Part shown: piece after piece, positions 1 through 64,000 of the stretch
Position numbering within the stretch: position 1 is the stretch's first letter
Layout of the letters: the number at the start of each line of letters is the position of its first letter
NCBI RefSeq assembly: GCF_023515955.1
Contig: NZ_CP097322.1
Span: 3,123,501 to 3,187,500 of the forward strand
Direction: 5' to 3'
Length of the DNA: 64,000 bases
DNA from: Streptomyces sp. RerS4
Lineage (GTDB): Bacteria; Actinomycetota; Actinomycetes; Streptomycetales; Streptomycetaceae
Translations under genes and position numbers: made by a program
The notes under the pieces: model-generated
Told to the model about the DNA's origin: nothing
The model's database searches: none
The model's input: the letters and a program-made list of their open reading frames with translations, nothing else

Positions 1-10
1 GGGTGGCGCC

Positions 11-844
11 ATGGTGAACGCAGAGATCGGCGTAATCGGCGGTTCGGGCTTCTACTCCTTCCTGGAGGACGTCTCCGAGATCCAGGTCGAGACCCCGTAC
101 GGCTCCCCGAGCGACTCGCTGTACGTGGGCGAGCTGGCCGGCCGTCAGGTGGCCTTCCTGCCGCGCCACGGAAGCAGCCACACCGTGCCGCCTCACAAGA
201 TCAACTACCGGGCCAACCTGTGGGCACTGCGCTCCGTCGGCGTCCGCCAGGTGCTGGGCCCCTGCGCGGTCGGTGGCCTGCGGGCCGAGTACGGGCCGGG
301 CACGCTGCTGGTGCCCGACCAGCTGGTCGACCGTACGAAGTCCCGTGCGCAGACCTTCTTCGACGGCGAGCCGCTGCCCGACGGCAGCGTCCCCAACGTC
401 GTGCACACCACCTTCGCCGACCCGTACTGCCCCGTCGGGCGTTCCGTCGCCCTCGCGGCGGCGCGGGGCCGTGACTGGGAGCCGGTGGACGGCGGGACCA
501 TGGTCGTCATCGAGGGGCCGCGGTTCTCGACGCGCGCCGAGTCGCGCTGGCACGCGGCGGCCGGCTGGTCGGTGGTCGGCATGACCGGGCATCCGGAGGC
601 CGTCCTCGCGCGCGAGCTGGGGCTCTGCTACACGTCGATGGCCCTGGTCACGGACCTGGACGCGGGCGCCGAGACCGGTGAGGGCGTCTCGCACACGGAG
701 GTGCTGAAGGTGTTCGGGGAGAACGTCGGCCGGCTGCGCGAGGTCCTCTTCGACGCGGTGGCGGCGCTTCCGCCGACGGATTCGCGCGACTGCCTGTGCA
801 CGCACGCCCACGACGGCTGGGACCTGGGCATCGAGCTGCCGTAG
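11..844 (+). CDS. mtnP: S-methyl-5'-thioadenosine phosphorylase
   Basis: Cytosolic purine-salvage enzyme of the PNP/MTAP family. It cleaves methylthioadenosine with phosphate to adenine and 5-methylthioribose-1-phosphate, recycling the by-product of polyamine and related synthesis. At 277 residues the length is normal. Family landmarks visible are the N-terminal glycine loop GGSGFYSF (residues 10-17), the phosphate/substrate segment RHGSSHTVPPHKINYRAN (52-69), an IEGPRFSTRAES block near 170 and GMTGHPEAVLARE near 190-202. The ATG at 11 sits almost at the window edge, so any promoter lies outside. The next gene (CpaB-like) is about 200 nt downstream and looks unrelated. Function is confident; strict MTA rather than broader purine nucleoside specificity is inferred from the family. 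Confidence 0.93.
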   Translation: MVNAEIGVIGGSGFYSFLEDVSEIQVETPYGSPSDSLYVGELAGRQVAFLPRHGSSHTVPPHKINYRANLWALRSVGVRQVLGPCAVGGLRAEYGPGTLLVPDQLVDRTKSRAQTFFDGEPLPDGSVPNVVHTTFADPYCPVGRSVALAAARGRDWEPVDGGTMVVIEGPRFSTRAESRWHAAAGWSVVGMTGHPEAVLARELGLCYTSMALVTDLDAGAETGEGVSHTEVLKVFGENVGRLREVLFDAVAALPPTDSRDCLCTHAHDGWDLGIELP

Positions 845-1051
845 CGTGCCTGGCCGGCGCGGCGCTGCTGCTGACGCGGCCGGCACTCTGGGCTCCGGCG
901 CGCCGTACGGCCACCCCTGAGGGTGACGGAGTTATCCACAACCTGGGGATCGTCCACAGGCGCGGACGGGATCCGGCGAAAAAGCGGACGGTGGGAGATG
1001 TCCGGGCGCCTGCCCGGACATCGGCTCTCGACCGACTCGGCGGTGACCGTC

Positions 1052-1588
1052 ATGTCCAGGACCTCTCCCTGCTCCCCCTGTTCTCCCTCTTCCCCCGCCT
1101 TCTCCTCCTCTACGTGTCCCCCCGCGCGGCCCGTCCCCCTCTTCCCCCCGCTCCGCGTGGGCCGGGGCGCGGGGCGGCTGCGCCGCGCGGTGCGACGGAG
1201 GCGGCGGGTCACCTCGGCCGGCTTGGCGGTGGTCGCGGCCGCCCTCGCGGTGGGCGGGACGGAGGCGCGGGCCTCGCGCGGCGCGCCGCCCGCGCCGGAG
1301 GTGAAGCCACCGCCGGCGGTGGTGCGGATGGTGTCGGCCCCGGTGCGCATCGCGGACGCGGCGACGGTGCGGCTGCTGCGCGCGGGAGATCGCGTGGACG
1401 TGGTGGCGGCGGAGCGTGGCGGTCCGCCGAAGGTGGTGGCGGCCGGGGCGCGCGTGGCCGAGGTGCCGGTCGCGGACAAGGACGGCGGGGACGGCGGGGC
1501 GCTGGTGGTGCTGTCCGTTCCCCGGGATACGGCGCGCGCTCTGGTGGGTGCGGGTGCTGTGGCGCGGCTGGCGGTGACGTTGTGCTGA
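1052..1588 (+). CDS. CpaB/RcpC-like SAF-domain protein, membrane-anchored
   Basis: Protein of 178 residues from the ATG at 1052; the open frame continues upstream but that part is low-complexity. After a Ser/Pro/Cys-rich start and an Arg cluster there is one membrane segment or signal (about residues 55-75, rich in AGLAVVAAALAV). An exported domain follows with LLRAGDRVDVVAAE and a repeated VVLSVPRDTARALV strand pattern. This matches the beta-clip SAF/CpaB-RcpC fold used in Flp/Tad pilus assembly, where it stabilises the secretin. No other Tad genes are in the window, so a pilus role is not supported by context. A CpaB-like gene just before mscL is an arrangement I recall from other streptomycetes. 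The start codon is uncertain. Confidence 0.6.
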   Translation: MSRTSPCSPCSPSSPAFSSSTCPPARPVPLFPPLRVGRGAGRLRRAVRRRRRVTSAGLAVVAAALAVGGTEARASRGAPPAPEVKPPPAVVRMVSAPVRIADAATVRLLRAGDRVDVVAAERGGPPKVVAAGARVAEVPVADKDGGDGGALVVLSVPRDTARALVGAGAVARLAVTLC

Positions 1589-1711
1589 TTCGTACAGAGG
1601 CCCAGTCACGTCACCTTGGCGTGGGCGACGATTGGACACGTCGTGCGTGGACTGCCGTAGTTTTCGGAACTGTTGGTTCCGTGTTGGGCAGTTCCGAAGA
1701 AGGGCTCAGTG

Positions 1712-2206
1712 ATGAGCGAGAAGAAGGAGAGCGTCCTGGCGGGCTTCAAGGCCTTCCTGATGCGCGGCAACGTGGTGGACCTGGCGGTGGCCGTGGTCAT
1801 CGGCGCCGCGTTCACGAACATCGTGAACTCGATCGTGAAGGGCATCATCAGCCCTCTCGTGGGTGCCATCGGCACCAAAAACCTGGATGTCTACACCTCG
1901 TGTCTGAAAGCACCCTGTGGGGTCGACGCGAAGGGCGAGCCGACCGGCGTGAACATCATGTGGGGCTCCGTGCTCAACGCCACGCTGACCTTCCTGATCA
2001 CCGCGGCGGTCGTGTACTTCCTGATGGTGCTGCCGATGGCCAGGTACCTCGCCAAGGTGGAGGCACGCCGCAAGGCACGGGAAGGCGTCAAGGAGACCAT
2101 CGAGATCACCGAGCTGGAGGTCCTCAAGGAGATCCGGGACGCCCTCGTCGCGCAGCGGGGGGCGAACGGAAGCACCAGGACGGCGGGGACGCGCGACGCG
2201 TTCTGA
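1712..2206 (+). CDS. mscL: large-conductance mechanosensitive channel MscL
   Basis: MscL homopentamer subunit. It opens a wide non-selective pore in the cytoplasmic membrane when membrane tension rises, releasing solutes on hypo-osmotic shock. The ATG at 1712 gives MSEKKESVLAGFKAFLMRGN, the family's amphipathic N-terminus, and is preceded by a GAAGAAGG ribosome-binding site. TM1 spans about residues 20-45 (VVDLAVAVVIGAAF) and TM2 about 88-110 (LNATLTFLITAAVVYFLMVL), with a periplasmic loop between. A charged C-terminal helix (KETIEITELEVLKEIRDAL) forms the cytoplasmic bundle. The 164-residue length is slightly longer than E. coli MscL (136), with an extra basic/Thr-rich tail typical of actinomycetes. 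The upstream CpaB-like gene ends 123 nt before, so separate transcription is possible. Confidence 0.96.
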   Translation: MSEKKESVLAGFKAFLMRGNVVDLAVAVVIGAAFTNIVNSIVKGIISPLVGAIGTKNLDVYTSCLKAPCGVDAKGEPTGVNIMWGSVLNATLTFLITAAVVYFLMVLPMARYLAKVEARRKAREGVKETIEITELEVLKEIRDALVAQRGANGSTRTAGTRDAF

Positions 2207-2219
2207 CCGTTCCGCCGGT

Positions 2220-2504
2220 TCAGATGTGGTGCGGGGGCTTCTCGTCGAGGAATCGGGCCAGGTCGGCCGCGCTTCCGCCGGCGGGCGGCCGCTCGCCCCA
2301 GCCCCGGTCGGTGTCGTCCGAGGACTGTTGGTCCAGCGGGTCGTCGAAGACCAGCCGGGGCCTCGGCCTGGGCTTGGGCTTGGAGGCGGGCTCCGCGGGC
2401 CGCGCGGACTCCGGCGGGGTGGACTCCGGCCGGCTGGACTCCGGCTTCGCCTCGGCCGCGGCTGCGGGAGTGGGCTGCGGGTCGGAGGCGGGGGCGGTGC
2501 TCAT
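2220..2504 (-). CDS. small Pro/Ala-rich hypothetical protein
   Basis: A 94-residue protein that faces mscL and ends only 13 nt from it. It starts MSTAPASDPQPTPAAAAEAK, continues with Ser/Pro/Glu repeats (PESSRPESTPPESARP) and a short KPKPRPRPR run, and ends with DDTDRGWGERPPAGGSAADLARFLDEKPPHHI. There is no signal peptide, membrane segment or known domain, and most of it should be disordered. The C-terminal block looks ordered and reads like the conserved part of small streptomycete hypotheticals. High GC at third codon positions supports coding. Function is unknown. Confidence 0.6.
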   Translation of the reverse strand: MSTAPASDPQPTPAAAAEAKPESSRPESTPPESARPAEPASKPKPRPRPRLVFDDPLDQQSSDDTDRGWGERPPAGGSAADLARFLDEKPPHHI

Positions 2505-2541
2505 GCCTCAAGAGTACGGCCGCCCCCTGCCCCCGTCCGGC

Positions 2542-3003
2542 TCAGCCGGGAGCCTCGGCGCCCTTGCGGGCGTAGAACCACCAGCAGACGGCAAGGCAGG
2601 TCGCGTAGAAGCCGGTGACGGCGCCCGCCTCCATCTCCGACTGCTTGAGCGCGGCCGCCTGCTCCTGGGGGCCCTGGCCTTGGGCCTGGCGCGTGTGCTG
2701 ATCCCCGAAGATCACCGGGATCTGTCGGAACGTCGAACCGTTGCCCGGGCCGGAAAAGGCGAAGGCGAAGGCCGCCAGGAAGCCGGTGAAGAAGGCCCAG
2801 ACGTTGCCCTGGTTCCCGGAGTGGGCAAGCGCGAAGATGACGACGACCAGCGCCGCCGCCATGCCGACGAAGGACAGCATGGCCACCTTGGCCCCGCCGA
2901 TCCCGTCGGAGAGCCGGCCGCCACCCCAGCGCATCAGCGCGCCGACGAGCGGCCCGATCCAGGCTTAGGTCGTCGCCTGGTAGCCCTGCTCCTCGAAGGG
3001 CGA
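2542..3003 (-). pseudogene. 3' remnant of NarK-type nitrate/nitrite transporter
   Basis: C-terminal part of an NNP-family MFS transporter. The frame reads AWIGPLVGALMRWGGGRLSD, then several membrane segments, the GPGNGSTFRQIPVIF nitrate signature, and a last helix ending YARKGAEAPG. The N-terminal half is missing. Within the surviving frame a TAA stop (complement of 2965-2967) stands where ...QATT-AWIGPL... would otherwise be continuous; one base change (TAC to TAA) would explain it. Upstream it is joined to an iron-sulphur gene fragment, which implies a deletion. An internal ATG (2934) could still start a 130-residue product, but that could not transport. Judged a decayed gene. Confidence 0.75.
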
Positions 3004-3139
3004 CGGACCGGCCGGGCTCGGGGTAGTCGAGGTGGATCATCGATTTGCCCCGGTGGGAGTCGCATTCGCGGCAGGCGGAGACGCAGGCTTGACACCCGAT
3101 GCAGCGGCCCGCGTCGATGAAGACGGTGCGGCCCATCAT
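3004..3139 (-). pseudogene. 5' fragment of a 4Fe-4S ferredoxin-type protein
   Basis: Opens with MMGRTVFIDAGRCIGCQACV and SACRECDSHRGKSMIHLDYP, a clear ferredoxin-type cysteine cluster (CIGCQAC...CREC) of the kind found in electron-transfer subunits beside molybdopterin oxidoreductases. After about 45 residues the similarity stops and the frame runs into non-coding-like sequence that overlaps the NarK remnant in another frame. The ATG overlaps the stop of the preceding membrane-protein fragment (ATGATG with TGA inside), so the two were once translationally coupled. With the NarK piece this looks like the scar of a nitrate-reduction operon. No intact oxidoreductase is nearby. Confidence 0.65.
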
Positions 3140-3535
3140 GGCGGCGTCATCCGCATCTCGTAGCCGGGACCCGAGCCGGTGGCGGAGGTGAAGGTGAACC
3201 AGCCCCAGATGAGCGGGAAGGTGATCGCGGCGGCCGGCAGGCAGCCCCGGGAGATGAGCCGGTGGGCGGCCCAGCGTGAACGGGAGCGGGCGCCGGGGAA
3301 CTTCTGGAAGCCGAGGTAGGTCGCGATCACCCCTCGGCAGGGCGGTGGGCGCCTTCTTGAAGTTGGCGGCCGAGAAGAAGCTGCGGACGATCGCGGCGAT
3401 GAGCAGCAGCGACGCGATGACGCCGGTCAGGGTGGCCCGTACGGTGACGGACCGGGTGGGGGCCGGCGGCGGTATCTCGGGTGGCCCTGGGGATGGGGGC
3501 GGCGCTTCGGCGAGGACTTCTGCGGGCTCGGGCAC
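3136..3535 (-). pseudogene. frameshifted N-terminal fragment of a membrane protein
   Basis: Starts at 3535 with a Pro-rich lead and a membrane segment (SVTVRATLTGVIASLLLIAA, then IVRSFFSAANFKKAPTALP). Near 3330 the frame must skip one base in a G run. It then continues VIATYLGFQKFPGARSRSRW with a second membrane segment (PAAAITFPLIWGWFTFT) and ends GPGYEMRMTPP. It resembles the N-terminus of a multi-pass membrane protein I recall next to 4Fe-4S and nitrate genes in actinomycetes, but it is far too short. Frameshift plus truncation make it non-functional. The AT-richer DNA at 3540-3600 may be its old promoter. Confidence 0.6.
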
Positions 3536-3732
3536 AGCACCACGCTAGGTGGTAAGGAAAAGTTTGGCCCGTTATGTAGACCTTTATGGTTACTCCGAAC
3601 AGGACCCGAGACCGGGGCGGGATGGGGGGCGGGGCGCGGGAGGAGGGTGGTACGAGTCCGCCCGGGGCATGCGGGTGTTCCGAGCCGCGCGCCTCGCCTT
3701 CCGGGGCCTCGGGCACTGGTGTGCTGGGCGGT

Positions 3733-4902
3733 ATGACGTACGTACCGATGACCGCCCGCAGCCGCGACGAGGAACACCGGGCGGCGACCCCGCTGGAGCT
3801 GTTCTTCGATCTCTGCTTCGTCGTCGCGATCGCGCAGGCCGGTCAGCGCCTGGTGCACGCGCTGGCGGAGGGGCATCCGGGGACCGGGGTGATCGGCTAC
3901 GCGTTCGTGTTCTTCGGCGTGTGGTGGGCGTGGATGAACTTCACGTGGTTCGCCTCCGCCTACGACTGCGACGACGTGCCGTACCGGATCGCGACGCTCG
4001 TCCAGATCGCCGGAGTGCTCGTCTACGCGGCCGGCGTGAGCCGCGCCTTCGACGAGAACGACTGGACGGTGGCCGTCATCGGCTACCTGATCATGCGCGT
4101 CGCGTTGACCGCCCAGTGGTTGCGGGCGGCGGCCGGGGAGAGTGGCGGCGCCCGTACGGCCGCGCTGACGTACGCGGCGGGACTGGTGCTCTGTCAGGCG
4201 GGCTGGGTGGCGTTGCTGTTCGCGCCGGACGACCTCAAGCGGTGGCTGTTCCTTGTGCTGGTCTGCGCGGAGCTGTCGGTGCCGGTGATCGCGGAACGGC
4301 ACCACCAGACGCCGTGGCACGCCCACCACATCGTGGAGCGCTACGGACTGTTCACGATCATCGTGCTCGGCGAGACGATCGCGGCGAGCACCGTGGCGGT
4401 GAAGTCGGCGCTGGACGAGCACGAGGCCTTGGGCGAGCTGTTGCCGATCGCCGCCGGCGGGCTGCTGATCGTCTTCGCCGCGTGGTGGATCTACTTCGCG
4501 GTGCCGATGCACGAGCGGCTGAACACCAACCGGGAAGCCATCCCGTGGGGCTACGGCCACCTGCTGATCTTCGCCTCGGGTGCGGCGATCGGCGCGGGCA
4601 TCGAGGTCGCCGTCGAGCACGCGGTGGGCAAGGCGCACATCTCGCTGATCGCCGCGAACGCCGCCGTCACCGTCCCGTCGGCCGTGTTCCTGCTGGTGGT
4701 GTGGCTGCTGCATTCGCGGCACTTCAAGCGGGGCCCCGCCCAGCAGTTGGTCCTGCCGGTGTCCGCGCTCGCGCTGCTGGCCTGTACCTGGGCGGGTGCC
4801 TACGCCGTGTCGTACGCGGGGCTGGTGGCGACGGCCGCCGTCGTGGTGGGGACGGCCCTGTCGGTACGGGAGCCGGCCGGACACGCCCTCGCCGGGCACT
4901 GA
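3733..4902 (+). CDS. ltrA: low temperature requirement protein A (LtrA family)
   Basis: Polytopic membrane protein of 389 residues from the ATG at 3733 (MTYVPMTARSRDEEHRAATP). The family hallmark ATPLELFFDLCFVVAIAQ opens the first helix, and about ten further hydrophobic segments follow. Conserved polar positions include YDCDDVPYRIATLVQI, HHIVERYGLFTIIVLGETI and RLNTNREAIPWGYGHLLIF. LtrA was named from a Listeria cold-growth mutant; its biochemical activity is not established. A longer start at 3586 would add only low-complexity sequence, so I chose 3733. It stands alone between the nitrate remnants and the P450 gene. Confidence 0.88.
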   Translation: MTYVPMTARSRDEEHRAATPLELFFDLCFVVAIAQAGQRLVHALAEGHPGTGVIGYAFVFFGVWWAWMNFTWFASAYDCDDVPYRIATLVQIAGVLVYAAGVSRAFDENDWTVAVIGYLIMRVALTAQWLRAAAGESGGARTAALTYAAGLVLCQAGWVALLFAPDDLKRWLFLVLVCAELSVPVIAERHHQTPWHAHHIVERYGLFTIIVLGETIAASTVAVKSALDEHEALGELLPIAAGGLLIVFAAWWIYFAVPMHERLNTNREAIPWGYGHLLIFASGAAIGAGIEVAVEHAVGKAHISLIAANAAVTVPSAVFLLVVWLLHSRHFKRGPAQQLVLPVSALALLACTWAGAYAVSYAGLVATAAVVVGTALSVREPAGHALAGH

Positions 4903-5091
4903 CGCCGGCCGGACTGCGCTCCCGGCTCCGCACGGACTTCGCGCGGGCCGTCACCCCCGCACCGCCCCCGCCGTTCTCCAGCGCAGAACGCCACGGAGCC
5001 CACGTACACCACCACACGACGGACACGATGGCCACGACGGACGCTACGGAGCCGACGTGGCGACGGCGAGCGACAGAAGGAAGCACCCCGT

Positions 5092-6369
5092 ATGACACTC
5101 CCGGCCCAGCGACACGTCACCGCCACCGGCGGGGAGCCCGGCCCCGGCAGGGAACTGGCCGAGCCGGGTTTCTGGCAGCGGCCGCCCGCCGACCGGCTGG
5201 CCGCCTTCGCCCGGCTGCGCGCCCTCGACTCCCCGGTGTTCGTCCCGGAGGGCTCCGGGCACTGGGCCCTCGTCCGGCACGCGGACGTACAGGAGGCGAG
5301 CCGCCTGCCGAAGGTGTTCGCGAGCGCGCCCGGCGTCACCACGCCCGAGCCGGCTCGTTGGGTGCGGGCGTTGTTCGGGGACTCGATGGTGAACCTGGAC
5401 GGCCCCGATCACGCTCAGCTGCGCAAGATCGTGCAGCGGGCGTTCACGCCCCGGCTGTTGGCCGCGGCGGAGGCGGACATCCACGCGGTCGCGGCCCGGA
5501 TCGTGGACGACGTCCTGGCGGAGCGGCCCGACGAGTTCGTCTCGGCAGTGGCCTCCCGGCTGCCCTTGGAGGTCATCTGCAACATGATGGGCATCCCCGA
5601 GCGCTACCGGGCGGAGATCGCCGACCGGGTCGACCACGCCTCGGAGAACATCGGCGTCGAGCGCCGGCTGGCGTCCCGGCTGCGGATGCCCGGACGCGGC
5701 CTGCGGGCGCTGGCCCGGATGCAGCGGATGGTCGCGGGCATCGGCCGGGAGCGGCGCAGGAATCCCACCGACGACCTGATCTCCGCCCTGGTGTGCGCGA
5801 ACGTGGACGGGCAGGCGCTGGGAGCGCGCCAACTGGGGGCGTTCTTCAGCCTGCTGATGGTGGCGGGCGTCGAGACCACCCGGAACGCGATCACGCACGG
5901 GCTGACGCTGCTCACCGACTTCCCCGACCAACGGGACCTGTTGCTGTCGGACTTCGAGAAGTACGCCGACGGCGCCGTCGACGAGATGATCCGGCACTCG
6001 ACGCCGATCATCCAGTTCCGCCGGACCGTGGCCGCCGAACACACCCTGGGCGGCCGGCTGTTCCACCCCGGCGAGAAGGTGGTGCTGTACTACGCCTCCG
6101 CCAACCGTGACGAGGCCGTCTTCCCCGATCCGGACGCCTTCGTCATCACCCGCTCCCCCAACCCCCACCTGGGTTTCGGCGGGGGTGGCCCGCACTTCTG
6201 CCTGGGCGCGCACCTGGCCCGGGTGGAGATGAAGGCGCTGTTTCGGGAGTTGCTGACCCGGCCGGTGGGGTTGCGTGCGGTGGGGCTGCCGGATCTGGCG
6301 GGGTCCAACTTCGACAACCGGGTCCGCTCGCTGCGGTTCGCCTTCGAGCAGCCCGCCGGCCGACCCTGA
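5092..6369 (+). CDS. cytochrome P450
   Basis: Soluble bacterial P450 of 425 residues, a heme-thiolate monooxygenase needing a separate ferredoxin and reductase. Visible landmarks are the oxygen-binding I-helix VAGVETTRNAIT (residues about 263-274), the K-helix ExxR as DEMIRHS, and the heme-binding loop HLGFGGGGPHFCLGAHLAR, whose Cys ligates the heme. The ATG at 5092 follows GAAGGAAG, a good ribosome-binding site. Overall pattern (NLDGPDHAQLRKIVQRAFTP, AGSNFDNRVRSLRFAF at the end) recalls the CYP124/125/142 group, known in mycobacteria for sterol or branched-lipid oxidation, but the substrate is unknown here. No ferredoxin gene is adjacent, so redox partners must come from elsewhere. Confidence 0.95.
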   Translation: MTLPAQRHVTATGGEPGPGRELAEPGFWQRPPADRLAAFARLRALDSPVFVPEGSGHWALVRHADVQEASRLPKVFASAPGVTTPEPARWVRALFGDSMVNLDGPDHAQLRKIVQRAFTPRLLAAAEADIHAVAARIVDDVLAERPDEFVSAVASRLPLEVICNMMGIPERYRAEIADRVDHASENIGVERRLASRLRMPGRGLRALARMQRMVAGIGRERRRNPTDDLISALVCANVDGQALGARQLGAFFSLLMVAGVETTRNAITHGLTLLTDFPDQRDLLLSDFEKYADGAVDEMIRHSTPIIQFRRTVAAEHTLGGRLFHPGEKVVLYYASANRDEAVFPDPDAFVITRSPNPHLGFGGGGPHFCLGAHLARVEMKALFRELLTRPVGLRAVGLPDLAGSNFDNRVRSLRFAFEQPAGRP

Positions 6370-6487
6370 CCGCCGCCACCCTGACCGCCAGACCGGCGGT
6401 CGCCCCCGACCGCCCCCGGCAGCCGAACCGGCCACCGGGCAGGCTGGGGGCCCGGCGGCCGGAGGTAGTGGGGCGCGCGCCGCGCCG

Positions 6488-6982
6488 CTACTTCTGCAGG
6501 CTCTGCACCGTGACGAGGCAGTGGGCGCAGTCGTTCAGCACCGCCTCGTCACCGGCGAAGTCCCGCAGGGCCTCCTCCGTCACGGGCTGTCCGGGCACGG
6601 CCTCGGGCCAGGCGCGCGTGGAGAACAGGAAGTACGCCCGGCCGCTCTCCCGGGCCGCCTCGACCCACTCGTCCGGCGCGGTGCAGGTCACGTTCAGGCC
6701 GGGGAGGGTCAGCGCGACCTGGTTGTCGGCGAGGACGACCTTCACCTGGAACTTGTGCGGGTTGGCGGTGCCGTTCTCGACCACCTCGCCGATGCGCAGG
6801 CCCATCTCCCCCAGCAGGCCGCGCACGGCCTCCTCCGAGCCCTGCGGGCCCTGCGGCCCGTCGCCGAGCGGATAGGCGAGGAGATACGGCATGTCGTGGC
6901 CGGCGGAGGGGTCGCCGATCCAGGCGAGCACGGAAAGGGTGCCGAGCTGGGAACGGTCGGTCTCGGCTTGTGTTGAAGTCAT
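6488..6982 (-). CDS. conserved Streptomyces hypothetical (DUF5949-like)
   Basis: A 164-residue cytosolic protein; the ATG at 6982 gives MTSTQAETDRSQLGTLSVLA. There is no signal peptide or membrane segment. It looks like one alpha/beta domain: LGTLSVLAWIGDPSAGHDMP, YLLAYPLGDG, FQVKVVLADNQVALTLPG and a C-terminal AVLNDCAHCLVTVQSLQK. From memory this matches small streptomycete proteins classed as DUF5949; the role is unknown. An in-frame start at 7030 would add an Arg-rich, poorly conserved stretch, so I prefer 6982. It is convergent with the P450 gene across 118 nt that includes a small hairpin at 6383-6401. Confidence 0.72.
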   Translation of the reverse strand: MTSTQAETDRSQLGTLSVLAWIGDPSAGHDMPYLLAYPLGDGPQGPQGSEEAVRGLLGEMGLRIGEVVENGTANPHKFQVKVVLADNQVALTLPGLNVTCTAPDEWVEAARESGRAYFLFSTRAWPEAVPGQPVTEEALRDFAGDEAVLNDCAHCLVTVQSLQK

Positions 6983-7039
6983 GCGCCGCACCTTAGTGGC
7001 CCTTCGCCCGACCCTTTCACGGCCTTTCACCCGGGCGGG

Positions 7040-7663
7040 CTACACCGCCCAGAATCCACCTCCGGAATTCGCCTGCATGTTCGCGTCCTGGTATTGGAGG
7101 CGGGCGACGCGCACGTTTTCCGGGATTTCGAACACGACCCATCCTTCGGCCCGCTCACCGACCTCGAGGGAATCGAAGACGAGCGGTTTGCCGGTGGTCA
7201 GTTCCCCGGTGCGCGCCGCGGGGTGGCGTTTGCCCGCGGTGTCGTACGCCCACATGCGCCCGAGCGCCCCGTACGAGGCCCCGCCGACGTTGACGAACGA
7301 CATCGAGGCGGCCACCCAGCGCTTGCCGGCGGGCGGGGCGAAGTTCTTCTCCACACTGACGGCCGGGTCCACGAACGCGACCAGCACCACCTGGAGGTGA
7401 CGGCCCAGCTGCCGCCCCCGCACCCGTACGGAGTCGCCCACATGGGCGTCCTTCGAGGCGCTCCGCGCCCGCTCCCCGTCGGGGGCGGCCGGGTCCTCCT
7501 CCACGCCGGGCGCCGCGTCGTCGACCGGGACGGCGGGCACGGCGGCGGGGGCGACGGCCGCGCCCTCGGACGAGCCGGAACAGCCCGTGGCGCCGAACAG
7601 CAGGGCGGGCAGCAGGACGGGCAGGACCGCGGCGGAGGCGAAAGCGGAAACGGACTGACGCAT
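7040..7663 (-). CDS. putative lipoprotein with DUF4352-like domain
   Basis: Exported protein of 207 residues. Residues 1-28 form a lipoprotein signal with the lipobox LLFGATGC, so the mature protein should be lipid-anchored on the outer face of the membrane at Cys28. A Pro/Ala/Asp linker follows, then a beta-rich domain of about 125 residues (VGDSVRVRGRQLGRHLQVVL, KRWVAASMSFVNVGGASYGA, EVGERAEGWVVFEIPENVRV) with the layout of DUF4352 immunoglobulin-like domains. The ATG at 7663 is the start that gives a proper signal. It is divergent from the DUF6299-like gene across about 210 nt. Function is unknown. Confidence 0.82.
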   Translation of the reverse strand: MRQSVSAFASAAVLPVLLPALLFGATGCSGSSEGAAVAPAAVPAVPVDDAAPGVEEDPAAPDGERARSASKDAHVGDSVRVRGRQLGRHLQVVLVAFVDPAVSVEKNFAPPAGKRWVAASMSFVNVGGASYGALGRMWAYDTAGKRHPAARTGELTTGKPLVFDSLEVGERAEGWVVFEIPENVRVARLQYQDANMQANSGGGFWAV

Positions 7664-7875
7664 ACGGGAACCCCTTCGGGGATCTTCGGGGCGGAAATCA
7701 GGGGGATGGTGCGGGCCAGTCTCACGCGCCCGAGCGGGGAATTGCACACACCGACACGAGCCCGCGCGGCCAATCACCGCGCGACTGCCACCACAATGCG
7801 TTGCGACGGGTTCCGCCGGCGAATTCCGTCACCCCCACACACGGCGGCTCGACACCGCGTCAACCTGGAGGAACC

Positions 7876-8328
7876 ATGACCGTTTCCGTATCCCGACTCG
7901 CCTTCGCGGCGCTTTCCGCGGTGGCCGCGGCCGCCGTTCTCACCACCCCGGCGGGGGCGGCCGCGTACGGAAATGAGATTTCCGTACGGAAAGACGCCCA
8001 CATCAATCCGGACGACACGATCACCCTTTTCGGTACCTACCGGTGCGCACCGACGTCACCCGTGGGGTCGGTTCAGGTCTCGGTGACCGTGATCCAGGAC
8101 GGGACCCGGCTCACCTTCGCCGGCGACGAGGCGGCGCGGTGCGACGGCGAGCGGCACGACTGGACGGCCTCCGGCGGGCTGCGCATGACGCCCGGCTTCC
8201 ACCCGGGCGCGGCCGGCGCGGAGGTGCGTCTGCAGCGGGCCGGTGTCTCGGGCAGCGGCCTGGTCCCGACCTCGGTGCACGTCTCCCACCTCGCCGAGAG
8301 CCGTCAGGACATCGAGGTCTACGGCTGA
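7876..8328 (+). CDS. secreted DUF6299-like protein
   Basis: A 150-residue secreted protein. The ATG at 7876, preceded by CTGGAGGAACC, begins a Sec signal (MTVSVSRLAFAALSAVAAAA) with probable cleavage after PAGAAA. The mature part is one beta-sandwich-like domain starting NEISVRKDAHINPDDTITLF and GTYRC, with a second Cys in ARCDGERHDW that could form a disulphide. This layout matches the streptomycete family I know as DUF6299. No catalytic motif is visible. It stands divergent to the lipoprotein gene, and the two may share a regulatory region. Role unknown, likely extracellular structural or protective. Confidence 0.8.
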   Translation: MTVSVSRLAFAALSAVAAAAVLTTPAGAAAYGNEISVRKDAHINPDDTITLFGTYRCAPTSPVGSVQVSVTVIQDGTRLTFAGDEAARCDGERHDWTASGGLRMTPGFHPGAAGAEVRLQRAGVSGSGLVPTSVHVSHLAESRQDIEVYG

Positions 8329-8410
8329 GAGGTCCCCGGCTGACAGCCGCAGGGCCACGGCTGACGGCCGTCGAGCCACGGGTTGCCCACCCGGAATCCG
8401 GTAGCCGCCG

Positions 8411-8578
8411 CTACCGGCACTCGGGGGCGACGTCCGTCATCGACATGAACGCCACCGTCTGGCATCCGGGATGCGCGTGCGGCCGGCCCGCCGTCCGGTC
8501 GACGTCCTTCGGCACCACGGCCACCAGCAGCAGCGCCGCCAGCAGACCCGTGACCGCGCCCCAGGAGATCCTTTCCAT
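8411..8578 (-). CDS. small exported or membrane-anchored protein
   Basis: Only 55 residues from the ATG at 8578 (MERISWGAVTGLLAALLLVA). One hydrophobic helix near the N-terminus is followed by a polar tail KDVDRTAGRPHAHPGCQTVA and DVAPECR with two cysteines, which could form a disulphide outside the cell. It lies between the DUF6299-like gene and the large phosphatase gene; the phosphatase stop is 53 nt upstream, so it may be read from the same transcript. Nothing identifies a function. Confidence 0.55.
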   Translation of the reverse strand: MERISWGAVTGLLAALLLVAVVPKDVDRTAGRPHAHPGCQTVAFMSMTDVAPECR

Positions 8579-8631
8579 GGGCGCATCATCACCCCACCCC
8601 GGCCACCCCACAACCGGGAGCGACCAAACGG

Positions 8632-10785
8632 TCACTCCATGCCGCGCGGCGAGCCACCGACGTCGAACTCGCACCAGACGGCCTTCCCGTCACCCCGCGA
8701 CTCCACGCCCCAGTGCGTGGCCAGGGCGTCCACCAGCAGCAGCCCGCGCCCGGTCGTCGCCGCCTCGCCGGGCGTGCGCCTACGGGGCCACACGCTGGAG
8801 CGGTCCTTGACCCACAGCCGGATCCGCCGCACCGGCTCGGGCAGCACCTCCATGGTCAACACCGCCCCGCCGTCGGTGTGCAGCAGGGCGTTGACCAGCA
8901 GCTCACCGGCCGCCAGCTCGACGTCGTCGGCCAGTTCGGGCATGCCCCAGTCGCGCAGGGCCTGCCGCAGGGCGTAGCGGGCCTCCGACAGCCCCTCGGG
9001 GTCCGCCTGGTGGACGTACTGGTGGATGCGCGGCGCGCGGTGGGTGCCCGGGTCGGGGGCGCGGCGCAGGACGAGCAGGGCCACGTCGTCGCCGGAGCCC
9101 CAGCGTTCCCAGAGGCGGTCGGAGAGGTGGTCGGCGAGCGCCCCGGCCTCCTGGGGGCCGCTGCGCACCGCGTGGGCCAGGGCGTCCATGCCGACGGTGA
9201 TGATGGTGCCGGGTTCCTCGACGAGCCCGTCGGTGCACAGCACGAGCGTCTCGCCGGGCACCAGGTCGAGGCGGGTCTCGGGGAACTCCTCCTGTTCGAA
9301 GACGGAGGCGAGCCCCAGCGGCAGTCCGCCGCGCACGTTGGGCCAGCCGGTACGCCCGTCCGTGTGCCGGATGAGCGGGCCGAGGTGGCCCGCGCGGACG
9401 GCCCGTACGCCGCCGGTTTCCAGGTCGACCTGGGCATACATGCAGGTGGCGAAGCGTTCGGTGTCGAGTTCGGCGAGGAAGCGGGAGGCGCGGGCCAGGA
9501 CGGTGGACGGCGGGTGGCCCTCGCCCGCGTAGGCGCGCAGGGCGATGCGGAGCTGGCCCATGATGGCGGCCGCGTGGGTGTCGTGGCCCTGGACGTCGCC
9601 CACGACGATGCCGACGCGGTCGCGGGGCAGGGCGATGACGTCGTACCAGTCGCCGCCGACCTCGCGCCCGCTCCAGGCGGAGTGGTAGCGGACGGCGATC
9701 TCGCCACCGTGGATGTCGGGGATGCGGCGCGGCAGCATGGCGGCCTGGAGGCCGGTCGCGAACTCGCGTTCCTGGTCGAAGAGGAGGGCCCGTTGGAGGG
9801 ACTGGGCGACGATGCCGGCGAGGCCGAGGCAGAGGTTGCGTTCCTCGGGGCTGAACTCGCTGCGCCGCCGGTAGAAGAGCACGAGGCCGCCGATGGCCTT
9901 GGCCTGGGCGATCAGCGGCAGGTAGGCGGCGGCGTCGAAGCGGATGCGCAGCAGGTAGTCGGCGAGCAGCGGGAACTCGTCGGCGAGTTCGGTCAGGGAG
10001 GTGGCGAAACGTGCCTTCCTGGTGATCACGGCCTGCGACAGCGGCAGCGATCCGTCCAGTCGGGTGAAGCGGCGCTCGCTCAGGATCTCCAGGGATTCCC
10101 CGCTCAACGCGATGATCTTGATGGCGCCGTTCTCCACGAGCCCCAGCGCCAGGCCGTCGGCGCCGAGCCGCTCCAGCGCGCCCGCGCCGGTCAGGGCGGC
10201 CGTCACGTCGTCGACGGTGACCGCCCGCGAGAGCGCCTCGGTGGTGCGCTGCACGATGGTGGCCTGCTGGGCGCGGGCCGACTCCAGTTTGCGCAGCACG
10301 GTGGCGTGGGCGAGTTCGGCCGTCGCGTCGCGCACGATGCCGACGATCCGGCGCGCACGCCCGTCGGGTTCGCGCAGGATCCGGCCCTGGGTGTGGGTCC
10401 ACTGGTCGTTGCCGTCGCGCCGGCGCACCGTGAAATAGGAGCCGTACGTGTGCCCGCCGCCGTCGATGACCCCGGCGATCGTGTCGCCCAGACGGGCCGC
10501 GTCGTCGGCGGGGATCCGCAGGCCGAGGCCCTCGGGGGTCCGGTCGAAATGCTCCGGGTCCAGGTCGAAGACGGCCATCCCGGCCTCGTCCAGGTCCAGG
10601 GTCCCGGCGTCGAGGTCCCACTCGAAACTGCCCATGCCGGTGAGCGCGAGCCGCTCACCGGGCCCGGTCGACAACCCGGAGCCGCCCTGCGCGGAACCGC
10701 CCTGCGCGGGACCATCCGGCGCGGGACCCTCCGGCGCGGGCTTGTCGGGAAGGTTCCCCGGTCTGTCGTGCCGCCCACCTGCCAC
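8632..10785 (-). CDS. PAS-GAF-SpoIIE phosphatase with HATPase domain
   Basis: Cytosolic signalling protein of 717 residues. Domain order: a PAS fold (about residues 45-160, GSFEWDLDAGTLDLDEAG, FTVRRRDGNDQWTHTQGRIL), a GAF domain (about 175-340), a PP2C/SpoIIE Ser/Thr phosphatase (about 350-575; metal-binding motifs GGDWYDV, GDVQGHD and GSGDDVALLVL), and a C-terminal GHKL ATPase (about 590-712; N-box ELLVNALLHT, later TGRGLLLVDALATHW). Proteins of this kind dephosphorylate anti-anti-sigma factors, while the ATPase part resembles an RsbW anti-sigma kinase, so one chain may hold both activities of a partner-switching module. No STAS or sigma gene is adjacent. An 84-residue gene lies 12 nt upstream and is probably cotranscribed. 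Confidence 0.92.
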   Translation of the reverse strand: MAGGRHDRPGNLPDKPAPEGPAPDGPAQGGSAQGGSGLSTGPGERLALTGMGSFEWDLDAGTLDLDEAGMAVFDLDPEHFDRTPEGLGLRIPADDAARLGDTIAGVIDGGGHTYGSYFTVRRRDGNDQWTHTQGRILREPDGRARRIVGIVRDATAELAHATVLRKLESARAQQATIVQRTTEALSRAVTVDDVTAALTGAGALERLGADGLALGLVENGAIKIIALSGESLEILSERRFTRLDGSLPLSQAVITRKARFATSLTELADEFPLLADYLLRIRFDAAAYLPLIAQAKAIGGLVLFYRRRSEFSPEERNLCLGLAGIVAQSLQRALLFDQEREFATGLQAAMLPRRIPDIHGGEIAVRYHSAWSGREVGGDWYDVIALPRDRVGIVVGDVQGHDTHAAAIMGQLRIALRAYAGEGHPPSTVLARASRFLAELDTERFATCMYAQVDLETGGVRAVRAGHLGPLIRHTDGRTGWPNVRGGLPLGLASVFEQEEFPETRLDLVPGETLVLCTDGLVEEPGTIITVGMDALAHAVRSGPQEAGALADHLSDRLWERWGSGDDVALLVLRRAPDPGTHRAPRIHQYVHQADPEGLSEARYALRQALRDWGMPELADDVELAAGELLVNALLHTDGGAVLTMEVLPEPVRRIRLWVKDRSSVWPRRRTPGEAATTGRGLLLVDALATHWGVESRGDGKAVWCEFDVGGSPRGME

Positions 10786-10797
10786 CGGTCACACCAC

Positions 10798-11052
10798 CTA
10801 ACGGCCGGGCCAGCACGGCTGGGAGATCAACCGCTCCCACTCCTCGTCAGGATGCCCCGGCAGGGTGCGCCCGGCCTCCCGCCAGCGCTTGACGAGGGAC
10901 AGGTAGATCGAGGCCTGATCGCCGGACCCGAAGGAACCGAACGGTCCCGGCCCGGACGCGGCGGCCGCGGCCGGCCGCGCCGGGGACTGCTCCGCACGGC
11001 TGGCGGGGATGCGCACCCAGCCACGGCCGCCCTGTGCTCGCTCCGCGCCCAT
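10798..11052 (-). CDS. small hypothetical protein upstream of SpoIIE phosphatase
   Basis: An 84-residue protein ending 12 nt before the phosphatase start, in the same direction, so the pair probably forms an operon. It begins MGAERAQGGRGWVRIPASRA, has an Ala/Gly-rich middle, and ends with a likely structured segment DQASIYLSLVKRWREAGRTL followed by PDEEWERLISQPCWPGR. No signal peptide or known domain is visible. The amphipathic C-terminal helix could be a protein-binding element. Function unknown; operon partnership suggests a link to the phosphatase. Confidence 0.6.
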   Translation of the reverse strand: MGAERAQGGRGWVRIPASRAEQSPARPAAAAASGPGPFGSFGSGDQASIYLSLVKRWREAGRTLPGHPDEEWERLISQPCWPGR

Positions 11053-11076
11053 CGCGGACCCCTCTCACGGTGGATG

Positions 11077-12369
11077 TCAGCGTAGAAACGTCTTCGGATT
11101 CGGTTGCCCGGCGGCGGTCCGGTCACACCGGGCGCCGGCGGCGGAGCCCGAAAGCTGCCCCTGGGCACCGAGGCGCCTACGGACTCCCTTCACCAGTCTC
11201 CCCGCCGTGAACCCCGCACCGTGCACGAATCGCATGGAAGGGCCGAATGAGGGAGCCGTCAGCAGCCCCGCGAAGAACAGGCCCGGCCACGACGACTCGA
11301 AACCGGGCCCCAGCTCCGGCGTCCCCCCGTCCCCTACGGTGACCAGCGCGGCCCGCAGCCCGGCGTCAAGCAGCGCCAGCCGGCGCAGGTCCGCGGCGAA
11401 ACCGGTGGCGGCGATGACGTGCGCGGCGTCCAGGACGACGGACTCCCCCGCCGGGGTGGTCAGCGCGAGCCGGGTCCGCCCGCCGTCGGCCGCCATCGCC
11501 CGCTGGAGCCGGTGCCCCAGCAGCGCGGGCACCCGCCCCTCGAAGCGCTCCCGCAGCCACCACGCCCCGGCGGGCCCCAGCGCCGTGGCGGCGATCCGCT
11601 CCCGCTGCGCCGCCGGCAGCCGCCGCACCGCCCACGGCAGCCGGGACCACGCCCAGCTGCGCCAGCCGGTGCCGAGCCCGCTGTGCGGGTCGCGCAGGGC
11701 GTGCAGCGGGGGCCGCCGCAGGGGCTGCGGGACGGTGTTCCAGTTCAGCCGCGACCGCCGGGCCACCAACGTCGGCCGGGCCCCCGACTCGGCGAGCAGG
11801 GTGGCCGTCTCCAGCGCGGCCTGCCCGGCCCCCAGGACGGCCACCTCCCGCCCGGCGAAGCGGGTCAGGTCCCGATGGCCGCTGCTGTGCGACCAGTGCC
11901 CCGGGGGCAGCTCGCCCAGCACATCGGGGGTGTGCGTGAACGGCATCACCCCGACGGCCAGCGCGACCGTCCGGGTCAGCAACGGGGGCCCCTCGGCGGT
12001 GCGCACGAGGAAGCCCTCGCCCTGCGGGGTGACCTCGGTGACGGTCACCTCCTCGACCTCCGGGGTGGCCCGCGAGGCGAACCAGAGCCCGTACGCGCTG
12101 AACGTGCCGATCGGCAGCGGTTCGCCGTGCTCGGCGCGTTCCCCGCGCGTGGCGCAGAACTCGGCGAGCGTGTGCCGGCCCCCGGGCGCGGAGAGGTTCG
12201 AGGCCCACGGCTCCGACTTGAGGTACATGCCCTCGGGCATGTGGTCGCGCCAGGAGGCCATGGGCCGGCCGAGCAGCCGCACCCCGATCCCGGCCGCGGC
12301 CGCGTGCGCGGCGATCGACAGCCCGTACGGGCCCGCGCCGACCACCACGAGATCGTCCATCCGCGTCAC
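11077..12369 (-). CDS. FAD-dependent oxidoreductase (flavin monooxygenase-like)
   Basis: A 430-residue flavoprotein. The N-terminal Rossmann loop VVGAGPYGLSIAAHAAAAG binds FAD; a second nucleotide fold with VLGAGQAALETATLLAESGA near residue 180 should bind NAD(P)H; and a late IAATGFAADL is the usual ATG motif. The layout is that of single-component flavin N-oxygenases/FMO-like enzymes, but the substrate is not evident. The GTG at 12369 is chosen because it follows GGAGGAAG and overlaps the stop of the preceding frame as GTGA, which indicates translational coupling with the ATP-grasp gene. It may modify a product of that enzyme. A later ATG at 12360 is possible. Confidence 0.85.
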   Translation of the reverse strand: MTRMDDLVVVGAGPYGLSIAAHAAAAGIGVRLLGRPMASWRDHMPEGMYLKSEPWASNLSAPGGRHTLAEFCATRGERAEHGEPLPIGTFSAYGLWFASRATPEVEEVTVTEVTPQGEGFLVRTAEGPPLLTRTVALAVGVMPFTHTPDVLGELPPGHWSHSSGHRDLTRFAGREVAVLGAGQAALETATLLAESGARPTLVARRSRLNWNTVPQPLRRPPLHALRDPHSGLGTGWRSWAWSRLPWAVRRLPAAQRERIAATALGPAGAWWLRERFEGRVPALLGHRLQRAMAADGGRTRLALTTPAGESVVLDAAHVIAATGFAADLRRLALLDAGLRAALVTVGDGGTPELGPGFESSWPGLFFAGLLTAPSFGPSMRFVHGAGFTAGRLVKGVRRRLGAQGQLSGSAAGARCDRTAAGQPNPKTFLR

Positions 12370-12695
12370 GGGTCTTCCTCCAGCTCGCTGCTCACCGTCC
12401 GGACGACGTGCTTCACCGGGCCACCAGTTCGTCCGGCTCCGCCGGGCGGGACGCCCCCGGGCCCGGCACCCGGTCCTGCCCGTACGCCGGCCCGCGTACC
12501 GGCCCTTCCCCGTCGCGTGGGCGCGGGGTGCGCGCCGCGCGGGGGGTGCGCCGCCCCTGCGCGGGCACGCCCCGCAGGACGCGCGCCCTTGCCGAATCCG
12601 CGCCCCAGGAACGCGCCGAGCATCGCCAGGAACGGCGCGAGGTCGTCGGCGGCGAACCAGGCCGTCTCCTCCGCCCCCGCCGCACCGCCGACGCC
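12366..12695 (-). pseudogene. in-frame C-terminal extension of ATP-grasp gene, after a TGA
   Basis: Directly after the TGA that ends the ATP-grasp frame (12696-12698), the same frame stays open for another 109 codons. It reads GVGGAAGAEETAWFAADDLA and PFLAMLGAFLGRGFGKGARP, a coherent helical segment rather than random sequence, then an Arg/Gly/Pro-rich tail ending SELEEDP. Its stop overlaps the GTG start of the FAD enzyme. I infer that the original ATP-grasp protein was about 509 residues and that the TGA is a nonsense mutation or a sequencing error. As read here, this part is not translated unless read-through occurs. Confidence 0.55.
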
Positions 12696-13895
12696 TCACC
12701 GAACGCCTCCCCGAAACCCCCGGACGGCCCCGGACGGCCCGCCGGACGGCCCGTCGGACGCCCGTACGGGTACCCGCGCGCCCGGCTCCGGCCGCGGGCC
12801 GCGCGGCAGGGCCCGCCCGCGTACCGCCGCGAGCAGCGCGTAGTTCTCCGCGACGAAGACCCGCCCCGGGCCGCCGGAGGCCCGCGGGACCCGTTGGCCC
12901 GTCAGGTCCAGGTACATCGCCTGGACGACGTCCAGCCCGGAGTCGTCCGTGAACAGCCGGAACTGCGCGCCCGGCCGGGGGTTGAAGTCCACCAGCCGGA
13001 ACGTGCCCCGTTCGTCGCGGCGGAAGTCGAGGTCGAGGATCCCCTGGTAGCCGAGCCGTTCGGCGAGCCGCAGCCCGGCCTCCTCCACCGCCGCGTCCGG
13101 CAGCCAGCGCCCCACCGCCGTCAGCCCCGTGCGCAACGGCCAGGACAGTTCCTTGCGGCCGGACCCGGCGAGCAGCGGGCGCCCGCCCCGGGTGAAGGCT
13201 CCGTGGAAGAACCGGTCGGTGTCCGCACCGGCGGGCAGGAACCGCTGGAGCAGCAGCCGGCTGCGCGCCTCGGCGGAGCGCTCGTAGAGTCCCCGCGCCT
13301 CGGCGGCGCTGTGGACGAGGGTGGTGCTGCGCAGTCCGACGCCGGCGGGCAGCAGCCACGGCCGGCTCCACTTGGCCACCACCGGCAGGCCCAGCCGCCA
13401 GGCGGCCTCCGCCGCCTCGGCGCCGCTCGCCGGGATCAGAGTCTCCGGGTGTGGGACGCCCCAGCGCGCGCACAGCCGCGACAGCTCGGCCTTGTCCGCC
13501 ACCCGGGCGGGCAGGTTGTCGGGCTGATGGGGGATCCGGAAACGGCCCGTCAGCGTCTCCGCGACCCGGGACACGGCGATGGCGCCCATGTCGTCCATGG
13601 CGACGAGCACGGCGGGCCGACCGATCCGTTCGGAGACCGCGGTGAGGCACTCCGACAACGCCTCGGGGGCCTCCGGGTCGAGCCCGCCGGCCGGCCCGGG
13701 ATGCACCGCGCGCAGGTACCGCGAACATCCCACGGGACCTCCCCCGGCTTCGACGACGGCATGGACCTCCACGCCCCTGCGTCCGAGGGATCTGACGGCG
13801 CCGAGGGTTCCGTGGTGGAACGGATTCCGGTCGAGTCTGAGCAGAACAGCGGGCACATGGCCGTCGAACGCGTGCATGGGAACGGTGTCTTTCAC
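12696..13895 (-). CDS. ATP-grasp domain protein
   Basis: A 399-residue ATP-dependent carboxylate-amine/thiol ligase fold, starting at a GTG (13895; alternative ATG at 13877). The N-terminal part (AVLLRLDRNPFHHGTLGAVR) is a pre-ATP-grasp domain. The ATP-binding region carries LGLPVVAKWSRPWL and the metal-binding end GYQGILDLDFRRDERGTFRL followed by VDFNPRPGAQFRL, where Asp, Glu and Asn positions chelate Mg. Such proteins join an amino group to a carboxylate, often in peptide or surface-glycan decoration. The frame stops at a TGA although coding-like sequence continues in the same frame. It is the first gene of a pair with the FAD enzyme and is divergent from the GH26 gene. Confidence 0.8.
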   Translation of the reverse strand: MKDTVPMHAFDGHVPAVLLRLDRNPFHHGTLGAVRSLGRRGVEVHAVVEAGGGPVGCSRYLRAVHPGPAGGLDPEAPEALSECLTAVSERIGRPAVLVAMDDMGAIAVSRVAETLTGRFRIPHQPDNLPARVADKAELSRLCARWGVPHPETLIPASGAEAAEAAWRLGLPVVAKWSRPWLLPAGVGLRSTTLVHSAAEARGLYERSAEARSRLLLQRFLPAGADTDRFFHGAFTRGGRPLLAGSGRKELSWPLRTGLTAVGRWLPDAAVEEAGLRLAERLGYQGILDLDFRRDERGTFRLVDFNPRPGAQFRLFTDDSGLDVVQAMYLDLTGQRVPRASGGPGRVFVAENYALLAAVRGRALPRGPRPEPGARVPVRASDGPSGGPSGAVRGFRGGVR

Positions 13896-13930
13896 CTAGT
13901 CGGACCAAGCGGGATGGATGCGCACCTGCT

Positions 13931-13964
13931 AATGGCCTACGCAGCGGCCACCGGGCAGGCCATT
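13931..13964. promoter_or_regulatory. inverted repeat between divergent ATP-grasp and GH26 genes
   Basis: AATGGCCT (13931-13938) and AGGCCATT (13957-13964) are perfect 8-bp arms separated by 18 nt, inside the 132-nt divergent promoter region. The position suits an operator for a dimeric regulator controlling one or both genes. A hairpin in a leader RNA is the alternative. No regulator gene is adjacent. Confidence 0.35.
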
Positions 13965-14027
13965 CGTCAGATCTGATGCCTAACGTCTTGGGAAAGCACA
14001 CCGGTTCGGGAAGTCCCGGGAGACGCC

Positions 14028-15512
14028 ATGTTCAGACCACGTCGCCGACTGGCGAGCGCCTGCGTCGGTACCGTCACGGCCGGCATCCTGGCGACCGGCG
14101 CCGCCCTCGCGGCGCCGGAGGAGGAGGCACGCGCCGGCTCCGACATCGCCATGGGCGCCTTCCTCGACTCCGGTACCGCCGGCGTCACCCGCATCCCGCA
14201 CCTGTCGAACTGGCTGGGCGGCAAGGAGATCCGGGTCGGGCACACCTATCTGCCGGGCGACGTGTGGCCCGCCATCGAGGGCAACGTCAACTTCCTGGCG
14301 TCCTGGGCCGCCTGGCGCCAGGGCCGCGACGACCGGATGTTCGTCCTCAACGTGCCCATGCAGGCCCGCAACGAGGGCCGGGTGCCCGACTACCAGGTCG
14401 CCCAGCTGATCCGGGCCGGCGCGGAGGGCCAGTACGACCACCACTTCCGCCGCCTCGCCGAGCGACTGGTGTCGCTGGGCGTGCCGGACACGGTGATCGT
14501 GCTCGGCTGGGAGATGAACGGCACCACCTACACCCACCGCTGTGGGCCCGACCCGGAGAACTGGAAGGCGTACTGGAAGCGCGTCGTCAACACGATGCGC
14601 GACGTACCCGGCCAGCGGTTCAAATTCGATTTCGCGCCCAGCCGGGGCACGGACAACATCGCCTGGACCAGGTGCTACCCGGGTGACGACGTCGTCGACA
14701 TCATCGGCATGGATTCGTACGACCAGGCTCCCGGCCGCACCTTCGACGAGCAGGCCACCCAGCCGTACGGGCTCCAGGCGCAGGTCGACTTCGCGAAAGC
14801 ACACGGCAAGCCGATCTCGTACCCGGAGTGGGGGCTGTTCCGCCACGGGGACAACCCGGAGTACGTGCGGCGGATGCTGAAGTGGATCGAGCAGCACAAG
14901 CCGATCTACCACACCATCACCGACTACTGCCCGCACGGCGTCTGGCAGTGCAAGGCCAACCCGGAGTCGTCGAAGGTCTTCCGCGAGGCACTGACCCCGG
15001 AGGCGGCCGTCGAACCGACGCCGGTCGTCCCGACCCCGCCGGTCGTCCCCACGCCACCGACGGTCCCGACGCCGCAGATCCCCACGCCTCAGATCCCAAC
15101 GCCGCAGATCCCCAGGCCGCAGATCCCGACCCCCCAGGTCCCGACGCCCGATCTGCCGACGCCCACGCCGACCCCGATGCCGGAGCCCCCCGTCGACCCG
15201 GGCCCCGAGGTCCCCGTCCCGCCCGTCGAACCCCTGCCGGACCCCGAGCCGTCGCTCCACCCGACCCCGGAGCCGACGCCCGACCCGACGCCCACTCCGC
15301 TGCCCCAGCCCGACCTGCCCCAGCCGAACCTGCCGAAGCCCACGGCCCCGCCCCAGCCGCCGAGCCCGCCGAACCCGCCCCAGCCGCCCACCAACAGCAA
15401 CCAGTGGTGCATGCCGCTCAACTTCGGCGAGTGGCTCTCCAAGCTGGTCGGCCACAAGGCCGTCTGCTTCACGTTCGACTGGGGCAAGGGCACCGGCTTC
15501 TGGCCCTTCTAG
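14028..15512 (+). CDS. secreted GH26-type glycoside hydrolase with Pro-rich tail
   Basis: A 494-residue exported protein. Signal peptide about residues 1-29 (ACVGTVTAGILATGAALAAP). Catalytic domain about 35-325 with the layout of GH26 beta-mannanase-like enzymes: VIVLGWEMNGTTY gives the likely acid/base Glu162, and KPISYPEWGLF the likely nucleophile Glu267. Residues 325-455 are a proline-rich spacer with short repeats (PTPQIPTPQIP). The last 34 residues (NQWCMPLNFGEWLSKLVGHK, then two aromatics) form a compact Cys-containing end that may anchor or bind glycan. Facing the polysaccharide genes with a 5-nt gap, it is a good candidate for trimming or releasing the polymer they make. True substrate unknown. 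Confidence 0.85.
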   Translation: MFRPRRRLASACVGTVTAGILATGAALAAPEEEARAGSDIAMGAFLDSGTAGVTRIPHLSNWLGGKEIRVGHTYLPGDVWPAIEGNVNFLASWAAWRQGRDDRMFVLNVPMQARNEGRVPDYQVAQLIRAGAEGQYDHHFRRLAERLVSLGVPDTVIVLGWEMNGTTYTHRCGPDPENWKAYWKRVVNTMRDVPGQRFKFDFAPSRGTDNIAWTRCYPGDDVVDIIGMDSYDQAPGRTFDEQATQPYGLQAQVDFAKAHGKPISYPEWGLFRHGDNPEYVRRMLKWIEQHKPIYHTITDYCPHGVWQCKANPESSKVFREALTPEAAVEPTPVVPTPPVVPTPPTVPTPQIPTPQIPTPQIPRPQIPTPQVPTPDLPTPTPTPMPEPPVDPGPEVPVPPVEPLPDPEPSLHPTPEPTPDPTPTPLPQPDLPQPNLPKPTAPPQPPSPPNPPQPPTNSNQWCMPLNFGEWLSKLVGHKAVCFTFDWGKGTGFWPF

Positions 15513-15517
15513 ACGAG

Positions 15518-16660
15518 TCATCGCACCCGCAGTTCGTTCAGCCGCGCCCGCCAGTCCCTGGCGGCCGGCAGCGCCTCGCGCAACGCGTCCACCGCCCGCT
15601 CGCGCCCCGTGATCTGCGACTCGTGCAGTCGCATCAGGGGCGCGAGCGCGTGCGTGGCCAGCAGCAGCCGCCGGTTGACGACCGTCACGGGCCGCCAGTG
15701 GTTCTTGTACGGCTCGTTGCCGCGCAGGAAACTCACCACGCCCCGGCCCTCCGCGAGGGCCCGACCCGCCTCGTAGCGCAGCAGCAGCGTGGCGATGTCC
15801 ACCTTGCGGCCGCGCAGCTCCGGGTCGGCCCCGTACAGGTAGCCGCCGCTCAGGGCGGCCGACAGCAGCGTGACGTTGGCCGCCACGACCTTCCCGTCGA
15901 GCCGGAACTCCGTCAGCCGGCCCTCCCCGGCCCGCACCATGCGGCGGGTGGCCCGGGTGAGGTGCTCGGCGAAACGGGGTCGCAGGTGCTCGGGGGTGAC
16001 CCCGCGTCCGCGCCACTGCTTCTCGTGCAGGCGCAGCAGGGTCCGTACGGCCCGGGGCACCTCCTGCTCGGTGACCTCGTGCTCCTCGATCCCGGCGGCG
16101 TCGGTCTTGCGCAGCTTGGCCCGCACCCGCTGGGCGCCGGAGGCGGGCATCCGCTTGACGAGTTCCTCGAAGGGGAGGGCGGGCAGTTCCATGCAGGTGG
16201 AGTCGGCCAGCTTGGCGCGCGCGCCGGGCCAGGCCTCGTACAGCGCCTCGGCGGCGGCCCCGGGTCGTACCTCGCGCAGGTCGACGACGGCGCCCCGGGC
16301 GGCCCGGTGCAGCCCGCGCGCCAGGGCGGGCAGGACCTGGTCGGCGTACCCGTCGGCGACGAGCACGTCGAAGTAGTCGGTGATCGGGCCGCCGAGCGGC
16401 ACCAGCCGGGGCAGCGGCCGGTGGACGAGCATCAGCGGTGCCACGCCGACGAGTTCCCGCCCGCGCCGCACCAGCAGCAGGCGCAGCCGGCCCTCCTTGC
16501 CGTAGGACAGCCACCACGAGTGGAGCCAGGCGTGGCTCTGGAAGGGTGTGGCGGTGGAGCAGCCGCGCAGGAGCCGCGTCCACGGCTCCTCCAGCGCGGC
16601 GAACTGCCGGGGGTCGCGGCACAGCGTCACCGACAGGGCCCCGGCGGAGCCCCCGCTCAT
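15518..16660 (-). CDS. GNAT-fold acetyltransferase (FemAB/CelD-like)
   Basis: A 380-residue cytosolic protein with the double-GNAT arrangement of CelD/BcsL-type proteins. PFQSHAWLHSWWLSYGKEGR and LVRRGRELVGVAPLMLVHRP lie in the first half; KLRKTDAAGIEEHEVTEQEV, then TRATRRMVRAGEGRLTEFRL and VSFLRGNEPYKNHWRPV in the second. Relatives are common in exopolysaccharide and cellulose clusters, where they are thought to acylate the glycan or its precursors. The ATG at 16660 overlaps the stop of the Wzz-like gene as ATGA, so it belongs to the same operon and is its last gene. It is convergent with the GH26 gene. Confidence 0.85.
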   Translation of the reverse strand: MSGGSAGALSVTLCRDPRQFAALEEPWTRLLRGCSTATPFQSHAWLHSWWLSYGKEGRLRLLLVRRGRELVGVAPLMLVHRPLPRLVPLGGPITDYFDVLVADGYADQVLPALARGLHRAARGAVVDLREVRPGAAAEALYEAWPGARAKLADSTCMELPALPFEELVKRMPASGAQRVRAKLRKTDAAGIEEHEVTEQEVPRAVRTLLRLHEKQWRGRGVTPEHLRPRFAEHLTRATRRMVRAGEGRLTEFRLDGKVVAANVTLLSAALSGGYLYGADPELRGRKVDIATLLLRYEAGRALAEGRGVVSFLRGNEPYKNHWRPVTVVNRRLLLATHALAPLMRLHESQITGRERAVDALREALPAARDWRARLNELRVR

Positions 16661-17475
16661 CGCACGGACTCCTTCTCCTTGGTCGAGGCCGGCTCGCCCT
16701 GGGCGGGCAGGGACGCGTACTCGCCGACGACGGCACGCTCCCGGACCTCCTGCGGCCTGCGCCGGCCCGGCCTGGCGAGCAGCCACAGGCCGCCGAGGAG
16801 GCCGCCCGCGCACAGTCCGACGGCGCCGCTGACGGCGGCGGACGGGGAGGCGGGCTCGGTGGGCGCGACGGCCTGGTTGAAGAGCAGGAGCTGTACGCCG
16901 GTGTTCTTGGCGGCCTGGTTGCTGCTCAGGGACAGCGCGTCGGCGACCGCGTTGGCGATGTCGGCGGCCTCGCCGGCGCTGCCGGAGGTGCCGGTGATGG
17001 CGATCATCGGGGATTCGGGGGAGGTCTCGGCGCGGACCTGACTGCGCAGCTTGCGGACGTCGATGCCGGCGCGGGGCTGGGCGTAGGCGAGGGTGGAGCT
17101 GCTGGTGGCGATGCGGGCGTAGGCCTGGGCGAAGCCGAGGGCGGTGGCCGGTTCGGTGGTGTCGTCGGGGACGGCGACGACGTAGCTGGTGGCGGCGTAC
17201 TCGGGCGCCTTCAGTACGCCGTACGCGCCGCCGGCGGCGAGGCCCAGCAGGGCGCAGGCGGGCAGCGGCCACCAGGCGGGCGGCGGCAGCAGCCGCCCGC
17301 GCCTCCTGCCGGAGCGGTGGTCGGACGACTGACCGAGCCTGCGGCCGGCCTTGCGGTCGGACGCGCGCTCGGCGCTCTTCGGCGCGGCCTTCTTCCGATC
17401 GCTCGTCTTGTGGTCGCCCTCCTTCTGATCGCTCGTCGTCGGGTCGTTCTTCGTCGGGTCGGCGGTGTCGGCCAT
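16657..17475 (-). CDS. Wzz-like polysaccharide chain-length/export protein
   Basis: A 272-residue membrane protein. A hydrophilic Lys/Asp/Ser-rich cytoplasmic N-terminus (about 75 residues, KNDPTTSDQKEGDHKTSDRK) precedes TM1 (LPACALLGLAAGGAYGVLKA), an extracytoplasmic domain (YAATSYVVAVPDDTTEPATA ... AITGTSGSAGEAADIANAVA), and TM2 near residue 230 (AAVSGAVGLCAGGLLGGLWL). This two-TM hairpin is the PCP/Wzz layout that sets polymer length. No Walker-type BY-kinase domain is attached. Stop overlaps the GNAT gene (ATGA); the GT4 gene ends 101 nt upstream. Confidence 0.85.
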   Translation of the reverse strand: MADTADPTKNDPTTSDQKEGDHKTSDRKKAAPKSAERASDRKAGRRLGQSSDHRSGRRRGRLLPPPAWWPLPACALLGLAAGGAYGVLKAPEYAATSYVVAVPDDTTEPATALGFAQAYARIATSSSTLAYAQPRAGIDVRKLRSQVRAETSPESPMIAITGTSGSAGEAADIANAVADALSLSSNQAAKNTGVQLLLFNQAVAPTEPASPSAAVSGAVGLCAGGLLGGLWLLARPGRRRPQEVRERAVVGEYASLPAQGEPASTKEKESVR

Positions 17476-17576
17476 GTGCGGTGCTCGCTTCCTGGGTGGA
17501 GGGGAGTGCGTACGTCCCCGACCGGCGCCCGGACCGGGCGGAGGCGGGGCGGTGGGTGCGGGGCGGTGGATGCGGA

Positions 17577-18806
17577 TCAGCCGTTACGGGCGCCCCGTAC
17601 GGGTGTCGGCGCCCCGGCGTCCGGGGCGGACGCGGGGGCGGGCGTCGGGGCGGGTACGCGGTCCGGCGCCGGGGCGGCGTCCGGGACCGGCCCCGCCTGT
17701 GCGAGGGCGTAGACGTCCAGGAGCTGCCGCGCGCTGCGCGCGATGTCGTAGCGCCGTACGACGGGCGGGGGCGGCAGCCGCCGGGCCCCCGCCTCCATCT
17801 GCCCGCGCAGCGCCGCGACGAGCTCCGCCGTGCCGGTGCCGATCCGCCGGGCTCCCGGCGCCTGCGCCGCGGGCAGGTCGTCGATGGCGGGGCAGGTCAC
17901 GTGCAGGACGGGCAGCCCCGCCGCCAGCGCCTCCACCACGGCGAGCCCGAACGCCTCCTCCTTGGACGGGGACACGAAGACGTCCATGGTGGCCAGCAGG
18001 GCGGGGATCCCGGCGGTGCGCCCGTCGGCGCTGTCGCCCAGCGGGTCCCGCTCCCCCAGCAGGTGGATGCGGCTCTGCGCGCCCAGCTCGGCGGCGAGCG
18101 AACGCAGCGCGGCCCGCTCCGGCCCGTCCCCGGCGAGCAGCAGGTGCGCGCCGGGCAGCGCGGCGACGGCCCGTACGAGGACGTCGAACCGCTTGCCGGG
18201 CACCAGTCGGCCCACTCCGCCCACCACGAAGGCCCGTTCGGGCAGTCCGCTGCGGGCGCGGGTGGCGCGGCGTACGCCTTCGTCGAAGCGGAAGCGGGCG
18301 GCCTCGATGCCGTTGGGGACGACGTGGACGCGCGCCGGGGGCACGCCCCAGTCGGCCAGTCGGGTGGCGACGGTGTCGGAGACGGCGACGGTGGCCGCGC
18401 CGAGCCGTTCGCCGGCCAGGTACAGGGCGCGGACGCCCGCGGTCAGGGGTCGGCCTTCGATCTCGCCGTCGCCGAGGGAGTGTTCGGTGGCGACGACGGT
18501 GCGGACGCCCGCGAGGCGGGCGGCGAGGCGCCCGTAGAGGCAGGCGCGGTAGAGGTGGGTGTGGACGAGGTCGTAGCGGCCGCGCCGGATGAAGCCGACG
18601 AGCCGGGGCAGCGCGAGCGCGTCGCGGTTGCCGCGCATGCCGAGGTGGACGACGCGGACCCCGTCGGCCCGCAGTCCGTCGGCGACGGGGCCGGGGTTGG
18701 TGAGGGTGAGGACGTCGCACCGCATGGGCATGTGCCGCAGCAGGAGGCGTAGTTGTTGCTCGGCGCCGCCGACGCCGAGCCCGGTGATGACGTGCAGGAC
18801 CTTCAC
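17577..18806 (-). CDS. glycosyltransferase family 4
   Basis: A 409-residue GT-B glycosyltransferase beginning MKVLHVITGLGVGGAEQQLR, the usual GT4 opening that holds the acceptor side. The donor-binding half has VVGGVGRLVPGKRFDVLVRA, LLLAGDGPERAALRSL and the EX7E motif SPSKEEAFGLAVVEALAAGL. The last 40 residues are a Pro/Ala-rich tail. It should transfer a sugar from a nucleotide donor to a lipid-linked intermediate on the cytoplasmic side. Its ATG overlaps the stop of the deacetylase gene, so it is translationally coupled to it. Donor and linkage cannot be read from sequence. Confidence 0.92.
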   Translation of the reverse strand: MKVLHVITGLGVGGAEQQLRLLLRHMPMRCDVLTLTNPGPVADGLRADGVRVVHLGMRGNRDALALPRLVGFIRRGRYDLVHTHLYRACLYGRLAARLAGVRTVVATEHSLGDGEIEGRPLTAGVRALYLAGERLGAATVAVSDTVATRLADWGVPPARVHVVPNGIEAARFRFDEGVRRATRARSGLPERAFVVGGVGRLVPGKRFDVLVRAVAALPGAHLLLAGDGPERAALRSLAAELGAQSRIHLLGERDPLGDSADGRTAGIPALLATMDVFVSPSKEEAFGLAVVEALAAGLPVLHVTCPAIDDLPAAQAPGARRIGTGTAELVAALRGQMEAGARRLPPPPVVRRYDIARSARQLLDVYALAQAGPVPDAAPAPDRVPAPTPAPASAPDAGAPTPVRGARNG

Positions 18807-19579
18807 GGCAGGACCACCCGCCGCAGTTCCCGCAGGCGGTGGCGTTCCTGCTTGACGCGCAGCCGGCCGCCGCCGTCGGCCTGGCTGACGTGGGTGCGCG
18901 GCAGGGCGTGGGGTCCGGCGAGCCGGCCGGGCGAGATGGCGCAGGCGTAGCCGTAGCCGGCGGCCCGGGTGGCGTCGACGACGCGGGCGTCGAGGTGGCC
19001 GTAGGGGTAGCAGAAGCCTTCGGGGAGGGTGCCGGCCAGCTGCCGCAGCAGGTCGCGGCTGCCCCGCAGTTCCTGCTGGAGGACGTCGTCGGGGGCGGCG
19101 GTGAGGTCCTGGTGGAGCAGTCCGTGGGAGCCGATCTCCATGCCGGCGGCGGCGACCTCGCGGATCTGTTCGGCGGTGAGGAGGGGTTTGCGGGGGCCGA
19201 GCGGGTCCCAGACGTTGTCGACGCCGAGCCGACCGGGCAGGACGAAGAGGGTGGCGGTGCAGCCGTGGCGGCGCAGCAGGGGCAGGGCGCGGGTGAGGAA
19301 GTCGGTGTAGCCGTCGTCGAAGGTGAGGCCGACGAGGTCACGGCCCCGCCCGGCGGCGCGGGCGCGCAGGAGTTCGCCGACGGAGACCCCGCGCAGCCCC
19401 CGCGCGCGCAGCCACAGCAGCTGGGCTTCGAGGGTGTTCGGGGTGACGGTGATCCCGTACGGATCCTCGGCGGGGTCGGTGAACTCGGCGACGGAGTGGT
19501 ACATCAGGACCCACGGTGAAGCGGTCCGGCGGGCGGGGCCGGCCACGGCGGCGGGCGCCGTCTCGGTGTCAGCGGACAT
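18803..19579 (-). CDS. polysaccharide deacetylase (NodB homology)
   Basis: A 258-residue CE4-family esterase. The metal-binding Asp-Asp motif is LTFDDGYTDF and the His-rich motif EIGSHGLLHQDL, with the later FCYPYGHLDARVVDATRAAG helping to form the active site. These enzymes remove N-acetyl groups from GlcNAc-containing glycans. No clear signal peptide is present (MSADTETAPAAVAGPARRTA), so it may act inside the cell on lipid-linked intermediates or be exported another way. Its N-terminus overlaps the end of the MurJ-like gene by 11 nt and its stop overlaps the next GT4 gene. That placement points to deacetylation as part of polymer synthesis. Confidence 0.9.
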   Translation of the reverse strand: MSADTETAPAAVAGPARRTASPWVLMYHSVAEFTDPAEDPYGITVTPNTLEAQLLWLRARGLRGVSVGELLRARAAGRGRDLVGLTFDDGYTDFLTRALPLLRRHGCTATLFVLPGRLGVDNVWDPLGPRKPLLTAEQIREVAAAGMEIGSHGLLHQDLTAAPDDVLQQELRGSRDLLRQLAGTLPEGFCYPYGHLDARVVDATRAAGYGYACAISPGRLAGPHALPRTHVSQADGGGRLRVKQERHRLRELRRVVLP

Positions 19580-21686
19580 TGCGGAACCTCTGGGTGAGCT
19601 GGGTGAGCCGGCCGACGGCCTGCGTGGCGAGCCGGTCGATCCGGTCGGACAGGGCGATGACTTCCAGGGCCCGTATGGCCATCCCGGTGGCGGCGAACAT
19701 GGCGGGGACGAGGAGGCAGCCGAGGGCGGCGCTGAGCAGCGGGTCGGGGATCATCGGGCCGGCGAGCCAGCCGGTGCCGCAGGCGGTGGCCGCGGCGACG
19801 GCGAGCCGGCCGATGCTGACGGCGACGCGGCGGACGTGGATGGCGATGATGCGCGAGCCGAGGCCGGTGAGGAGGAGGACGGCGGTGGTGGTGATGGCGA
19901 GTGCGTTGGCGGCGGCGATGCCGTAGGTGCCCCACCAGCCGACGGCGAGGGCGCCGGCGACGATGTTGACGAGCAGTCCGGCGCCCATCGCGAGCGCGGG
20001 GAACCAGGTGGGCCGGGCGGTCGAGAAGAAGGGCCGGGAGAGCGCGCCGACGAGGCAGTGGCCGAGCAGCCCGAGGCCGTAGACGCGCATCGCGGAGGCG
20101 GTGACGGCGGTGTCCTCGGCGGTGAAGGCGCCGCGCTCGAAGAGGACCTGGATGATCTGCGGGGCGTAGCCGATGACGAGGGCGCTGCCCATGAGGACGG
20201 CGAGCGCGGCGAGCGCGAGGTCCTGCTCGACGCGCCGTCGGGCCTTCTCGCGTTCGCCGGCGGCCATGGCCTGGGCGACGACGGGGAAGGTGACGGTGCA
20301 GATCATCAGGGACAGCACCATCGGCATCTGCGCGACCTTCTGCGCGTAGTTGAGGTGCGAGATGGCGCCGGGGGACAGCGATGCGGCGAGGAACCGTTCG
20401 ACGAGGACCTGTGACTGCCGGAAGACGGCGAAGAAGATGACGGGCGCGATGAGGCCGAAGGCGATGAGGGTGGGCCGGTCCCGGTCGCGTTGGCTGCGGG
20501 GGGCGCGGCGGGCGCGGGCGGGTCCGAAGCCGACGTTGCGGATGAAGGCCGGGAGTTGGACGAGGACCATCAGCAGCCCGCCGGCGGCGACGCCCGCGGC
20601 TGCGGCGCGGACCCCCCACAGGCTGTGGAGGGTGACGATCGTCGCGATGATGCCGATGTTGTACGAGACGTAGATCGCGGCGGGTGGCAGGAAGGAGCGG
20701 TGGGCGCGCAGGGCGGCGCTGAAGTATCCGGCGATGCCGAAGGTGACGACGGTCAGGGCGGTCAGGCGGGTGCACTGGACGGCGAGTTCGGGATCGGGCA
20801 GTCCGGGTGCGAGGACGCCGACGACGAGCGGCGCTGCCATGACGAGGATCGAGGCGACGGCGGCGAGGAACACGGCGAGCCGGGGCAGGGTCGCCCCGAC
20901 GAGGAGGCGTACGGGGTCCCGGTCGCGGGCCTCCTTGCGGGTGAGCCCGGCGCGGCCGGCGGCCCGGCGGGCCAGGGCGTGGCTGAAGGCGGGCACCATC
21001 AGCAGGGCCATGGCGTCCTCGATGAGGAGCGTCGAGGCCATCTCGGGGACGGTCCAGGCGATCAGGAAGGCGTCGCTGTCGTGTCCGGCGCCGAAGAGGT
21101 GGGCGATGGTCTGGTCGCGCACGAGTCCCAGTACGGCGCCGGCCGCCGTCAGTGCGGCGGTGACGGCGGCGGCCTTGGCGAGGAACCGCCCGAGCGGGGC
21201 CGGCGCGCCGGCGCCGCCGTCGGGCGGCTCGCCGCCGGGCCCGCCCGGTCCGGACCGGCGACGGGCACGCACGGGCGGGGTGTCCACGCGGACGCCGCCC
21301 CCGACGACGGGCCGCCGCCCCCGCCCGGCAACGCGCCCGCCCCTCCGAACCACGAGGGACGCCGGAACGGGTGTAGGAACGGACGCCGGACCGGACACCG
21401 GGACGGACACGGGAGCGGACGCCAGAACGGGCGCGGGAATGGACGCCGGGACGGACACCGGACCGGACACCGGAACCGACGCCGGACCGGACACCGGAAC
21501 CGACGCCGGACCGGACACCGGGACGGACGCGGGAACAGGCGCCGCGACGGGCGCCCGCGCGGGCCCCGCCTCGGCGGCGGCCCGATCCACCGAAGCCGCC
21601 CGATCCACCGCACCGGCCCGGTCCACCGCACCACGGTCCCCGGACGGTGTGGCGGCGCCGCCGGCGGCCCGCGGCCGCGGCGACAT
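19569..21686 (-). CDS. MurJ/MviN-family lipid flippase with long N-terminal tail
   Basis: A 705-residue MOP-superfamily membrane protein. Residues about 165-690 carry some 13-14 hydrophobic segments with MurJ-like signatures: KAAAVTAALTAAGAVLGLVR, FGAGHDSDAFLIAWTVPEMA, YNIGIIATIVTLHSLWGVRA. Within this glycan operon it probably flips a lipid-linked oligosaccharide rather than lipid II, a Wzx-like role. The first 165 residues are a disordered Ala/Pro/Val-rich region containing octapeptide repeats (PVSGPASV). A later start inside this region is possible. It overlaps the deacetylase gene by 11 nt and lies 42 nt after the O-antigen-ligase-like gene. Confidence 0.9.
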   Translation of the reverse strand: MSPRPRAAGGAATPSGDRGAVDRAGAVDRAASVDRAAAEAGPARAPVAAPVPASVPVSGPASVPVSGPASVPVSGPVSVPASIPAPVLASAPVSVPVSGPASVPTPVPASLVVRRGGRVAGRGRRPVVGGGVRVDTPPVRARRRSGPGGPGGEPPDGGAGAPAPLGRFLAKAAAVTAALTAAGAVLGLVRDQTIAHLFGAGHDSDAFLIAWTVPEMASTLLIEDAMALLMVPAFSHALARRAAGRAGLTRKEARDRDPVRLLVGATLPRLAVFLAAVASILVMAAPLVVGVLAPGLPDPELAVQCTRLTALTVVTFGIAGYFSAALRAHRSFLPPAAIYVSYNIGIIATIVTLHSLWGVRAAAAGVAAGGLLMVLVQLPAFIRNVGFGPARARRAPRSQRDRDRPTLIAFGLIAPVIFFAVFRQSQVLVERFLAASLSPGAISHLNYAQKVAQMPMVLSLMICTVTFPVVAQAMAAGEREKARRRVEQDLALAALAVLMGSALVIGYAPQIIQVLFERGAFTAEDTAVTASAMRVYGLGLLGHCLVGALSRPFFSTARPTWFPALAMGAGLLVNIVAGALAVGWWGTYGIAAANALAITTTAVLLLTGLGSRIIAIHVRRVAVSIGRLAVAAATACGTGWLAGPMIPDPLLSAALGCLLVPAMFAATGMAIRALEVIALSDRIDRLATQAVGRLTQLTQRFRNVR
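21374..21540 (-). repeat. 24-bp tandem repeats coding the PVSGPASV octapeptide
   Basis: Inside the MurJ-like gene. Near-identical 24-bp units start at 21460, 21484 and 21508, with degenerate copies on both sides. They encode repeated PVSGPASV-like octapeptides in the cytoplasmic N-terminal tail. The unit keeps the frame, so length variation between strains would be tolerated. Confidence 0.75.
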
Positions 21687-21728
21687 CGGTCGCCGCGGCC
21701 GCGGGCCGCCGCCAAGGGGTCGTGTCCG

Positions 21729-23084
21729 TCACCGGACCGCCGGCCTGTCGGCGGCGGCCCCGGGCAGCCCGGAGGCCGCCGGGAGGGCCCACCAGGCCGC
21801 GAGTCCGATGATCACTCCGGTCAGGACGGTGGAGGGGCCGCCGATGTCCGCGTAGAGGAAGTCGGTCAGCTGCCACACGAGCAGGCCCGTCGCGATCAGT
21901 CCGCAGTCCCGCGTCCCCCGACCCGTCGCGTACCGGCGCAGGCCCGCGACCAGCAGGGCCAGCCAGCCGCCGGCCAGGGCGAGCAGCCCGATGAGGCCCT
22001 GCTCGCTGAGGATGAGCAGGTACATGTTGTGCGGGGACAGCAGCGGCTGCTTGATGTAGCCCTGGCCGGCCCCGGCGGTGTCGCTGCCGGAGGACAGGCC
22101 GAGCGAGGAGTGGCCGTCGCGGTGGGCGGGGAAGCCCTTGAGGCCCACCCCGACCGCCGGCCGCTCCCGCCACATCGACTCGGCGGCGGCCCACATCGTG
22201 TACCGGTCGGTGACCGACTGGTCGGGGGCGCTGGAGACCTGGGTGATCGACGTCAACCGCTCCGCGACCATGTCGGAGCCGACGCCGAGTCCGCCCACCA
22301 GCACCACCCCGGCGGCGGCCAGCGCCACCAGCACCTTCAGGGCCCGGCGGATCCCGGCCATCGCCATCACGAGCACGGCCGCGCCGACGGTGGCGATCCA
22401 CGCGCCCCGGCTGAAGGACAGCACCAGCGGCACCACCAGTACCAGCGCGCACACCCCGGCCGTCCGCCGGACCCGCCGCGACAGGCCGGGGGCGAGGGCG
22501 GCGGCCGTCGCGACGACGAGCCCGTACGCGACCACCGTGGCCATGCCCATGACGTCACCGGGGCCGAAGGTCCCCACGGCGCGGATGTCCTCGCCCTGGT
22601 AGGAGGCTCCGGTGTGGGTGGCGTACTGCACGACGCCGACGGCGCCCTGTACCAGCGCGAGCACGACGAAGCAGCCGGCGGCCAACCGGAACGCGCGCGC
22701 GTCCGGCACCAGCAGCACCACGGCTGCCGGGACGAGGACGAAGACCTGGAGGTAGCGCACGAACCCGGGCAGGGCGGCGTACGGGTCCCCGGCGGTCATC
22801 GTCGCCACCGCGAGCCCCACGGCCGGCGCGCCGAGCACCAGCACCCCGAGCGGGCCCAGCGGCCGGACCCGGCCCCGCAGCGCCTGCACGGCGCAGACGA
22901 GGACGAGCAGCAGCGAAGCGGCGTCGGCGGGGCCGACCTTGCCGGAGGTGGTGGCGTCGCCGGCGGGAAGGGGGGCGAGGAGGAACAGCACGGTCGCGGC
23001 GAGCGGCAGCAGCGGCCAGTGCCGGCGCAGCGCGCCCGCGAGGTCCGGCAGCCGGGGGGCGGAGGTGGATGCGGCGAGGCTCAT
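21729..23084 (-). CDS. O-antigen ligase/polymerase family membrane protein
   Basis: A 451-residue protein with about 11-12 membrane helices and the larger extracytoplasmic loop typical of Wzy/WaaL proteins: after a helix with LVLSFSRGAWIATVGAAVLV comes TSITQVSSAPDQSVTDRYTM, then SPHNMYLLILSEQGLIGLLA. The H-N-x-Y/L-x-x-L...G-x-x-G pattern is the Wzy_C hallmark. It should polymerise or ligate lipid-linked repeat units outside the membrane. The ATG at 23084 is 2 nt after the sugar-transferase stop, so the two are cotranscribed. Confidence 0.88.
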   Translation of the reverse strand: MSLAASTSAPRLPDLAGALRRHWPLLPLAATVLFLLAPLPAGDATTSGKVGPADAASLLLVLVCAVQALRGRVRPLGPLGVLVLGAPAVGLAVATMTAGDPYAALPGFVRYLQVFVLVPAAVVLLVPDARAFRLAAGCFVVLALVQGAVGVVQYATHTGASYQGEDIRAVGTFGPGDVMGMATVVAYGLVVATAAALAPGLSRRVRRTAGVCALVLVVPLVLSFSRGAWIATVGAAVLVMAMAGIRRALKVLVALAAAGVVLVGGLGVGSDMVAERLTSITQVSSAPDQSVTDRYTMWAAAESMWRERPAVGVGLKGFPAHRDGHSSLGLSSGSDTAGAGQGYIKQPLLSPHNMYLLILSEQGLIGLLALAGGWLALLVAGLRRYATGRGTRDCGLIATGLLVWQLTDFLYADIGGPSTVLTGVIIGLAAWWALPAASGLPGAAADRPAVR

Positions 23085-23086
23085 GC

Positions 23087-24599
23087 TCAGCTGCCCCCCA
23101 GCCGGAAGCGGAAGAAGGAGGCGGCGGTCCGGGCGAGGATCCACAGGTCCTGCCACAGCGACCAGGTGTCGATGTAGTGGTTGTCGAAGCGGGCCCGGTC
23201 CTCGATGGAGGTGTCCCCGCGCAGTCCGTTGATCTGGGCGAGTCCGGTGATGCCGACGGGCATCCGGTGGCGGGCCTCGTAGCCGGGGTGGACGCTGGCG
23301 AACTTCGCGACGAAGAACGGCCGTTCGGGGCGCGGACCGACCAGGCTCATGTCACCCCGGACGACGTTCCACAGCTGCGGCAGCTCGTCGAGGGAGGACT
23401 TGCGCAGGAAGGAGCCGACGGGGCTCATGCGCCGGTCGCCGGCCACCGTCCAGCGGGTGGCGGACTCGTGCGCGTCGGCGCGCAGGGTGCGGAACTTGAG
23501 CAGGGTGAAGGGGCGCCCGTAGAGGCCGACGCGCTCCTGACGGAAGATCACGCCGGGGCCGTCGGCGAGCCGTACGGCGAGGGCGCAGGCGGCCATGACG
23601 GGGGCGGCGGCGAGCAGGGCGATCGCGGCGAGGACCGAGTCGATGATCCGCTTGGCGCACCGCTCCAGGGGGCGGGCGGGTCGGGGCAGCAGCGGCTGGA
23701 CGGCGTACCCCCACAGCTGGTCGGCGGGCTGCGCCACGCGCATGCCGGTGACCTTGGCGGTCCCGGCGGGGTCGGCGAGCCAGAGCCGGCAGCCGTGGTC
23801 GTGGAACAGCCGGACCAGGGAGGCGGTGCGTTCGTCGGCCTCGGGCGGGCGGGTGAAGACGGCGTGCCGGACGGAGTTCTGGATGACGGCGCGGCGGATG
23901 TCCTCGTGGGTGGCGAGGACGGGGAGCCCCGCGCCGTCGGCGTCGGGGGCGGCGGTGTCGGCGATCCCGACGGGCCGCAGCCCGTACTCGGGGCGTCCGT
24001 GAAGGGCGGCGGACACGGCTCCGGCCCCTTCCCCGGGCCCGACGACGAGGGTGGAGGCGGGCCGCCGGCGGCCGGCGCGGCGGCGCAGGGTGTGCACCAG
24101 GCCGCGCGCGGCGCAGCCCAGTACGGTCTGCAGGGCCACGGCGCCGAGCAACGCGCCCCAGGTCAGGGCGGGTCCGACGGGGCTGGTGGCGAGGGCGGCG
24201 GCGAGGGCGCACCACAGGACGGCGGCCCGCCCGGCGAGGGTGGGCAGTTCGAGGAGCGCGGAGGGCGAGCCGGGGCCGGTAGAGGCCGGCCTGCGCGTGC
24301 AGCGCGACGAGCCCGAGGGCGGCGGGCAGCGCCACCTGCGGGGGTACGGCACCGGCGGCGGGCCAGGCCAGGGGCAGCGCGGCCGCGGTGGCGACGGCGG
24401 CCAGCGCGTCGGCGGTCAGCAGCGCGGCGAGGCCGTCGCGGCGGCGGGCCCGCTGGGGCCGGACCGCCGGCCGGGCCTGTTCGGCCCGGGGGCCCCGAGG
24501 GGGGTGGATGGCGGTCACGGAACGCCGGACGGCGGTGCTGCCTGCGTGCCCCGTGCCGCCCTGCCCGGTGTGCCGGGCGGCTGCGCTGTCCATCGTCAT
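23087..24599 (-). pseudogene. initiating sugar-phosphate transferase, apparent 1-nt frameshift
   Basis: Polyisoprenyl-phosphate hexose-1-phosphate transferase (WcaJ/WbaP type), which loads the first sugar onto undecaprenyl phosphate. The N-terminal frame from the ATG at 24599 runs through two membrane segments to HAQAGLYRPRLAL. The rest lies one frame over: SALLELPTLAGRAAVLW, two more segments, a CoA-binding-like part, then the catalytic domain with KRIIDSVLAAIALLAAAPVM, VIFRQERVGLYGRPFTLLKF and MSLVGPRPERPFFV. Skipping one C near 24265 joins the frames into 503 residues. Either the gene is broken, which would stop glycan initiation, or the base is a sequencing error. Its ATG overlaps the upstream GT4 stop. 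Confidence 0.8.
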
Positions 24600-25804
24600 C
24601 GGCTGATGCGCTCCTGGTTCATGGGCCGGGGCCTGCCCAGCAGTTCGTGGTACAGGCCGGTGACCGCGTCCGTGGTCCGCCGCACGTCGAACTCCGTCCT
24701 CGCGTGCCGGTGGGCCTGCTCCCCGAGTTCGGTGAGCAGCCGCGGTGCGGCGAGGAGCCGGCCCAGGGCCTTGGCCAGCGCCGTCGGGTCCTCCGGGGGC
24801 ACGAGGCAGAGCCGTCCCTGGCCGGAGGGCAGGCTCTCCCGCGCACCGCTGACGTCGGAGACCAGGACCGGTCGACCACAGGCCATGGCTTCGAGCGGGG
24901 CGAGCGCCATGCCTTCCCACCGCGACGGCAGTACAACGAGATCGGCGGCCCGAAGCCACGGTCGGATGTCGGCGGCGGCTCCCGCGAAGAACACCCCGGG
25001 GGGCGCGGCGCGGCGCAGCCGTTCGGTGTCGGGGCCGTCGCCGACGAGGGCCAGGCGGGCGTCGGGGACGGTGGCCAGCACTTCCGGCCAGGCACGGAGC
25101 AGGATGTCCTGGCCCTTTTGCGGGCAGAGCCGGCCGACGCAGACGGCGAGCGGCCCCTCACCCCGGAAGGCGGCGGGCAGCGGGAGTTCGGTGCGGGCGG
25201 CGGCCCGGTCCTGGTCGGGGTCGGGGTGGCCGGGGCGGAAGTGGCCGAGGTCGACGCCGTTGCGGATGACGGTCCAGTGGGCGGTGATGCCCTCGGTCTC
25301 GCCGGCGCGGCGTTCGGACTCGCTGACGCACAGCACGCGGTCGGCCCAGCGGGCGCCGAAGCGCTCCCAGCGCAGGGCGAGGGCGCCGGTGGCGCCGCCG
25401 ACGGCGTCGAAGGACCAGGCGTGGGGTTGGAACACCGTGGGCAGGGCGCCGCGTACGGCGATCCGTCCGGCGAGGCCGGCCTTCGCGCTGTGGGCGTGCA
25501 GCAGGTCGGGGCGGGCGCGGCGGATCAGCCGGGCGGCTCCGGCCACTTCGGCGGGCAGGGCGGGGCCGGGCGAGCGGCCCGCGCGCCAGGGGAGGACCTC
25601 GGCGCCGGCGGCGCGGGCGCCGTCGGCGAGGTTCCCGCCGCGCGGGCAGCCGACGAGGACGCGCAGTCCGGCGGCGGCCTGGGCCCGTACGAGGTCGATG
25701 ACGACGCGGGCCACGCCGCCGTCGACGGGTTGGACCAGGTGGAGGACGGTGAAAGAGGGCGTCGGCGGCGCGTCGTGGGAGGGGGGTGGGGGTTGCGTCG
25801 GCAC
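24596..25804 (-). CDS. glycosyltransferase family 4 (first gene of the glycan operon)
   Basis: A 402-residue GT-B glycosyltransferase. N-terminal half: FTVLHLVQPVDGGVARVVID, LLHAHSAKAGLAGRIAVRGA, HAWSFDAVGGATG. C-terminal donor half: LAVCVGRLCPQKGQDILLRA, LALVGDGPDTERL and the E-x7-E motif PSRWEGMALAPLEAMACG. It should add a sugar during repeat-unit assembly at the cytoplasmic membrane face. It opens the leftward operon, and its stop overlaps the sugar-transferase ATG. The DUF3344 gene upstream ends only 18 nt before it, so transcription may begin farther upstream. Confidence 0.92.
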   Translation of the reverse strand: MPTQPPPPSHDAPPTPSFTVLHLVQPVDGGVARVVIDLVRAQAAAGLRVLVGCPRGGNLADGARAAGAEVLPWRAGRSPGPALPAEVAGAARLIRRARPDLLHAHSAKAGLAGRIAVRGALPTVFQPHAWSFDAVGGATGALALRWERFGARWADRVLCVSESERRAGETEGITAHWTVIRNGVDLGHFRPGHPDPDQDRAAARTELPLPAAFRGEGPLAVCVGRLCPQKGQDILLRAWPEVLATVPDARLALVGDGPDTERLRRAAPPGVFFAGAAADIRPWLRAADLVVLPSRWEGMALAPLEAMACGRPVLVSDVSGARESLPSGQGRLCLVPPEDPTALAKALGRLLAAPRLLTELGEQAHRHARTEFDVRRTTDAVTGLYHELLGRPRPMNQERISR

Positions 25805-25822
25805 GTGGAGTGACTCCTGCGT

Positions 25823-26965
25823 TCAGCGGCGCGCGTCTGTCTGAACGAAGAGCACACCGAGGAATTGACCCTGATTTTCGCCGGTGAACCTGAAGTTCAG
25901 GCTGCGGGCACCCCCGGACAGCGCGGGAGTCAGATCGAACACGTCCGCGTCATATCCGAGATTGTTCATATGTTCGGGCTGTCGCACGGGTGACGGATTC
26001 CCGAATTCCGTGATCGTGGAATTCATAACATCATTAAAAGGATTTTCCGCATCGCTGAGGCTGACCCGGCGCCCGCTGTCGGCGGTCACCGTGAGCGAGT
26101 CCCCGAGGGTGCCCCGGTCCCCGTCGTACGCGACCACCCCCGCCCGCCCCGACGCCCCGGCCGGCGCGCCCAGACCCGCGATCTCCACGGTCCCCCCGGC
26201 GGCCTGACCGGCCCCCGAGGCCAGCCCTTCGAAGCCGTCCCACACGGAGAGCCGGCGCAGCGGCTCCCGCGCGTGCTCGTAGGCGACGACCAGCGTCCAG
26301 CCGCCCCAGGCGCCGACCTCCGAGTGACCCATGGCGATGTTGAGCTGGGCGACGGTCCACATCCCCGCGCCGCCCTTGCGCACGAGCGGGGTGACGTCCG
26401 CCGAGGCCTGATAGGCATCGCTGGCCGCGTCACTGCGGTGCCCGATCACGGTGTCGGCGAGCACCTCCTTGTACGCGCCCCCGGGCTCGGCGACCAGCAC
26501 CCGACCGTTGTCCTCCGGCGGCTTCTGCTCACCCACCCGCAGGTTCCCGCCCCAGTACAGCCGGGCGTAGGACACCTTCGCGCCCTTCGGCACCTTCAGC
26601 TCGGCCCGCGTGGAGTTGTAGGTGTCGGGGTCCTTGTCCACCTCGCTGTAGAACATCTCGAACTCGCCGTTGACCCCGGCCGCGCCCGCCTTGACCTCCG
26701 CACAGGGCTCCGCCTGCGGTGACTCCTCCCGACGGCAGCTGATCCCGGAGTTGGAGGCCCGCACCAGGCCACCGTGCTGCACCGCCTGGTAACGCTGGGT
26801 GAAGGGGACGCGGGTCATTTCCCGCGCGACCACCGGAACCGGATCGGGAGCCGTCGGGGCCGCCGGGGCCGCGGTCGCCGCCGTCGCCGCGGTGGGCAGG
26901 TACGCGGAAAGGGTGAGGCAGGACAGCAGGCCGAGAGTGCCGAGGATTCTGCGGGAGGAACCCAT
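25823..26965 (-). CDS. secreted DUF3344-like protein
   Basis: A 380-residue exported protein; the ATG at 26965 gives a signal MGSSRRILGTLGLLSCLTLS and likely cleavage after ATA. The mature part is beta-rich with VSYARLYWGGNLRVGEQKPP, MGHSEVGAWGGWTLVVAYEH and GYDADVFDLTPALSGGARSL, the pattern of DUF3344 surface proteins, which often carry isopeptide-like or adhesin-like folds. Two Cys (SCRREE, EPCAEV) may pair. Third-position GC falls towards the C-terminus (NPFNDVMNSTITEF), unlike its neighbours. It lies between the glycan operon and the chaplin locus, consistent with a surface role. Function unknown. Confidence 0.75.
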   Translation of the reverse strand: MGSSRRILGTLGLLSCLTLSAYLPTAATAATAAPAAPTAPDPVPVVAREMTRVPFTQRYQAVQHGGLVRASNSGISCRREESPQAEPCAEVKAGAAGVNGEFEMFYSEVDKDPDTYNSTRAELKVPKGAKVSYARLYWGGNLRVGEQKPPEDNGRVLVAEPGGAYKEVLADTVIGHRSDAASDAYQASADVTPLVRKGGAGMWTVAQLNIAMGHSEVGAWGGWTLVVAYEHAREPLRRLSVWDGFEGLASGAGQAAGGTVEIAGLGAPAGASGRAGVVAYDGDRGTLGDSLTVTADSGRRVSLSDAENPFNDVMNSTITEFGNPSPVRQPEHMNNLGYDADVFDLTPALSGGARSLNFRFTGENQGQFLGVLFVQTDARR

Positions 26966-27073
26966 GATCCTGTCTCCATTTTCGATCAACGGGACAAAAC
27001 AGGAGTGCACTTTGTCAGAAATCGGGGTGGAAATCACGCCGGACTCGCTCGTACCGCCTTTTGGGCGATGAAA

Positions 27074-27101
27074 CGCACCCTGACCGTGGGCGGGTCGTTA
27101 T
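27074..27101 (+). promoter_or_regulatory. weak sigma-BldN-like promoter before first chaplin
   Basis: CGCACC (27074-27079) and CGTTAT (27096-27101) are 16 nt apart, 37 nt before the chaplin ATG. They share four of six bases each with the CGTAAC/CGTTGA elements I recall for sigma-BldN. Suggestive only. Confidence 0.3.
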
Positions 27102-27138
27102 GCGGAGCACCATCGTTCCCCTCGAAAGGAAAACAGAG

Positions 27139-27387
27139 ATGAAGAAGAGGCTGATGCGCGGCACCACCATGGCGGTCGCGGGCGCGGCGATGCTGATGGG
27201 CGGCGCGGGCCTCGCCTCCGCGCAGGGCGGAGCCTCGGCGGACGGCGTCGCGGCCCAGTCCCCCGGCGTCGGGAGCGGCAACCTGGTCCAGGTCCCCGTC
27301 CAGGTCCCGGTGAACGTCTGCGGCAACACCGTCAACGTGATCGCGCTGCTCAACCCCGCGTTCGGCAACACCTGCGTGAACGCCTGA
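27139..27387 (+). CDS. short chaplin
   Basis: An 82-residue secreted amyloid-forming hydrophobin-like protein. The Sec signal covers about residues 1-29 (MKKRLMRGTTMAVAGAAMLM, cleavage after ASA). The mature chaplin domain reads AAQSPGVGSGNLVQVPVQVP, NVCGNTVNVIALLNPAFGNT and CVNA, with the two conserved cysteines that form a disulphide. Short chaplins assemble into the fibrils that coat aerial hyphae and lower surface tension; they are held by long chaplins or by assembly. The ATG at 27139 follows GAAAGGAAAACAG. It opens the rightward sheath-gene run and is divergent from the DUF3344 gene. Confidence 0.95.
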   Translation: MKKRLMRGTTMAVAGAAMLMGGAGLASAQGGASADGVAAQSPGVGSGNLVQVPVQVPVNVCGNTVNVIALLNPAFGNTCVNA

Positions 27388-27431
27388 ACGTCAACCCCGC
27401 CGCCCGAAACGGCGGCATCCGGGTGAAGCCA

Positions 27432-27460
27432 CGCAACCCGAGCCGGGGCCGGGCCGTTGA
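27432..27460 (+). promoter_or_regulatory. sigma-BldN-like promoter of first rodlin
   Basis: CGCAAC (27432-27437), 17 nt, CGTTGA (27455-27460), lying 46 nt before the rodlin ATG. The second rodlin has the same two elements with the same spacing at the same place, and the bases just downstream (GCTCCA..TA.CGGGC) are shared. Sigma-BldN is known to drive rodlin and chaplin genes in S. venezuelae. The assignment here is by inspection. Confidence 0.6.
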
Positions 27461-27506
27461 TCCGAGTGCTCCAGTACCGGGCGATCCTGCAAAATAAGGG
27501 ACGATA

Positions 27507-27917
27507 ATGATCAAGAAGTTTGCGGCCGGCGCAGCGGTTGCCGCCTCCGTCGTGGGTCTCGGCGCCGCCATGGCCCCGCAGGCGATGGCCATCGGGAACG
27601 ACAACGGCGTCAACACCTCCAACGGCAACAACGCCGCGCAGATCTACGGCAACCAGGCCACGTACGGGAACATGAGCCCGCAGATGGCGCTGATCCAGGG
27701 CTCCTTCAACAAGCCCTGCATCGCCCTGCCGGCCAAGGCCAACGTGCAGTCCGTGCTCGCGCTCGTCAACGTCGGCGTCCAGGACATCCCGGTCCTGTCC
27801 AGCCCGCAGAACCAGCAGTGCACCGAGAACTCCACCCAGGCCAAGGGCGACGAGGCCCTCTCGCACATCCTGGACAACATCCCGATCCTCTCCGGCAACG
27901 TCTCCTCCGGCAGCTGA
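27507..27917 (+). CDS. rodlin
   Basis: A 136-residue secreted rodlin. Signal about residues 1-28 (MIKKFAAGAAVAASVVGLGA, cleavage after AMA). The mature part shows the family pattern IGNDNGVNTSNGNNAAQIYG, then MSPQMALIQGSFNKPCIALP and QNQQCTENSTQAKGDEALSH, with two Cys and an Asn/Gln-rich composition. Rodlins organise chaplin fibrils into the paired rodlets on aerial hyphae. About two-thirds of its residues match the second rodlin at 31.4 kb. Its own promoter-like elements precede it and a hairpin follows, so it is probably monocistronic. Confidence 0.95.
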   Translation: MIKKFAAGAAVAASVVGLGAAMAPQAMAIGNDNGVNTSNGNNAAQIYGNQATYGNMSPQMALIQGSFNKPCIALPAKANVQSVLALVNVGVQDIPVLSSPQNQQCTENSTQAKGDEALSHILDNIPILSGNVSSGS

Positions 27918-27932
27918 TCGCGCACCACGCAC

Positions 27933-27969
27933 GCGAGGCCGTCGCACCCTTGGGTCGCGGCGGCCTCGC
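27933..27969 (+). terminator. hairpin after first rodlin
   Basis: GCGAGGCCG (27933-27941) pairs with CGGCCTCGC (27961-27969); the outer bases can extend the stem with a bulge. It starts 16 nt after the rodlin stop. The loop is 19 nt, so it is a moderate terminator candidate. Confidence 0.5.
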
Positions 27970-28123
27970 CGCGTGCGAGGGCCGGGAATTCCGAATCGAA
28001 TTAACCGTGACCCACCCTCCTCGGCAATTCACGAAATTACGCGGTTTACGCGGTTTCTTTTTCTCCGACTGCTCGTTGTTCCCTGTGCAGCGGATAGACC
28101 TCTGCGGGAAGGAAAGAAAACAA

Positions 28124-28357
28124 ATGAAGCACAAGAAGGCAATGGTGCTGGCCGCGGGCGTGATGATGGCGGCCGGTGTCGCCGCCCCCGCCATGGCCGA
28201 CGCCGGTGCCCACGGCGTCGCCGCGCACTCCCCGGGCGTCCTCTCCGGCAACCTCGTCCAGGTCCCGGTGCACGTCCCGATCAACGTCTGCGGCAACACC
28301 GTCAACGTGATCGCGCTGCTGAACCCCGCGTTCGGCAACACCTGCGTCAACGCCTGA
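28124..28357 (+). CDS. short chaplin
   Basis: A 77-residue secreted chaplin. Signal about residues 1-26 (MKHKKAMVLAAGVMMAAGVA, cleavage after AMA). Mature sequence: ADAGAHGVAAHSPGVLSGNL then VQVPVHVPINVCGNTVNVIA and NPAFGNTCVNA, with the two conserved Cys. The last 40 residues are almost the same as in the first chaplin. The ATG at 28124 follows GGAAGGAAAG. A very stable hairpin directly follows the gene. Expected role: amyloid fibre coat on aerial hyphae and spores. Confidence 0.95.
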   Translation: MKHKKAMVLAAGVMMAAGVAAPAMADAGAHGVAAHSPGVLSGNLVQVPVHVPINVCGNTVNVIALLNPAFGNTCVNA

Positions 28358-28392
28358 CGAAGCGCCTGCGCCCGCAAGGGCAGACCTCCTCG

Positions 28393-28432
28393 GGTGGCCT
28401 CGGAGTGCACGGCGGTGCACTCCGAGGCCACC
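28393..28432 (+). terminator. strong hairpin after second chaplin
   Basis: Perfect 18-bp stem, arms 28393-28410 and 28415-28432, with a GGCG loop. It stands between the short chaplin and the long chaplin gene and should block read-through. No T run follows, as is usual in Streptomyces. Confidence 0.85.
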
Positions 28433-28478
28433 TTCGATTCAGCCACCGGCCCCCGCGCCGGTAGACAGGGAAGGACCC

Positions 28479-29390
28479 ATGCGACAGGTACTGAGCCGAC
28501 AGGTACTGGGCAAGGGGGTGCTCACGGCAGCGGCCGCGTCGAGTCTGCTGTCGATCGCGACCGGCGCGGTCCACGCGCAATCCGGGGCGATGGCCGAGGC
28601 CTCGCACTCTCCGGGTGTGCTGGCCGGCAACAGCGTCTCGGTACCGGTCACGTTCGCGCCGAACGTGTGCGGCAACAGCGTGGACGGAGGTGCCGCGCTC
28701 AACCCCGCGTTCGGCAACACGTGCGCCACCACGTCCGGCTCGGACGTCGACCACGGCTACGAGCGCCACCTGAGCCCCGAGCACGCCGAAGCCATCGGGC
28801 GCTACCTCGACGAGCGCCGGGGCGGCGGCCGGCACGCACTGCCCGAGCAGCGCCGCGAGCAGGAGCGGCACTACGAGGCACCGCGGGCGCACGCCCCCCG
28901 ACACGCGGCGCCCCGCCACGCGGCGCCCCACCACGACGAGCACGGCGACGACTCCCACCGGGGCCGCTACGGCGGCCACGGCGACGAGGAGCGGCAGCCG
29001 CAGGGCGACGAGGAGTGCGACGACCACCCGCCGCAGCCCGAGCAGCAGCCCCCGCACGCCGAACACCCGGCCCCGCTGCCGCCGGCACCTCGGCCCGTGG
29101 AGGAGCCGCAGCCGCAGCCGCTCCCGGCACCGAACCCGCTGCCCGCGCCCCCGGTCCAGGAGGCGCCGCCGCTGCCCGAGGAGCAGCCCCACCCGCTCCC
29201 CGCGCCCGCGCCGGTGACTCCGCAGCCCGCACCGGCTCCGCCGGTCGTGGAGCAGCCCGCGCCGCATCCGCCGCACGGCAGTCAGCCGGTGGAGAAGCCG
29301 GCGCCCGCTCCGGAGGTCGACCGTCCGGCCGACCAGCCTCCGGCCGCCCCGGCCGGCGACGTACCGGCGGACCTGCCCCGGCTCCGGTAA
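28479..29390 (+). CDS. long chaplin-like protein, cut off before its sorting signal
   Basis: 303 residues as read. Signal about 1-34 (SSLLSIATGAVHAQ), one chaplin domain (SHSPGVLAGNSVSVPVTFAP, NVCGNSVDGGAALNPAFGNT, CA), then a His/Arg/Glu-rich stretch (HAPRHAAPRHAAPHHDEHGD) and a long Pro-rich spacer. Long chaplins end in an LAxTG sortase signal that attaches them to peptidoglycan. Here the frame stops at 29390, while an LAATG signal with its membrane segment lies just downstream in another frame. Two apparent 1-nt deletions in the Pro-coding DNA (about 29365-29380 and 29405-29425) would restore it. Having a single chaplin domain instead of two also differs from ChpA-C. As read, the protein would be secreted and not wall-anchored. 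Confidence 0.85.
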   Translation: MRQVLSRQVLGKGVLTAAAASSLLSIATGAVHAQSGAMAEASHSPGVLAGNSVSVPVTFAPNVCGNSVDGGAALNPAFGNTCATTSGSDVDHGYERHLSPEHAEAIGRYLDERRGGGRHALPEQRREQERHYEAPRAHAPRHAAPRHAAPHHDEHGDDSHRGRYGGHGDEERQPQGDEECDDHPPQPEQQPPHAEHPAPLPPAPRPVEEPQPQPLPAPNPLPAPPVQEAPPLPEEQPHPLPAPAPVTPQPAPAPPVVEQPAPHPPHGSQPVEKPAPAPEVDRPADQPPAAPAGDVPADLPRLR

Positions 29391-29415
29391 CGCCCGCTCC
29401 GGCGCCCGCCCCGCC

Positions 29416-29583
29416 GTCGCCCCGCCGCCGGCCGCGGCTGTGGCCCCGGCGCCCGTACCGTCGCTCGCCACGGCGCCGGAGCTCGCCGCGACCGGAGCGG
29501 GTGAGTGGGGCGCGATGGCGGCCCTCGCCTCGGCCCTGGTCCTGGGCGGGGCGATCCTGTACCGGCGTTCCGCCGCCGCCTGA
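29416..29583 (+). pseudogene. out-of-frame LAATG sortase signal of the long chaplin
   Basis: Frame ending at the TGA 29581-29583 reads VAPAPVPSLATAPELAATGA, then GEWGAMAALASALVLGGAIL and YRRSAAA. This is a complete sortase sorting signal: LAATG, hydrophobic helix, positive tail. It has no start of its own and belongs to the long chaplin upstream. A hairpin follows at 29613. Confidence 0.75.
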
Positions 29584-29612
29584 CCGCAATACCGGTAATC
29601 GGAAGAAATATC

Positions 29613-29644
29613 GGCCGGAGAATCCCTTGTCGGATTCTCCGGCC
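29613..29644 (+). terminator. hairpin after long chaplin
   Basis: Perfect 13-bp stem, arms 29613-29625 and 29632-29644, with a 6-nt loop, 30 nt after the sorting-signal stop. Its position supports the view that the long chaplin gene really ends at 29583. Confidence 0.75.
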
Positions 29645-29761
29645 ATTGTCGTGGGCGGCCCGTACGCGTTTCCGTGGCCGCCGGTAATCGTTACGCAGGG
29701 CGAAAGCGGCGCGACGGGCGTCGCTGATGCCTCTGCCCACGAAAAGAAGAGGATTTCGATA

Positions 29762-30109
29762 ATGAAGCTGTCCAAGGTCGCCGCTGTCGTCGCCGGCTCC
29801 GTGGCCGCCCTCGGTGCCGCGGCCCCCGCCTTCGCCGCCGACGCCCCGGCCGCGATGCCTCCCATGAGCGCGACGGGCGGGCTGACCGAGGTCCTGAACG
29901 CCACCGGACCGGTGAGCGAGGCGCTCCCCCAGACGCTGGGCAACGGTCTCGCCGAGCAGAACGAGAACGTCGACAAGGTCCTCGGCACCGTCCAGCGGGT
30001 GAACGAGGTCCGCAACAACGTTCCCGGCGAGGTGCTGAGCCTGGCGAACGGAGCCACCCAGGCGTCCCCGATGCTCGGTGGCGTGAAGCTCAACGGCGGC
30101 GCGAACTGA
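29762..30109 (+). CDS. small secreted protein in the sheath locus, unclassified
   Basis: 115 residues with a signal MKLSKVAAVVAGSVAALGAA cleaved after AFA. The mature part (DAPAAMPPMSATGGLTEVLN, ALPQTLGNGLAEQNENVDKV, LSLANGATQASPMLGGVKLN) has no cysteine and no chaplin or rodlin pattern, and is rich in Asn, Leu and Gly with probable amphipathic helices. The ATG at 29762 follows AAGAAGAGG. It sits between the long chaplin and a reversed short chaplin, and a bidirectional hairpin closes it. The context suggests a surface or sheath protein; no function can be assigned. Confidence 0.78.
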   Translation: MKLSKVAAVVAGSVAALGAAAPAFAADAPAAMPPMSATGGLTEVLNATGPVSEALPQTLGNGLAEQNENVDKVLGTVQRVNEVRNNVPGEVLSLANGATQASPMLGGVKLNGGAN

Positions 30110-30124
30110 GCAGCCGTCACACAC

Positions 30125-30164
30125 GACTGTGGGCGCCACCGGCGAGGCCGGGGCGCCCACAGTC
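30125..30164. terminator. bidirectional terminator between convergent genes
   Basis: Perfect 13-bp stem, arms 30125-30137 and 30152-30164, with a 14-nt loop. It lies between the 115-residue secreted protein gene (+) and the reversed chaplin (-) and can serve both. Confidence 0.8.
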
Positions 30165-30188
30165 ACGTCATGGAGACCGATGCCTACG

Positions 30189-30431
30189 TCAGTCGTTGAC
30201 GCAGGGGTTGCCGAACGAGGGGTTCAGAGCACCGATCACGTTCACGGAGTTGCCGCAGACGTTGATCGGAACGTGGACCGGAACCTGGACGGCGTTGCCC
30301 GAGAGGACACCGGGGGAACCCACGGCCGCGCCGTTGGCCTCGGAGTCGGCGGACGCGGCACCCGCGGCACCGGCCACTGCGAGACCAGCGGAAGCCAGGG
30401 CCACGGCGGCCTTCTTGGCAGCAGAGTTCAT
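30189..30431 (-). CDS. short chaplin
   Basis: An 80-residue secreted chaplin on the opposite strand to the others. Signal about residues 1-29 (MNSAAKKAAVALASAGLAVA, cleavage after ASA). Mature domain: GAAVGSPGVLSGNAVQVPVH, VPINVCGNSVNVIGALNPSF, GNPCVND, with both conserved Cys. It differs more from the other two short chaplins (GNPC for GNTC, Ser for Thr), so it is probably an older paralogue. The ATG at 30431 follows AGAAGGTGC. The secreted Val/Pro-rich gene lies upstream in the same direction. Confidence 0.95.
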   Translation of the reverse strand: MNSAAKKAAVALASAGLAVAGAAGAASADSEANGAAVGSPGVLSGNAVQVPVHVPINVCGNSVNVIGALNPSFGNPCVND

Positions 30432-30593
30432 GGGAAGTGCACCTTCTCTTCGATGTCCTGCCCCGATTCCGGGGTTCACACCGAGCGAAACGGTCCACCG
30501 TCCCGAACGACACGGCCTGTCACTCGATCCGACCTGTTCAGCCCAATAGTCGTAACCTTCCCGGCCCGGCCGACTCCCCGCAGGGCGGCCCGC

Positions 30594-31127
30594 CTAGCGG
30601 GCGGGGACGTCCGGAAGGGCCGGAATCTCCGGCAGGGGGACCTCCGGCACGGCCGGGGTGTCCGGGACCGCCGGGGCCGCGGGGACGGCCGGGGCCGCGG
30701 GGACGGCCGGGACGGCCGGTACGGCGGGGGCCGCCGGCGCGGTGGGCAGGCCGGGGATCGCCGGGAGCTCTGGGAGTTCGAGGTCCGGCAGCCCCGGGAT
30801 CTCGGGCAGCGTGGGCAGGGTGGGCAGGGTGATGGGCGGGAGCGTCACCCCGGCGGGCAGCAGGGCCTGAACGGACTTGAGGACGCCTTCGAGCGTCTTG
30901 CCCAGGCTCGCGAGGAGGTCGTCGATCGGGCCGGCCGCGACGCGGCCTTCGGCCTTCTTCTCCTTGATCTCCTCGATCTGCTCGTTCACAGCCGCCACCC
31001 GCTTGGTGAGGTCGGCTGCGCGTTCCCCGTCCGCCGCCACCGCGGGAGCGGCGACGCCGGACAGTATGACGACCGCGAGGGCCGACGGGACCAGTACACG
31101 GAAGCGGGACGGCTTGGTGCGGTGCAT
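30594..31127 (-). CDS. secreted protein with Ala/Val/Pro repeat tail
   Basis: 177 residues. Signal about 1-32 (FRVLVPSALAVVILSGVAAP, cleavage after AVA). A charged coiled-coil-like part follows (RAADLTKRVAAVNEQIEEIK), then a helix (LASLGKTLEGVLKSVQALLP), and the rest is a long repeat of Pro every third or fourth residue (LPTLPTLPEIPGLPDLELP; APAVPAVPAVPAAPAVP). No anchor is visible. The layout, coil plus extended Pro-rich stalk, fits a wall-spanning or sheath-associated protein. It lies among chaplins and rodlins but no homologue is recognised. Confidence 0.75.
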   Translation of the reverse strand: MHRTKPSRFRVLVPSALAVVILSGVAAPAVAADGERAADLTKRVAAVNEQIEEIKEKKAEGRVAAGPIDDLLASLGKTLEGVLKSVQALLPAGVTLPPITLPTLPTLPEIPGLPDLELPELPAIPGLPTAPAAPAVPAVPAVPAAPAVPAAPAVPDTPAVPEVPLPEIPALPDVPAR

Positions 31128-31334
31128 GGGGGATTCCTTCGCGTGGTCGCACAGAAGCGGACCCGAGCGATCCGCCTCCTTACCCACCGTGCGAACACCT
31201 CGCACGGAGCGCAACCGGACGGCGACGGCGGCCGGGGCCGTGGTGGCTGCGTACGGGCTTCGCGCACGCGTCCGCAACGGCCTCACCCGCGTTGGGGAAA
31301 AGCGCGGGACGAACGGGCCGTTTGAGTGAAGCGG

Positions 31335-31363
31335 CGCAACCATGCCTCGAACGGCCCGGTTGA
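31335..31363 (+). promoter_or_regulatory. sigma-BldN-like promoter of second rodlin
   Basis: CGCAAC (31335-31340), 17 nt, GGTTGA (31358-31363), 43 nt before the rodlin ATG. The same elements, spacing and downstream bases precede the first rodlin at 27432-27460. This parallel is the main support. Confidence 0.55.
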
Positions 31364-31406
31364 TCAGGGCGCTCCACTAGCGGGCACTCGTGCGACAAAA
31401 GGACCA

Positions 31407-31823
31407 ATGATGTTCAAGAAGATCATGACCGCCGCCGCGGTCTCCGCCGCCGCCGTCGGTGCCGGCGCGGTCGTCGCGACCCCGGCCATGGCCATCGGCA
31501 ACGACAACGGGGTCAACACGGTCAACGGCAACAACTCCGTCCAGGCCTACGGCAACCAGAAGACCCACGGCTACCAGAGCCCGCAGCTCGGTCTGGTCCA
31601 GGGCACCCTGAACAAGCCCTGCATCGGTCTGCCCGCCAAGGTCAACGCCCAGTCGTTGGTGGCGATCATCGCCAACGTCGGCGTCCAGGACATCAACGTC
31701 CTGGCCAACCCGCAGAACCAGCAGTGCACCGAGAACTCCACCCAGGCCAAGGGCGACGACTCCCTCTCGCACATCCTGGACAACATCCCGGTCCTGTCGG
31801 GCAACGGCTCCGTCGGCAGCTGA
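31407..31823 (+). CDS. rodlin
   Basis: A 138-residue secreted rodlin, paralogue of the gene at 27.5 kb. Signal about residues 1-30 (MMFKKIMTAAAVSAAAVGAG, cleavage after AMA). Mature sequence IGNDNGVNTVNGNNSVQAYG, then SPQLGLVQGTLNKPCIGLPA and NPQNQQCTENSTQAKGDDSL. Two Cys are conserved. Streptomycetes with rodlets usually carry two rodlins (RdlA and RdlB), as here. The two genes are about 3.5 kb apart with chaplins between. A second ATG at 31410 is equally possible. A strong hairpin follows. Confidence 0.95.
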   Translation: MMFKKIMTAAAVSAAAVGAGAVVATPAMAIGNDNGVNTVNGNNSVQAYGNQKTHGYQSPQLGLVQGTLNKPCIGLPAKVNAQSLVAIIANVGVQDINVLANPQNQQCTENSTQAKGDDSLSHILDNIPVLSGNGSVGS

Positions 31824-31875
31824 CCTCCGCTCCCCCCGCCCACCGGTCAGGGCCTCGCTGCCCGTGGAGCGATGA

Positions 31876-31912
31876 CGAGGGCCCCGGCAGCTTCCCGCTG
31901 CCGGGGCCCTCG
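31876..31912. terminator. strong hairpin between rodlin and VKOR genes
   Basis: Perfect 15-bp GC stem, arms 31876-31890 and 31898-31912, with a 7-nt loop. It lies between convergent genes and can end both transcripts. It closes the sheath locus. Confidence 0.85.
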
Positions 31913-31962
31913 CCCGTTCCGCGCCCGCGCCGGCGTCGGCGCGTCGGCGTCGGCATCGGCGC

Positions 31963-32595
31963 TCAGCCGGTCCAGAACTCCCACCACCGGGTCAGGATCA
32001 GCATGCCGATGATCCCGAGGTGAAGGGCGGGCGGCGCCCAACCGAAGTCGGTGAAGAAGGTCCGCAGCGGGCCCGGGGCGGGCAGGTGCCCGGAGCGGAC
32101 GTTGTACGCCGTCACCGCCCAGAACATCAGCAGCGTCGCCACCCAGGCCAGGCAGCACCACAGGCACAGGGCGTTGATCTCGTAGAGCGACTCGACCATC
32201 AGCCAGGCGCAGAAGCCGGTGCCGAAGAGGGTGCCGGCGTTCAGCCCGAGCCAGAACCAGCCACGGTGACGGGCGCCGGCCAGCAGGCCCGCCCCGACGC
32301 AGACCACGACGGCGTAGGCGACGAGACCGAGCATCGGGTTGGGGAAGCCGAAGGCGGCGGCCTGCTCGCTGCGCATGACGCTGCCGCAGGAGACCACGGG
32401 GTTGAGACTGCAGGCGGGCTTGAAGTCCGGGTCCTCCAGCAGGAGGAACTTGTCGAGGGTGATCACCCAGGAGGCCAACACCCCGGCGGCGCCGGTGACC
32501 ACCAGCAGCCAGGCCAGACCCTTGGACGGGGCCGCCTCGGGCCGGGAGCGGGGCCGGACCTGTTGGCGGGGAACGCCCACTGTATTCGTTGCCAT
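31963..32595 (-). CDS. vitamin K epoxide reductase family protein
   Basis: A 210-residue membrane protein with five hydrophobic helices. VKOR hallmarks: a Cys pair in the first extracytoplasmic loop (CSLNPVVSCGSVM), a conserved GFPNPMLGLVAYA, and the active-site CxxC near a helix end (NALCLWCCLAW). Bacterial VKORs re-oxidise DsbA-like proteins using quinone, so they drive disulphide formation in exported proteins. Its position next to genes for disulphide-bonded chaplins and rodlins is noteworthy, though it may be chance. The ATG at 32595 is preferred; one at 32604 also fits. Confidence 0.9.
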   Translation of the reverse strand: MATNTVGVPRQQVRPRSRPEAAPSKGLAWLLVVTGAAGVLASWVITLDKFLLLEDPDFKPACSLNPVVSCGSVMRSEQAAAFGFPNPMLGLVAYAVVVCVGAGLLAGARHRGWFWLGLNAGTLFGTGFCAWLMVESLYEINALCLWCCLAWVATLLMFWAVTAYNVRSGHLPAPGPLRTFFTDFGWAPPALHLGIIGMLILTRWWEFWTG

Positions 32596-32787
32596 GCCGT
32601 CCATAGTCCCGCGCACTAGCGCAGACCGGTGCCAACCATGACGATACGGGGGGAAGTTGACCTGAAGGGGTGGCGGGAACCCCTGATACTTCCCGGACGT
32701 TTTACCGAACCCCGGACGTGATGTCAGAGCCGGGCGCTACGTTGAGCTTCCGCGAAGTGACAAGCTGCGACGGCCTGGAGACCCACC

Positions 32788-33561
32788 TTGAGCGATCCGT
32801 ACGAGACAACCGAGGCCCACCTCGACCGACTCCTGGGCCGCGCCCTCAACTCCTTCGACCTCCCCGACCTGTTGGTCGAGCGCATCGGTACGGCGCTCGC
32901 CCACAGTTCTTCGCTGTACACCACCCATCACAGCCCGTCGGCGGGCGTGTGGCGGGAGACCCATCGGCACACCTACCTGCTCGCGGACGGCGGTGCGCTC
33001 TCCCTGTGGGAGCTCACCTACCGACTGCGGGGCGAGCGGAGCATGCGCTGCGAGGTCTTCGCGAGCAAGAGCGAGCTGGCGCTTGCCGTGAGCCGGCTCT
33101 TCGGGGAGTCCGCGGCGGGCGGGGCGGCGTCGATCCCGGCCGGGATGGACGCGGAGGATGATCCCGACCACGATCTGGCCGTGCTGAGCGCCCTGTTCGC
33201 GACGCCGGCCCCGCACCGGCGCCACCGCGAGTACACCGTCGAGCAGTCCGCCGACCACGCCCGGCGGGTCCTGCGCCGCGCGGAGAACGGCGACCGGCCC
33301 GGCGAGGCGGTGGCGTCGCTGCTGCGCTCGGCCTACGCCCACCGGATCACGCAGGCCTTCGGCGGCCGTCACAGCCTCGCGGACGGGCGGGACGCCGGAT
33401 TCAGCCTCTACGAGCACGCGTTCGTCCTGCTGGACGGCAGCGAGTTCAGCCTGTGGGAGGTCGAGCACACGGCGACCCCGGACGGGCGGCACATGTGCGA
33501 GGTCTACGCGAGCGAATCCGCCGCGCGCGGGGCGATGGAGACCCGCTCCCGGGTGCGGTAG
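32788..33561 (+). CDS. DUF6227-like protein
   Basis: A 257-residue cytosolic protein starting at a TTG (32788) preceded by CTGGAG. It contains two similar halves, each with a basic/aromatic strand pair: HTYLLADGGALSLWELTYRL with MRCEVFASKSE, and HAFVLLDGSEFSLWEVEHTA with MCEVYASESAA. The halves are joined by an Asp-rich loop. This duplicated layout matches the streptomycete DUF6227 family as I recall it. There is no signal peptide or catalytic motif. It is divergent from VKOR and convergent with fruK, separated by 1 nt. Confidence 0.8.
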   Translation: MSDPYETTEAHLDRLLGRALNSFDLPDLLVERIGTALAHSSSLYTTHHSPSAGVWRETHRHTYLLADGGALSLWELTYRLRGERSMRCEVFASKSELALAVSRLFGESAAGGAASIPAGMDAEDDPDHDLAVLSALFATPAPHRRHREYTVEQSADHARRVLRRAENGDRPGEAVASLLRSAYAHRITQAFGGRHSLADGRDAGFSLYEHAFVLLDGSEFSLWEVEHTATPDGRHMCEVYASESAARGAMETRSRVR

Positions 33562-33562
33562 G

Positions 33563-34528
33563 TCAGGCCGCACCCGGGCCGGTCGGGTCGGTCGGGTCGA
33601 CGGGGAGGTCCAGCGGAAGGTCCTCGGTGACGCGGACCCGTTCGGGGCGCAGGTCCGCCGGGGTGGGCATGGCGCTGCCCGGGAGTTGGACGGCGGCCGC
33701 GCCGTGGGCCAGTGCGCAGGCGAGGGCGGCGGGGCCGGCGCCGCCGGCGATCAGGAAGCCCGCCAGGGAGGCGTCGCCCGCGCCGACGTCGCTGCGGACG
33801 GTGGTGACGGGGGCCGTGCCGTGGAAGGTGCCCTCGGGGCCGACCAGGAGTTGCCCGTGCCGGCCGAGGGAGGCGAGGACGGCGCGGGCGCCGCGCCCGA
33901 CCAGTTCCTCGGCGGCCTTGACGACGTCCGCCAGGGTGGCGAGGGGGCGGCCGACGGCCTCGGCGAGTTCCGCCGCGTTCGGCTTGATCACGTCCGGGCG
34001 GGCCGGCAGGGCCGCGGCCAGGGCGGGGCCCGAGGTGTCGAGGGCGACGCGGGCGCCCGCCGCGTGCGCGTGGGCGACGAGGTCGGCGTACCAGTCGTGC
34101 GGCAGGGCCGGGGGGAGGCTGCCGCAGCCCGCGATCCAGGCGGGGGTGCCCGCGCAGGTGCGTACGGTGTCGAGGAGGAGGGTCGATTCCTCGGTCGACA
34201 GCGCCGGGCCCGCGGTGTTGATCTTCGTGAGGGTCCCGTCGGGTTCGGCGACGGCGATGTTGGAGCGGGTCTGGCCGGCGATCGCCACGGCGGTGACGTC
34301 CACGCCCTGCGCGCCGAGCAGCTCGGCGAGCAGGGCGCCGGGCGCGCCGCCGAGCGGGAGGACCGCCGTGGTGGCGACGCCCGCCGCGGCGACGGCTCGC
34401 GCGACGTTGACGCCCTTGCCGCCGGGGTCGACGCGCTCGCCGGTGGCGCGCAGGACGGCGCCGCGGCCGAGCGAGGGGACCTCGTAGGTGCGGTCGAGGG
34501 AGGGGTTCGGGGTGACGGTGAGGATCAT
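33563..34528 (-). CDS. fruK: 1-phosphofructokinase (PfkB family)
   Basis: A 321-residue sugar kinase. It phosphorylates fructose-1-phosphate, the product of PTS fructose uptake, to fructose-1,6-bisphosphate. Visible are the opening MILTVTPNPSLDRTYEV, the substrate motif DPGGKGVNVARA, and the ATP/catalytic motif SDVGAGDASLAGFL with its Asp base. A typical fru operon has a DeoR repressor before fruK and the PTS permease after it; neither is here. The frame can start 9 codons earlier (ATG 34555, MYASERHAR), which resembles a DeoR-protein start and may be a scar. The last residues (DPTDPTGPGAA) nearly touch the convergent DUF6227 gene. Confidence 0.92.
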   Translation of the reverse strand: MILTVTPNPSLDRTYEVPSLGRGAVLRATGERVDPGGKGVNVARAVAAAGVATTAVLPLGGAPGALLAELLGAQGVDVTAVAIAGQTRSNIAVAEPDGTLTKINTAGPALSTEESTLLLDTVRTCAGTPAWIAGCGSLPPALPHDWYADLVAHAHAAGARVALDTSGPALAAALPARPDVIKPNAAELAEAVGRPLATLADVVKAAEELVGRGARAVLASLGRHGQLLVGPEGTFHGTAPVTTVRSDVGAGDASLAGFLIAGGAGPAALACALAHGAAAVQLPGSAMPTPADLRPERVRVTEDLPLDLPVDPTDPTGPGAA

Positions 34529-34636
34529 GCGAGCGTGGCGCTCGGATGCGTACATGTGGATTTACGTCCGTTCCATGCCCGTATTGGTGATTCCTCCCCC
34601 AGCGTACCGGCGACCGGGGGTCAAAACAAAGGAAAA

Positions 34637-34670
34637 CGGACATACCCGCCAACCTAAGCGGGCATGTCCG
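34637..34670 (-). terminator. intrinsic terminator after DHA2 exporter
   Basis: Arms 34637-34649 and 34658-34670 pair at 12 of 13 positions with an 8-nt loop. On the minus strand a T-rich run (TTTTCCTTTG) follows, an almost classical rho-independent terminator and rare in this genome. It separates the exporter from fruK. Confidence 0.8.
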
Positions 34671-34684
34671 TGATCCTGAGCCGG

Positions 34685-36250
34685 CTAGCCGACCGGGACC
34701 TTCTCCGGGGCGGGGGCGTCCAGGGCGGCCGCGGCCCCTTCGCGCTCACCCGTCGGGACCTGCTTGCGCGGCAGCATGAACATCACCGCGAAGATCAGGA
34801 CGAGGACCGCCACCACCCACCACAGGGCGCCGCGGAAGGCCTCGACGTAGGGCGCTCCGAGGATCATGTCGTCGTCGATCAGGCCGAAGAAGACGACGGA
34901 GGTCAGGCCGAGGCCCAGCGCGTTGCCCATCTGGCCGGTGGTGTTGATCAGGCCGGAGGCCGAGCCGGCGTGCTCGCGCGGCACCTGGGAGAGCACGGTG
35001 TCGGTCAGCGGGGCCACGATCAGGCCCATGCCGGCGCCCATGACGATCAGCGGGGCGGCCATCTGCCAGGAGGCGATGTCCATGCCGTAGTGGTCGGACT
35101 CCCAGATGTAGAGGAGCACACCCGCGGCCATGATGAGCGCGCCGGCCTGGAGCACCTTGCGGCCGAAGCGCGGGACGAGCTTTTGGACGGAGATGCCGGC
35201 GGCCACCGAGACGGCGATGGAGAAGGGGATGCCGGTGGTGCCGGCGCGCAGGGCGCTCCAGCCGAGGCCCATCTGCATGTAGAGCGTCCAGACCAGGAAG
35301 AAGATGCCGGTCGAGATGCCGAAGGTGAGCTGGACGGCGATACCGCCGGCGAAGCTCTTGACCTTGAAGAGGGACAACTCGACCAGCGGGGAACCGTCCT
35401 TCTTGATCTTGTACCGCTCGTAGGCGATGAAGGCGGCGAAGACGAACGGCGAGGCGATCATGCAGATGAAGCCCCACAGCGGCCAGTCGTTCTCGCGGCC
35501 GTGCGTCAGCGGGAAGATCAGCATGACCAGGGCCAGGGTGGCCAGGACGACGCCGACCAGGTCGAGCCGCAGCGCCTTGGGGGCCTTGGACTCGGTGATG
35601 AACTTCCGGCCGAGGATGACGCCCGCGATGCCGACGGGCAGGTTGATCAGGAAGATCGGGCGCCATTCGAGCCCGAAGAGGTTCCACTGCGTGAGCAGGG
35701 CGCCGAGCATCGGGCCGGAGACGGCGCCGAGGCCGACGATCGCGCCGAACATGCCGAAGACCTTGCCGCGCTCGTGCGGCGGGAAGGTGACGTGGATGAT
35801 CGCGAGGACCTGCGGGACCATCATGGCCGCCATGCCGCCCTGGAGGATGCGGGAGACGACGAGCATGGACGGGTTGGCGGCGATGCCGCAGAGCAGCGAG
35901 GCGGCCGTGAAGCCGGCGATGCCGACGAGGAAGAGGCGCTTGCGGCCGTAGATGTCGCCGAGGCGACCGCCGGTGATCAGCCCGGCGGCGAAGGCGAGGG
36001 CGTAGCCGGCGGTGATCCACTGGATCGCGCTGGTCGACGCCCCGAAGTCCTGGCGCATGGCGGGTATCGCGATGTTGACGATCGTGACGTCGACCAGGTC
36101 CATGAAGGCCGCGGTCATCACGATGGCGAGGGCCAGCCAGCGGCGGCGGTCGGCCGGGGCCGGTGCGCCCTCGACGCCCTCCTCGGCGGGGTCTGTTCGT
36201 GCGGGCCCGTTCTCTCTTTCGGGCGATGTCCGGTGCGTCTCGGTGCTCAT
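34685..36250 (-). CDS. MFS drug exporter, DHA2 (EmrB/QacA) family
   Basis: A 521-residue proton-driven exporter with 14 predicted helices. Motif D1 appears as AFMDLVDVTIVNIAIPAMRQ, motif A as GGRLGDIYGRKRLFLVG, and the antiporter motif C-like segment as GAIVGLGAVSGPMLGALLTQ. It probably removes toxic compounds; the substrate is unknown. The ATG at 36250 is divergent from a WYL-domain regulator 63 nt away, with a 19-bp inverted repeat between them, so local control is likely. A second DHA2 exporter lies 5 kb downstream with a TetR regulator. Confidence 0.93.
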   Translation of the reverse strand: MSTETHRTSPERENGPARTDPAEEGVEGAPAPADRRRWLALAIVMTAAFMDLVDVTIVNIAIPAMRQDFGASTSAIQWITAGYALAFAAGLITGGRLGDIYGRKRLFLVGIAGFTAASLLCGIAANPSMLVVSRILQGGMAAMMVPQVLAIIHVTFPPHERGKVFGMFGAIVGLGAVSGPMLGALLTQWNLFGLEWRPIFLINLPVGIAGVILGRKFITESKAPKALRLDLVGVVLATLALVMLIFPLTHGRENDWPLWGFICMIASPFVFAAFIAYERYKIKKDGSPLVELSLFKVKSFAGGIAVQLTFGISTGIFFLVWTLYMQMGLGWSALRAGTTGIPFSIAVSVAAGISVQKLVPRFGRKVLQAGALIMAAGVLLYIWESDHYGMDIASWQMAAPLIVMGAGMGLIVAPLTDTVLSQVPREHAGSASGLINTTGQMGNALGLGLTSVVFFGLIDDDMILGAPYVEAFRGALWWVVAVLVLIFAVMFMLPRKQVPTGEREGAAAALDAPAPEKVPVG

Positions 36251-36272
36251 GGGAAGAAACCTAGACCGGATG

Positions 36273-36291
36273 TAGGTCAAGTCATGTCCTA
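36273..36291. promoter_or_regulatory. candidate operator between exporter and WYL regulator
   Basis: TAGGTCA-AGTCA-TGTCCTA: arms of 7 bp match as an inverted repeat at 6 positions. It lies in the 63-nt gap between the divergent exporter and regulator genes, where a dimeric repressor could control both. Confidence 0.5.
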
Positions 36292-36313
36292 TTTCCCTGA
36301 CAGCCTGGAAGGC

Positions 36314-37267
36314 ATGAACGACACCTCGGCGCGACTGCTCACCCTGCTGTCCCTGCTCCAGACCCCGCGCGAGTGGCCGGGCAGCGAGCTGGCGGAGCGG
36401 CTGCGGGTCAGCGCGCGGACGATTCGGCGGGACATCGACCGGCTCCGGGAGCTGGGATACCCGGTGGAGGCGACGATGGGCGCGGTGGGCGGGTATCGGC
36501 TCGTCGCGGGGGCGGCGATGCCGCCGCTGCTGCTGGACGACGAGGAGGCGGTGGCGATCGCGGTGGGGCTGCGGGCGGGTGCCGGGCACGCGATCGAGGG
36601 GGTCGAGGAGGCCTCCGTACGGGCTCTGGCGAAGCTGGAGCAGGTGCTGCCGGCCCGGCTGCGGCACCGGGTGGGCGCGCTCCAGTCGGCCACGGTCGCG
36701 GTGACCCGGGGCGACGGCGCGAGCGTGGATCCGCGCACGCTGACCGCGATGGCGGGGGCGGTGGCGGGGCCGGAGCGGCTGAGGTTCGCGTACCGGGCGC
36801 GGGACGGGGTGGAGTCCCGGCGGCTGGTGGAGCCGTACCGGTTGGTGAGCACAGGGAGCCGGTGGTACCTCGTCGCCTACGACCTGGAGCGGGAGGACTG
36901 GCGCACCTTCCGGGTGGACCGGGTGAGCGAGCCGCTCCCGACGGGCGCGCGGTTCGCGCCTCGGGAGCTGCCGATGGAGGCGGCGGAGTTCGTGCGGCGC
37001 GGGCTGCGGGGGCGGGAGACGTACCCGGTGGACGTCTGCTTCGAGACCCTGCCGCAGGGGCTGCCGGGGTGGCTGGAGGAGCTGGCCGTGACGGAGCCGG
37101 GGGCGCGGGGGGTGCGGGTGCGCTTCGAGAGCGGTGACGACCCGCAGTGGTTGGCGGCCCGGCTGGCGCTGCTCGGGGTGCCGTTCACCGTACGGGGGCC
37201 CGAGCGGCTGGCGCGCGCCGCGGCGGCGCTGGGGGCGCGGCTGGCGGGGGCGGGCGGGGCGGCGTGA
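36314..37267 (+). CDS. HTH_11/WYL-domain transcriptional regulator (YafY type)
   Basis: A 317-residue regulator. N-terminal winged helix about residues 5-60 (RLLTLLSLLQTPREWPGSEL, VSARTIRRDIDRLRELGYPV), a middle linker, the WYL ligand-sensing domain about 140-220 (RLVEPYRLVSTGSRWYLVAY, WRTFRVDRVSE), and a C-terminal WCX-type domain. The ATG at 36314 follows TGGAAGG; an upstream ATG (36284) would overlap the operator. WYL proteins sense nucleic-acid or small-molecule ligands. Being divergent to the DHA2 exporter, it is probably that exporter's regulator. Confidence 0.9.
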   Translation: MNDTSARLLTLLSLLQTPREWPGSELAERLRVSARTIRRDIDRLRELGYPVEATMGAVGGYRLVAGAAMPPLLLDDEEAVAIAVGLRAGAGHAIEGVEEASVRALAKLEQVLPARLRHRVGALQSATVAVTRGDGASVDPRTLTAMAGAVAGPERLRFAYRARDGVESRRLVEPYRLVSTGSRWYLVAYDLEREDWRTFRVDRVSEPLPTGARFAPRELPMEAAEFVRRGLRGRETYPVDVCFETLPQGLPGWLEELAVTEPGARGVRVRFESGDDPQWLAARLALLGVPFTVRGPERLARAAAALGARLAGAGGAA

Positions 37268-37285
37268 GGCCGGGGCGGTGTGAGG

Positions 37286-37319
37286 GAGCCCCGGCACCGG
37301 GGGGATGGTGCCGGGGCTC
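37286..37319. terminator. bidirectional terminator between regulator and hrdD
   Basis: Perfect 13-bp stem, arms 37286-37298 and 37307-37319, with an 8-nt loop, in the 84-nt gap between convergent genes. Confidence 0.85.
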
Positions 37320-37351
37320 GTTCGGGGGGCTTCGAGGCGGGCGGCGGCCGG

Positions 37352-38329
37352 TCAGGCCACGGCGTCGAAGCCGGTGTCGCGGGCCATGCGCTTCAGTTCG
37401 AGCAGGGCGTGCTTCTCGATCTGGCGGATGCGCTCGCGCGTCAGGCCGTGCTGCTTGCCGACCTCGGTGAGGGTCCGCTCGCGGCCGTCCTCGATGCCGT
37501 AGCGCATCTTGATGATGGACGCGGTGCGCTGGTCCAGCTTGCCGAGGAGGTCCTCCAGCTCCTCGCTGCGCAGCAGCGAGAGGACGGACTGCTCGGGGGA
37601 GATCGCGGAGGTGTCCTCCAGCAGGTCGCCGAACTGGGTGTCGCCCTCGTCGTCCACGGACATGTTGAGGCTGACCGGGTCGCGGGCCCAGTCCAGTACG
37701 TCGCCGACGCGCTTCTCCGTCGAGTCGAGCTCGGCGGCGATCTCGGCGTGCTCCGGGTCGCGGCCGTTCTCGCGGTTGAACTCGCGCTGCACCCGGCGGA
37801 TCCGGCCGAGCTCCTCGACCAGGTGGACGGGGAGGCGGATGGTGCGGGACTGGTCGGCGATGGAGCGGGTGATGGCCTGGCGGATCCACCAGGTGGCATA
37901 CGTGGAGAACTTGAAGCCCTTGGCGTAGTCGAACTTCTCGACGGCGCGGACCAGGCCGGCGTTGCCCTCCTGGATCAGGTCGAGGAGCGGGAGCCCGCTG
38001 CGCGGGTAGCGGCGGGCGACGGCCACGACCAGGCGGAGGTTGGACCGGATGAAGACTTCCTTGGCTCGCTCGCCTTCGGCGGCCAGCGCCTCCAGTTCCT
38101 CGCGCGCGGGGGACTCCCCTTCGCGCTCGGCCTCACCATCGAGGATCTGTCGGGCGTAGACGCCCGCCTCGATGATCTGCGAGAGCTCCACTTCCTTGGC
38201 GGCGTCGAGCAGCGGGGTGCGCGCGATCTCGTCCAGGTACATGCCGACCAGGTCGCGGTCTGCGATTTCCCCGCCCACGGCTCGGGCGCTGCTCGTGGAC
38301 TGACGACGGGCGACGGCGCGGGTTGCCAT
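37352..38329 (-). CDS. hrdD: RNA polymerase sigma factor, HrdD type (sigma-70 group 2)
   Basis: A 325-residue sigma-70 factor, non-essential paralogue of HrdB. Region 1.2 (DLVGMYLDEIARTPLLDAAK), region 2 (RSNLRLVVAVARRYPRSGLP, FDYAKGFKFSTYATWWIRQA) for -10 recognition and core binding, region 3 (RIRRVQREFNRENGRDPEHA), region 4 (RTLTEVGKQHGLTRERIRQI) for -35 recognition. It lacks the long acidic N-terminus of HrdB, and its length is close to that of S. coelicolor HrdD. The ATG at 38329 follows AGGGAGCACGC. A perfect GGAAT-N18-GTT element upstream predicts control by sigma-R, which fits reports for hrdD in S. coelicolor. Confidence 0.95.
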   Translation of the reverse strand: MATRAVARRQSTSSARAVGGEIADRDLVGMYLDEIARTPLLDAAKEVELSQIIEAGVYARQILDGEAEREGESPAREELEALAAEGERAKEVFIRSNLRLVVAVARRYPRSGLPLLDLIQEGNAGLVRAVEKFDYAKGFKFSTYATWWIRQAITRSIADQSRTIRLPVHLVEELGRIRRVQREFNRENGRDPEHAEIAAELDSTEKRVGDVLDWARDPVSLNMSVDDEGDTQFGDLLEDTSAISPEQSVLSLLRSEELEDLLGKLDQRTASIIKMRYGIEDGRERTLTEVGKQHGLTRERIRQIEKHALLELKRMARDTGFDAVA

Positions 38330-38409
38330 GCGTGCTCCCTTGCGATGCGATGAATCGGTCGCGGTGCGTCCCCGGACACTCTCCCGAGTGCCCGCTTCCG
38401 AAAGGAAAG

Positions 38410-38435
38410 AACGATCGGAATCGGGACAGAATTCC
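38410..38435 (-). promoter_or_regulatory. sigma-R-type promoter of hrdD
   Basis: On the minus strand GGAAT (38435-38431), exactly 18 nt, then GTT (38412-38410). This is the sigma-R consensus for thiol-oxidative-stress genes. Transcription would begin near 38402, giving a leader of about 70 nt before the hrdD ATG. A second GGAAT lies 21 nt upstream without a matching -10. Confidence 0.75.
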
Positions 38436-38825
38436 CACGTCGCCCTCCGAATTCCGAGATCTTGCAGTACCCTGCCCGGCCTCAGAGCGGGCGAGCCCGG
38501 CGGGATCTCGAAGAGGTGCAGGTCAGGCCGGGTACGAAAGCCGCCCCGACGCCCCTCGCGACGCACCGCCCCCACTCCGCCGGCGTGACCGCCGTCACAC
38601 ACCCCACGCGGCCCTTCACCCCCACTGGAGCGCCACTCGCGCCCGCCCACACCCCGGAAGACGATCCGCTCCGCCTTCCGGTTGCCTGAAGACCCGGCGA
38701 GGCGCCTGATATGCCGCAGGCAACCCTCGTCCGGGCTTCCGAGCGGCCCCGCTGAGGGGCTCACCATCGGCGGGGAGATCACCGGGGCGCGCGCAAGGCG
38801 TGGCTCACGCCCAGGGGGTGTCCGG
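38436..38825. other. no gene seen between hrdD promoter and dioxygenase gene
   Basis: Some 390 bases. Open frames here lack ribosome-binding sites and recognisable protein patterns. A small GC hairpin near 38742-38763 may end the dioxygenase transcript. Otherwise I see nothing. Confidence 0.5.
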
Positions 38826-39641
38826 CTAGCCGAACTGGAGGGAGCGTTTCGAGAGGCCCAGCCAGAAGCCGTCGACCGGGGTCCGGGGGGTGGTGAGGTC
38901 GGATTCGGCGGCGCCGAGGGTGACGAAGAGGGGGGCGAAGTGTTCCGTGCGGGGGTGGGCGAGGCGGCCGGCCGGGGACTTGGTCTCGAAGTCGAGCAGG
39001 GCGTCGACGTCGGCGGCGGCCAGGGCCTCGCTGCCCCAGGCGTCGAACTCCGCCGACCAACCGGGGACGCCGGGGCCGGTGTGGCGCAGGGCGGCCAGGT
39101 TGTGGGTGAAGAAGCCACTGCCGACGATCAGGACACCCTCGTCGCGCAGTGGGGCCAGCTTGCGGCCGAGGTCCATCAGGCGGCGCGGGTCCAGGGTGGG
39201 CATGGACATCTGGAGCACCGGTACGTCGGCGTCCGGGTACATCTCGACGAGGGGGACGTACGCGCCGTGGTCCAGCCCCCGGTCGGGGAGGTCCTGGACG
39301 GGGGTGCCGGGGCCGCGCAGGAGCGCGCGTACCGAGGCGGCGAGGTCCGGGGCGCCCGGGGCGTCGTAGCGCACGGAGTAGTAGTGCTCGGGGAAGCCCC
39401 AGAAGTCGTACACGAGCGGGACGGGCGTGGTGGCGCCGAGGGCGAGCGGGGCCTCCTCCCAGTGGGCGGAGACCATCAGGATCGCGCGCGGTCGGGGCAG
39501 GCCCGCCGACCAGGCGGCGAGTTCGGCCGGCCAGAGCGGGTCGTCGGCGAGGGGTGGGGCGCCGTGGCTGAGGTACAGCGCCGGCATGCGGGCCGGAGGC
39601 GATGCGGGGGTCGTTGGGGGCATCGGGGATATCGAAGGCAT
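38826..39641 (-). CDS. class III extradiol ring-cleavage dioxygenase (DODA type)
   Basis: A 271-residue LigB-fold dioxygenase, close in layout to 4,5-DOPA dioxygenase and YgiD-like enzymes. Metal ligands are visible as His in LYLSHGAPPL, His in MVSAHWEEAP, and His in GSGFFTHNLAAL; DRGLDHGAYVPL carries the catalytic His. It should cleave a catechol ring with O2, using Fe(II) or Zn. The ATG at 39641 follows GAGGAG; the first 18 residues are Pro/Ser-rich and a start at MPALYLSHG is possible. A 36-bp palindrome upstream may be its operator. Confidence 0.88.
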   Translation of the reverse strand: MPSISPMPPTTPASPPARMPALYLSHGAPPLADDPLWPAELAAWSAGLPRPRAILMVSAHWEEAPLALGATTPVPLVYDFWGFPEHYYSVRYDAPGAPDLAASVRALLRGPGTPVQDLPDRGLDHGAYVPLVEMYPDADVPVLQMSMPTLDPRRLMDLGRKLAPLRDEGVLIVGSGFFTHNLAALRHTGPGVPGWSAEFDAWGSEALAAADVDALLDFETKSPAGRLAHPRTEHFAPLFVTLGAAESDLTTPRTPVDGFWLGLSKRSLQFG

Positions 39642-39706
39642 CGGGGCGCTCCTCATTCGTCTGCGGCCGTGGGTGGCCTTCGTCCGCGGGCCCCGTGAAC
39701 ACGACG

Positions 39707-39742
39707 AACCCCGCTTCATTCAAATTTGAACGAAGCGGGGTT
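39707..39742. promoter_or_regulatory. 36-bp near-perfect palindrome with TTCAAATTTGAA core
   Basis: Arms 39707-39717 and 39732-39742 (11 bp, GC-rich) match perfectly, and the 12-bp core TTCAAATTTGAA (39719-39730) is itself a perfect palindrome; only the pair 39718/39731 mismatches. It lies 66 nt before the dioxygenase start and 52 nt after the exporter stop, so it may be an operator for the dioxygenase, a terminator for the exporter, or both. The AT core is unusual for a Streptomyces terminator. Confidence 0.65.
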
Positions 39743-39794
39743 CTCAGTCATTCCCCCGCCGGTACCGGCGGCGCGGGCGGCGGGTTCGCGCCCG

Positions 39795-41369
39795 TCAGTG
39801 GGCGATCACCGGCACCTTGAACGCGGCGTCCTCGGCGTTCTCCGAGTCCGAGTCCGAGCCCGCGCCGGAGCCGGAGGCCACGGGGCCGCCGGAGCCCGGA
39901 CGCCCGGTGTTGATCAGCGTGAACGCGATGGCCGCGCTGATCGCGAGAATGCCGACGGCCCACCAGATGGCGGACGAGTAGCCCTCGACCATGGCCCGCG
40001 CCTGCACCAGCCGCGCCACCGACCCGCCCGCCGCGGCCTCGGCCGCGTGGTCGGTCAGGTACGCGGTCGTCGCGGAGGCGGCGATCGTGTTCAGCAGGGC
40101 GGTGCCGATCGCGCCGCCCACCTGCTGCGAGGTGTTGACCATGGCCGAGGCGACGCCGGCGTCGGCCGCGTCCACCCCGTACGTCGCCAGGGACATCGCC
40201 GGCATGAACGCCGTACCCATGCCGAGGCCGAGCAGCAGCTGCGCCGGGAGGATCAGCGCCGGGTAGGAGGAGCCGACCTCCAGCTGCGTCAGGAGCAGCA
40301 TGCCGACGGCGGCGAGCAGGAACCCCGGACCCATCAGCAGGCGGGGCGCCACGCGGGTCATCAGACGGGCGCCGATCTGGGTGGAGCCCGCGATCATGCC
40401 CGCGATCATCGGCAGGAAGGCGAAGCCGGTCTTGACGGGCGAGAAGCCCTTCACGACCTGGAGGTAGTAGGTGAGGAAGAGGAACAGGCCGAACATCGCG
40501 ATGACGGCCAGACCCAGCGAGAGGTAGACACCGCCGCGGTTGCGCTCCATCAGGACGCGCAGCGGCAGCAGCGGGGACTTCACCTTGGACTCGACGAGGA
40601 CGAAGGCCGCGAGCAGCAGCGCCGAGGCGACGAACATCGACACGGTCACCTCGTCCGACCAGCCGGCCGACTCGGCGCGGGTGAAGCCGTAGACGAGCGC
40701 CACGAGACCGATGGTCGAGAGGACCACGCCCGGGATGTCGAGCGGGGCGCGGTTACGGCCGCCCGCCGGCTCGCGGACGATCATCCAGGCGCCGACGGCC
40801 GCGACGATCGCGAAGGGGATGTTGACGAAGAAGGTCCAGCGCCAGTCGAGGTACTCGGTGAGGACTCCGCCGAGGATCAGGCCGACGGCGCCGCCGCCGC
40901 CCGCGATGGCTCCGTAGATGCCGAAGGCCTTGGCGCGCTCCTTGGCGTCGGTGAAGCTGACGGCCAGGAGGGAGAGCGCGGCCGGGGCGAGCAGGGCGCC
41001 GAAGGCACCCTGGAGGGCGCGGGCACCGAGCATCATCGCCTCGCCGGTGGCGGCACCGCCCAGCGCGGAGGCCAGGGCGAAGCCGATGAGTCCGACGACG
41101 AAGGCGTTCTTACGACCCCACTTGTCGGCGATGCGACCGCCGAAGAGCAGCAGTCCGCCGAAGGCGAGCGCGTAGGCGGTGATGACCCACTGCCGGTTGC
41201 CGTCCGAGATGCCGAGGTCGGTCTGGGCGGAGGGGAGGGCGATGTTCACGATGGTCGCGTCGAGGACGACCATCAGCTGCGCCAGGGCGATGAAGACGAG
41301 CGCCTTCCACCGGTTCGGATCGGGGAGGGCGGCAGCCGGCGACTGCGCGGTCTCGGCTGTTTTTGACAT
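39795..41369 (-). CDS. MFS drug exporter, DHA2 (EmrB/QacA) family
   Basis: A 524-residue 14-helix exporter. FIALAQLMVVLDATIVNIAL holds motif D1, FGGRIADKWGRKNAFVVG motif A, and IYGAIAGGGGAVGLILGGVL motif C of antiporters. The C-terminus is a Gly/Ser/Asp-rich cytoplasmic tail (GSGAGSDSDSENAEDAAF). The TetR gene lies 71 nt upstream in the same direction, so the two form a regulator-exporter operon. Substrate unknown. It is only distantly similar to the exporter at 35 kb, so not a recent duplicate. Confidence 0.93.
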   Translation of the reverse strand: MSKTAETAQSPAAALPDPNRWKALVFIALAQLMVVLDATIVNIALPSAQTDLGISDGNRQWVITAYALAFGGLLLFGGRIADKWGRKNAFVVGLIGFALASALGGAATGEAMMLGARALQGAFGALLAPAALSLLAVSFTDAKERAKAFGIYGAIAGGGGAVGLILGGVLTEYLDWRWTFFVNIPFAIVAAVGAWMIVREPAGGRNRAPLDIPGVVLSTIGLVALVYGFTRAESAGWSDEVTVSMFVASALLLAAFVLVESKVKSPLLPLRVLMERNRGGVYLSLGLAVIAMFGLFLFLTYYLQVVKGFSPVKTGFAFLPMIAGMIAGSTQIGARLMTRVAPRLLMGPGFLLAAVGMLLLTQLEVGSSYPALILPAQLLLGLGMGTAFMPAMSLATYGVDAADAGVASAMVNTSQQVGGAIGTALLNTIAASATTAYLTDHAAEAAAGGSVARLVQARAMVEGYSSAIWWAVGILAISAAIAFTLINTGRPGSGGPVASGSGAGSDSDSENAEDAAFKVPVIAH

Positions 41370-41440
41370 GGGGGTACCCACTTCACTGTGCGGAATGACT
41401 GAAACGTGAGGAAGAGAGGGGTTTTTACGGCGTGACGGCG

Positions 41441-42148
41441 CTACGGCCGGCCGGCGCCGGCGCCGCGGCGCAGGTCGTCCAACGTTGCGGCGGAACCCGG
41501 CAGTTCGGAGCGGGCCGGGGCCCGCAGTCCGTCGAGGAAGAGCTGGAGGTGGCGGTGGGCGAACCGGTCCGCCTCCGGGCAGGCGCTGCCCGGCAGCGGG
41601 CGGCTGAGCTGGGAGAGCGCGATCATCAGGTCGCCCACGCCGATGTCGGTGCGCACCAGGCCGCCGTTCTGCCCGGCGGCGAGGAGGGCCTCCACGGCCA
41701 CCGCCAATGCCTCGCGGGAGGCGAGGAGTTCGGGGTGGTCGCGGTCGAAGCCGTCGGAGAGCATCGGGCACAGGGCGCCGATCCGCTCGTCGGCGGCGGT
41801 GTGGGTGAAGTGACAGAGGGCGGCGAAGGCGTCGGGCTCCCGGGTGAGGGAGTCCTCGGCGAGGGCGGTGACCCGGTCCATGACGTACAGCACCACGTGG
41901 TGCACGAGGGTGGCCCGGTCGGGGAAGTGGCGGTAGAGGGTGGCGTTGCCGATGCCGGCCCGGCGGGCGATCTCGTCGAGGGGGGCCTGAGAGCCGAACT
42001 CCACGAACATCTCGCGGGCCGCCACGAGGATCCGCTCGCGGTTGCGCACCGCGTCGGCGCGCGGCTTCGACGTCCGGGTGGGAGCGGGGCCCACGAGGTC
42101 CACGCCACCCCGGGGGGCGGGCGCGAGCGTGCGGCTGGGGCTCTTCAT
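41441..42148 (-). CDS. TetR-family transcriptional regulator
   Basis: A 235-residue repressor. The N-terminal helix-turn-helix is about residues 35-80: RNRERILVAAREMFVEFGSQ, then APLDEIARRAGIGNATLYRH and FPDRATLV. The rest is an all-helical ligand-binding and dimer domain (FTHTAADERIGALCPMLSDG, LMIALSQLSRP). The ATG at 42148 follows GGAGG. It precedes the DHA2 exporter and probably represses both until a toxic ligand binds. Two inverted repeats upstream (42238-42284) are likely operators and could also touch the divergent protease gene. Confidence 0.92.
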   Translation of the reverse strand: MKSPSRTLAPAPRGGVDLVGPAPTRTSKPRADAVRNRERILVAAREMFVEFGSQAPLDEIARRAGIGNATLYRHFPDRATLVHHVVLYVMDRVTALAEDSLTREPDAFAALCHFTHTAADERIGALCPMLSDGFDRDHPELLASREALAVAVEALLAAGQNGGLVRTDIGVGDLMIALSQLSRPLPGSACPEADRFAHRHLQLFLDGLRAPARSELPGSAATLDDLRRGAGAGRP

Positions 42149-42237
42149 TCCGGGGCCTCCCTGGGCGGACGGTCGTACGGGGCCGGCTGCGGTTCCGGCC
42201 GTGGTTCCGGCTTCGACCCGTGTGAACCGGGGGGTCG

Positions 42238-42284
42238 GTCCCCGTTTCGTGGGGACTCTCTTGCAAACGGGGAACGGATCCCCG
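42238..42284. promoter_or_regulatory. paired inverted repeats, candidate TetR operators
   Basis: Site 1: GTCCCC-N7-GGGGAC (42238-42256). Site 2: CGGGGA-N5-TCCCCG (42268-42284). Both have perfect 6-bp arms, and CCCCGTTT/AAACGGGG also pair between the sites. They lie in the divergent region between the TetR gene and the protease gene, 90-136 nt before the TetR ATG. Confidence 0.55.
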
Positions 42285-42452
42285 CTTATTTCACTCGTGA
42301 GCGTGACGTGGGTCACAAAAAAAGGCGGGGGCGGTCCTTATTCATCCCATTTGGCCGCTTTCGACGCGCGGGCGTGTCGCGGCCGACAGAGGGTGGGCGA
42401 ACAGAGCGCAGTCCGGACCCGGCCGGCTGCCGCGGACCCGAAGGCGATCTCC

Positions 42453-43730
42453 ATGCCGCAGACCCGCCACCGGATACGCAGACCCCACCGCGCCGGCGCG
42501 TACATCGGCCTGACCGCACTGGCCCTCGGCGTCACCGCCACCGCCGGCAGCGGGATATCCGGGCGGAGCCAGTCGGCCGCCGGCCCCGTGGCGACGTCCG
42601 CCGAGTCGGTGCTCGCGCCGTGCCGCATCTCCGGGACCATGGGCGTCCAGATGTCCGAGGGCCTGCCGACCCCGGCCGGGTACTCGCGTTCGACGGGCGA
42701 GGTCCGCGCGCTGAACCTGATGATCGACTTCCCCGACGCCAAGGGCGAGGGCACGGCCCTGGACCGGTTGGCGGAGTTCTTCCCCCAGACCTCCGACTGG
42801 TTTCGCACGAGCTCCTACGGGCGGCTCACCTACCGCGCCGAGGCGCCGATACGGTCCTGGCTGCGGATGCCGATGCCCTTCGCGGCGTACGGGATCGAGC
42901 GCGGCTCCCCGTACGAGCCCGGGTACCGGCGGCTCGTCGAGCACATCGCGAAGGCCGCCGACCCCGAGGTCGACTTCAGCCGGTACGACCTCATCAACAT
43001 CCTGGTCACGCCGAACGCCGGACCCTCCGCCCTCGACACCGTCCTGTCGGTGACCTTCTCCGGCAACAGCGAGGCGCCGATGGCCGACGGCGTGCCGCTC
43101 GCCAACACGTCGTTCGTCTACAGCCGGCAGGACGACGGCTCCGGCACCTACCGGGAGACCGGCTACCGGGTGCTGCCCCACGAGAACGGACACGTCTTCG
43201 GCCTGCCCGACCTGTACACCTCCGACGGGGGCGGCGCGGTCGGGCACTGGGACATCATGAGCGAGGACTGGGGCGCCAACAACGACCTCCTCGGCTGGCA
43301 CAAGTGGAAGCTGGGCTGGCTCGACGGGGAGCAGATCGGCTGCGCCTCCAAGCCGGGCGTCAGCGACCACGTGCTGTCGCCACTGGCCGTGGAGGGCGGC
43401 ACGAAGCTGGTGTTCATCCCGACGTCGCAGAGCGCCGGGTTCGCGGTGGAGGTCCGTACGCCGGCGGGGAACGACGAGGCCGTGTGCAAGCCCGGGGTGC
43501 TCATCTACAAGGTCGACTCGGAGGTGGACACCGGGCAGGGGCCGGTGACGGTGACGGACAGCGCGGTCGCGAGCGGCGGCTGCACGCGGCGGCCGAACGT
43601 GCACGCCGAGCTGTCGGACGCGCCGTTCCGGCCGGGCGAGACCTTCACGGACGATAAGTCGGGCATCAGCGTCGCGGTGCTCGGCGAGCTGCGGGGCGGG
43701 AGCTACCAGGTGCGCGTGACGCGGCCGTGA
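42453..43730 (+). CDS. secreted M6-like metalloprotease
   Basis: A 425-residue exported protein. The signal is about residues 1-35 (GAYIGLTALALGVTATAGSG). The zinc-binding segment YRVLPHENGHVFGLPDLYTS has the H-E-x-x-H core (HENGH) followed by GLPDLY, and then GHWDIMSEDWGAN with the Met-turn (DIMS), the layout of M6/immune inhibitor A-like peptidases. Four Cys in the mature part (APCRISG, GCASK, VCKPG, GGCTRR) may pair. It degrades extracellular proteins, presumably. The ATG at 42453 follows GAAGGCGATCT. It is divergent from the TetR gene. Confidence 0.88.
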   Translation: MPQTRHRIRRPHRAGAYIGLTALALGVTATAGSGISGRSQSAAGPVATSAESVLAPCRISGTMGVQMSEGLPTPAGYSRSTGEVRALNLMIDFPDAKGEGTALDRLAEFFPQTSDWFRTSSYGRLTYRAEAPIRSWLRMPMPFAAYGIERGSPYEPGYRRLVEHIAKAADPEVDFSRYDLINILVTPNAGPSALDTVLSVTFSGNSEAPMADGVPLANTSFVYSRQDDGSGTYRETGYRVLPHENGHVFGLPDLYTSDGGGAVGHWDIMSEDWGANNDLLGWHKWKLGWLDGEQIGCASKPGVSDHVLSPLAVEGGTKLVFIPTSQSAGFAVEVRTPAGNDEAVCKPGVLIYKVDSEVDTGQGPVTVTDSAVASGGCTRRPNVHAELSDAPFRPGETFTDDKSGISVAVLGELRGGSYQVRVTRP

Positions 43731-43922
43731 GGGGGCGGGGCCGGACGGGGGCCCGACGGGGGCCGGACGGGGCCCGGATGGGCCGGGGCTTTCGGCCTCT
43801 TCACCCGGGTGGAGGAGGCTTTTGGGCGGCTTCACCGACGGAAGCCGGGCATGGTCAAACCACTGACCCATTCCCCTTTCCTCAGGCCCTTCCCCCTCAC
43901 CCTTCCCTCCGGAGGAACCACC

Positions 43923-44411
43923 GTGACCGCCACCCCCGTCACCCCCGAGGAACGCCTCGCCGAGGCCGGACTGAAGCTGCCGACCACCACCGCTCCGCTC
44001 GGCGTCTACGTACCGGCCGTGCTGAGCGGCCACTACGTCCACACCTCCGGCCAACTGCCCGCCGTGGACGGCGTCCTCGCGCTGACCGGCAAGGTGGGCA
44101 CGGACGTCACCCCGGAACAGGCCCACACGCTCGCCCGGCTGTGCGCGCTCAACGCCCTCGCCGCCATCGCCTCCGTGGCGGGGGACCTGTCCGCCGTCCG
44201 GCGGGTGGTCAAGGTGGTCGGCTACGTGGCGAGCGCCCCGGACTTCACCGGCCAGCCGGGCGTGATCAACGGCGCGAGCGAACTGCTGGGCACCGCCTTC
44301 GGCGACGCCGGCATCCACGCCCGCAGCGCGGTGGGCGTGACGTCCCTTCCCCTGAACGCCCCGGTGGAGATCGAACTCACGGTGGAACTCCACACCCCCA
44401 TGGCCGTGTAA
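43923..44411 (+). CDS. RidA family protein (YjgF/UK114)
   Basis: A 162-residue trimeric Rid protein. Rid proteins deaminate reactive enamine/imine intermediates made by PLP enzymes. The fold is visible in APLGVYVPAVLSGHYVHTSG, TLARLCALNALAAIASVAGD, RRVVKVVGYVASAPDFTGQP and INGASELLGTAFGDAGIHAR. The canonical RidA arginine near SARSAVGV appears as HARSAVGVTSLPLNAPVEIE, so the active-site Arg is kept. The GTG at 43923 follows CCGGAGGAACC; no better start is seen. It lies just before a tRNA gene. Confidence 0.9.
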   Translation: MTATPVTPEERLAEAGLKLPTTTAPLGVYVPAVLSGHYVHTSGQLPAVDGVLALTGKVGTDVTPEQAHTLARLCALNALAAIASVAGDLSAVRRVVKVVGYVASAPDFTGQPGVINGASELLGTAFGDAGIHARSAVGVTSLPLNAPVEIELTVELHTPMAV

Positions 44412-44499
44412 CGCCACCCCCTCCCCCCAAAACCCCACCACGAAGCCCGCCCCCGATCCGCTACCCTGTCCCCTGGACCGCCCTCACCGGCGGCCCAGC

Positions 44500-44572
44500 G
44501 CCTTCGTAGCTCAGGGGATAGAGCACCGCTCTCCTAAAGCGGGTGTCGCAGGTTCGAATCCTGCCGGGGGCA
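44500..44572 (+). tRNA. tRNA-Arg (anticodon CCU)
   Basis: A complete cloverleaf. The acceptor 7-bp stem GCCTTCG/CGGGGGC has two G-T pairs. The D arm is GCTC..GAGC, the anticodon stem CCGCT/AGCGG with loop CTCCTAA (anticodon CCT, 44533-44535), and the T arm GCAGG-TTCGAAT-CCTGC. Discriminator A at 44572; the CCA is not encoded. It reads AGG codons. A strong hairpin follows. Confidence 0.95.
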
Positions 44573-44582
44573 CCGTCGTACA

Positions 44583-44615
44583 GGCCCCGGACCGGTCATA
44601 CGGTCCGGGGCCTTT
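44583..44615 (+). terminator. intrinsic terminator of tRNA-Arg
   Basis: GGCCCCGGACCG (44583-44594) pairs perfectly with CGGTCCGGGGCC (44601-44612) around a 6-nt loop and is followed by TTT, 11 nt after the tRNA. Confidence 0.88.
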
Positions 44616-44770
44616 GGCGTTTCAGGCGACGAGGTCGGCGTAGAGGATCACGTTGTCGGTGCGGTGGGGCCGTGTAACGGTTGTTCGGGTGTCGGGCGGC
44701 GGGATGCGAGAGCCCTCCCGGCGGGCCGGGAGGGCGGAGATCGCCATGGCCGGGTCGGCGGGGGGCGCCG

Positions 44771-44974
44771 TCAGCTCAGGCCTCGGCTTCGTTCGCCGAT
44801 CCGGTCGCCCTGGGGGGTACCGGCGCGCTTCAGGTCCGCCTTCGTGTGGACGCCGCCCTTGACCTTGCTGCGGACCGGACCGTCGAAGCCGTGACCCGGC
44901 GGGCGCGGCGACTGGACTTGTTCCGTCGCCTTCGCGATCACCGCGCGGACGTCCTGCCTCTGCTCTTTGCTCAT
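44771..44974 (-). CDS. possible small basic protein
   Basis: A possible 67-residue protein in the roughly 460-nt space between the tRNA terminator and the next gene. It starts MSKEQRQDVRAVIAKATEQV, followed by a Gly/Pro/Lys-rich part (DGPVRSKVKGGVHTKADLKR). Upstream is AGGGAGTTGACGACGGG, a possible ribosome-binding site. No family is recognised and coding bias is modest. The rest of this space (44616-44770 and 44975-45072) shows no gene except a short in-frame tail ending DNVILYADLVA at about 44624 on the minus strand, possibly the end of a lost gene. Confidence 0.35.
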   Translation of the reverse strand: MSKEQRQDVRAVIAKATEQVQSPRPPGHGFDGPVRSKVKGGVHTKADLKRAGTPQGDRIGERSRGLS

Positions 44975-45072
44975 CCCGTCGTCAACTCCCTAGGGAAGCA
45001 CCCAATCGGACTACTGGGATCGTATGCAGACATCCCGGGCACCGCACCCGGGAGGCGCGTAAAGAATGGTGA

Positions 45073-46935
45073 TCAAGGGCGCGGCGGAGTGGGGCGCTCG
45101 GGGGTGCCCAGGGTGGCGTTGACCAGCTCCTCCTGGCAGGGCGTACCCCGGGGGAGCTGGTACTTCGCGGAGACCCGGTACTCGCCGGGCGCCGGGGCCA
45201 GCAGCTCCGTCCAGACGTCGCCGGAGGCGTCGGGGGCCGCCTTGAAGAGGCACCCGGACGTATTCGCGTAGTCCTTCGGCACCGCCGCCGGCCCGCGCGC
45301 CTTCGACGCGAACGTCTCCTGCGGGGGCGGTACGGCCTTCCCCGCCGCGTCCACCAGCCCCAGCCACGGCGAGTGCGGGATCCGCACGAGCACCCGCCCG
45401 GGTTCGCGTACGTCGATGACCAGCCGGTCGGCGCCGGCCCGCACCACGCTCGCGGGCCCGGACACCAGGTTCGTCGGGTCGACCACCCGGAACAGCTGCC
45501 AGTTCTCGTCGCCCCACACCTGCTGGAGGTACGGGAGCCCCGCGCGCACGAGCTTCGCCTCCGACACGCCGCCCGAGTCGGGTTTGTCGGCAGGGAGCAC
45601 GACGTAGTGCACGGCCCAGCGCTCCAGCCAGGCCCGGTAGCTGTCCTCGGTGAGGGTGTCGTCGTAGAAGAGCGGGTTGCGTTCCAGGTCGGCCTGGCGG
45701 TTCCAGCCGCGCGCGAGGTTGACGTACGCCGGGAAGGCCGAGGATTCGCGGTGGCTGCTGGCCGGGACCACCTCGACCCGACCCCGGTCGGCGCCCGCCT
45801 TCTTCAGCTGGTCGATCAGCGGGGCCAGCTCGCGGTTCCAGGCGGCCACGGGGGTGGTGCGCACGATGTCGGTGATGCTGTTGGTGGTGATCCAGGCGGT
45901 CAGGCCGACGCACGCGATCACCAGCGCGTGCCGCCGCCGCGTGCGCGGGGCCGCGTACGGCAGGGCGGCGAAGAGGGCCGCGCCGCCGAAGAGCATGACG
46001 AGCCGGGTGACGTTCGAGCCGACCTGGGAGTCGATCGCCCAGGTCAGGAAGACGCCGAGGGTGTACACGACGGCGGCGACGCGGACCGTGCGCCAGGCCT
46101 TCGGCACGAGGAAGGCGACGGCCAGCCCGAAGACGAACGGCAGCCAGGCCGAGCCCAGCTTCATCGGCTGGGTTCCCGAGAAGGGGAACAGCCAGGCCGA
46201 CAGGCCGACGACGGCCGCCGGCGGCAGCCCCAGGACGTACGCCCCCGGCCGCCGCCCGCTCAGGAACAGCGCGGCGGCGACCACCCCGAGGAAGAGCCCC
46301 GCGACGGGGCTCGCGGCGGTGGCCAGGGCGGCGAGCGGCACGGCGACGGTCGCCTTGGCCCAGCGGTGCCGGAACCGGCGGCGCGGCCAACAGAAGACGG
46401 CGGCGACGGCGCCGAGCGCGAACAGCACGCCGAGGCCGAAGGTCACCCGGCCGGAGAGGGCGTTGCAGAACAGCCCGTAGACCCCGGCCAGGGCCGGCCA
46501 CAGGGGACGCCGGACGGCGCCGCGGCAGCGGGTGAGGATCAGCGCGAGGAGGGCGGCCGAGCCGGTGCCGGCGATCATCATCGTGGTCCGTACGCCCAGC
46601 ATGTGCATGAGGTACGGGGAGATCACGCTGTACGAGACGGGGTGCATGCCCCCGTACCAGGCGAGGTTGTACGCGGTGTCGGGGTGCCGGCCGACGAACT
46701 CGGCCCACGCGTCCTGGGCGGCGAGGTCGCCGCCGCTGTTGGCGAAGGCGTAGAACCAGACGACGTGCAGGACGGCGGCGAGGGCGGTCGCGACGGCGAC
46801 GGGGTGCCGGTGCGCGAGGGCGAGCGTCCGGGTGGTGGGTGATCCCGCGCCGGCCTCAGGGGCCTCGGGGGCGGCAGCGCGGTCCGACGGCCGGTCGCCG
46901 TTGTCCTGGTGGTGCTGCCGCTCAGCTGTGGTCAC
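45073..46935 (-). CDS. large polytopic membrane protein, glycosyltransferase-like layout
   Basis: A 620-residue protein starting at a GTG (46935). After a 40-residue polar lead there are about 11 membrane helices (residues 45-380). A large extracytoplasmic C-terminal domain follows (380-620), with AWNRELAPLIDQLKKAGADR, LFYDDTLTEDSYRAWLERWA and VDVREPGRVLVRIPHSPWLG-like strands. A conserved early loop YGGMHPVSYSVISPYLMHML follows the first helix. This plan resembles GT-C-fold transferases and the putative glycosyl or arabinosyl transferases of actinomycetes; no DxD/ExD catalytic pair is certain. The gene may act on cell-wall or surface glycan. Function is only inferred. Confidence 0.75.
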   Translation of the reverse strand: MTTAERQHHQDNGDRPSDRAAAPEAPEAGAGSPTTRTLALAHRHPVAVATALAAVLHVVWFYAFANSGGDLAAQDAWAEFVGRHPDTAYNLAWYGGMHPVSYSVISPYLMHMLGVRTTMMIAGTGSAALLALILTRCRGAVRRPLWPALAGVYGLFCNALSGRVTFGLGVLFALGAVAAVFCWPRRRFRHRWAKATVAVPLAALATAASPVAGLFLGVVAAALFLSGRRPGAYVLGLPPAAVVGLSAWLFPFSGTQPMKLGSAWLPFVFGLAVAFLVPKAWRTVRVAAVVYTLGVFLTWAIDSQVGSNVTRLVMLFGGAALFAALPYAAPRTRRRHALVIACVGLTAWITTNSITDIVRTTPVAAWNRELAPLIDQLKKAGADRGRVEVVPASSHRESSAFPAYVNLARGWNRQADLERNPLFYDDTLTEDSYRAWLERWAVHYVVLPADKPDSGGVSEAKLVRAGLPYLQQVWGDENWQLFRVVDPTNLVSGPASVVRAGADRLVIDVREPGRVLVRIPHSPWLGLVDAAGKAVPPPQETFASKARGPAAVPKDYANTSGCLFKAAPDASGDVWTELLAPAPGEYRVSAKYQLPRGTPCQEELVNATLGTPERPTPPRP

Positions 46936-47014
46936 AACCGACGCTCTCTCCCGACCTACGGCCTATGGCCTACAGCCTGACGGCTTACGGATCCCGGCTC
47001 ACTAGACGCGCCGC

Positions 47015-47040
47015 GGCGCCCCGGGGTTGCCCGGGGCGCC
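47015..47040 (-). terminator. hairpin after D,D-carboxypeptidase gene
   Basis: GGCGCCCCGGG (47015-47025) pairs with CCCGGGGCGCC (47030-47040) around a 4-nt loop, 16 nt past the carboxypeptidase stop. Confidence 0.75.
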
Positions 47041-47055
47041 GTAGCGCTCCTGCGG

Positions 47056-50000
47056 TCAGCCGATCCGGGTCAGCTTGCCGCCGATGCTCGGCGCGGACAG
47101 CTCGCCCTTGAGCGCCACGGGCACCTTCACCTGACTGGCGCCCTCGCCGACGGTCATCACGCCGACCTGCGTCCCGGCCTTGGCCGTCTCCGGGATCCGC
47201 GTACCGCCGTCACCCAGCTTGACCTGGACGGTCAGGGAGGGCCAACCGACCGCCTGGACGTCGGCGGTCGCGACGACCGGGGTGTGGCCACCGAGGCCGT
47301 CGTCGACGTAGCCGACGACCGCGCCCTTCTTGACGATCGGGGCGCCCTGGATCTCCTTCTGCGTGGCGATCAGCAGCGTCCGGCTCGCCGCGATGACGCT
47401 GTCGATGATCGGCGGCTTGTGCTGGCCGAGGACGGCGCCGACGATCAGCTGGTTGGTGTCGCCGACCTTCTTCTGCGCGGCGAAGAGGAGGTTTCCGCCG
47501 GCCTTGGTCGTCGTACCGGTCTTGATGCCGAGGGAGTCGTTGAACGGGACGAGACGGTTCCAGTTCGGCCAGTTCTTGCCCGAGGGGTCGACCCAGTTCG
47601 GCTTGCGGGTGATGTCCACCAGCGCGTCGATCTCGACGATCTTCAGGCCCAGCTTCACCTGGTCCTCGGCGGTGCTGACCGTGGTCGCGTCCAGGCCGGA
47701 GGGGTCGGTGTAGGTGGTGTTGGTCATGCCGAGTTCCTTGGCGGTGTCGTTCATCTTCTTGACGAACGCCTCCTGGGAACCGGAGTCCCACCGCGCGAGC
47801 AGCCGCGCGATGTTGTTGGCTGACGGGATCATGAGGGCGGCGACCGCGTCGTACTCCGAGATCTTGTCGCCCTCCTTGACGGTGTTGAGGGTCGACTCGT
47901 TGTCGGACTTGTCCTTCTGGCCCTCGATCTCGGCGGTCTTGTCGACGTCGATCATCGCGCCCTTCTCCCCCTTCTTGAAGGGGTGGTCGCGCAGGATGAT
48001 GTACGCCGTCATCGACTTCGTGACGCTCGCGATCGGCACCGGCTTCTGCTCGCCGGAGCTGCCGATCGTGCCGAGGCCGGCGGCGGCCATGGAGGCCTGC
48101 CCCTCGGTCGGCCAGGGCAGGTCCGGCTTGCCGCCGGGGAAGGCGTACGAGGACTGCGCGGTCAGCACGAGCTTCGGCGCGGGCAGCGGGCGCACCAGCT
48201 GTACGACGGCCAGCACGATCGCCAGGAGCAGCACGATCGGGGCGTAGATCTTGACCCGGCGCAGCGCGGTGCGCAGGGGTGTGGGCGGCGGGGGCGGGTT
48301 GTTGGTGAGGTCCGCCAGCATGTCGAGCGGCGGCCTGGGGGGCAGCGGCTGCTGGGTGGTGCGCTCGCTGGGGTCGATGCGGGGTGGGGCCGGGGCCGGG
48401 GCCGGGGCCGGTGTGGGCCTGGGTGCGGGCTTCGGCGGGGCCGACCTCTCCTCTTCCCCGCGCAGGGGTACGAAGGTGCTGGGGGTGCGCCCGCCCGGCT
48501 TGACGGCGCGGAACGCGGCGGTGCGCTCGCTGTCGGACTCCTCCGCCGACGCGGAACCGGAGGCGGGCTTCGGCGCCGGCTCGGCGGGCTTCGGAGGCTC
48601 CCCGTCCCGGGAAGCGGAACGCGCACTTTCGTCTCCGGCCGCTCCGGCGGCCCGCGGGTCGGCAGCCGCCCCGGGCTTGACCGTACGGAACACCGCCGTG
48701 CGCTCGCTGTCGGCGGCGGGCTTGGCGGGGTCGGCTGCGCCGGGCTTGTCGGCGCTCGGCGCGGCCGAAGCCGGCTTCGACGCGTCCGGCTTGGCGGCAG
48801 TCGACGCCGCCGAGGCCGGCTTGACCGCGCGGAAGACAGCCGTGCGCTCGCTGTCGGCCGACTGCTCCTCGCCTCCCGCCTCCGACGACGGCGAGTCGGC
48901 CGGTGCGGCCGCGCCCGGCTTCGCCGCACCGAACCCGGTCGTGCGCTCACCGTCGGCGGCCGGCTTCTCGGCGTCCGCAGCGGGCTTGGCGGCGCCGCGC
49001 GGATCGGCTGCGCCGGGCTTGTCACCGCTCGGCGTGGCCGAAGCCGGCTTCGACGCGTCGGGCTCGTCGGCGGTCGACGCCGAGGCGGGCTTGACCGCGC
49101 GGAAGACAGCCGTGCGCTCGCTGTCGGCCGACTGCTCCTCGCCTCCCGCCTCCGACGACGGCGAGTCGGCCGGTGCGGCCGCGCCCGGCTTCTTCCCGGC
49201 GTCCGCAGCGGGCTTGGCGGCGGCACGCGGATCGGCTGCGCCGGACTTGTCGGCGCTCGGCGTGGCCGAAGCCGGCTTCGACGCGTCGGGCTCGTCGGCG
49301 GTCGACGCCGAGGCGGGCTTGACCGCGCGGAAGACAGCCGTGCGCTCGCTGTCGGCCGACTGCTCCTCGCCTCCCGCCTCCGACGACGGCGAGTCGGCCG
49401 GTGCGGCCCCGCCCGGCTTCTTCCCGGCGTCCGCAGCGGGCTTGGAGGCGGCACGCGGATCGGCTGCGCCGGACTCGTCGCCGCTCGGCGCGGCCGGAGC
49501 GGACTTCGACGCGTCAAGCGCGTCCGGCTTGTCGGCACTCGACGAAGCCGGCTTCGACGCGTCCGGCTTGGCGGCGGTCGACGCCGCCGAGGCGGGCTTG
49601 ACCGCGCGGAAGACAGCCGTGCGTTCGCCGTCGGCGGCCGGCTTCTTACCGGCATCCGCCTCGGCGGGCGCGTCCGACTTGTCCGCGGTCCGGACAGCCG
49701 GGTCCGGCTTCTCCGCAGCCGCCGTCTCGGCAGCGGGCTTGGAGGCGGCAGGCGCGTCAGCCGCGTCCGCCTCGGCGGGTGCGTCCGGCTCGTCCGTGCT
49801 CCGGACGGCCGGCGTCGGCTTGATCGCGCGGAATGCCGTGGTGCGCTCGGGGTCGGTGGCTGCGGACGTGGCGGGCTTCGGGGAAGCGGAATCCTTCGGG
49901 TGCGACGGCGACCCGTTCGGTTCCGGGGTGGAAGCGGAATCCGGCGTACGCGGGTCCGGGCCTTCGGGCTGGCGGACCACCCGACCGGAGGACGACTCCG

Positions 50001-50205
50001 GGACGGTGCCGGCGTCCGGCTCCGCGTCGGAATCCGCGTCGGCTTCCGCTTCGGTCGTCGCCACCCAGGCCGCCACCGCTTCCTTCAGCGGGTCGCGGCG
50101 TCGGGGCGGCTGGAAGACCGAGAGCCTCGGGTCCTGTTCCGCGGAGGACTCCGTCGCCCCCGACGCTCCTTCATCTACCGACTTGTCGGGGGACTCGCCC
50201 GCCAC
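47056..50205 (-). CDS. D-alanyl-D-alanine carboxypeptidase with long repeat N-terminus
   Basis: A 1049-residue membrane-anchored penicillin-binding protein (S11 family). The C-terminal about 360 residues form the enzyme. SxxK appears in PIASVTKSMTAYIIL, SxN in LMIPSANNIARLLA and KTG in LGIKTGTTTKAGGN, followed by a beta-rich end domain. One membrane helix (IYAPIVLLLAIVLAVVQLV) near residue 670 separates it from a huge cytoplasmic N-terminal region of Ala/Pro/Lys/Asp-rich repeats. That region has at least eight copies of a short motif like SERTAVFRAVKPAS. The enzyme trims the terminal D-Ala of peptidoglycan stem peptides. GTG start at 50205 follows GAGGAGGAACG. S11 enzymes normally have about 400 residues. 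Confidence 0.9.
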   Translation of the reverse strand: MAGESPDKSVDEGASGATESSAEQDPRLSVFQPPRRRDPLKEAVAAWVATTEAEADADSDAEPDAGTVPESSSGRVVRQPEGPDPRTPDSASTPEPNGSPSHPKDSASPKPATSAATDPERTTAFRAIKPTPAVRSTDEPDAPAEADAADAPAASKPAAETAAAEKPDPAVRTADKSDAPAEADAGKKPAADGERTAVFRAVKPASAASTAAKPDASKPASSSADKPDALDASKSAPAAPSGDESGAADPRAASKPAADAGKKPGGAAPADSPSSEAGGEEQSADSERTAVFRAVKPASASTADEPDASKPASATPSADKSGAADPRAAAKPAADAGKKPGAAAPADSPSSEAGGEEQSADSERTAVFRAVKPASASTADEPDASKPASATPSGDKPGAADPRGAAKPAADAEKPAADGERTTGFGAAKPGAAAPADSPSSEAGGEEQSADSERTAVFRAVKPASAASTAAKPDASKPASAAPSADKPGAADPAKPAADSERTAVFRTVKPGAAADPRAAGAAGDESARSASRDGEPPKPAEPAPKPASGSASAEESDSERTAAFRAVKPGGRTPSTFVPLRGEEERSAPPKPAPRPTPAPAPAPAPPRIDPSERTTQQPLPPRPPLDMLADLTNNPPPPPTPLRTALRRVKIYAPIVLLLAIVLAVVQLVRPLPAPKLVLTAQSSYAFPGGKPDLPWPTEGQASMAAAGLGTIGSSGEQKPVPIASVTKSMTAYIILRDHPFKKGEKGAMIDVDKTAEIEGQKDKSDNESTLNTVKEGDKISEYDAVAALMIPSANNIARLLARWDSGSQEAFVKKMNDTAKELGMTNTTYTDPSGLDATTVSTAEDQVKLGLKIVEIDALVDITRKPNWVDPSGKNWPNWNRLVPFNDSLGIKTGTTTKAGGNLLFAAQKKVGDTNQLIVGAVLGQHKPPIIDSVIAASRTLLIATQKEIQGAPIVKKGAVVGYVDDGLGGHTPVVATADVQAVGWPSLTVQVKLGDGGTRIPETAKAGTQVGVMTVGEGASQVKVPVALKGELSAPSIGGKLTRIG
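48835..49450 (-). repeat. long near-identical direct repeats inside the carboxypeptidase gene
   Basis: Three copies of a segment of about 130-190 bp, recognisable by CGTGCGCTCGCTGTCGGCCG at 48841, 49111 and 49339. They encode ERTAVFRAVK plus the following SPSSEAGGEEQSADS block. The near-identity at DNA level points to recent duplication or gene conversion; unit spacing differs (270 and 228 nt) but keeps frame. Confidence 0.8.
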
Positions 50206-50390
50206 CGTTCCTCCTCGATCGCCGTCCGGTCACTGTCCGAACCGTCTAACAGTGTCCCGTCTAGGGGGCATCGCCCAACCGCTAGACGAGAACGACATAG
50301 CTGCCGGTTCCCCCACAAAGCGGCCAGGCACTCTCGACAGATGAATGTGAGAGGCGTCACCCTGTCACTCATCCACGCGGGGAGGCATGG

Positions 50391-51152
50391 ATGGGCAGGA
50401 GCCGCAGAACAATTCCGGAGGAGCTTCTGCTGCTCGCCTTGGACCCGGCCACGGGTACCACGGCGCAGCCGCAGTCGCTCGACCTCGGCCTGGCCGGGGC
50501 ACAGCTAGTGGAGCTGGCTCTGGCAGGACGGATAGCCCCTGACGGGGATCGTATCGCCGTGGTGATGCCACGGCCGACAGGAGATCCGACTTTGGACTCC
50601 GCACTGGAACTGCTGCGCAGGCGCGGCAGCCCGGTTCGGGCGGTCCACTGGATCGGCGGACCCCGACTGGGGCTCCGTCAGATCTACCTCGCGCACCTGG
50701 AGCGTTGCGGCATGGTCCATGCCGTCGCGGGCCAGATGTGCGGGGTGCTGCCGACGACTCGCTACCAGGCGACCGATACGGCGATCAGCCGGGAGATCCG
50801 TGCCCGGCTCGACAGTGCGATCCGCACCGGCGTACCGCCGGACCCGCGGACCGCGGCGCTCGCCGCCCTGGCCCACGCGGTCGGACTCGGCAAGCATCTG
50901 TACCCCGGCAATGAGGGGCGTTCGTCCAGGTCCCGGCTGCGGGACCTGATCCGGCACGACCCGATGGGCGGTCTCGTGGCGCACGCCGTCATGGACGTCC
51001 AGAACGGTGTGGCGGCGCAGCCCCGCCGCGACCGCGCCACGGCCCAGCCGCCGGCGCGGGCGACGGCGAGCAGCGGTGGCGGTGGCGGTGGCATCGGCGT
51101 TCCGATGCAGCCGCGTCGGACGGGTGCCATGGCCCGCGCCGCCGCGCACTGA
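50391..51152 (+). CDS. GPP34 family phosphoprotein (GOLPH3-like)
   Basis: A 253-residue protein beginning MGRSRRTIPEELLLLALDPA, the start of the GPP34 fold. LVELALAGRIAPDGDRIAVV, IRTGVPPDPRTAALAALAHA and LRDLIRHDPMGGLVAHAVMD match the helical core, while the last 45 residues are a disordered Gly/Arg/Ala tail. Eukaryotic GOLPH3 binds PI4P and Golgi glycosyltransferases; in actinomycetes these proteins are common but little studied. The ATG at 50391 follows GGGGAGGC. It is divergent from the carboxypeptidase; a strong hairpin ends it. Confidence 0.9.
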   Translation: MGRSRRTIPEELLLLALDPATGTTAQPQSLDLGLAGAQLVELALAGRIAPDGDRIAVVMPRPTGDPTLDSALELLRRRGSPVRAVHWIGGPRLGLRQIYLAHLERCGMVHAVAGQMCGVLPTTRYQATDTAISREIRARLDSAIRTGVPPDPRTAALAALAHAVGLGKHLYPGNEGRSSRSRLRDLIRHDPMGGLVAHAVMDVQNGVAAQPRRDRATAQPPARATASSGGGGGGIGVPMQPRRTGAMARAAAH

Positions 51153-51177
51153 TCCACCGAAGAGCGATCACCACCCG

Positions 51178-51223
51178 CGCGCGGGGAGGTGGGGCCGGTT
51201 CACCGGTCCCACCTCCCCGCGCG
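51178..51223 (+). terminator. strong hairpin after GPP34 gene
   Basis: Perfect 16-bp stem, arms 51178-51193 and 51208-51223, with a 14-nt loop, 25 nt after the stop. Confidence 0.85.
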
Positions 51224-51375
51224 TTCGCACGCCCGCACGCCCGCGCGTTCGCACGTCCGCGCACTCGGGGGGCCGATTTCCCGTTCCCCAGCGCTATCGC
51301 ACTCTTCGGTGGCAGTCTGCTGAACATCAGACACGCAGCGAGACAGCGACAGAAGAAGGCGGAGGTGCCGTTCCC

Positions 51376-52257
51376 GTGGCGTCCAATGTCAATCCCACCG
51401 TCCGACGCCGCCGACTGGGCATGGAGTTGCGCAAGCTCCGTGAGGACAAGGGCATGACGGCCGAGCAGGTCGCCGAGCGCCTCCTCGTCTCCCAGTCGAA
51501 GATCAGCCGCCTGGAGAACGGCCGCCGTTCCATCAGCCAGCGTGACGTCCGGGACCTGTGCGAGGTGTACGAGGTGGAGGATCCCCGACTCGTGGACTCG
51601 CTCATGCAGATGGCCAAGGATTCGCGCCAGCAGGGCTGGTGGCACGCATTCGGCGACATCCCGTACAGCGTCTACATCGGCCTGGAGACGGACGCCGCCA
51701 GCCTGCGCACCTACGAACCCCAGATGGTTCCCGGGTTCCTCCAGACCCCCGAGTACGCCCAGGCCCTGATCCGCGGCGCGCTGCCGGAGACGGCGCCCGC
51801 CGACGTCGAAAAGCGGGTCCAGGTCCGGATGCACCGCCAGAAGCGGCTGTCCGAGACGGACAACAACAACCCGGAGGTCGGGCCGCTGCGCCTGTGGGCG
51901 GTGATCGACGAGGCCGCCCTACGGCGGCACGTCGGCGACCCGCAGTTGATGATCCGGCAGCTGCAGTACTTGATAGAGCAGTCGGAGCAGCCGTACATCA
52001 CCGTGCAGGTGATGCCGTTCTCGATGGGTGCGCATCCGGGGGTCAACGGCCAGTACGCGATCCTGGAGTTCCCGGACGCCTCGGACTCGACGGTGGTCTA
52101 CATCGAGGGCGTCACGAGCGACCTGTACCTGGAGAAGGCCAACGACGTCCAGAAGTACAGCGTGATGTACGAGCACCTGCGCGCCCAGGCGCTCAACGTC
52201 GACCAGACCCGGCAGTTCATCTCCGAGATCATCGACCAGTACGCGGGCAAGGCGTAA
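51376..52257 (+). CDS. XRE-family regulator with DUF5753 domain
   Basis: A 293-residue DNA-binding protein. HTH about residues 12-70 (RRRRLGMELRKLREDKGMTA, EQVAERLLVSQSKISRLENG). The DUF5753 sensor domain about 100-285 has SLRTYEPQMVPGFLQTPEYA, RLWAVIDEAALRRHVGDPQL, YITVQVMPFSMGAHPGVNGQ and YIEGVTSDLYLEKANDVQKY. This is the WhiJ-like class whose members pair with small DUF397 proteins, and a DUF397 gene follows at 52503. In S. coelicolor, loci of this kind affect the timing of development. The GTG at 51376 follows GGAGGTGCC. Its stop codon lies in the first unit of a 14-bp tandem repeat. Confidence 0.93.
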   Translation: MASNVNPTVRRRRLGMELRKLREDKGMTAEQVAERLLVSQSKISRLENGRRSISQRDVRDLCEVYEVEDPRLVDSLMQMAKDSRQQGWWHAFGDIPYSVYIGLETDAASLRTYEPQMVPGFLQTPEYAQALIRGALPETAPADVEKRVQVRMHRQKRLSETDNNNPEVGPLRLWAVIDEAALRRHVGDPQLMIRQLQYLIEQSEQPYITVQVMPFSMGAHPGVNGQYAILEFPDASDSTVVYIEGVTSDLYLEKANDVQKYSVMYEHLRAQALNVDQTRQFISEIIDQYAGKA

Positions 52258-52335
52258 GAGGCGAGGCGTAAGGGGCGAGGCGTAAGGGGCGAGGCGTAAG
52301 GGGCGAGGCGTAAGGGGCGAGGCGTAGGGGGCAGG
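52252..52335 (+). repeat. 14-bp tandem repeat after the XRE gene stop
   Basis: Five units of GCGTAAGGGGCGAG starting at 52252, 52266, 52280, 52294 and 52308 (the first has A for G at one place), plus a partial sixth at 52322. The first unit supplies the TAA stop of the XRE gene, and every unit carries a TAA in steps of 14. Not a CRISPR: there are no spacers. Confidence 0.92.
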
Positions 52336-52502
52336 CACCGTACACCGTCATTCCCCGGCCACAGAAGGCCTGAATGGAATATGCCACCCGGTCGAGTGAA
52401 TGCCTCCGTCACCCATCGAGAGGTGCGGGTAGCTTCGGTCACGTCAGCCGGGGATGGGTCCGGCGGGCGCAACCGGAACTACTCGCTGAACCGGAGAACA
52501 TC

Positions 52503-52724
52503 ATGGCTATTCGTCAGGGCGCCACGGACAACTGGACCAAGTCCTCCTACTCCGGCGGAAACGGAGCGTGCGTCGAGGTCAAGTCCCCCGTCATGGAGGC
52601 CGTCGCTGTCCGCGACTCGAAGGTGCAGGACGGCCCGTCCCTCACCTTCGCGCCGGGTTCCTGGTCCGCCTTCGTCACCGGGGTCACCGGCGTCACCGAG
52701 GGCCGGCCGAACCGCCTCGTCTGA
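52503..52724 (+). CDS. DUF397 protein
   Basis: A 73-residue DUF397 protein. Family features: NWTKSSYSGGNGACVEVKSP, VAVRDSKVQDGPSLTFAPGS, WSAFVTGV. Members are small partners of adjacent XRE/DUF5753 regulators and are thought to act as their antagonists or co-regulators. The ATG at 52503 follows CGGAGAACATC. It lies 245 nt after the regulator with the tandem repeat between, so separate transcription is possible. The tail (GVTEGRPNRLV) is longer than in many members. Confidence 0.92.
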   Translation: MAIRQGATDNWTKSSYSGGNGACVEVKSPVMEAVAVRDSKVQDGPSLTFAPGSWSAFVTGVTGVTEGRPNRLV

Positions 52725-52827
52725 ACGTCACCCCCCACATCACCACCGTTGGAGCCCTCTCGACCGGCCCGCCGTCCTGGCCGAGGGGGCTCGGCCCTCT
52801 CCACAGGGATCGCGCAAGTGGCTTCGT

Positions 52828-52862
52828 CGTAGCCGGCCCGACCGCCAGGCGGGCCGGCTACG
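52828..52862. terminator. hairpin between convergent DUF397 and 294-residue protein genes
   Basis: Perfect 13-bp stem, arms 52828-52840 and 52850-52862, with a 9-nt loop. A second, weaker stem (52752-52762 with 52782-52792) lies closer to the DUF397 gene. Confidence 0.8.
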
Positions 52863-52866
52863 GCTT

Positions 52867-53751
52867 TCAACGCAGCTGGTCCACGTAACGGTCCGTACCC
52901 GGGATCGTCGGAATGAACGGCGCCACCAGCTCCACCCTGCCGAGCCCGGCCTCCGCCACCTCCGCGTCCATCCCCTGGAAGCGGTCCCAACAGGTGCGCG
53001 GGTCGGCTTCGAGGAACCAGAGCAGCGTGAGGCGGGTGTCCACCCCCTCGACCTGCTTGACGTAGGTCATCCGGTCTCCGGGCAGCGGCGTCGGCCGGAA
53101 GATGGTCACCATCGCGGCCGGTGAACCGTTCAGCCGCTTCGGCAGGGACCGGGAGCGCAGCCATTCGAGCAGCTCCGCCCGCCGCTCGGGTCCGTCGGTG
53201 TCGACGACCTGGAGGACGAGCCCGGCGTAGGGGTGGTCGAGGGCGTGGAAGTCGCGGGGGCCGGCGGCGCCGTCGCGGTAGACGGTCGCCTCGCGGTCCT
53301 GGAAGGCCGTGAAGACGTGGGTGCGGTCCTGGTAGACGCGCGCGTCACGGTTCAGGCGCTTGTTGATGCCGACCGTCCACTTCATGTGTTCGTCGTAGCG
53401 GCCCTCGGTCACCCAGTACGTGGAGAGGTAGCAGCCCGCGCGGACGGGCTGGGCGACCGCCGACTTCTCCGGATAGCGCAGGTCCTGGAGTTCGCGGGTG
53501 GCGACCCAGCGGCGGCCGGCGTACATCCAGGGCATGGCCATGGCGCCGGCGTAGTAGTGGTCGTCCTCGTACCAGCGGTTGTACGCGTACTCGTGGCCCG
53601 GGTGCGGTTCCACCATCGTGATCAGCGCGTGGCCGGGGCGCACGCCGTACGGTCCGACCGCGGCCAGGGCGCCGTAGTCATCGACCCGGGTGTCATGGGC
53701 CGGCGCGTCCTCGGCGCCGCGTCGCCGCCCCTGTCCCTCTGTTGTCGTCAT
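52867..53751 (-). CDS. hypothetical protein, two EthD-like halves
   Basis: A 294-residue cytosolic protein that I do not recognise with certainty. The first half carries MVEPHPGHEYAYNRWYEDDH and YYAGAMAMPWMYAGRRWVAT, which is like the EFNxWYDExH start of EthD-type dimeric alpha/beta-barrel domains. The second half (AGLVLQVVDTDGPERRAELL, FLEADPRTCWDRFQGMDAEV) has a similar strand-helix rhythm and may be a second such domain. There is no signal peptide. The ATG at 53751 gives a short Thr/Arg-rich lead. A role in small-molecule metabolism is possible but not shown. Confidence 0.72.
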   Translation of the reverse strand: MTTTEGQGRRRGAEDAPAHDTRVDDYGALAAVGPYGVRPGHALITMVEPHPGHEYAYNRWYEDDHYYAGAMAMPWMYAGRRWVATRELQDLRYPEKSAVAQPVRAGCYLSTYWVTEGRYDEHMKWTVGINKRLNRDARVYQDRTHVFTAFQDREATVYRDGAAGPRDFHALDHPYAGLVLQVVDTDGPERRAELLEWLRSRSLPKRLNGSPAAMVTIFRPTPLPGDRMTYVKQVEGVDTRLTLLWFLEADPRTCWDRFQGMDAEVAEAGLGRVELVAPFIPTIPGTDRYVDQLR

Positions 53752-53879
53752 GGCACCGGTTTAGCTGATGCTTCGTCAGATGGGGAGGGGGCGGGCGGCG
53801 TTCGGTCCGTGGACAGGTAGGTGCTGTCTGCACCTTTCGCCGTTAGGCTGCGGCCACCCGCCGTCCCGAAGGAGCCCCC

Positions 53880-55076
53880 ATGCCCCTCGCACCCGTCGCC
53901 GCCCCGCCCGCCTTCGCCGCCCGCGCGACCGCCGTCGGCGGTTCCCCCGTACGCGAGATCCTGGCCCTCACCGAGCGCCCCGGGGTGATCTCCTTCGCCG
54001 GCGGCCTGCCCGCCCCGGAACTCTTCGACACCGCCGGACTGCGCGCCGCCTACGACGCCACCCTGGGCGGCGCCGGCTCCGCCCGCGCCCTCCAGTACTC
54101 CACCACCGAGGGCACCCCGGAGCTGCGCGAGGCCGTCGCCGTCCGGGCGGGCGCCCGGGGCCTGGCCACCACGGCGGACGACGTCCTCGTCACCACCGGC
54201 TCGCAGCAGGGCCTGACCCTCCTCGCCGCCACGCTCGTCGAGCCGGGCGACACGGTGCTCGTGGAGAACCCGACCTACCTGGCCGCCCTCCAGTGCTTCG
54301 CCCTGGCCGGAGCCCGCGTCGTCGCCGTGCCCTGCGACGGGGAGGGGCTGCTGCCCGACGCCCTCGCCGAGGCCGTCGCGCGGGAGCGGCCGAAGCTGCT
54401 GTACACGGTGCCGACGTTCCAGAACCCGACCGGCCGCACCCTGCCCGGCGCCCGCCGCGCCGAGGTGGCCCGTATCGCGGCCCGCCTCGGGCTGTGGCTC
54501 GTCGAGGACGACCCGTACGGGGACCTGCGCTACGAGGGCTCCGAGCAGCCGTGGATCGCCGCGCACCCGGGCGCCGAGGACCGCACCGCCCTGCTGGGCA
54601 GCTTCTCCAAGGTGATGGCCCCCGGCCTGCGCCTGGGTTGGCTGCGCGCCCCGGCCGCGCTGCGGCGCGCGGCGGTGGTCGCCAAGCAGGCGGCCGACCT
54701 GCACACCTCGACGGTCGACCAACTGGCCGCCGCCCACTACCTCACCGCCCACGACCTCGACGCGCACATCGCCCGCGTCCGGCAGGCCTACCGGGCCCGC
54801 CGCGACGCCCTCCTGGCCGGACTCGACGGGGCGCTCCCGGCCGGCTCGGAGTGGAACCGCCCCGAGGGCGGCATGTTCGTCTGGGCCCGACTCCCCGAGG
54901 GGTACGACGCGACGGAGCGGCTGAAGTCCGCCCTCGCGCACGACGTGGCCTACGTGCCCGGCGCCCCCTTCCACTCGGGCACCCCGGACCCGCGCACCCT
55001 GCGCCTGTCCTTCACCACGCACACCCCGCAGGAGATAGCCGAGGGCCTGACCCGGCTGGGTCGGGCCCTGCGGTAG
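53880..55076 (+). CDS. PLP-dependent aminotransferase (class I/II, LysN/MocR-like)
   Basis: A 398-residue fold-type I aminotransferase. ISFAGGLPAPELFDTAGL and LQYSTTEGTPELREAVAV are typical of the 2-aminoadipate/aromatic aminotransferase subfamily. VENPTYLAALQ, YTVPTFQNPTGRTL (Asn for the cofactor), LVEDDPYGDLRYEG (Asp for the pyridine N) and the Schiff-base lysine in LLGSFSKVMAPGLRLGW are all present, as is the substrate-carboxylate Arg in LRLSF. Substrate not predictable. No HTH is fused, so it is not a MocR regulator. It ends 16 nt from the convergent barstar gene. Confidence 0.92.
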   Translation: MPLAPVAAPPAFAARATAVGGSPVREILALTERPGVISFAGGLPAPELFDTAGLRAAYDATLGGAGSARALQYSTTEGTPELREAVAVRAGARGLATTADDVLVTTGSQQGLTLLAATLVEPGDTVLVENPTYLAALQCFALAGARVVAVPCDGEGLLPDALAEAVARERPKLLYTVPTFQNPTGRTLPGARRAEVARIAARLGLWLVEDDPYGDLRYEGSEQPWIAAHPGAEDRTALLGSFSKVMAPGLRLGWLRAPAALRRAAVVAKQAADLHTSTVDQLAAAHYLTAHDLDAHIARVRQAYRARRDALLAGLDGALPAGSEWNRPEGGMFVWARLPEGYDATERLKSALAHDVAYVPGAPFHSGTPDPRTLRLSFTTHTPQEIAEGLTRLGRALR

Positions 55077-55092
55077 GCGCGCCGCCGACCGG

Positions 55093-56325
55093 TCAGCGCA
55101 CCTCGACGCGCACGCCGAAGGCGCGCAGCCGGCCGAGCACCTCGTCGGCGTAGGACGCGTCCGACGCGTCCGAGCCGTCGGCGAGGGCCCGGCGCGTGGC
55201 TTCGTAGTCGTGCCAGACGAGGGTGAAGGGCGGGGTGGCGCCGAAGCCGCCGCTCAGGGCGTCGAAGAGGGAGTTCCAGCAGCGGCCGTAGTAGCCGCCG
55301 GGTCCGTTGACGGCCTCCCCGAGCGCGCAGTGCAGGGCGCGCCAACCGGTCACGGAGCGGCCGTCGAGGTGGTACGCGCCGCCCTGCCGGTCCTCGCCGA
55401 CGTGGGGCACGGCGAGGTCGAGCCACTCGCCGTGCAGCTCGTCGGGGAACCGCGCCCACAGGCCGGGCGCGGTGGGACGCCCGCGCTCCCACGCCTGCCA
55501 CAGGGGCCGGGCCGCCGGGAGCGGGCGGTCCTTGATCCGGCCGGTGAGCGTCACGTCGAGCAGACCGTCGCCCAGGGTGGACGGCCGCTCGTCGGTGACG
55601 TGCACGGAGAGGTCTCGTCCGGTCATCACCCGACCCGTCCGGTCGATCGCGAGGAGCTCCGCCCTCCCCCACCCGGTCCGGCGCGACAGGGTGCCCGGCT
55701 CGCAGCCGAGCAGCCGCAGCACGTCGGGGCGTTCGCGGATGCCGGAGCGGTCGACCGGCCCGGCGAACAGACCCGGAACGGCGGCGCAGGTGCCGTAGGG
55801 GACCACCTCGCCGGAGGACTCGTCGTACGAGGACTCGTCGTACAGGGTGTACGTCATCTGCTCCTGGCGGGACGCGGACGGGCTACCGAAGGACCAGTCC
55901 GGTGCCTCGACGCCCGCCTCGACGGCCACGTCGACGAGGCCGGGATCCTCGGGACTGGGTTGCCGATCGGTGACGACCAGGTCGTGCAGCAGGTAGCTCC
56001 AGTCCCGGATCCGCTCGCCGCCGAGGCTGACGTCGAGCCGTACGTGGCCCGCCCGGCCACCGTCCTTGCCGTCGACGGCGTCGCGCAGGACGCCCTCCGG
56101 GGCGCACCCGAAGAGGACGAGTTCCTCCCTCGGGGGCGCCGGCGGCTCGGCGAACAGGCCTTCCACGGCCGCGCACTGCGCCAGGACCTCGTACCCGTAC
56201 GCGTACGGGACGCCGATGAGCCGCCCGTCCGGATCCTCACCGGGGGCCGCCGGGGCCTCGGCGGTGACGACGTAGCGCGGTGGTGTGGCGGGCGGCCGGC
56301 TCCAGCGGGCCTTCCAGGGGGTCAT
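55093..56325 (-). CDS. barstar-family protein with duplicated N-terminal module
   Basis: 410 residues; ATG at 56325 (MTPWKARWSRPPATPPRYVV), with an alternative at 56334. The last 95 residues are a barstar fold (AYHLDGRSVTGWRALHCALG, PGGYYGRCWNSLFDALSGGF, PPFTLVWHDYEATRRAL). Barstar proteins bind and inhibit RNases. The first 300 residues hold two related modules: YGYEVLAQCAAVEGLFAEP..LVLFGCAPEG and PYGTCAAVPGLFAGP..LRLLGCEPGT, each followed by a strand-rich part (SYLLHDLVVTDRQPS and RDLSVHVTDERPS). No barnase-like RNase gene is adjacent, so it is an orphan. It could also be a carrier for other interactions. Confidence 0.85.
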   Translation of the reverse strand: MTPWKARWSRPPATPPRYVVTAEAPAAPGEDPDGRLIGVPYAYGYEVLAQCAAVEGLFAEPPAPPREELVLFGCAPEGVLRDAVDGKDGGRAGHVRLDVSLGGERIRDWSYLLHDLVVTDRQPSPEDPGLVDVAVEAGVEAPDWSFGSPSASRQEQMTYTLYDESSYDESSGEVVPYGTCAAVPGLFAGPVDRSGIRERPDVLRLLGCEPGTLSRRTGWGRAELLAIDRTGRVMTGRDLSVHVTDERPSTLGDGLLDVTLTGRIKDRPLPAARPLWQAWERGRPTAPGLWARFPDELHGEWLDLAVPHVGEDRQGGAYHLDGRSVTGWRALHCALGEAVNGPGGYYGRCWNSLFDALSGGFGATPPFTLVWHDYEATRRALADGSDASDASYADEVLGRLRAFGVRVEVR

Positions 56326-56371
56326 GGCACCCATTCAACCGTGGGCCCGGACGCCCCTGTGCCGGCCCTCG

Positions 56372-58207
56372 TCAGGCGTAGAGCGCCTCGATCTCGGCGG
56401 CGTAGCGGCGGGCGACTTCCGCGCGGCGGGGCTTGAGGGTCGGGGTGAGGGTGCCCGCGTCGATGGAGAGGTCCTCGGCGAGGATGTGGAAGGCGCGGAC
56501 GCGGGCCGGGCGGGAGACGGTGGCGTTGGCGGCGGCCACGGCTTCGGCCACCAGGGCGCGGACCGCCGGGTGCGCGGCCGGCGAGGGGCCCACGTCGAGG
56601 CCCTCGCGGGCGGCCCAGGCGGTGATCTCGTCGGCGTCCAACGCGATCAGGGCGACGGGGTGCGGGCGGCGGTCGCCGATCAGGATCGCGCGCGACACGT
56701 AGCGGGAGGCGGCGCGCACCGCGAACTCGACCTCGCTGGGGGTGATGTTCTTCCCCGCCGAGGTGATGATCAGCTCCTTCTTGCGACCGGTGATGCGCAG
56801 GAAGCCGTCGCCGTCGAGTTCGCCCAGGTCGCCGGTGTGCAGCCAGCCCTCGGGGTCGAGGACCTCGGCGGTGGCCGCCGGGTTGGCGTGGTAGCCGGGG
56901 AAGACCATGGGGCCGCGCGCCAGCACCTCCCCGTCGGCGGCGATGCGGATCTCGCAGTCGCGGACGGGCCGGCCCACGGTGCCGTACCGGACGGCGTCGG
57001 GGTGGTTGGCGCTGAGCAGCCCGCCCGACTCGGTCATCCCGTAGCCCTCGAAGACGTGTATCCCGCAGGCGCGCAGGAAGTCCATGGCGGCGGGGTCGAT
57101 GGGGGCGCCACCGGTCGACGCCCACCGCAGCCGGCCCCCGAAGGCGGCCCGCACCAGGGAGTACAGGGAGGCCTCCGCCGCCTCCCACGCGGGGCGCAGT
57201 TCCTCGGGCAGGGCGCCGTCCGCCGCGAGTACGCCGATCCGTACGGCTTCCTCGAACCGTTCCCGCCCGTCTTCGCCCTGCCCCTCCGCGAGGCCCCGCA
57301 CCACCGCGTGGACCTTCTCGAACAGGCGGGGCACGGACGGCAGCAGGGTGGGGCGGGCCTCGGCCAGTTCGGCCACCACGTCCTCCACCCGGCCGCCGAA
57401 GTAGCAGAGCTCGCCGCCCTCCAGGAGGGTGGTGAACTGGATCAGCTGCGCCAGCATGTGGGCCAACGGCAGGTACAGGTACGTCGAATCCCCCGGCCCG
57501 CCCTTGACCAGCGGGAAGATCGCGTCCTGGACGGCCGCGAGATTGCGGTGGGTGAGGCGACAGCCCTTGGGCGGGCCGGTGGTGCCGGAGGTGTAGACGA
57601 TCGCGGCGTCCATGTCCTCGGTCACGGAGGCGGCCCGCGCGGCCAGTGCGGTGTCGAGGGCGGCATCGGCGTCGCGGGCGTCATCGGCGTCGCGCGCGGC
57701 CTCGGCTTCGCGGGCGTCATCGGCGTCGCGGTGGGCCTCGGCTTCGCGGGCGGGGCCGCCGTACATCTCGTCCATGCGCACGATCGCCCTCAGCGCCGGC
57801 AGCTTCGGCCGCAGCGCCTCGACCCGGGCGGCCTGGGCGGCGTCCTCGCAGACGGCCACCACCGCCGCGGAGTCGGACAGCACCCAGGCCACCTCCTCCT
57901 CCCCCGCCGTCGGGTACACCGGCACCAGGACGGACCCCGCCGCCAGGATCCCGAAGTGCGTGTACGTCCACTCGGGCCGGGTCTCCGCGAGCACCGCGAC
58001 GCGTTCCCCGGCGGCCACGCCCAGGCCGAGCAGCAGCCGTCCCGCGTGGCGGGAGGCCGCGCCGAGTTCCGCGTAGGTCCGGGTCCGCCAACCGCCCTCC
58101 GGGGCGCGGAAACGCAGGGCGGTGTGCGGCCCGTACCGCTCCTCGGTCCATTGGGTGAACTCCGCCGACGTGCGCGGTCGACGAGCGTCACGCGGTCGAG
58201 CGTCCAT
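56372..58207 (-). CDS. long-chain acyl-CoA synthetase (AMP-dependent)
   Basis: A 611-residue adenylate-forming enzyme that activates fatty acids to acyl-CoA. The P-loop-like motif is IVYTSGTTGPPKGCRLTHRN, followed by FEGYGMTESGG, the ATP-binding WLHTGDLGELDGDG, and the hinge/lysine region RITGRKKELIITSAGKNITP. Near residues 165-205 there is an unusual Ala/Arg/Asp repeat insertion (EAEAHRDADDAREAEAARDA). The ATG at 58207 follows GGGAGGGGCACC. It is divergent from an AraC regulator and a secreted lipase lies beyond, suggesting a lipid-use region. A second synthetase starts 4.4 kb away. Confidence 0.92.
   Translation of the reverse strand: MDARPRDARRPRTSAEFTQWTEERYGPHTALRFRAPEGGWRTRTYAELGAASRHAGRLLLGLGVAAGERVAVLAETRPEWTYTHFGILAAGSVLVPVYPTAGEEEVAWVLSDSAAVVAVCEDAAQAARVEALRPKLPALRAIVRMDEMYGGPAREAEAHRDADDAREAEAARDADDARDADAALDTALAARAASVTEDMDAAIVYTSGTTGPPKGCRLTHRNLAAVQDAIFPLVKGGPGDSTYLYLPLAHMLAQLIQFTTLLEGGELCYFGGRVEDVVAELAEARPTLLPSVPRLFEKVHAVVRGLAEGQGEDGRERFEEAVRIGVLAADGALPEELRPAWEAAEASLYSLVRAAFGGRLRWASTGGAPIDPAAMDFLRACGIHVFEGYGMTESGGLLSANHPDAVRYGTVGRPVRDCEIRIAADGEVLARGPMVFPGYHANPAATAEVLDPEGWLHTGDLGELDGDGFLRITGRKKELIITSAGKNITPSEVEFAVRAASRYVSRAILIGDRRPHPVALIALDADEITAWAAREGLDVGPSPAAHPAVRALVAEAVAAANATVSRPARVRAFHILAEDLSIDAGTLTPTLKPRRAEVARRYAAEIEALYA
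57673..57755 (-). repeat. 36-bp tandem repeat inside the acyl-CoA synthetase
   Basis: Units start at 57673 and 57709, with a partial third at 57745. The 36-bp unit codes for 12 residues (like AREAEAxRDADD) and lies in a loop before the TSGTTG motif. It keeps the frame. Confidence 0.78.
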
Positions 58208-58323
58208 GGTGCCCCTCCCGGAGTAGGTGACCCACGAGGCTAGGCAGCCCCGCGAAGCCGGCGGTATGGCCGGAGGCGTCAACACCGCTGACCCCGGCGC
58301 TCATTGGGGCTACCGTCGAACGC

Positions 58324-59370
58324 ATGGACAGGGCCGCGGGGAGCGCCGTTTCGACCGACAGGGCACGGACGACCGTCACCGTGCACCACGTACGGGCCGT
58401 CCTCGCGGGCGTGCGGCGCGCCGGCGTCGATCCGGTGCCGCTGCTCCAAGAGGCGCAGATCCCGCCGCTGTTGCTCGGCGACGACCGGGCGCGCGTCACC
58501 CCGGCGCAGTTCGCGCGGCTGTTCCGGGCCCTGTACCGCACGACGCGCGACGAGTTCCTCGGCCTGTCGGCGCAGCCCAGCCGGCCGGGAACCTTCGCGA
58601 TGATGTGCCACGCCTCGCTCGGCTGCCGGGACCTGCGGGCGGCGACCGAGCGGGCCGCCGTCTTCTACGGGCTGTTCCCGGGCGGGCCGGAGTTGACGCT
58701 CGAAGTGGACGGCGCCGAGGCGCGGTTCACCGTCCGCAACGCCTTCGACGGGGACGAGGAACGGTTCCTCAGCGAGTGCGTGCTCGCGATCTGGCACCGG
58801 CTGAGCAGTTGGCTGATCGGCCGGCGCGTCCCGCTCTCCCACACCGCCTTCGCCTACCCCGCGCCGCCGCACGCGGACGAGTACGCGACGCTGTTCGACT
58901 GTCCGGTGCGGTTCGGCGCCGACCGCACGGGCGCGGTCTTCGACGCGCGCTGCCTGACCGCGCCGCTCGTACGGGACGAGGCCGCGCTCGACGCGCTGCT
59001 GCGCCGGGCCCCGTTCGACCTGCTGGCCCGCCCCGCGTACGGGACCACGGTCGCCGAGCAGGTACGCCGCACCCTGACGCACGGGCTGCGGGACGCGCCG
59101 CGGCTGCCGGAGCTGGGGGAGGTGGCGGCCCGGCTGGCGGTGTCGCCGGCGACGTTGCGGCGCCGGCTCCAGGGGGAGGGCACCTCCTTCCAGCGCCTGA
59201 AGGACCAGGTGCGGCGGGACGCGGCCATCGCGGGCCTCGCGGAGGGCCGGGAGCCGATCGCGGAACTCGCCACCCGGCTCGGCTTCTCGGAGGACACCGC
59301 CTTCCACCGGGCGTTCCGCCGCTGGACGGGGACGACGCCGGGGGCGTACCGGATCGCTTCGGGGGCGTAG
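58324..59370 (+). CDS. AraC-family transcriptional regulator
   Basis: A 348-residue regulator with the arabinose-binding/OruR-like N-terminal domain (VHHVRAVLAGVRRAGVDPVP, YPAPPHADEYATLFDCPVRF) and a C-terminal AraC double HTH (PRLPELGEVAARLAVSPATL, RRRLQGEGTSFQRLKDQVRR, IAELATRLGFSEDTAFHRAF). Relatives control lipid and amino-acid use; this one is divergent from the acyl-CoA synthetase and precedes a lipase, so fatty-acid or ester signals are plausible. The ATG at 58324 is 116 nt from the divergent ATG. Confidence 0.9.
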   Translation: MDRAAGSAVSTDRARTTVTVHHVRAVLAGVRRAGVDPVPLLQEAQIPPLLLGDDRARVTPAQFARLFRALYRTTRDEFLGLSAQPSRPGTFAMMCHASLGCRDLRAATERAAVFYGLFPGGPELTLEVDGAEARFTVRNAFDGDEERFLSECVLAIWHRLSSWLIGRRVPLSHTAFAYPAPPHADEYATLFDCPVRFGADRTGAVFDARCLTAPLVRDEAALDALLRRAPFDLLARPAYGTTVAEQVRRTLTHGLRDAPRLPELGEVAARLAVSPATLRRRLQGEGTSFQRLKDQVRRDAAIAGLAEGREPIAELATRLGFSEDTAFHRAFRRWTGTTPGAYRIASGA

Positions 59371-59538
59371 GGGGGCGTTGGCGGCGCGGCGGGCGGTGTG
59401 GGGATTCGGGGTCAGGAAAGGTGAGCGGTCCGGTCAGGCACATGCCGACCGGTCGGTCACTACCTTCTCCTCACCACCCCTTCTCCTCACACCCCTTCTC
59501 CTCACCACCCCCACACCGGACCCTTGGGAGAGCCGCCC

Positions 59539-60717
59539 ATGCGCATCCGAAGCACCGCCACCGCCACCGCCACCGCCCTGGCCGCCGTCGCCACCCTGGC
59601 CGTCTCGGCCGGCATCCCCGCGGAGGCCGCGGAACGGGCCACCACCCGCCCCGGCGACATCGTCTCCAGCGTCCCCTCCGCCTTCCACCCGCTGCCCGGA
59701 CAGCCCACCAACACCAAGGCCTGGAAGGTCCACTACCGCTCCACCACCGCCGACGGCGCCCCCAACGTGGTCTCCGGGACGGTCATCGTCCCGCAGGACG
59801 GCCGCACCGGGCCGCGCCCGCTGATCACCTACGCCGTGGGCACCGTGGGCCTGGGCGACTCCTGCGCGCCGAGCGCCAACCTCCCGTACGGCACCGCCAT
59901 GGAGGCCAACCTCATCCAGCAGTACACGCTGCGTGGTTGGGCCGTGGTGGTCACCGACTACGAGGGCCTCGGCACCCCGGGCACGCACACCTACACCGTC
60001 GGCCCCTCGGCCGGCCACGCGATGCTCGACGCCGCCCGCGCCGCCGTACGGCTGCCCGGGGCGGGGCTCTCGCCGGACAGCCCGGTCGGGATCATCGGGT
60101 ACTCGCAGGGCGGCCAGGCGAGCAGTTGGGCCGCCGAGCTGCAGGGCTCGTACGCACCGGAGTTGAAGGTGAAGGGCACGGCGACGGGCGGTGTCCCGGC
60201 CGACCTGCTGAAGGTGGCCGCCTCCAACGACGGCTCCTTCGGCTCGGGGCTGATCTTCATGGCCGCCGCCGGGCAGGACGCGGCCTTCCCCGAGCTGAAG
60301 CTCGACTCCTACCTGAATCCGGCGGGTCGCGCCCTGGTCTCGGGGATGAAGGAGCACTGCGTCGCCATCGACGCGATCGCCGGCTCCTTCAAGCGGATCT
60401 CCGACCTGACGACGCGCGACCCGCTCGCGCAGCCGGACTGGCGGGCCCGCCTGAACCAGAGCCGGCTGGGCCGGACGGCGCCGGCGGCGCCCGTACTCCA
60501 GTACCACGCGCTGGCGGACGAGCTGATCCCGTACGCGGTGGGCCGGCAATTGCGCTCCGAGTGGTGCGCGAAGGGCGCGGACGTCCAGTTCGACACGATC
60601 TGGCTCGGTGAGCACGTCAGCGGTGTCATCACGCACTCCCCGGCCGTCGGCGCCTGGATGGCGGACCGCTTCGCCGACCGCCCCTCGCGCCCCGACTGCC
60701 AGGGGGTGTCCGACTAG
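59539..60717 (+). CDS. secreted lipase (LIP family alpha/beta hydrolase)
   Basis: A 392-residue exported hydrolase. Signal about residues 1-31 (ATALAAVATLAVSAGIPAEA). The nucleophile elbow is IIGYSQGGQASSWA; VVVTDYEGLGTPG-like and YHALADELIPYAVG (with the acid Asp) and LGEHVSGVITHSPA (with the His) complete the triad, following the layout of secretory LIP lipases. It hydrolyses extracellular esters or triglycerides. ATG at 59539 is used because it begins the signal. It lies downstream of the AraC gene and ends exactly where the MITE-like repeat begins. Confidence 0.9.
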   Translation: MRIRSTATATATALAAVATLAVSAGIPAEAAERATTRPGDIVSSVPSAFHPLPGQPTNTKAWKVHYRSTTADGAPNVVSGTVIVPQDGRTGPRPLITYAVGTVGLGDSCAPSANLPYGTAMEANLIQQYTLRGWAVVVTDYEGLGTPGTHTYTVGPSAGHAMLDAARAAVRLPGAGLSPDSPVGIIGYSQGGQASSWAAELQGSYAPELKVKGTATGGVPADLLKVAASNDGSFGSGLIFMAAAGQDAAFPELKLDSYLNPAGRALVSGMKEHCVAIDAIAGSFKRISDLTTRDPLAQPDWRARLNQSRLGRTAPAAPVLQYHALADELIPYAVGRQLRSEWCAKGADVQFDTIWLGEHVSGVITHSPAVGAWMADRFADRPSRPDCQGVSD

Positions 60718-60720
60718 GTC

Positions 60721-60872
60721 GTGTCTTGTGGATCATGCCGGATTAGCGAGCGGCGTCCGGGGCCGTGCGTCGCAAGGCGGAGGAGGGAGCCACTGCGGAG
60801 CATTGGCGACCGACGACAACGCGGCGAGGCGCGGCACCGGGCGTCGCGAGCCCGGCATGATCCACAAGTCAC
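60721..60872. mobile_element. 152-bp MITE-like repeat with terminal inverted repeats
   Basis: Terminal arms 60721-60741 and 60852-60872 (21 bp) match as an inverted repeat at 20 positions (core TTGTGGATCATGCCGG), and similarity continues a few bases outward. The inside is GC-rich with no frame. I recall very similar short repeats flanking genes in many streptomycetes; they carry no transposase and would be moved by one in trans. It fills nearly all the space between the lipase stop and the hydrolase stop and may act as a terminator for both. Confidence 0.8.
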
Positions 60873-60889
60873 GGCCCAGGTCGCGCCGT

Positions 60890-62553
60890 TCACCCGCCGG
60901 ACGGGCAGGAGCGGGTTCCGTGGGGGAGGCGGCCGTCGAGGAGGAAGCCGTCCACGTAGCCGCTGACGCAGCGGGAGGCGGTGTAGCCGGTGTGACCCTC
61001 GCCCTTGTGGTCGATGATCACGGCCGAGCCGAGCCGGCGGGCCGTCTCCTCCGTCCACTCGTACGGGGTCGCCGGGTCGCCGCGCGTGCCGACGAGCAGC
61101 ACGCGCGGGGCGCCCGGGTGGTCGATCCGGCGGATGAAGTCGGTGCCGGCGGGGCGGCCGTAGCAGGCCAGTACGGTCAGCAGCTGGTACGGGCCGAAGA
61201 TCCGCGACGCGGCGAGGAACTCGGGTCGCAGGGCCCGCAGTTCCCGCTCCACGGCCTCGGGGCTCGCCTTGTCGTTGCTCCGGTCCGGGTCGTCGGCGCA
61301 GTTCACGGCGGCGAGCGCGGCTGCGGCGTTGTCGGGGGGCACCGCGTCGGGGCCGCCGCCGTCCTCGTCTTCGTCGTCGTCGGGCGGCGGTTCGTCGGGG
61401 CTGCCGAGCTGGAGCAGGCCGAGCGGGTCGCCCCGGTGTTCGGCGGCGGCGAGGGCGTCCGCGAGCCGGGGCCACTCGGTCTCGGAGTACAGGGCCTGGG
61501 CGATGGCGGCGGTGGCGTCGCGCCCGGTGAAGTACGAGCCGTCCTGCCCGATGAGCGGCGCCCGGTCGAGCCGCTCCACCAGGGCGTCGACCTCCTCCTT
61601 GGCGGTACGGGTGTTCGTGCCGTAGACGCAGCCGGGCCGGTGGGCGCACCAGACGAGGAAGTTGTCGAGGGCGCGCTGTTGGCCGCGCGCGGAGACGAGG
61701 GCCTGCTCGGCGAGCGGCTCGGAGAGGGTGTCGACCCCGTCGAGGACCATGCGGCCGGTGCTCTTCGGGAACAGCGCGGCGTACGCGGCGCCCAGGCGGG
61801 TGCCGTAGGAGAAGCCGAGGTAGGCGAGCTTGCGGTCGTCGCGCCGGTTCAGGACGCGGCGTATGACGTCCATGTCGCGGGCGACGTGGACGGTGCCGAC
61901 GTACGGGAGGACGGGCCCGGAGTACCGCGCGCAGCGGGCGGCGTGCGCGCGCAGGGCGGCCAGCTCGCCGGCGGCGTCGTCGGTGACGGGCCCGTCGTCG
62001 GAGTCCGCGCCGCCCGACTCGGGCCCGCCGGCGCCGCAGGATATGCCGTCGCTGTGGCCGACGCCACGGGGGTCGAAACCGATGAGGTCGTAGCGTTCGC
62101 CGAGCGTCGCGAAGGTCGTGGCGTTGGCCGCGAGGAGGGCGATCCCGGAGGCGCCGGGGCCGCCGAAGTTCAGCAGGAGCGGGCCGAGGCGGCGGTGCGC
62201 GGGGCCGGTCGCCGGTATGCGGGCGAGGGCGACGTGCGTGGTGCCCCTGGCGGGGTCGGCGTGGTCGAGGGGGACGGTCAACGTCGCGCACCGCATCCCC
62301 TCGGGGACGCGCGGCTCGGGGCAGTCCCCCCAGCGCGGGCGCTGGTCGTGGAAGCGCGCGAGGGGGTCGCCGGGGGCGGGGGCGGAGGCGGCGGCCTGGG
62401 CGGATGCGGCGGACGGAGCCGGGGCGCGGGCGGCCGAGGCGGCCGGGGGCGGGCCGCCGGGGTCGGGGCGAAGCCGGCCAGGAGCAGCGCGCAGGTGGCG
62501 GCCAGGGTGCGCGTACGGGGCCGGCCGGCGAGGCGGCGGCGGGAACGGTGCAC
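60890..62553 (-). CDS. TAP-like secreted alpha/beta hydrolase, apparent frameshift near N-terminus
   Basis: About 555 residues if joined. A GTG at 62553 starts a good signal peptide (VHRSRRRLAGRPRTRTLAAT, then CALLLAGFAPTP), but the body lies in another frame (PDPGGPPPAASAARAPAP onwards). One missing base near 62465-62478 would link them. The body has LLNFGGPGASGIALLA (oxyanion region), DLIGFDPRGVGHSDG, the nucleophile LGFSYGTRLGAAYA, an Asp-rich insert (DEPPPDDDEDEDGG), and a TAP-like C-terminal domain with LVGTRGDPATPYEWT and HKGEGHTGY. This is the tripeptidyl-aminopeptidase/SlpD-E type. An ATG at 62602 keeps one frame but gives no signal. Confidence 0.8.
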
Positions 62554-62643
62554 GGCACCTCCTCGTGCCTCGCGCGGCCCCCCGGACCAGTGAGCCCACC
62601 ATAAGCGGGCCCCGCCGCCGGCGCCGCTCGAACGCCGCGCCCC

Positions 62644-64000
62644 TCACACCCGGCGGTACAGCTCCTCGATCCGCTCCGCGTGGTCCGCGACGATGGCCGC
62701 GCGGCGCAGCTTGAGGGAGGGCGTCAGGTGGCCCCGCGCCTCGGTGAAGTCGCCCGGCAGGACGGCGAAGCGGCGGATGGACTCGGGGCGCGAGACCAGC
62801 TTGTTCGCCTCGTCGACCGCCCGCTGGAGCTCCTCCAGCAGCTCGGGGTCCGTGACCAGCTCGCGGCGCGGGACGCCCTGCTTGCGGTGCATCTGGCGCC
62901 AGTGGTCGAGCCCGTCGGGCTCCAGGGTGATGAGGGCGGCGACGTAGGGCCGGTTGTCCCCGACGACCAGGCACTGGCCGACCAGGGGGTGGGCGCGCAG
63001 CCAGTCCTCCAGGGGCGCGGGGGCGACGTTCTTGCCGACGGAGGTGATGATCAGGTCCTTCTTGCGGCCGGTGATGGTGAGGTACCCGTCGGCGTCGAGT
63101 TCGCCGATGTCCCCGGTGGCCAGCCAGTCGCCGCCGGGGTGCGCGCCGACGTTCCAGTACCCGGCGAAGACGTGCGCCCCGCGCAGCAGGACCTCCCCGT
63201 CGTCGGCGATGCGTACCGCCGTGCCGGGCAGGGGCCAGCCGACGGTGCCGAGGCGGGGGCGCTGCGGCGGGGTGACGGTCGAGGCGGCGGTCGTCTCGGT
63301 GAGCCCGTAGCCCTCGAAGACCTCGATCCCGGCGCCGGTGTAGAAGGCGGCGAGCCGCCGGCCGAGGGGGGAGCCGCCGCACAGGACGTAGCGGACGTGT
63401 CCGCCGAGCGCGGCGCGGATGCGGCGGTAGACGAGCGGGTCGTACAGGGCGCGGGCGGCTCGCAGGCCGAGGCCGGGGGTCTTGCCCTCGGCGGTCTCGC
63501 CGATGCTGCGGGCGATGCGGGCGGCCCGGTCGAAGGAGGCGGCGCGGCCCATCCTCTCGGCGGTGGCGCGGGCGGTGTTGTAGACCTTCTCCAGCACGTA
63601 GGGGATGGCGAGGAGGAAGGTGGGGCGGAAGCCGGCCAGGTCGGCGAGGAGGTCCTCCGTCGTGATGCTGGGCGCGTGCCCGAGTCGGACGCGGGCCCGC
63701 AGGCAGCCGACGGCGACCATCCGCCCGAAGACGTGCGACAGCGGCAGGAAGAGCAGGGTGGAGGCCGGCTCCTCGCTGACGGAGGTGAAGACGGGGTAGA
63801 GGAGCGCCACCGCGTTGTCGACCTCGGCGAAGAAGTTCGCGTGGGTGATCACGCAGCCCTTCGGCTGTCCGGTGGTGCCGGAGGTGTAGACGAGGGTGGC
63901 GACGGAGTCCGGCGTACGGGCGGCCAGGCGGGCGTGCACGACGGCGTCGGGCAGGTGTTCCCCGGCCTTGACGAGCCGGGCGATGGCTCCGGTGTCGAAT
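62644..64000 (-). CDS. long-chain acyl-CoA synthetase, 5' end outside window
   Basis: The C-terminal 450 residues or so of a second AMP-dependent fatty-acid ligase; the frame is still open at 64000, so the start is missing. Motifs: LVYTSGTTGQPKGCVITHAN, FEGYGLTETTAASTV, WLATGDIGELDADG, TITGRKKDLIITSVGKNVAP. It lacks the Ala/Arg/Asp insertion of the first synthetase and differs over its whole length (for example PYVLEKVYNTARATAERMGR), so the two are old paralogues. The TAP-like hydrolase follows 90 nt downstream in the same direction. Confidence 0.92.
   Translation of the reverse strand, partial: FDTGAIARLVKAGEHLPDAVVHARLAARTPDSVATLVYTSGTTGQPKGCVITHANFFAEVDNAVALLYPVFTSVSEEPASTLLFLPLSHVFGRMVAVGCLRARVRLGHAPSITTEDLLADLAGFRPTFLLAIPYVLEKVYNTARATAERMGRAASFDRAARIARSIGETAEGKTPGLGLRAARALYDPLVYRRIRAALGGHVRYVLCGGSPLGRRLAAFYTGAGIEVFEGYGLTETTAASTVTPPQRPRLGTVGWPLPGTAVRIADDGEVLLRGAHVFAGYWNVGAHPGGDWLATGDIGELDADGYLTITGRKKDLIITSVGKNVAPAPLEDWLRAHPLVGQCLVVGDNRPYVAALITLEPDGLDHWRQMHRKQGVPRRELVTDPELLEELQRAVDEANKLVSRPESIRRFAVLPGDFTEARGHLTPSLKLRRAAIVADHAERIEELYRRV

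Follow-up and report, generated by a model that had tools for sequence, protein, structure and literature searches.

The locus and its carboxypeptidase

The window, a stretch of 64,000 nucleotides from Streptomyces sp. RerS4, contains a minus-strand gene with a GTG start at 50205 and a stop at 47056; the preliminary description gave these coordinates correctly but left the strand unstated. From N- to C-terminus, the encoded protein comprises a 649-residue disordered tail, one transmembrane helix and the enzyme. A tail of about 650 residues had been claimed earlier, and we indeed found 649 residues ahead of the sequence RVKIY. The features are as follows.

47056..50205, minus strand: whole gene, 1049-aa type II membrane S11 D,D-carboxypeptidase of the SCO4439 type (gene order and promoter)
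48259..50205, minus strand: tail, residues 1-649, disordered by composition and pLDDT, probably on the cytoplasmic side
50056..50091, minus strand: helix modelled by AlphaFold2, residues 39-50, over LKEAVAAWVA
49819..49848, minus strand: motif copy 1, ERTTAFRAIK (residue 120)
49597..49626, minus strand: motif copy 2, ERTAVFRAVK (residue 194)
49318..49347, minus strand: motif copy 3, ERTAVFRAVK (residue 287)
49090..49119, minus strand: motif copy 4, ERTAVFRAVK (residue 363)
48919..48948, minus strand: degenerate copy, ERTTGFGAAK (residue 420)
48820..48849, minus strand: motif copy 5, ERTAVFRAVK (residue 453)
48676..48705, minus strand: motif copy 6, ERTAVFRTVK (residue 501)
48499..48528, minus strand: motif copy 7, ERTAAFRAVK (residue 560)
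48964..49515, minus strand: near-identical DNA repeat, 228-bp unit, 2.4 copies, 95% matches
48460..48480, minus strand: second conserved box, STFVPLR (residues 576-582)
48337..48366, minus strand: ERTTQQPLPP, a separate conserved box (residue 614)
48193..48249, minus strand: transmembrane helix, about residues 653-671, the most hydrophobic stretch, with basic RRVK before it
47443..48051, minus strand: Peptidase_S11 domain, residues 719-921, with SVTK (727), SAN (795) and KTG (895)
50284..50311, minus strand: sigma-E type promoter, GGAAC-N18-CGTCT, from sequence and a like site in relatives
50391..51152, plus strand: divergent neighbour, GPP34/GOLPH3-like protein of the SCO4440 type

The enzyme matched Pfam PF00768 with 118 bits against a cut-off of 27.6 and carried the SxxK, SxN and KTG motifs. 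The AlphaFold2 model, which was built from 14 sequences, had a mean pLDDT of 51 and a pTM of 0.47; residues 1-642 were mostly below 50, and the only structure among them was the helix at residues 39-50. The pattern of this helix region, A[VA][AS][AS]W[VL], was present in 49 of 76 tails. The tail has a net charge of -23 over its 649 residues and probably sits in the cytoplasm, and in the predicted orientation the basic sequence LRTALRRVK lies at the membrane before the helix.

Gene order and promoter identified the carboxypeptidase as SCO4439 type: a tail, a central transmembrane helix and an S11 domain were found together with a divergent GPP34 gene and a sigma-E type promoter, and NCBIfam returned only relatives below the cut-off. 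According to the available portions of two reports (PMC4751497, PMC12402492), SCO4439 of S. coelicolor is likewise an S11 D,D-carboxypeptidase, whose single transmembrane region lies centrally and whose long N-terminus is placed in the cytosol; it also has an adjoining GOLPH3-like gene and is a sigma-E target. SCO4439 is known here by description, in which its tail is a putative transcriptional regulator, whereas the window protein has seven to eight ERTxxF repeats; the words "repeat" and "phosphorylat" are absent from the accessible text of the 2016 paper (PMC4751497). A sigma-E site has been reported at this gene in S. coelicolor (PMC6767563), and all 59 loci whose start was recognised had a like site. 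A scan of the window for the sigma-E site at spacings of 15-17 came up empty, since this promoter has a spacing of 18.

Repeats, conservation and threonine strictness

The protein contains nine ERT sequences (residues 120, 194, 287, 363, 420, 453, 501, 560 and 614). Of the "at least eight" ERTxxFRxxK copies first counted, seven are exact (residues 120, 194, 287, 363, 453, 501 and 560), and eight is reached only when the degenerate ERTTGFGAAK at residue 420, which still fits ERTxxF, is included. The near-identity of copies at the DNA level was borne out by the 228-bp array, which probably reflects a recent tandem duplication.

As judged from sequence, the motif is conserved across the Streptomycetaceae and is not private to one strain. 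At least one acidic-TxxΦ site was found in 74 streptomycete tails of the 76 tails, most often four per tail, against a chance expectation of about 0.4 per tail from shuffles; seven streptomycete tails had only one or two. The motif class was missing only from two non-streptomycete relatives with short N-termini, so that the tail is neither absent nor random in orthologues, the outcome that had been named in advance as refuting the multivalent-binding idea. The pattern [DE]x(1,2)TxxΦ[KR] (Φ = F, L, I, M) occurred 225 times in the 76 tails versus a mean of 3.6 in 50 shuffles; these tails are related by descent and not independent, 13 of 75 locus tails lack a recognised start and begin at the upstream stop codon, so that they may include untranslated residues, and one sequence (L062) contains N. 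From one set of six regions, only L175 and L176 entered the analysis. In 46 less related tails, 120 sites were found versus a mean of 2.1 and a maximum of 7 in 500 shuffles. The clade spellings ERTAVFR, DQPTAVFK and ERTSxFV differ and have TxxF in common, while motif copy number differs from species to species and tail length varies widely among relatives.

The threonine was strictly kept. The residue before.AVF[RK] was T in 167 of 175 cases, L in 7, F in 1 and S in none. The serine form [DE]x(1,2)SxxΦ[KR] appeared once in the 76 tails (4.8 expected from shuffles) and not at all in the 46 less related tails (2.7 expected). ERTAVF-type copies numbered 125, from 32 tails including the window's, and had 99 distinct 30-nt cores; the pattern allowed any residue at the Thr position, yet all 125 had T (ACG 59, ACC 54, ACT 12). 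Synonymous codons vary freely at the motif, and the flanks diverge while the motif stays; the motif therefore appears to be under purifying selection at the protein level. As a topology control, we applied the rule of an acidic residue, Φ at +3 and [PRK] at +4, which fitted 247 of 2294 Thr versus 33 of 3505 Ser in the tail, and 13 of 2569 Thr and 26 of 1581 Ser in the outside domain. Chance or slippage alone was rejected on the basis of the shuffles, the Thr/Ser asymmetry and the synonymous variation.

Where searched, the spelled motifs are nearly confined to the carboxypeptidase tail. The DNA pattern ERT[A/S]xF..x[LV], which took in no AGY Ser codons, gave six matches in the genome of the window, all in this gene, and none in the reversed control; the search with [DE][RTPS]T[AS]xF[..] gave 15, six of them in this gene (control 2). 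We rejected the possibility that the motif is common to many proteins of this genome: TAVF[KR..] had 23 matches, five in the carboxypeptidase gene (reversed control 7), and the remaining 18 lay, bar one, in short, unrelated or antisense-looking frames. The plausible exception is DTTAVFRQ in a 392-aa frame (L101/L134). Across the 81 genomes of the genus that were searched, DQPTAVF[KR] had 33 matches spread over 28, against 0 in the reversed control, and none in the other 53, the window's genome among them; 30 of the 33 places were read, and all lay within an SCO4439-type tail, some of these assignments resting on one short word in frame. With looser residues, a DQPT search of six genomes gave six matches in all, five in the tail and one elsewhere, and none in the window's genome or that of locus L046. 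ERTSxF[VIM] had 89 matches, distributed over 65 of 81 genomes with 6 in the reversed control, and none in the window's own genome; 29 of 30 loci could be read, with 21 matches in the tail (19 assigned by script, and L182 and L207 by inspection), five at the start of another protein (ERTSHFM) and three stray.

Proposed kinase and FHA docking

We propose, with a probability of roughly 0.55, that Hanks-type Ser/Thr kinases phosphorylate the tail at multiple sites and that its phosphothreonine motifs dock FHA proteins under envelope stress. Each TxxF[RK] motif would be one phospho-acceptor site, the phosphorylated motifs would dock one or more FHA-domain proteins, and through the repetition the carboxypeptidase, made in larger amounts under sigma-E during envelope stress, would then be tethered to a cytoplasmic phospho-scaffold in a graded, multivalent way. 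The proposal also includes a putative effect on wall trimming. By gene context, the likeliest reader would be FhaA, with GarA as the alternative; one cluster in the window's genome contains FhaA, a second FHA protein beside it, a PP2C and a PASTA kinase, and also includes RodA/FtsW and PbpA. FHA domains generally read phosphothreonine and not phosphoserine, and the preference for Thr over Ser at the site (167 of 175 versus none) is what would be expected of an FHA client. The motif also resembles actinobacterial Ser/Thr kinase substrates in its acidic residue before Thr, large hydrophobic residue at +3 and P/R/K at +4. In GarA, the phospho-site is bound in cis by the protein's own FHA domain. 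The GarA/OdhI peptide SDEVTVETTSVFRADFL (PMC8546545; structure of GarA pThr22, 2kfu) includes the phospho-site ETTSVFRAD, whose Thr is phosphorylated by Ser/Thr kinases and which shares an E-x-T-[AS]-V-F-R-A core with the tail motif; GarA/OdhI, however, is a soluble metabolic regulator with one site, whereas several sites are present here on a membrane enzyme.

Published consensus sequences were compatible with this reading. TAVFR fits the M. tuberculosis Ser/Thr-kinase motif acidic-T-x-(x/V)-Φ-(P/R) quoted in PMC6888350; the single S. coelicolor motif given there, (pT)xE, differs from the tail motif. Both TAVFR and DQPTAVFK may be compared with PknA-dependent Thr sites, which in the accessible part of PMC7164672 have an acidic residue at -3, Pro at -1, Leu/Val at +3 and Lys/Arg at +4. 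The conserved sigma-E regulon includes the kinase gene pkaA (PMC6767563). In the mycobacterial CwlM, a phospho-Thr in the C-terminal tail similarly controls wall synthesis, but CwlM is a cytoplasmic MurA activator and not a carboxypeptidase, and repeats are unmentioned in the available text (PMC4946905). No phosphosite for this carboxypeptidase emerged from the S. rimosus phosphoproteome, whose main text, searched apart from its supplements, lacks the word carboxypeptidase. In S. coelicolor, truncation and complementation showed that the SCO4439 tail was unneeded for the spore phenotypes tested (PMC4751497). The kinase/FHA idea put forward in the preliminary description thus gained from the Thr-specificity, the consensus fit and the likeness to the GarA site and lost from this published truncation; it is partly supported, because we only infer phosphorylation and binding.

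Other explanations and significance

Alternatively, the divergently encoded GOLPH3-like protein (SCO4440 type) could hold the carboxypeptidase by its tail, which we consider rather unlikely. By analogy with GOLPH3/Vps74 holding the cytosolic tails of type II Golgi enzymes, the binding site of that protein might be the STFVPLR/FVALK box, the FRxxK portion of each repeat or the basic membrane-side stretch. The GPP34 gene is divergently adjacent at 67 of 80 loci, with five others cut by a contig end, and GPP34 was present in 10 of 10 genomes queried, including that of L080, which has a short N-terminus. F[VI]xL was found in 72 of 76 tails and is kept where ERT is lost; S stood two before F in 71 of these and R/K after the box in 69. 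In the 46 less related tails F[VI]xL[KR] occurred 40 times versus 0.02 expected. For the box in general, F and L are set by the search pattern, and the evidence lies in its open positions alone. The box fits the yeast Vps74 tail motif (F/L)(L/I/V)xx(R/K), and LRTALRRVK provides the basic membrane-side residues of a type II enzyme. A pentameric tail motif is mentioned, its letters not given, in PMC3760917. In the available text of PMC12402492, the vesicle phenotype was suppressed only on co-expression of sco4439 and sco4440, but sco4440 alone restored muropeptides, and SCO4440 action therefore need not run via the enzyme tail. GOLPH3 client tails are short and basic and lack acidic residues (PMC8421267), unlike the long tail here with its charge of -23. 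Six tailed copies that lack GPP34 next door still have the FVxL box together with ERT or something close to it, and in their genomes GPP34 lies beside another VAGESP-type ORF. These copies and the long acidic tail weaken GPP34 as the sole explanation, which also leaves the near-absence of Ser at the Thr position unexplained. Conversely, the FVPLR site mostly lacks Thr at -3 in the window's clade (.STFV preceded by A 17, G 9, P 4, T 4 and S 3), which counts against the kinase-array reading.

It is doubtful that the motif binds a dedicated cytoplasmic partner via unmodified Thr, the tail being a multivalent tether to, for example, a polar or cytoskeletal scaffold. A general kinase/FHA site need not be as long or as private as the spelled motif, of about 10 residues (TAVFKAVRP), and this points to a dedicated partner; one spelling lay solely in the tail among the 30 places read. 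However, an unmodified hydroxyl site should allow some Ser, and such a partner has no need of acidic residues before Thr or a basic +4. An inert low-complexity extension, grown by repeat slippage with the motif carried along by duplication, is very improbable: the 228-bp array resembles such a duplication, tail length varies widely and the spore phenotypes reported did not require the tail (PMC4751497), but the motif persists between diverging flanks with its synonymous codons changing freely, its different spellings have converged to TxxF, and the Ser equivalent is depleted. We give almost no weight to a transcriptional regulator domain, which was published for SCO4439 with a conserved-domain match to PHA03307 (available text of PMC4751497). 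The tail has no Pfam or NCBIfam domain at E 0.001, and its model is disordered, with no recognisable DNA-binding domain. PHA03307 is a match to a low-complexity viral protein.

The kinase-substrate and GOLPH3 readings may also be combined, though we regard this as a speculative and not very likely proposal: a two-handed regulator in which Ser/Thr kinases would write, and FHA proteins would read, a TxxF[RK] array that would set the place or firmness of the enzyme's attachment, while the GOLPH3-like protein would hold the STFVPLR box and the basic membrane-proximal stretch. The GOLPH3/Vps74 system is alike in its type II enzyme, GPP34 protein, hydrophobic-plus-basic tail motif and genetic link; its client tails, in contrast, are short and basic, and the carboxypeptidase tail is long and acidic. 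If true, the combination would represent a bacterial forerunner or analogue of tail-based Golgi enzyme sorting with phosphorylation as the switch.

The analysis offers a testable function for a tail that the accessible text of PMC4751497 prints as a "putative transcriptional regulatory domain" of "biological function, if any", and a handle on what a bacterial GOLPH3-like protein binds. Motif copy number differs between species, and natural variants could therefore test multivalency. If the kinase-substrate reading is true, a penicillin-binding protein would carry an array of repeated phospho-docking sites, connecting sigma-E and envelope stress with Ser/Thr kinases and the trimming of peptidoglycan in the main antibiotic-producing genus.

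Architecture and genomic setting of the carboxypeptidase

The features of the S11 D,D-carboxypeptidase and its locus are as follows (window coordinates, or residues of the product).

47056-50205, (-): carboxypeptidase gene, 1049-residue product
Residues ~653-671: single hydrophobic helix, directly after basic RRVK
Residues 719-921: Peptidase_S11 domain, with SVTK, SAN and KTG present
48460-48480, (-): STFVPLR box
50391-51152, (+): GPP34 (GOLPH3-like) neighbour, 184.8 bits (cut-off 29.1)

The tail comprises the 649 residues N-terminal to the helix, is rich in Ala, Pro, Ser, Asp, Glu and Lys, and carries a net charge of -23. AlphaFold2, applied to the window protein and 13 orthologues, gave the tail pLDDT values mostly below 50 and helix 39-50 as its only secondary structure, in a model that was weak overall (mean pLDDT 51, pTM 0.47). 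The length and the disorder predicted by pLDDT agree with the preliminary description of a 650-residue cytoplasmic tail; the cytoplasmic side we infer from what the enzyme acts on, from the basic stretch preceding the helix and from the argument published for an intracellular N-terminal region of SCO4439 (PMC4751497). The pattern of the sole modelled helix, LKEAVAAWVA (50056-50091, (-)), matches 49 of 76 tails; of the 77 Trp residues across all tails, 49 fall in AVAAW-type words.

The sco4439-sco4440 pair consists of a carboxypeptidase and a GOLPH3-like gene (PMC12402492), and a sigma-E site is listed for sco4439 (PMC6767563). By gene order and promoter, the window locus is this arrangement: the divergent pair was found in 67 of 80 loci, the region between the genes contains GGAAC-N18-CGTCT, and all 59 loci whose start was recognised carried a similar promoter. 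The pair was not seen in 13 loci: five cut at a contig end, two from non-streptomycetes whose N-termini are short (L080, L082), and six tailed copies (L065, L067, L069, L072, L073, L081) with no GPP34 in the flank covered. The genomes of these six have their best GPP34 gene at another place, beside a divergent ORF with a tail-like start (VAGESP); the stretch covered ends before the enzyme part of that ORF. All six tailed copies have ERTSxF or a near form, and at least three (L067, L069, L073) have a different N-terminus, MNEKNS. Two further GPP34 genes (L145, L146) bring the total in the window's genome to three. Downstream of the carboxypeptidase, a membrane-protein-like 620-aa ORF (45073-46935, (-)) matched no Pfam family at E values up to 1.

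The threonine motif and the second box

The window tail contains nine ERT occurrences, seven of which match ERTxxFRxxK; the others are ERTTGFGAAK and one starting ERTTQQPLPP, so that the at least eight copies previously counted are reached only if the degenerate ERTTGFGAAK is included. The near-identity of some repeats in DNA was confirmed by a 228-bp unit present in 2.4 copies with 95% matches, so that some of the array seems to have been duplicated recently.

We surveyed 76 tails (the window tail and 75 loci, five contig-end-cut loci having been dropped). At least one [DE]x(1,2)Txx[FLIM] site was present in 74 of 76, all except L080 and L082, so that a tail absent or random in orthologues, named earlier as a refuting case, was not what the streptomycete tails showed. 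Tails had four (30 tails), five (13), three (8), six (8), seven (4), eight (4), two (4) or one (3) sites, against about 0.4 per tail in shuffles. With [KR] next, the Thr version numbered 225 sites (3.6 in shuffles) and the Ser version one (4.8); in the 46 less related tails these were 120 (2.1 expected) and 0 (2.7 expected). Three positions before F, T was found in 284 of 414 cases and S in 7. The 125 ERTAVF-type copies (32 tails) had 99 distinct 30-nt cores, with synonymous codons varied.

Spelling was clade-dependent, being ERTAVFRAVK in the window and close relatives, DQPTAVFK or DQPTTMLK elsewhere, and ERTSxFV[AP]L[KR] in many tails. DQPTAVF[KR] had 33 matches in 28 of 81 genus genomes, none in the window's genome (reversed pattern, 0), and all 30 places available as loci fell in the carboxypeptidase tail. 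ERTSxF[VIM] was less exclusive (89 matches versus 6 for the reversed control; this tail in 21 of 29 readable loci). ERTSHFMAF also begins another recurring protein, ahead of a hydrophobic stretch (L183, L188, L194, L197, L203). Elsewhere in the window's genome, a 392-aa frame holds a single look-alike, DTTAVFRQ (L101/L134, G000:C1:4287985), and a 49% identical S11 paralogue (L002, G000:C1:751909-753150) has a Pro/Ala-rich N-terminus without the motif.

F[VI]xL was found in 72 of 76 tails. Where the pattern leaves positions open, these 72 boxes have Pro or Ala in every case, Ser two before F in 71 and Arg/Lys following L in 69; F[VI]xL[KR] occurred 40 times versus 0.02 expected among the 46 less related tails. 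Most of the window's clade has lost the ERT preceding the box and kept STFVPLR. The box resembles a client motif of yeast Vps74.

Candidate readers of the tail

TAVFR and DQPTAVFK match the M. tuberculosis kinase consensus (acidic residues, T, x, x/V, large hydrophobic, P/R; quoted in PMC6888350) and the preferences of PknA-dependent Thr sites, whose enriched positions include acidic -3, Pro -1, Leu/Val +3 and Lys/Arg +4 (PMC7164672). This fit characterises the tail: 247 of 2294 tail Thr show it, against 33 of 3505 tail Ser and, in the outside domain, 13 of 2569 Thr and 26 of 1581 Ser. The GarA/OdhI peptide SDEVTVETTSVFRADFL (PMC8546545) has a core nearly identical to the tail motif; the structure of GarA with pThr22 is solved (2kfu), and the pThr+3 residue adds to FHA selectivity (PMC5549992). 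The window's genome encodes 11 FHA domains, and one cluster holds FhaA, PP2C, RodA/FtsW, PbpA and a PASTA kinase; next to FhaA lies another FHA gene. Both sco4439 and the kinase gene pkaA are among the sigma-E targets for which conservation across 9 or more of 19 genomes is predicted (PMC6767563). No phosphosite in the carboxypeptidase was found in the main texts consulted.

Phospho-docking tails are a known kind, and to our knowledge none that is repeated has been described on a wall carboxypeptidase. Titles and abstracts on SCO4439, Streptomyces GOLPH3, and phosphoproteome and FHA gave no account of the repeats and no report of FHA or GOLPH3 binding by the tail; a term search of PMC4751497, on SCO4439, turned up neither 'repeat' nor 'phosphorylat'.

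It is possible that the motif binds a dedicated partner, the GOLPH3-like protein among the candidates, because a kinase would need neither so long nor so private a motif. The GOLPH3-like protein is genetically coupled to the carboxypeptidase (PMC12402492). For GOLPH3-type client tails, PMC8421267 names L-x-x-R/K and basic residues close to the membrane, and states that tails with acidic residues bind poorly.

The consensus fit, the likeness to GarA, the FHA-kinase cluster and the shared sigma-E targets suggest a Ser/Thr kinase and FHA docking array, in which a kinase would phosphorylate the Thr motifs, an FHA protein would read them and their repetition would add avidity. Since the F[VI]xL box is conserved beside the Thr sites and kept where ERT is lost, the tail may hold two functions, one in the Thr sites and one in this box.
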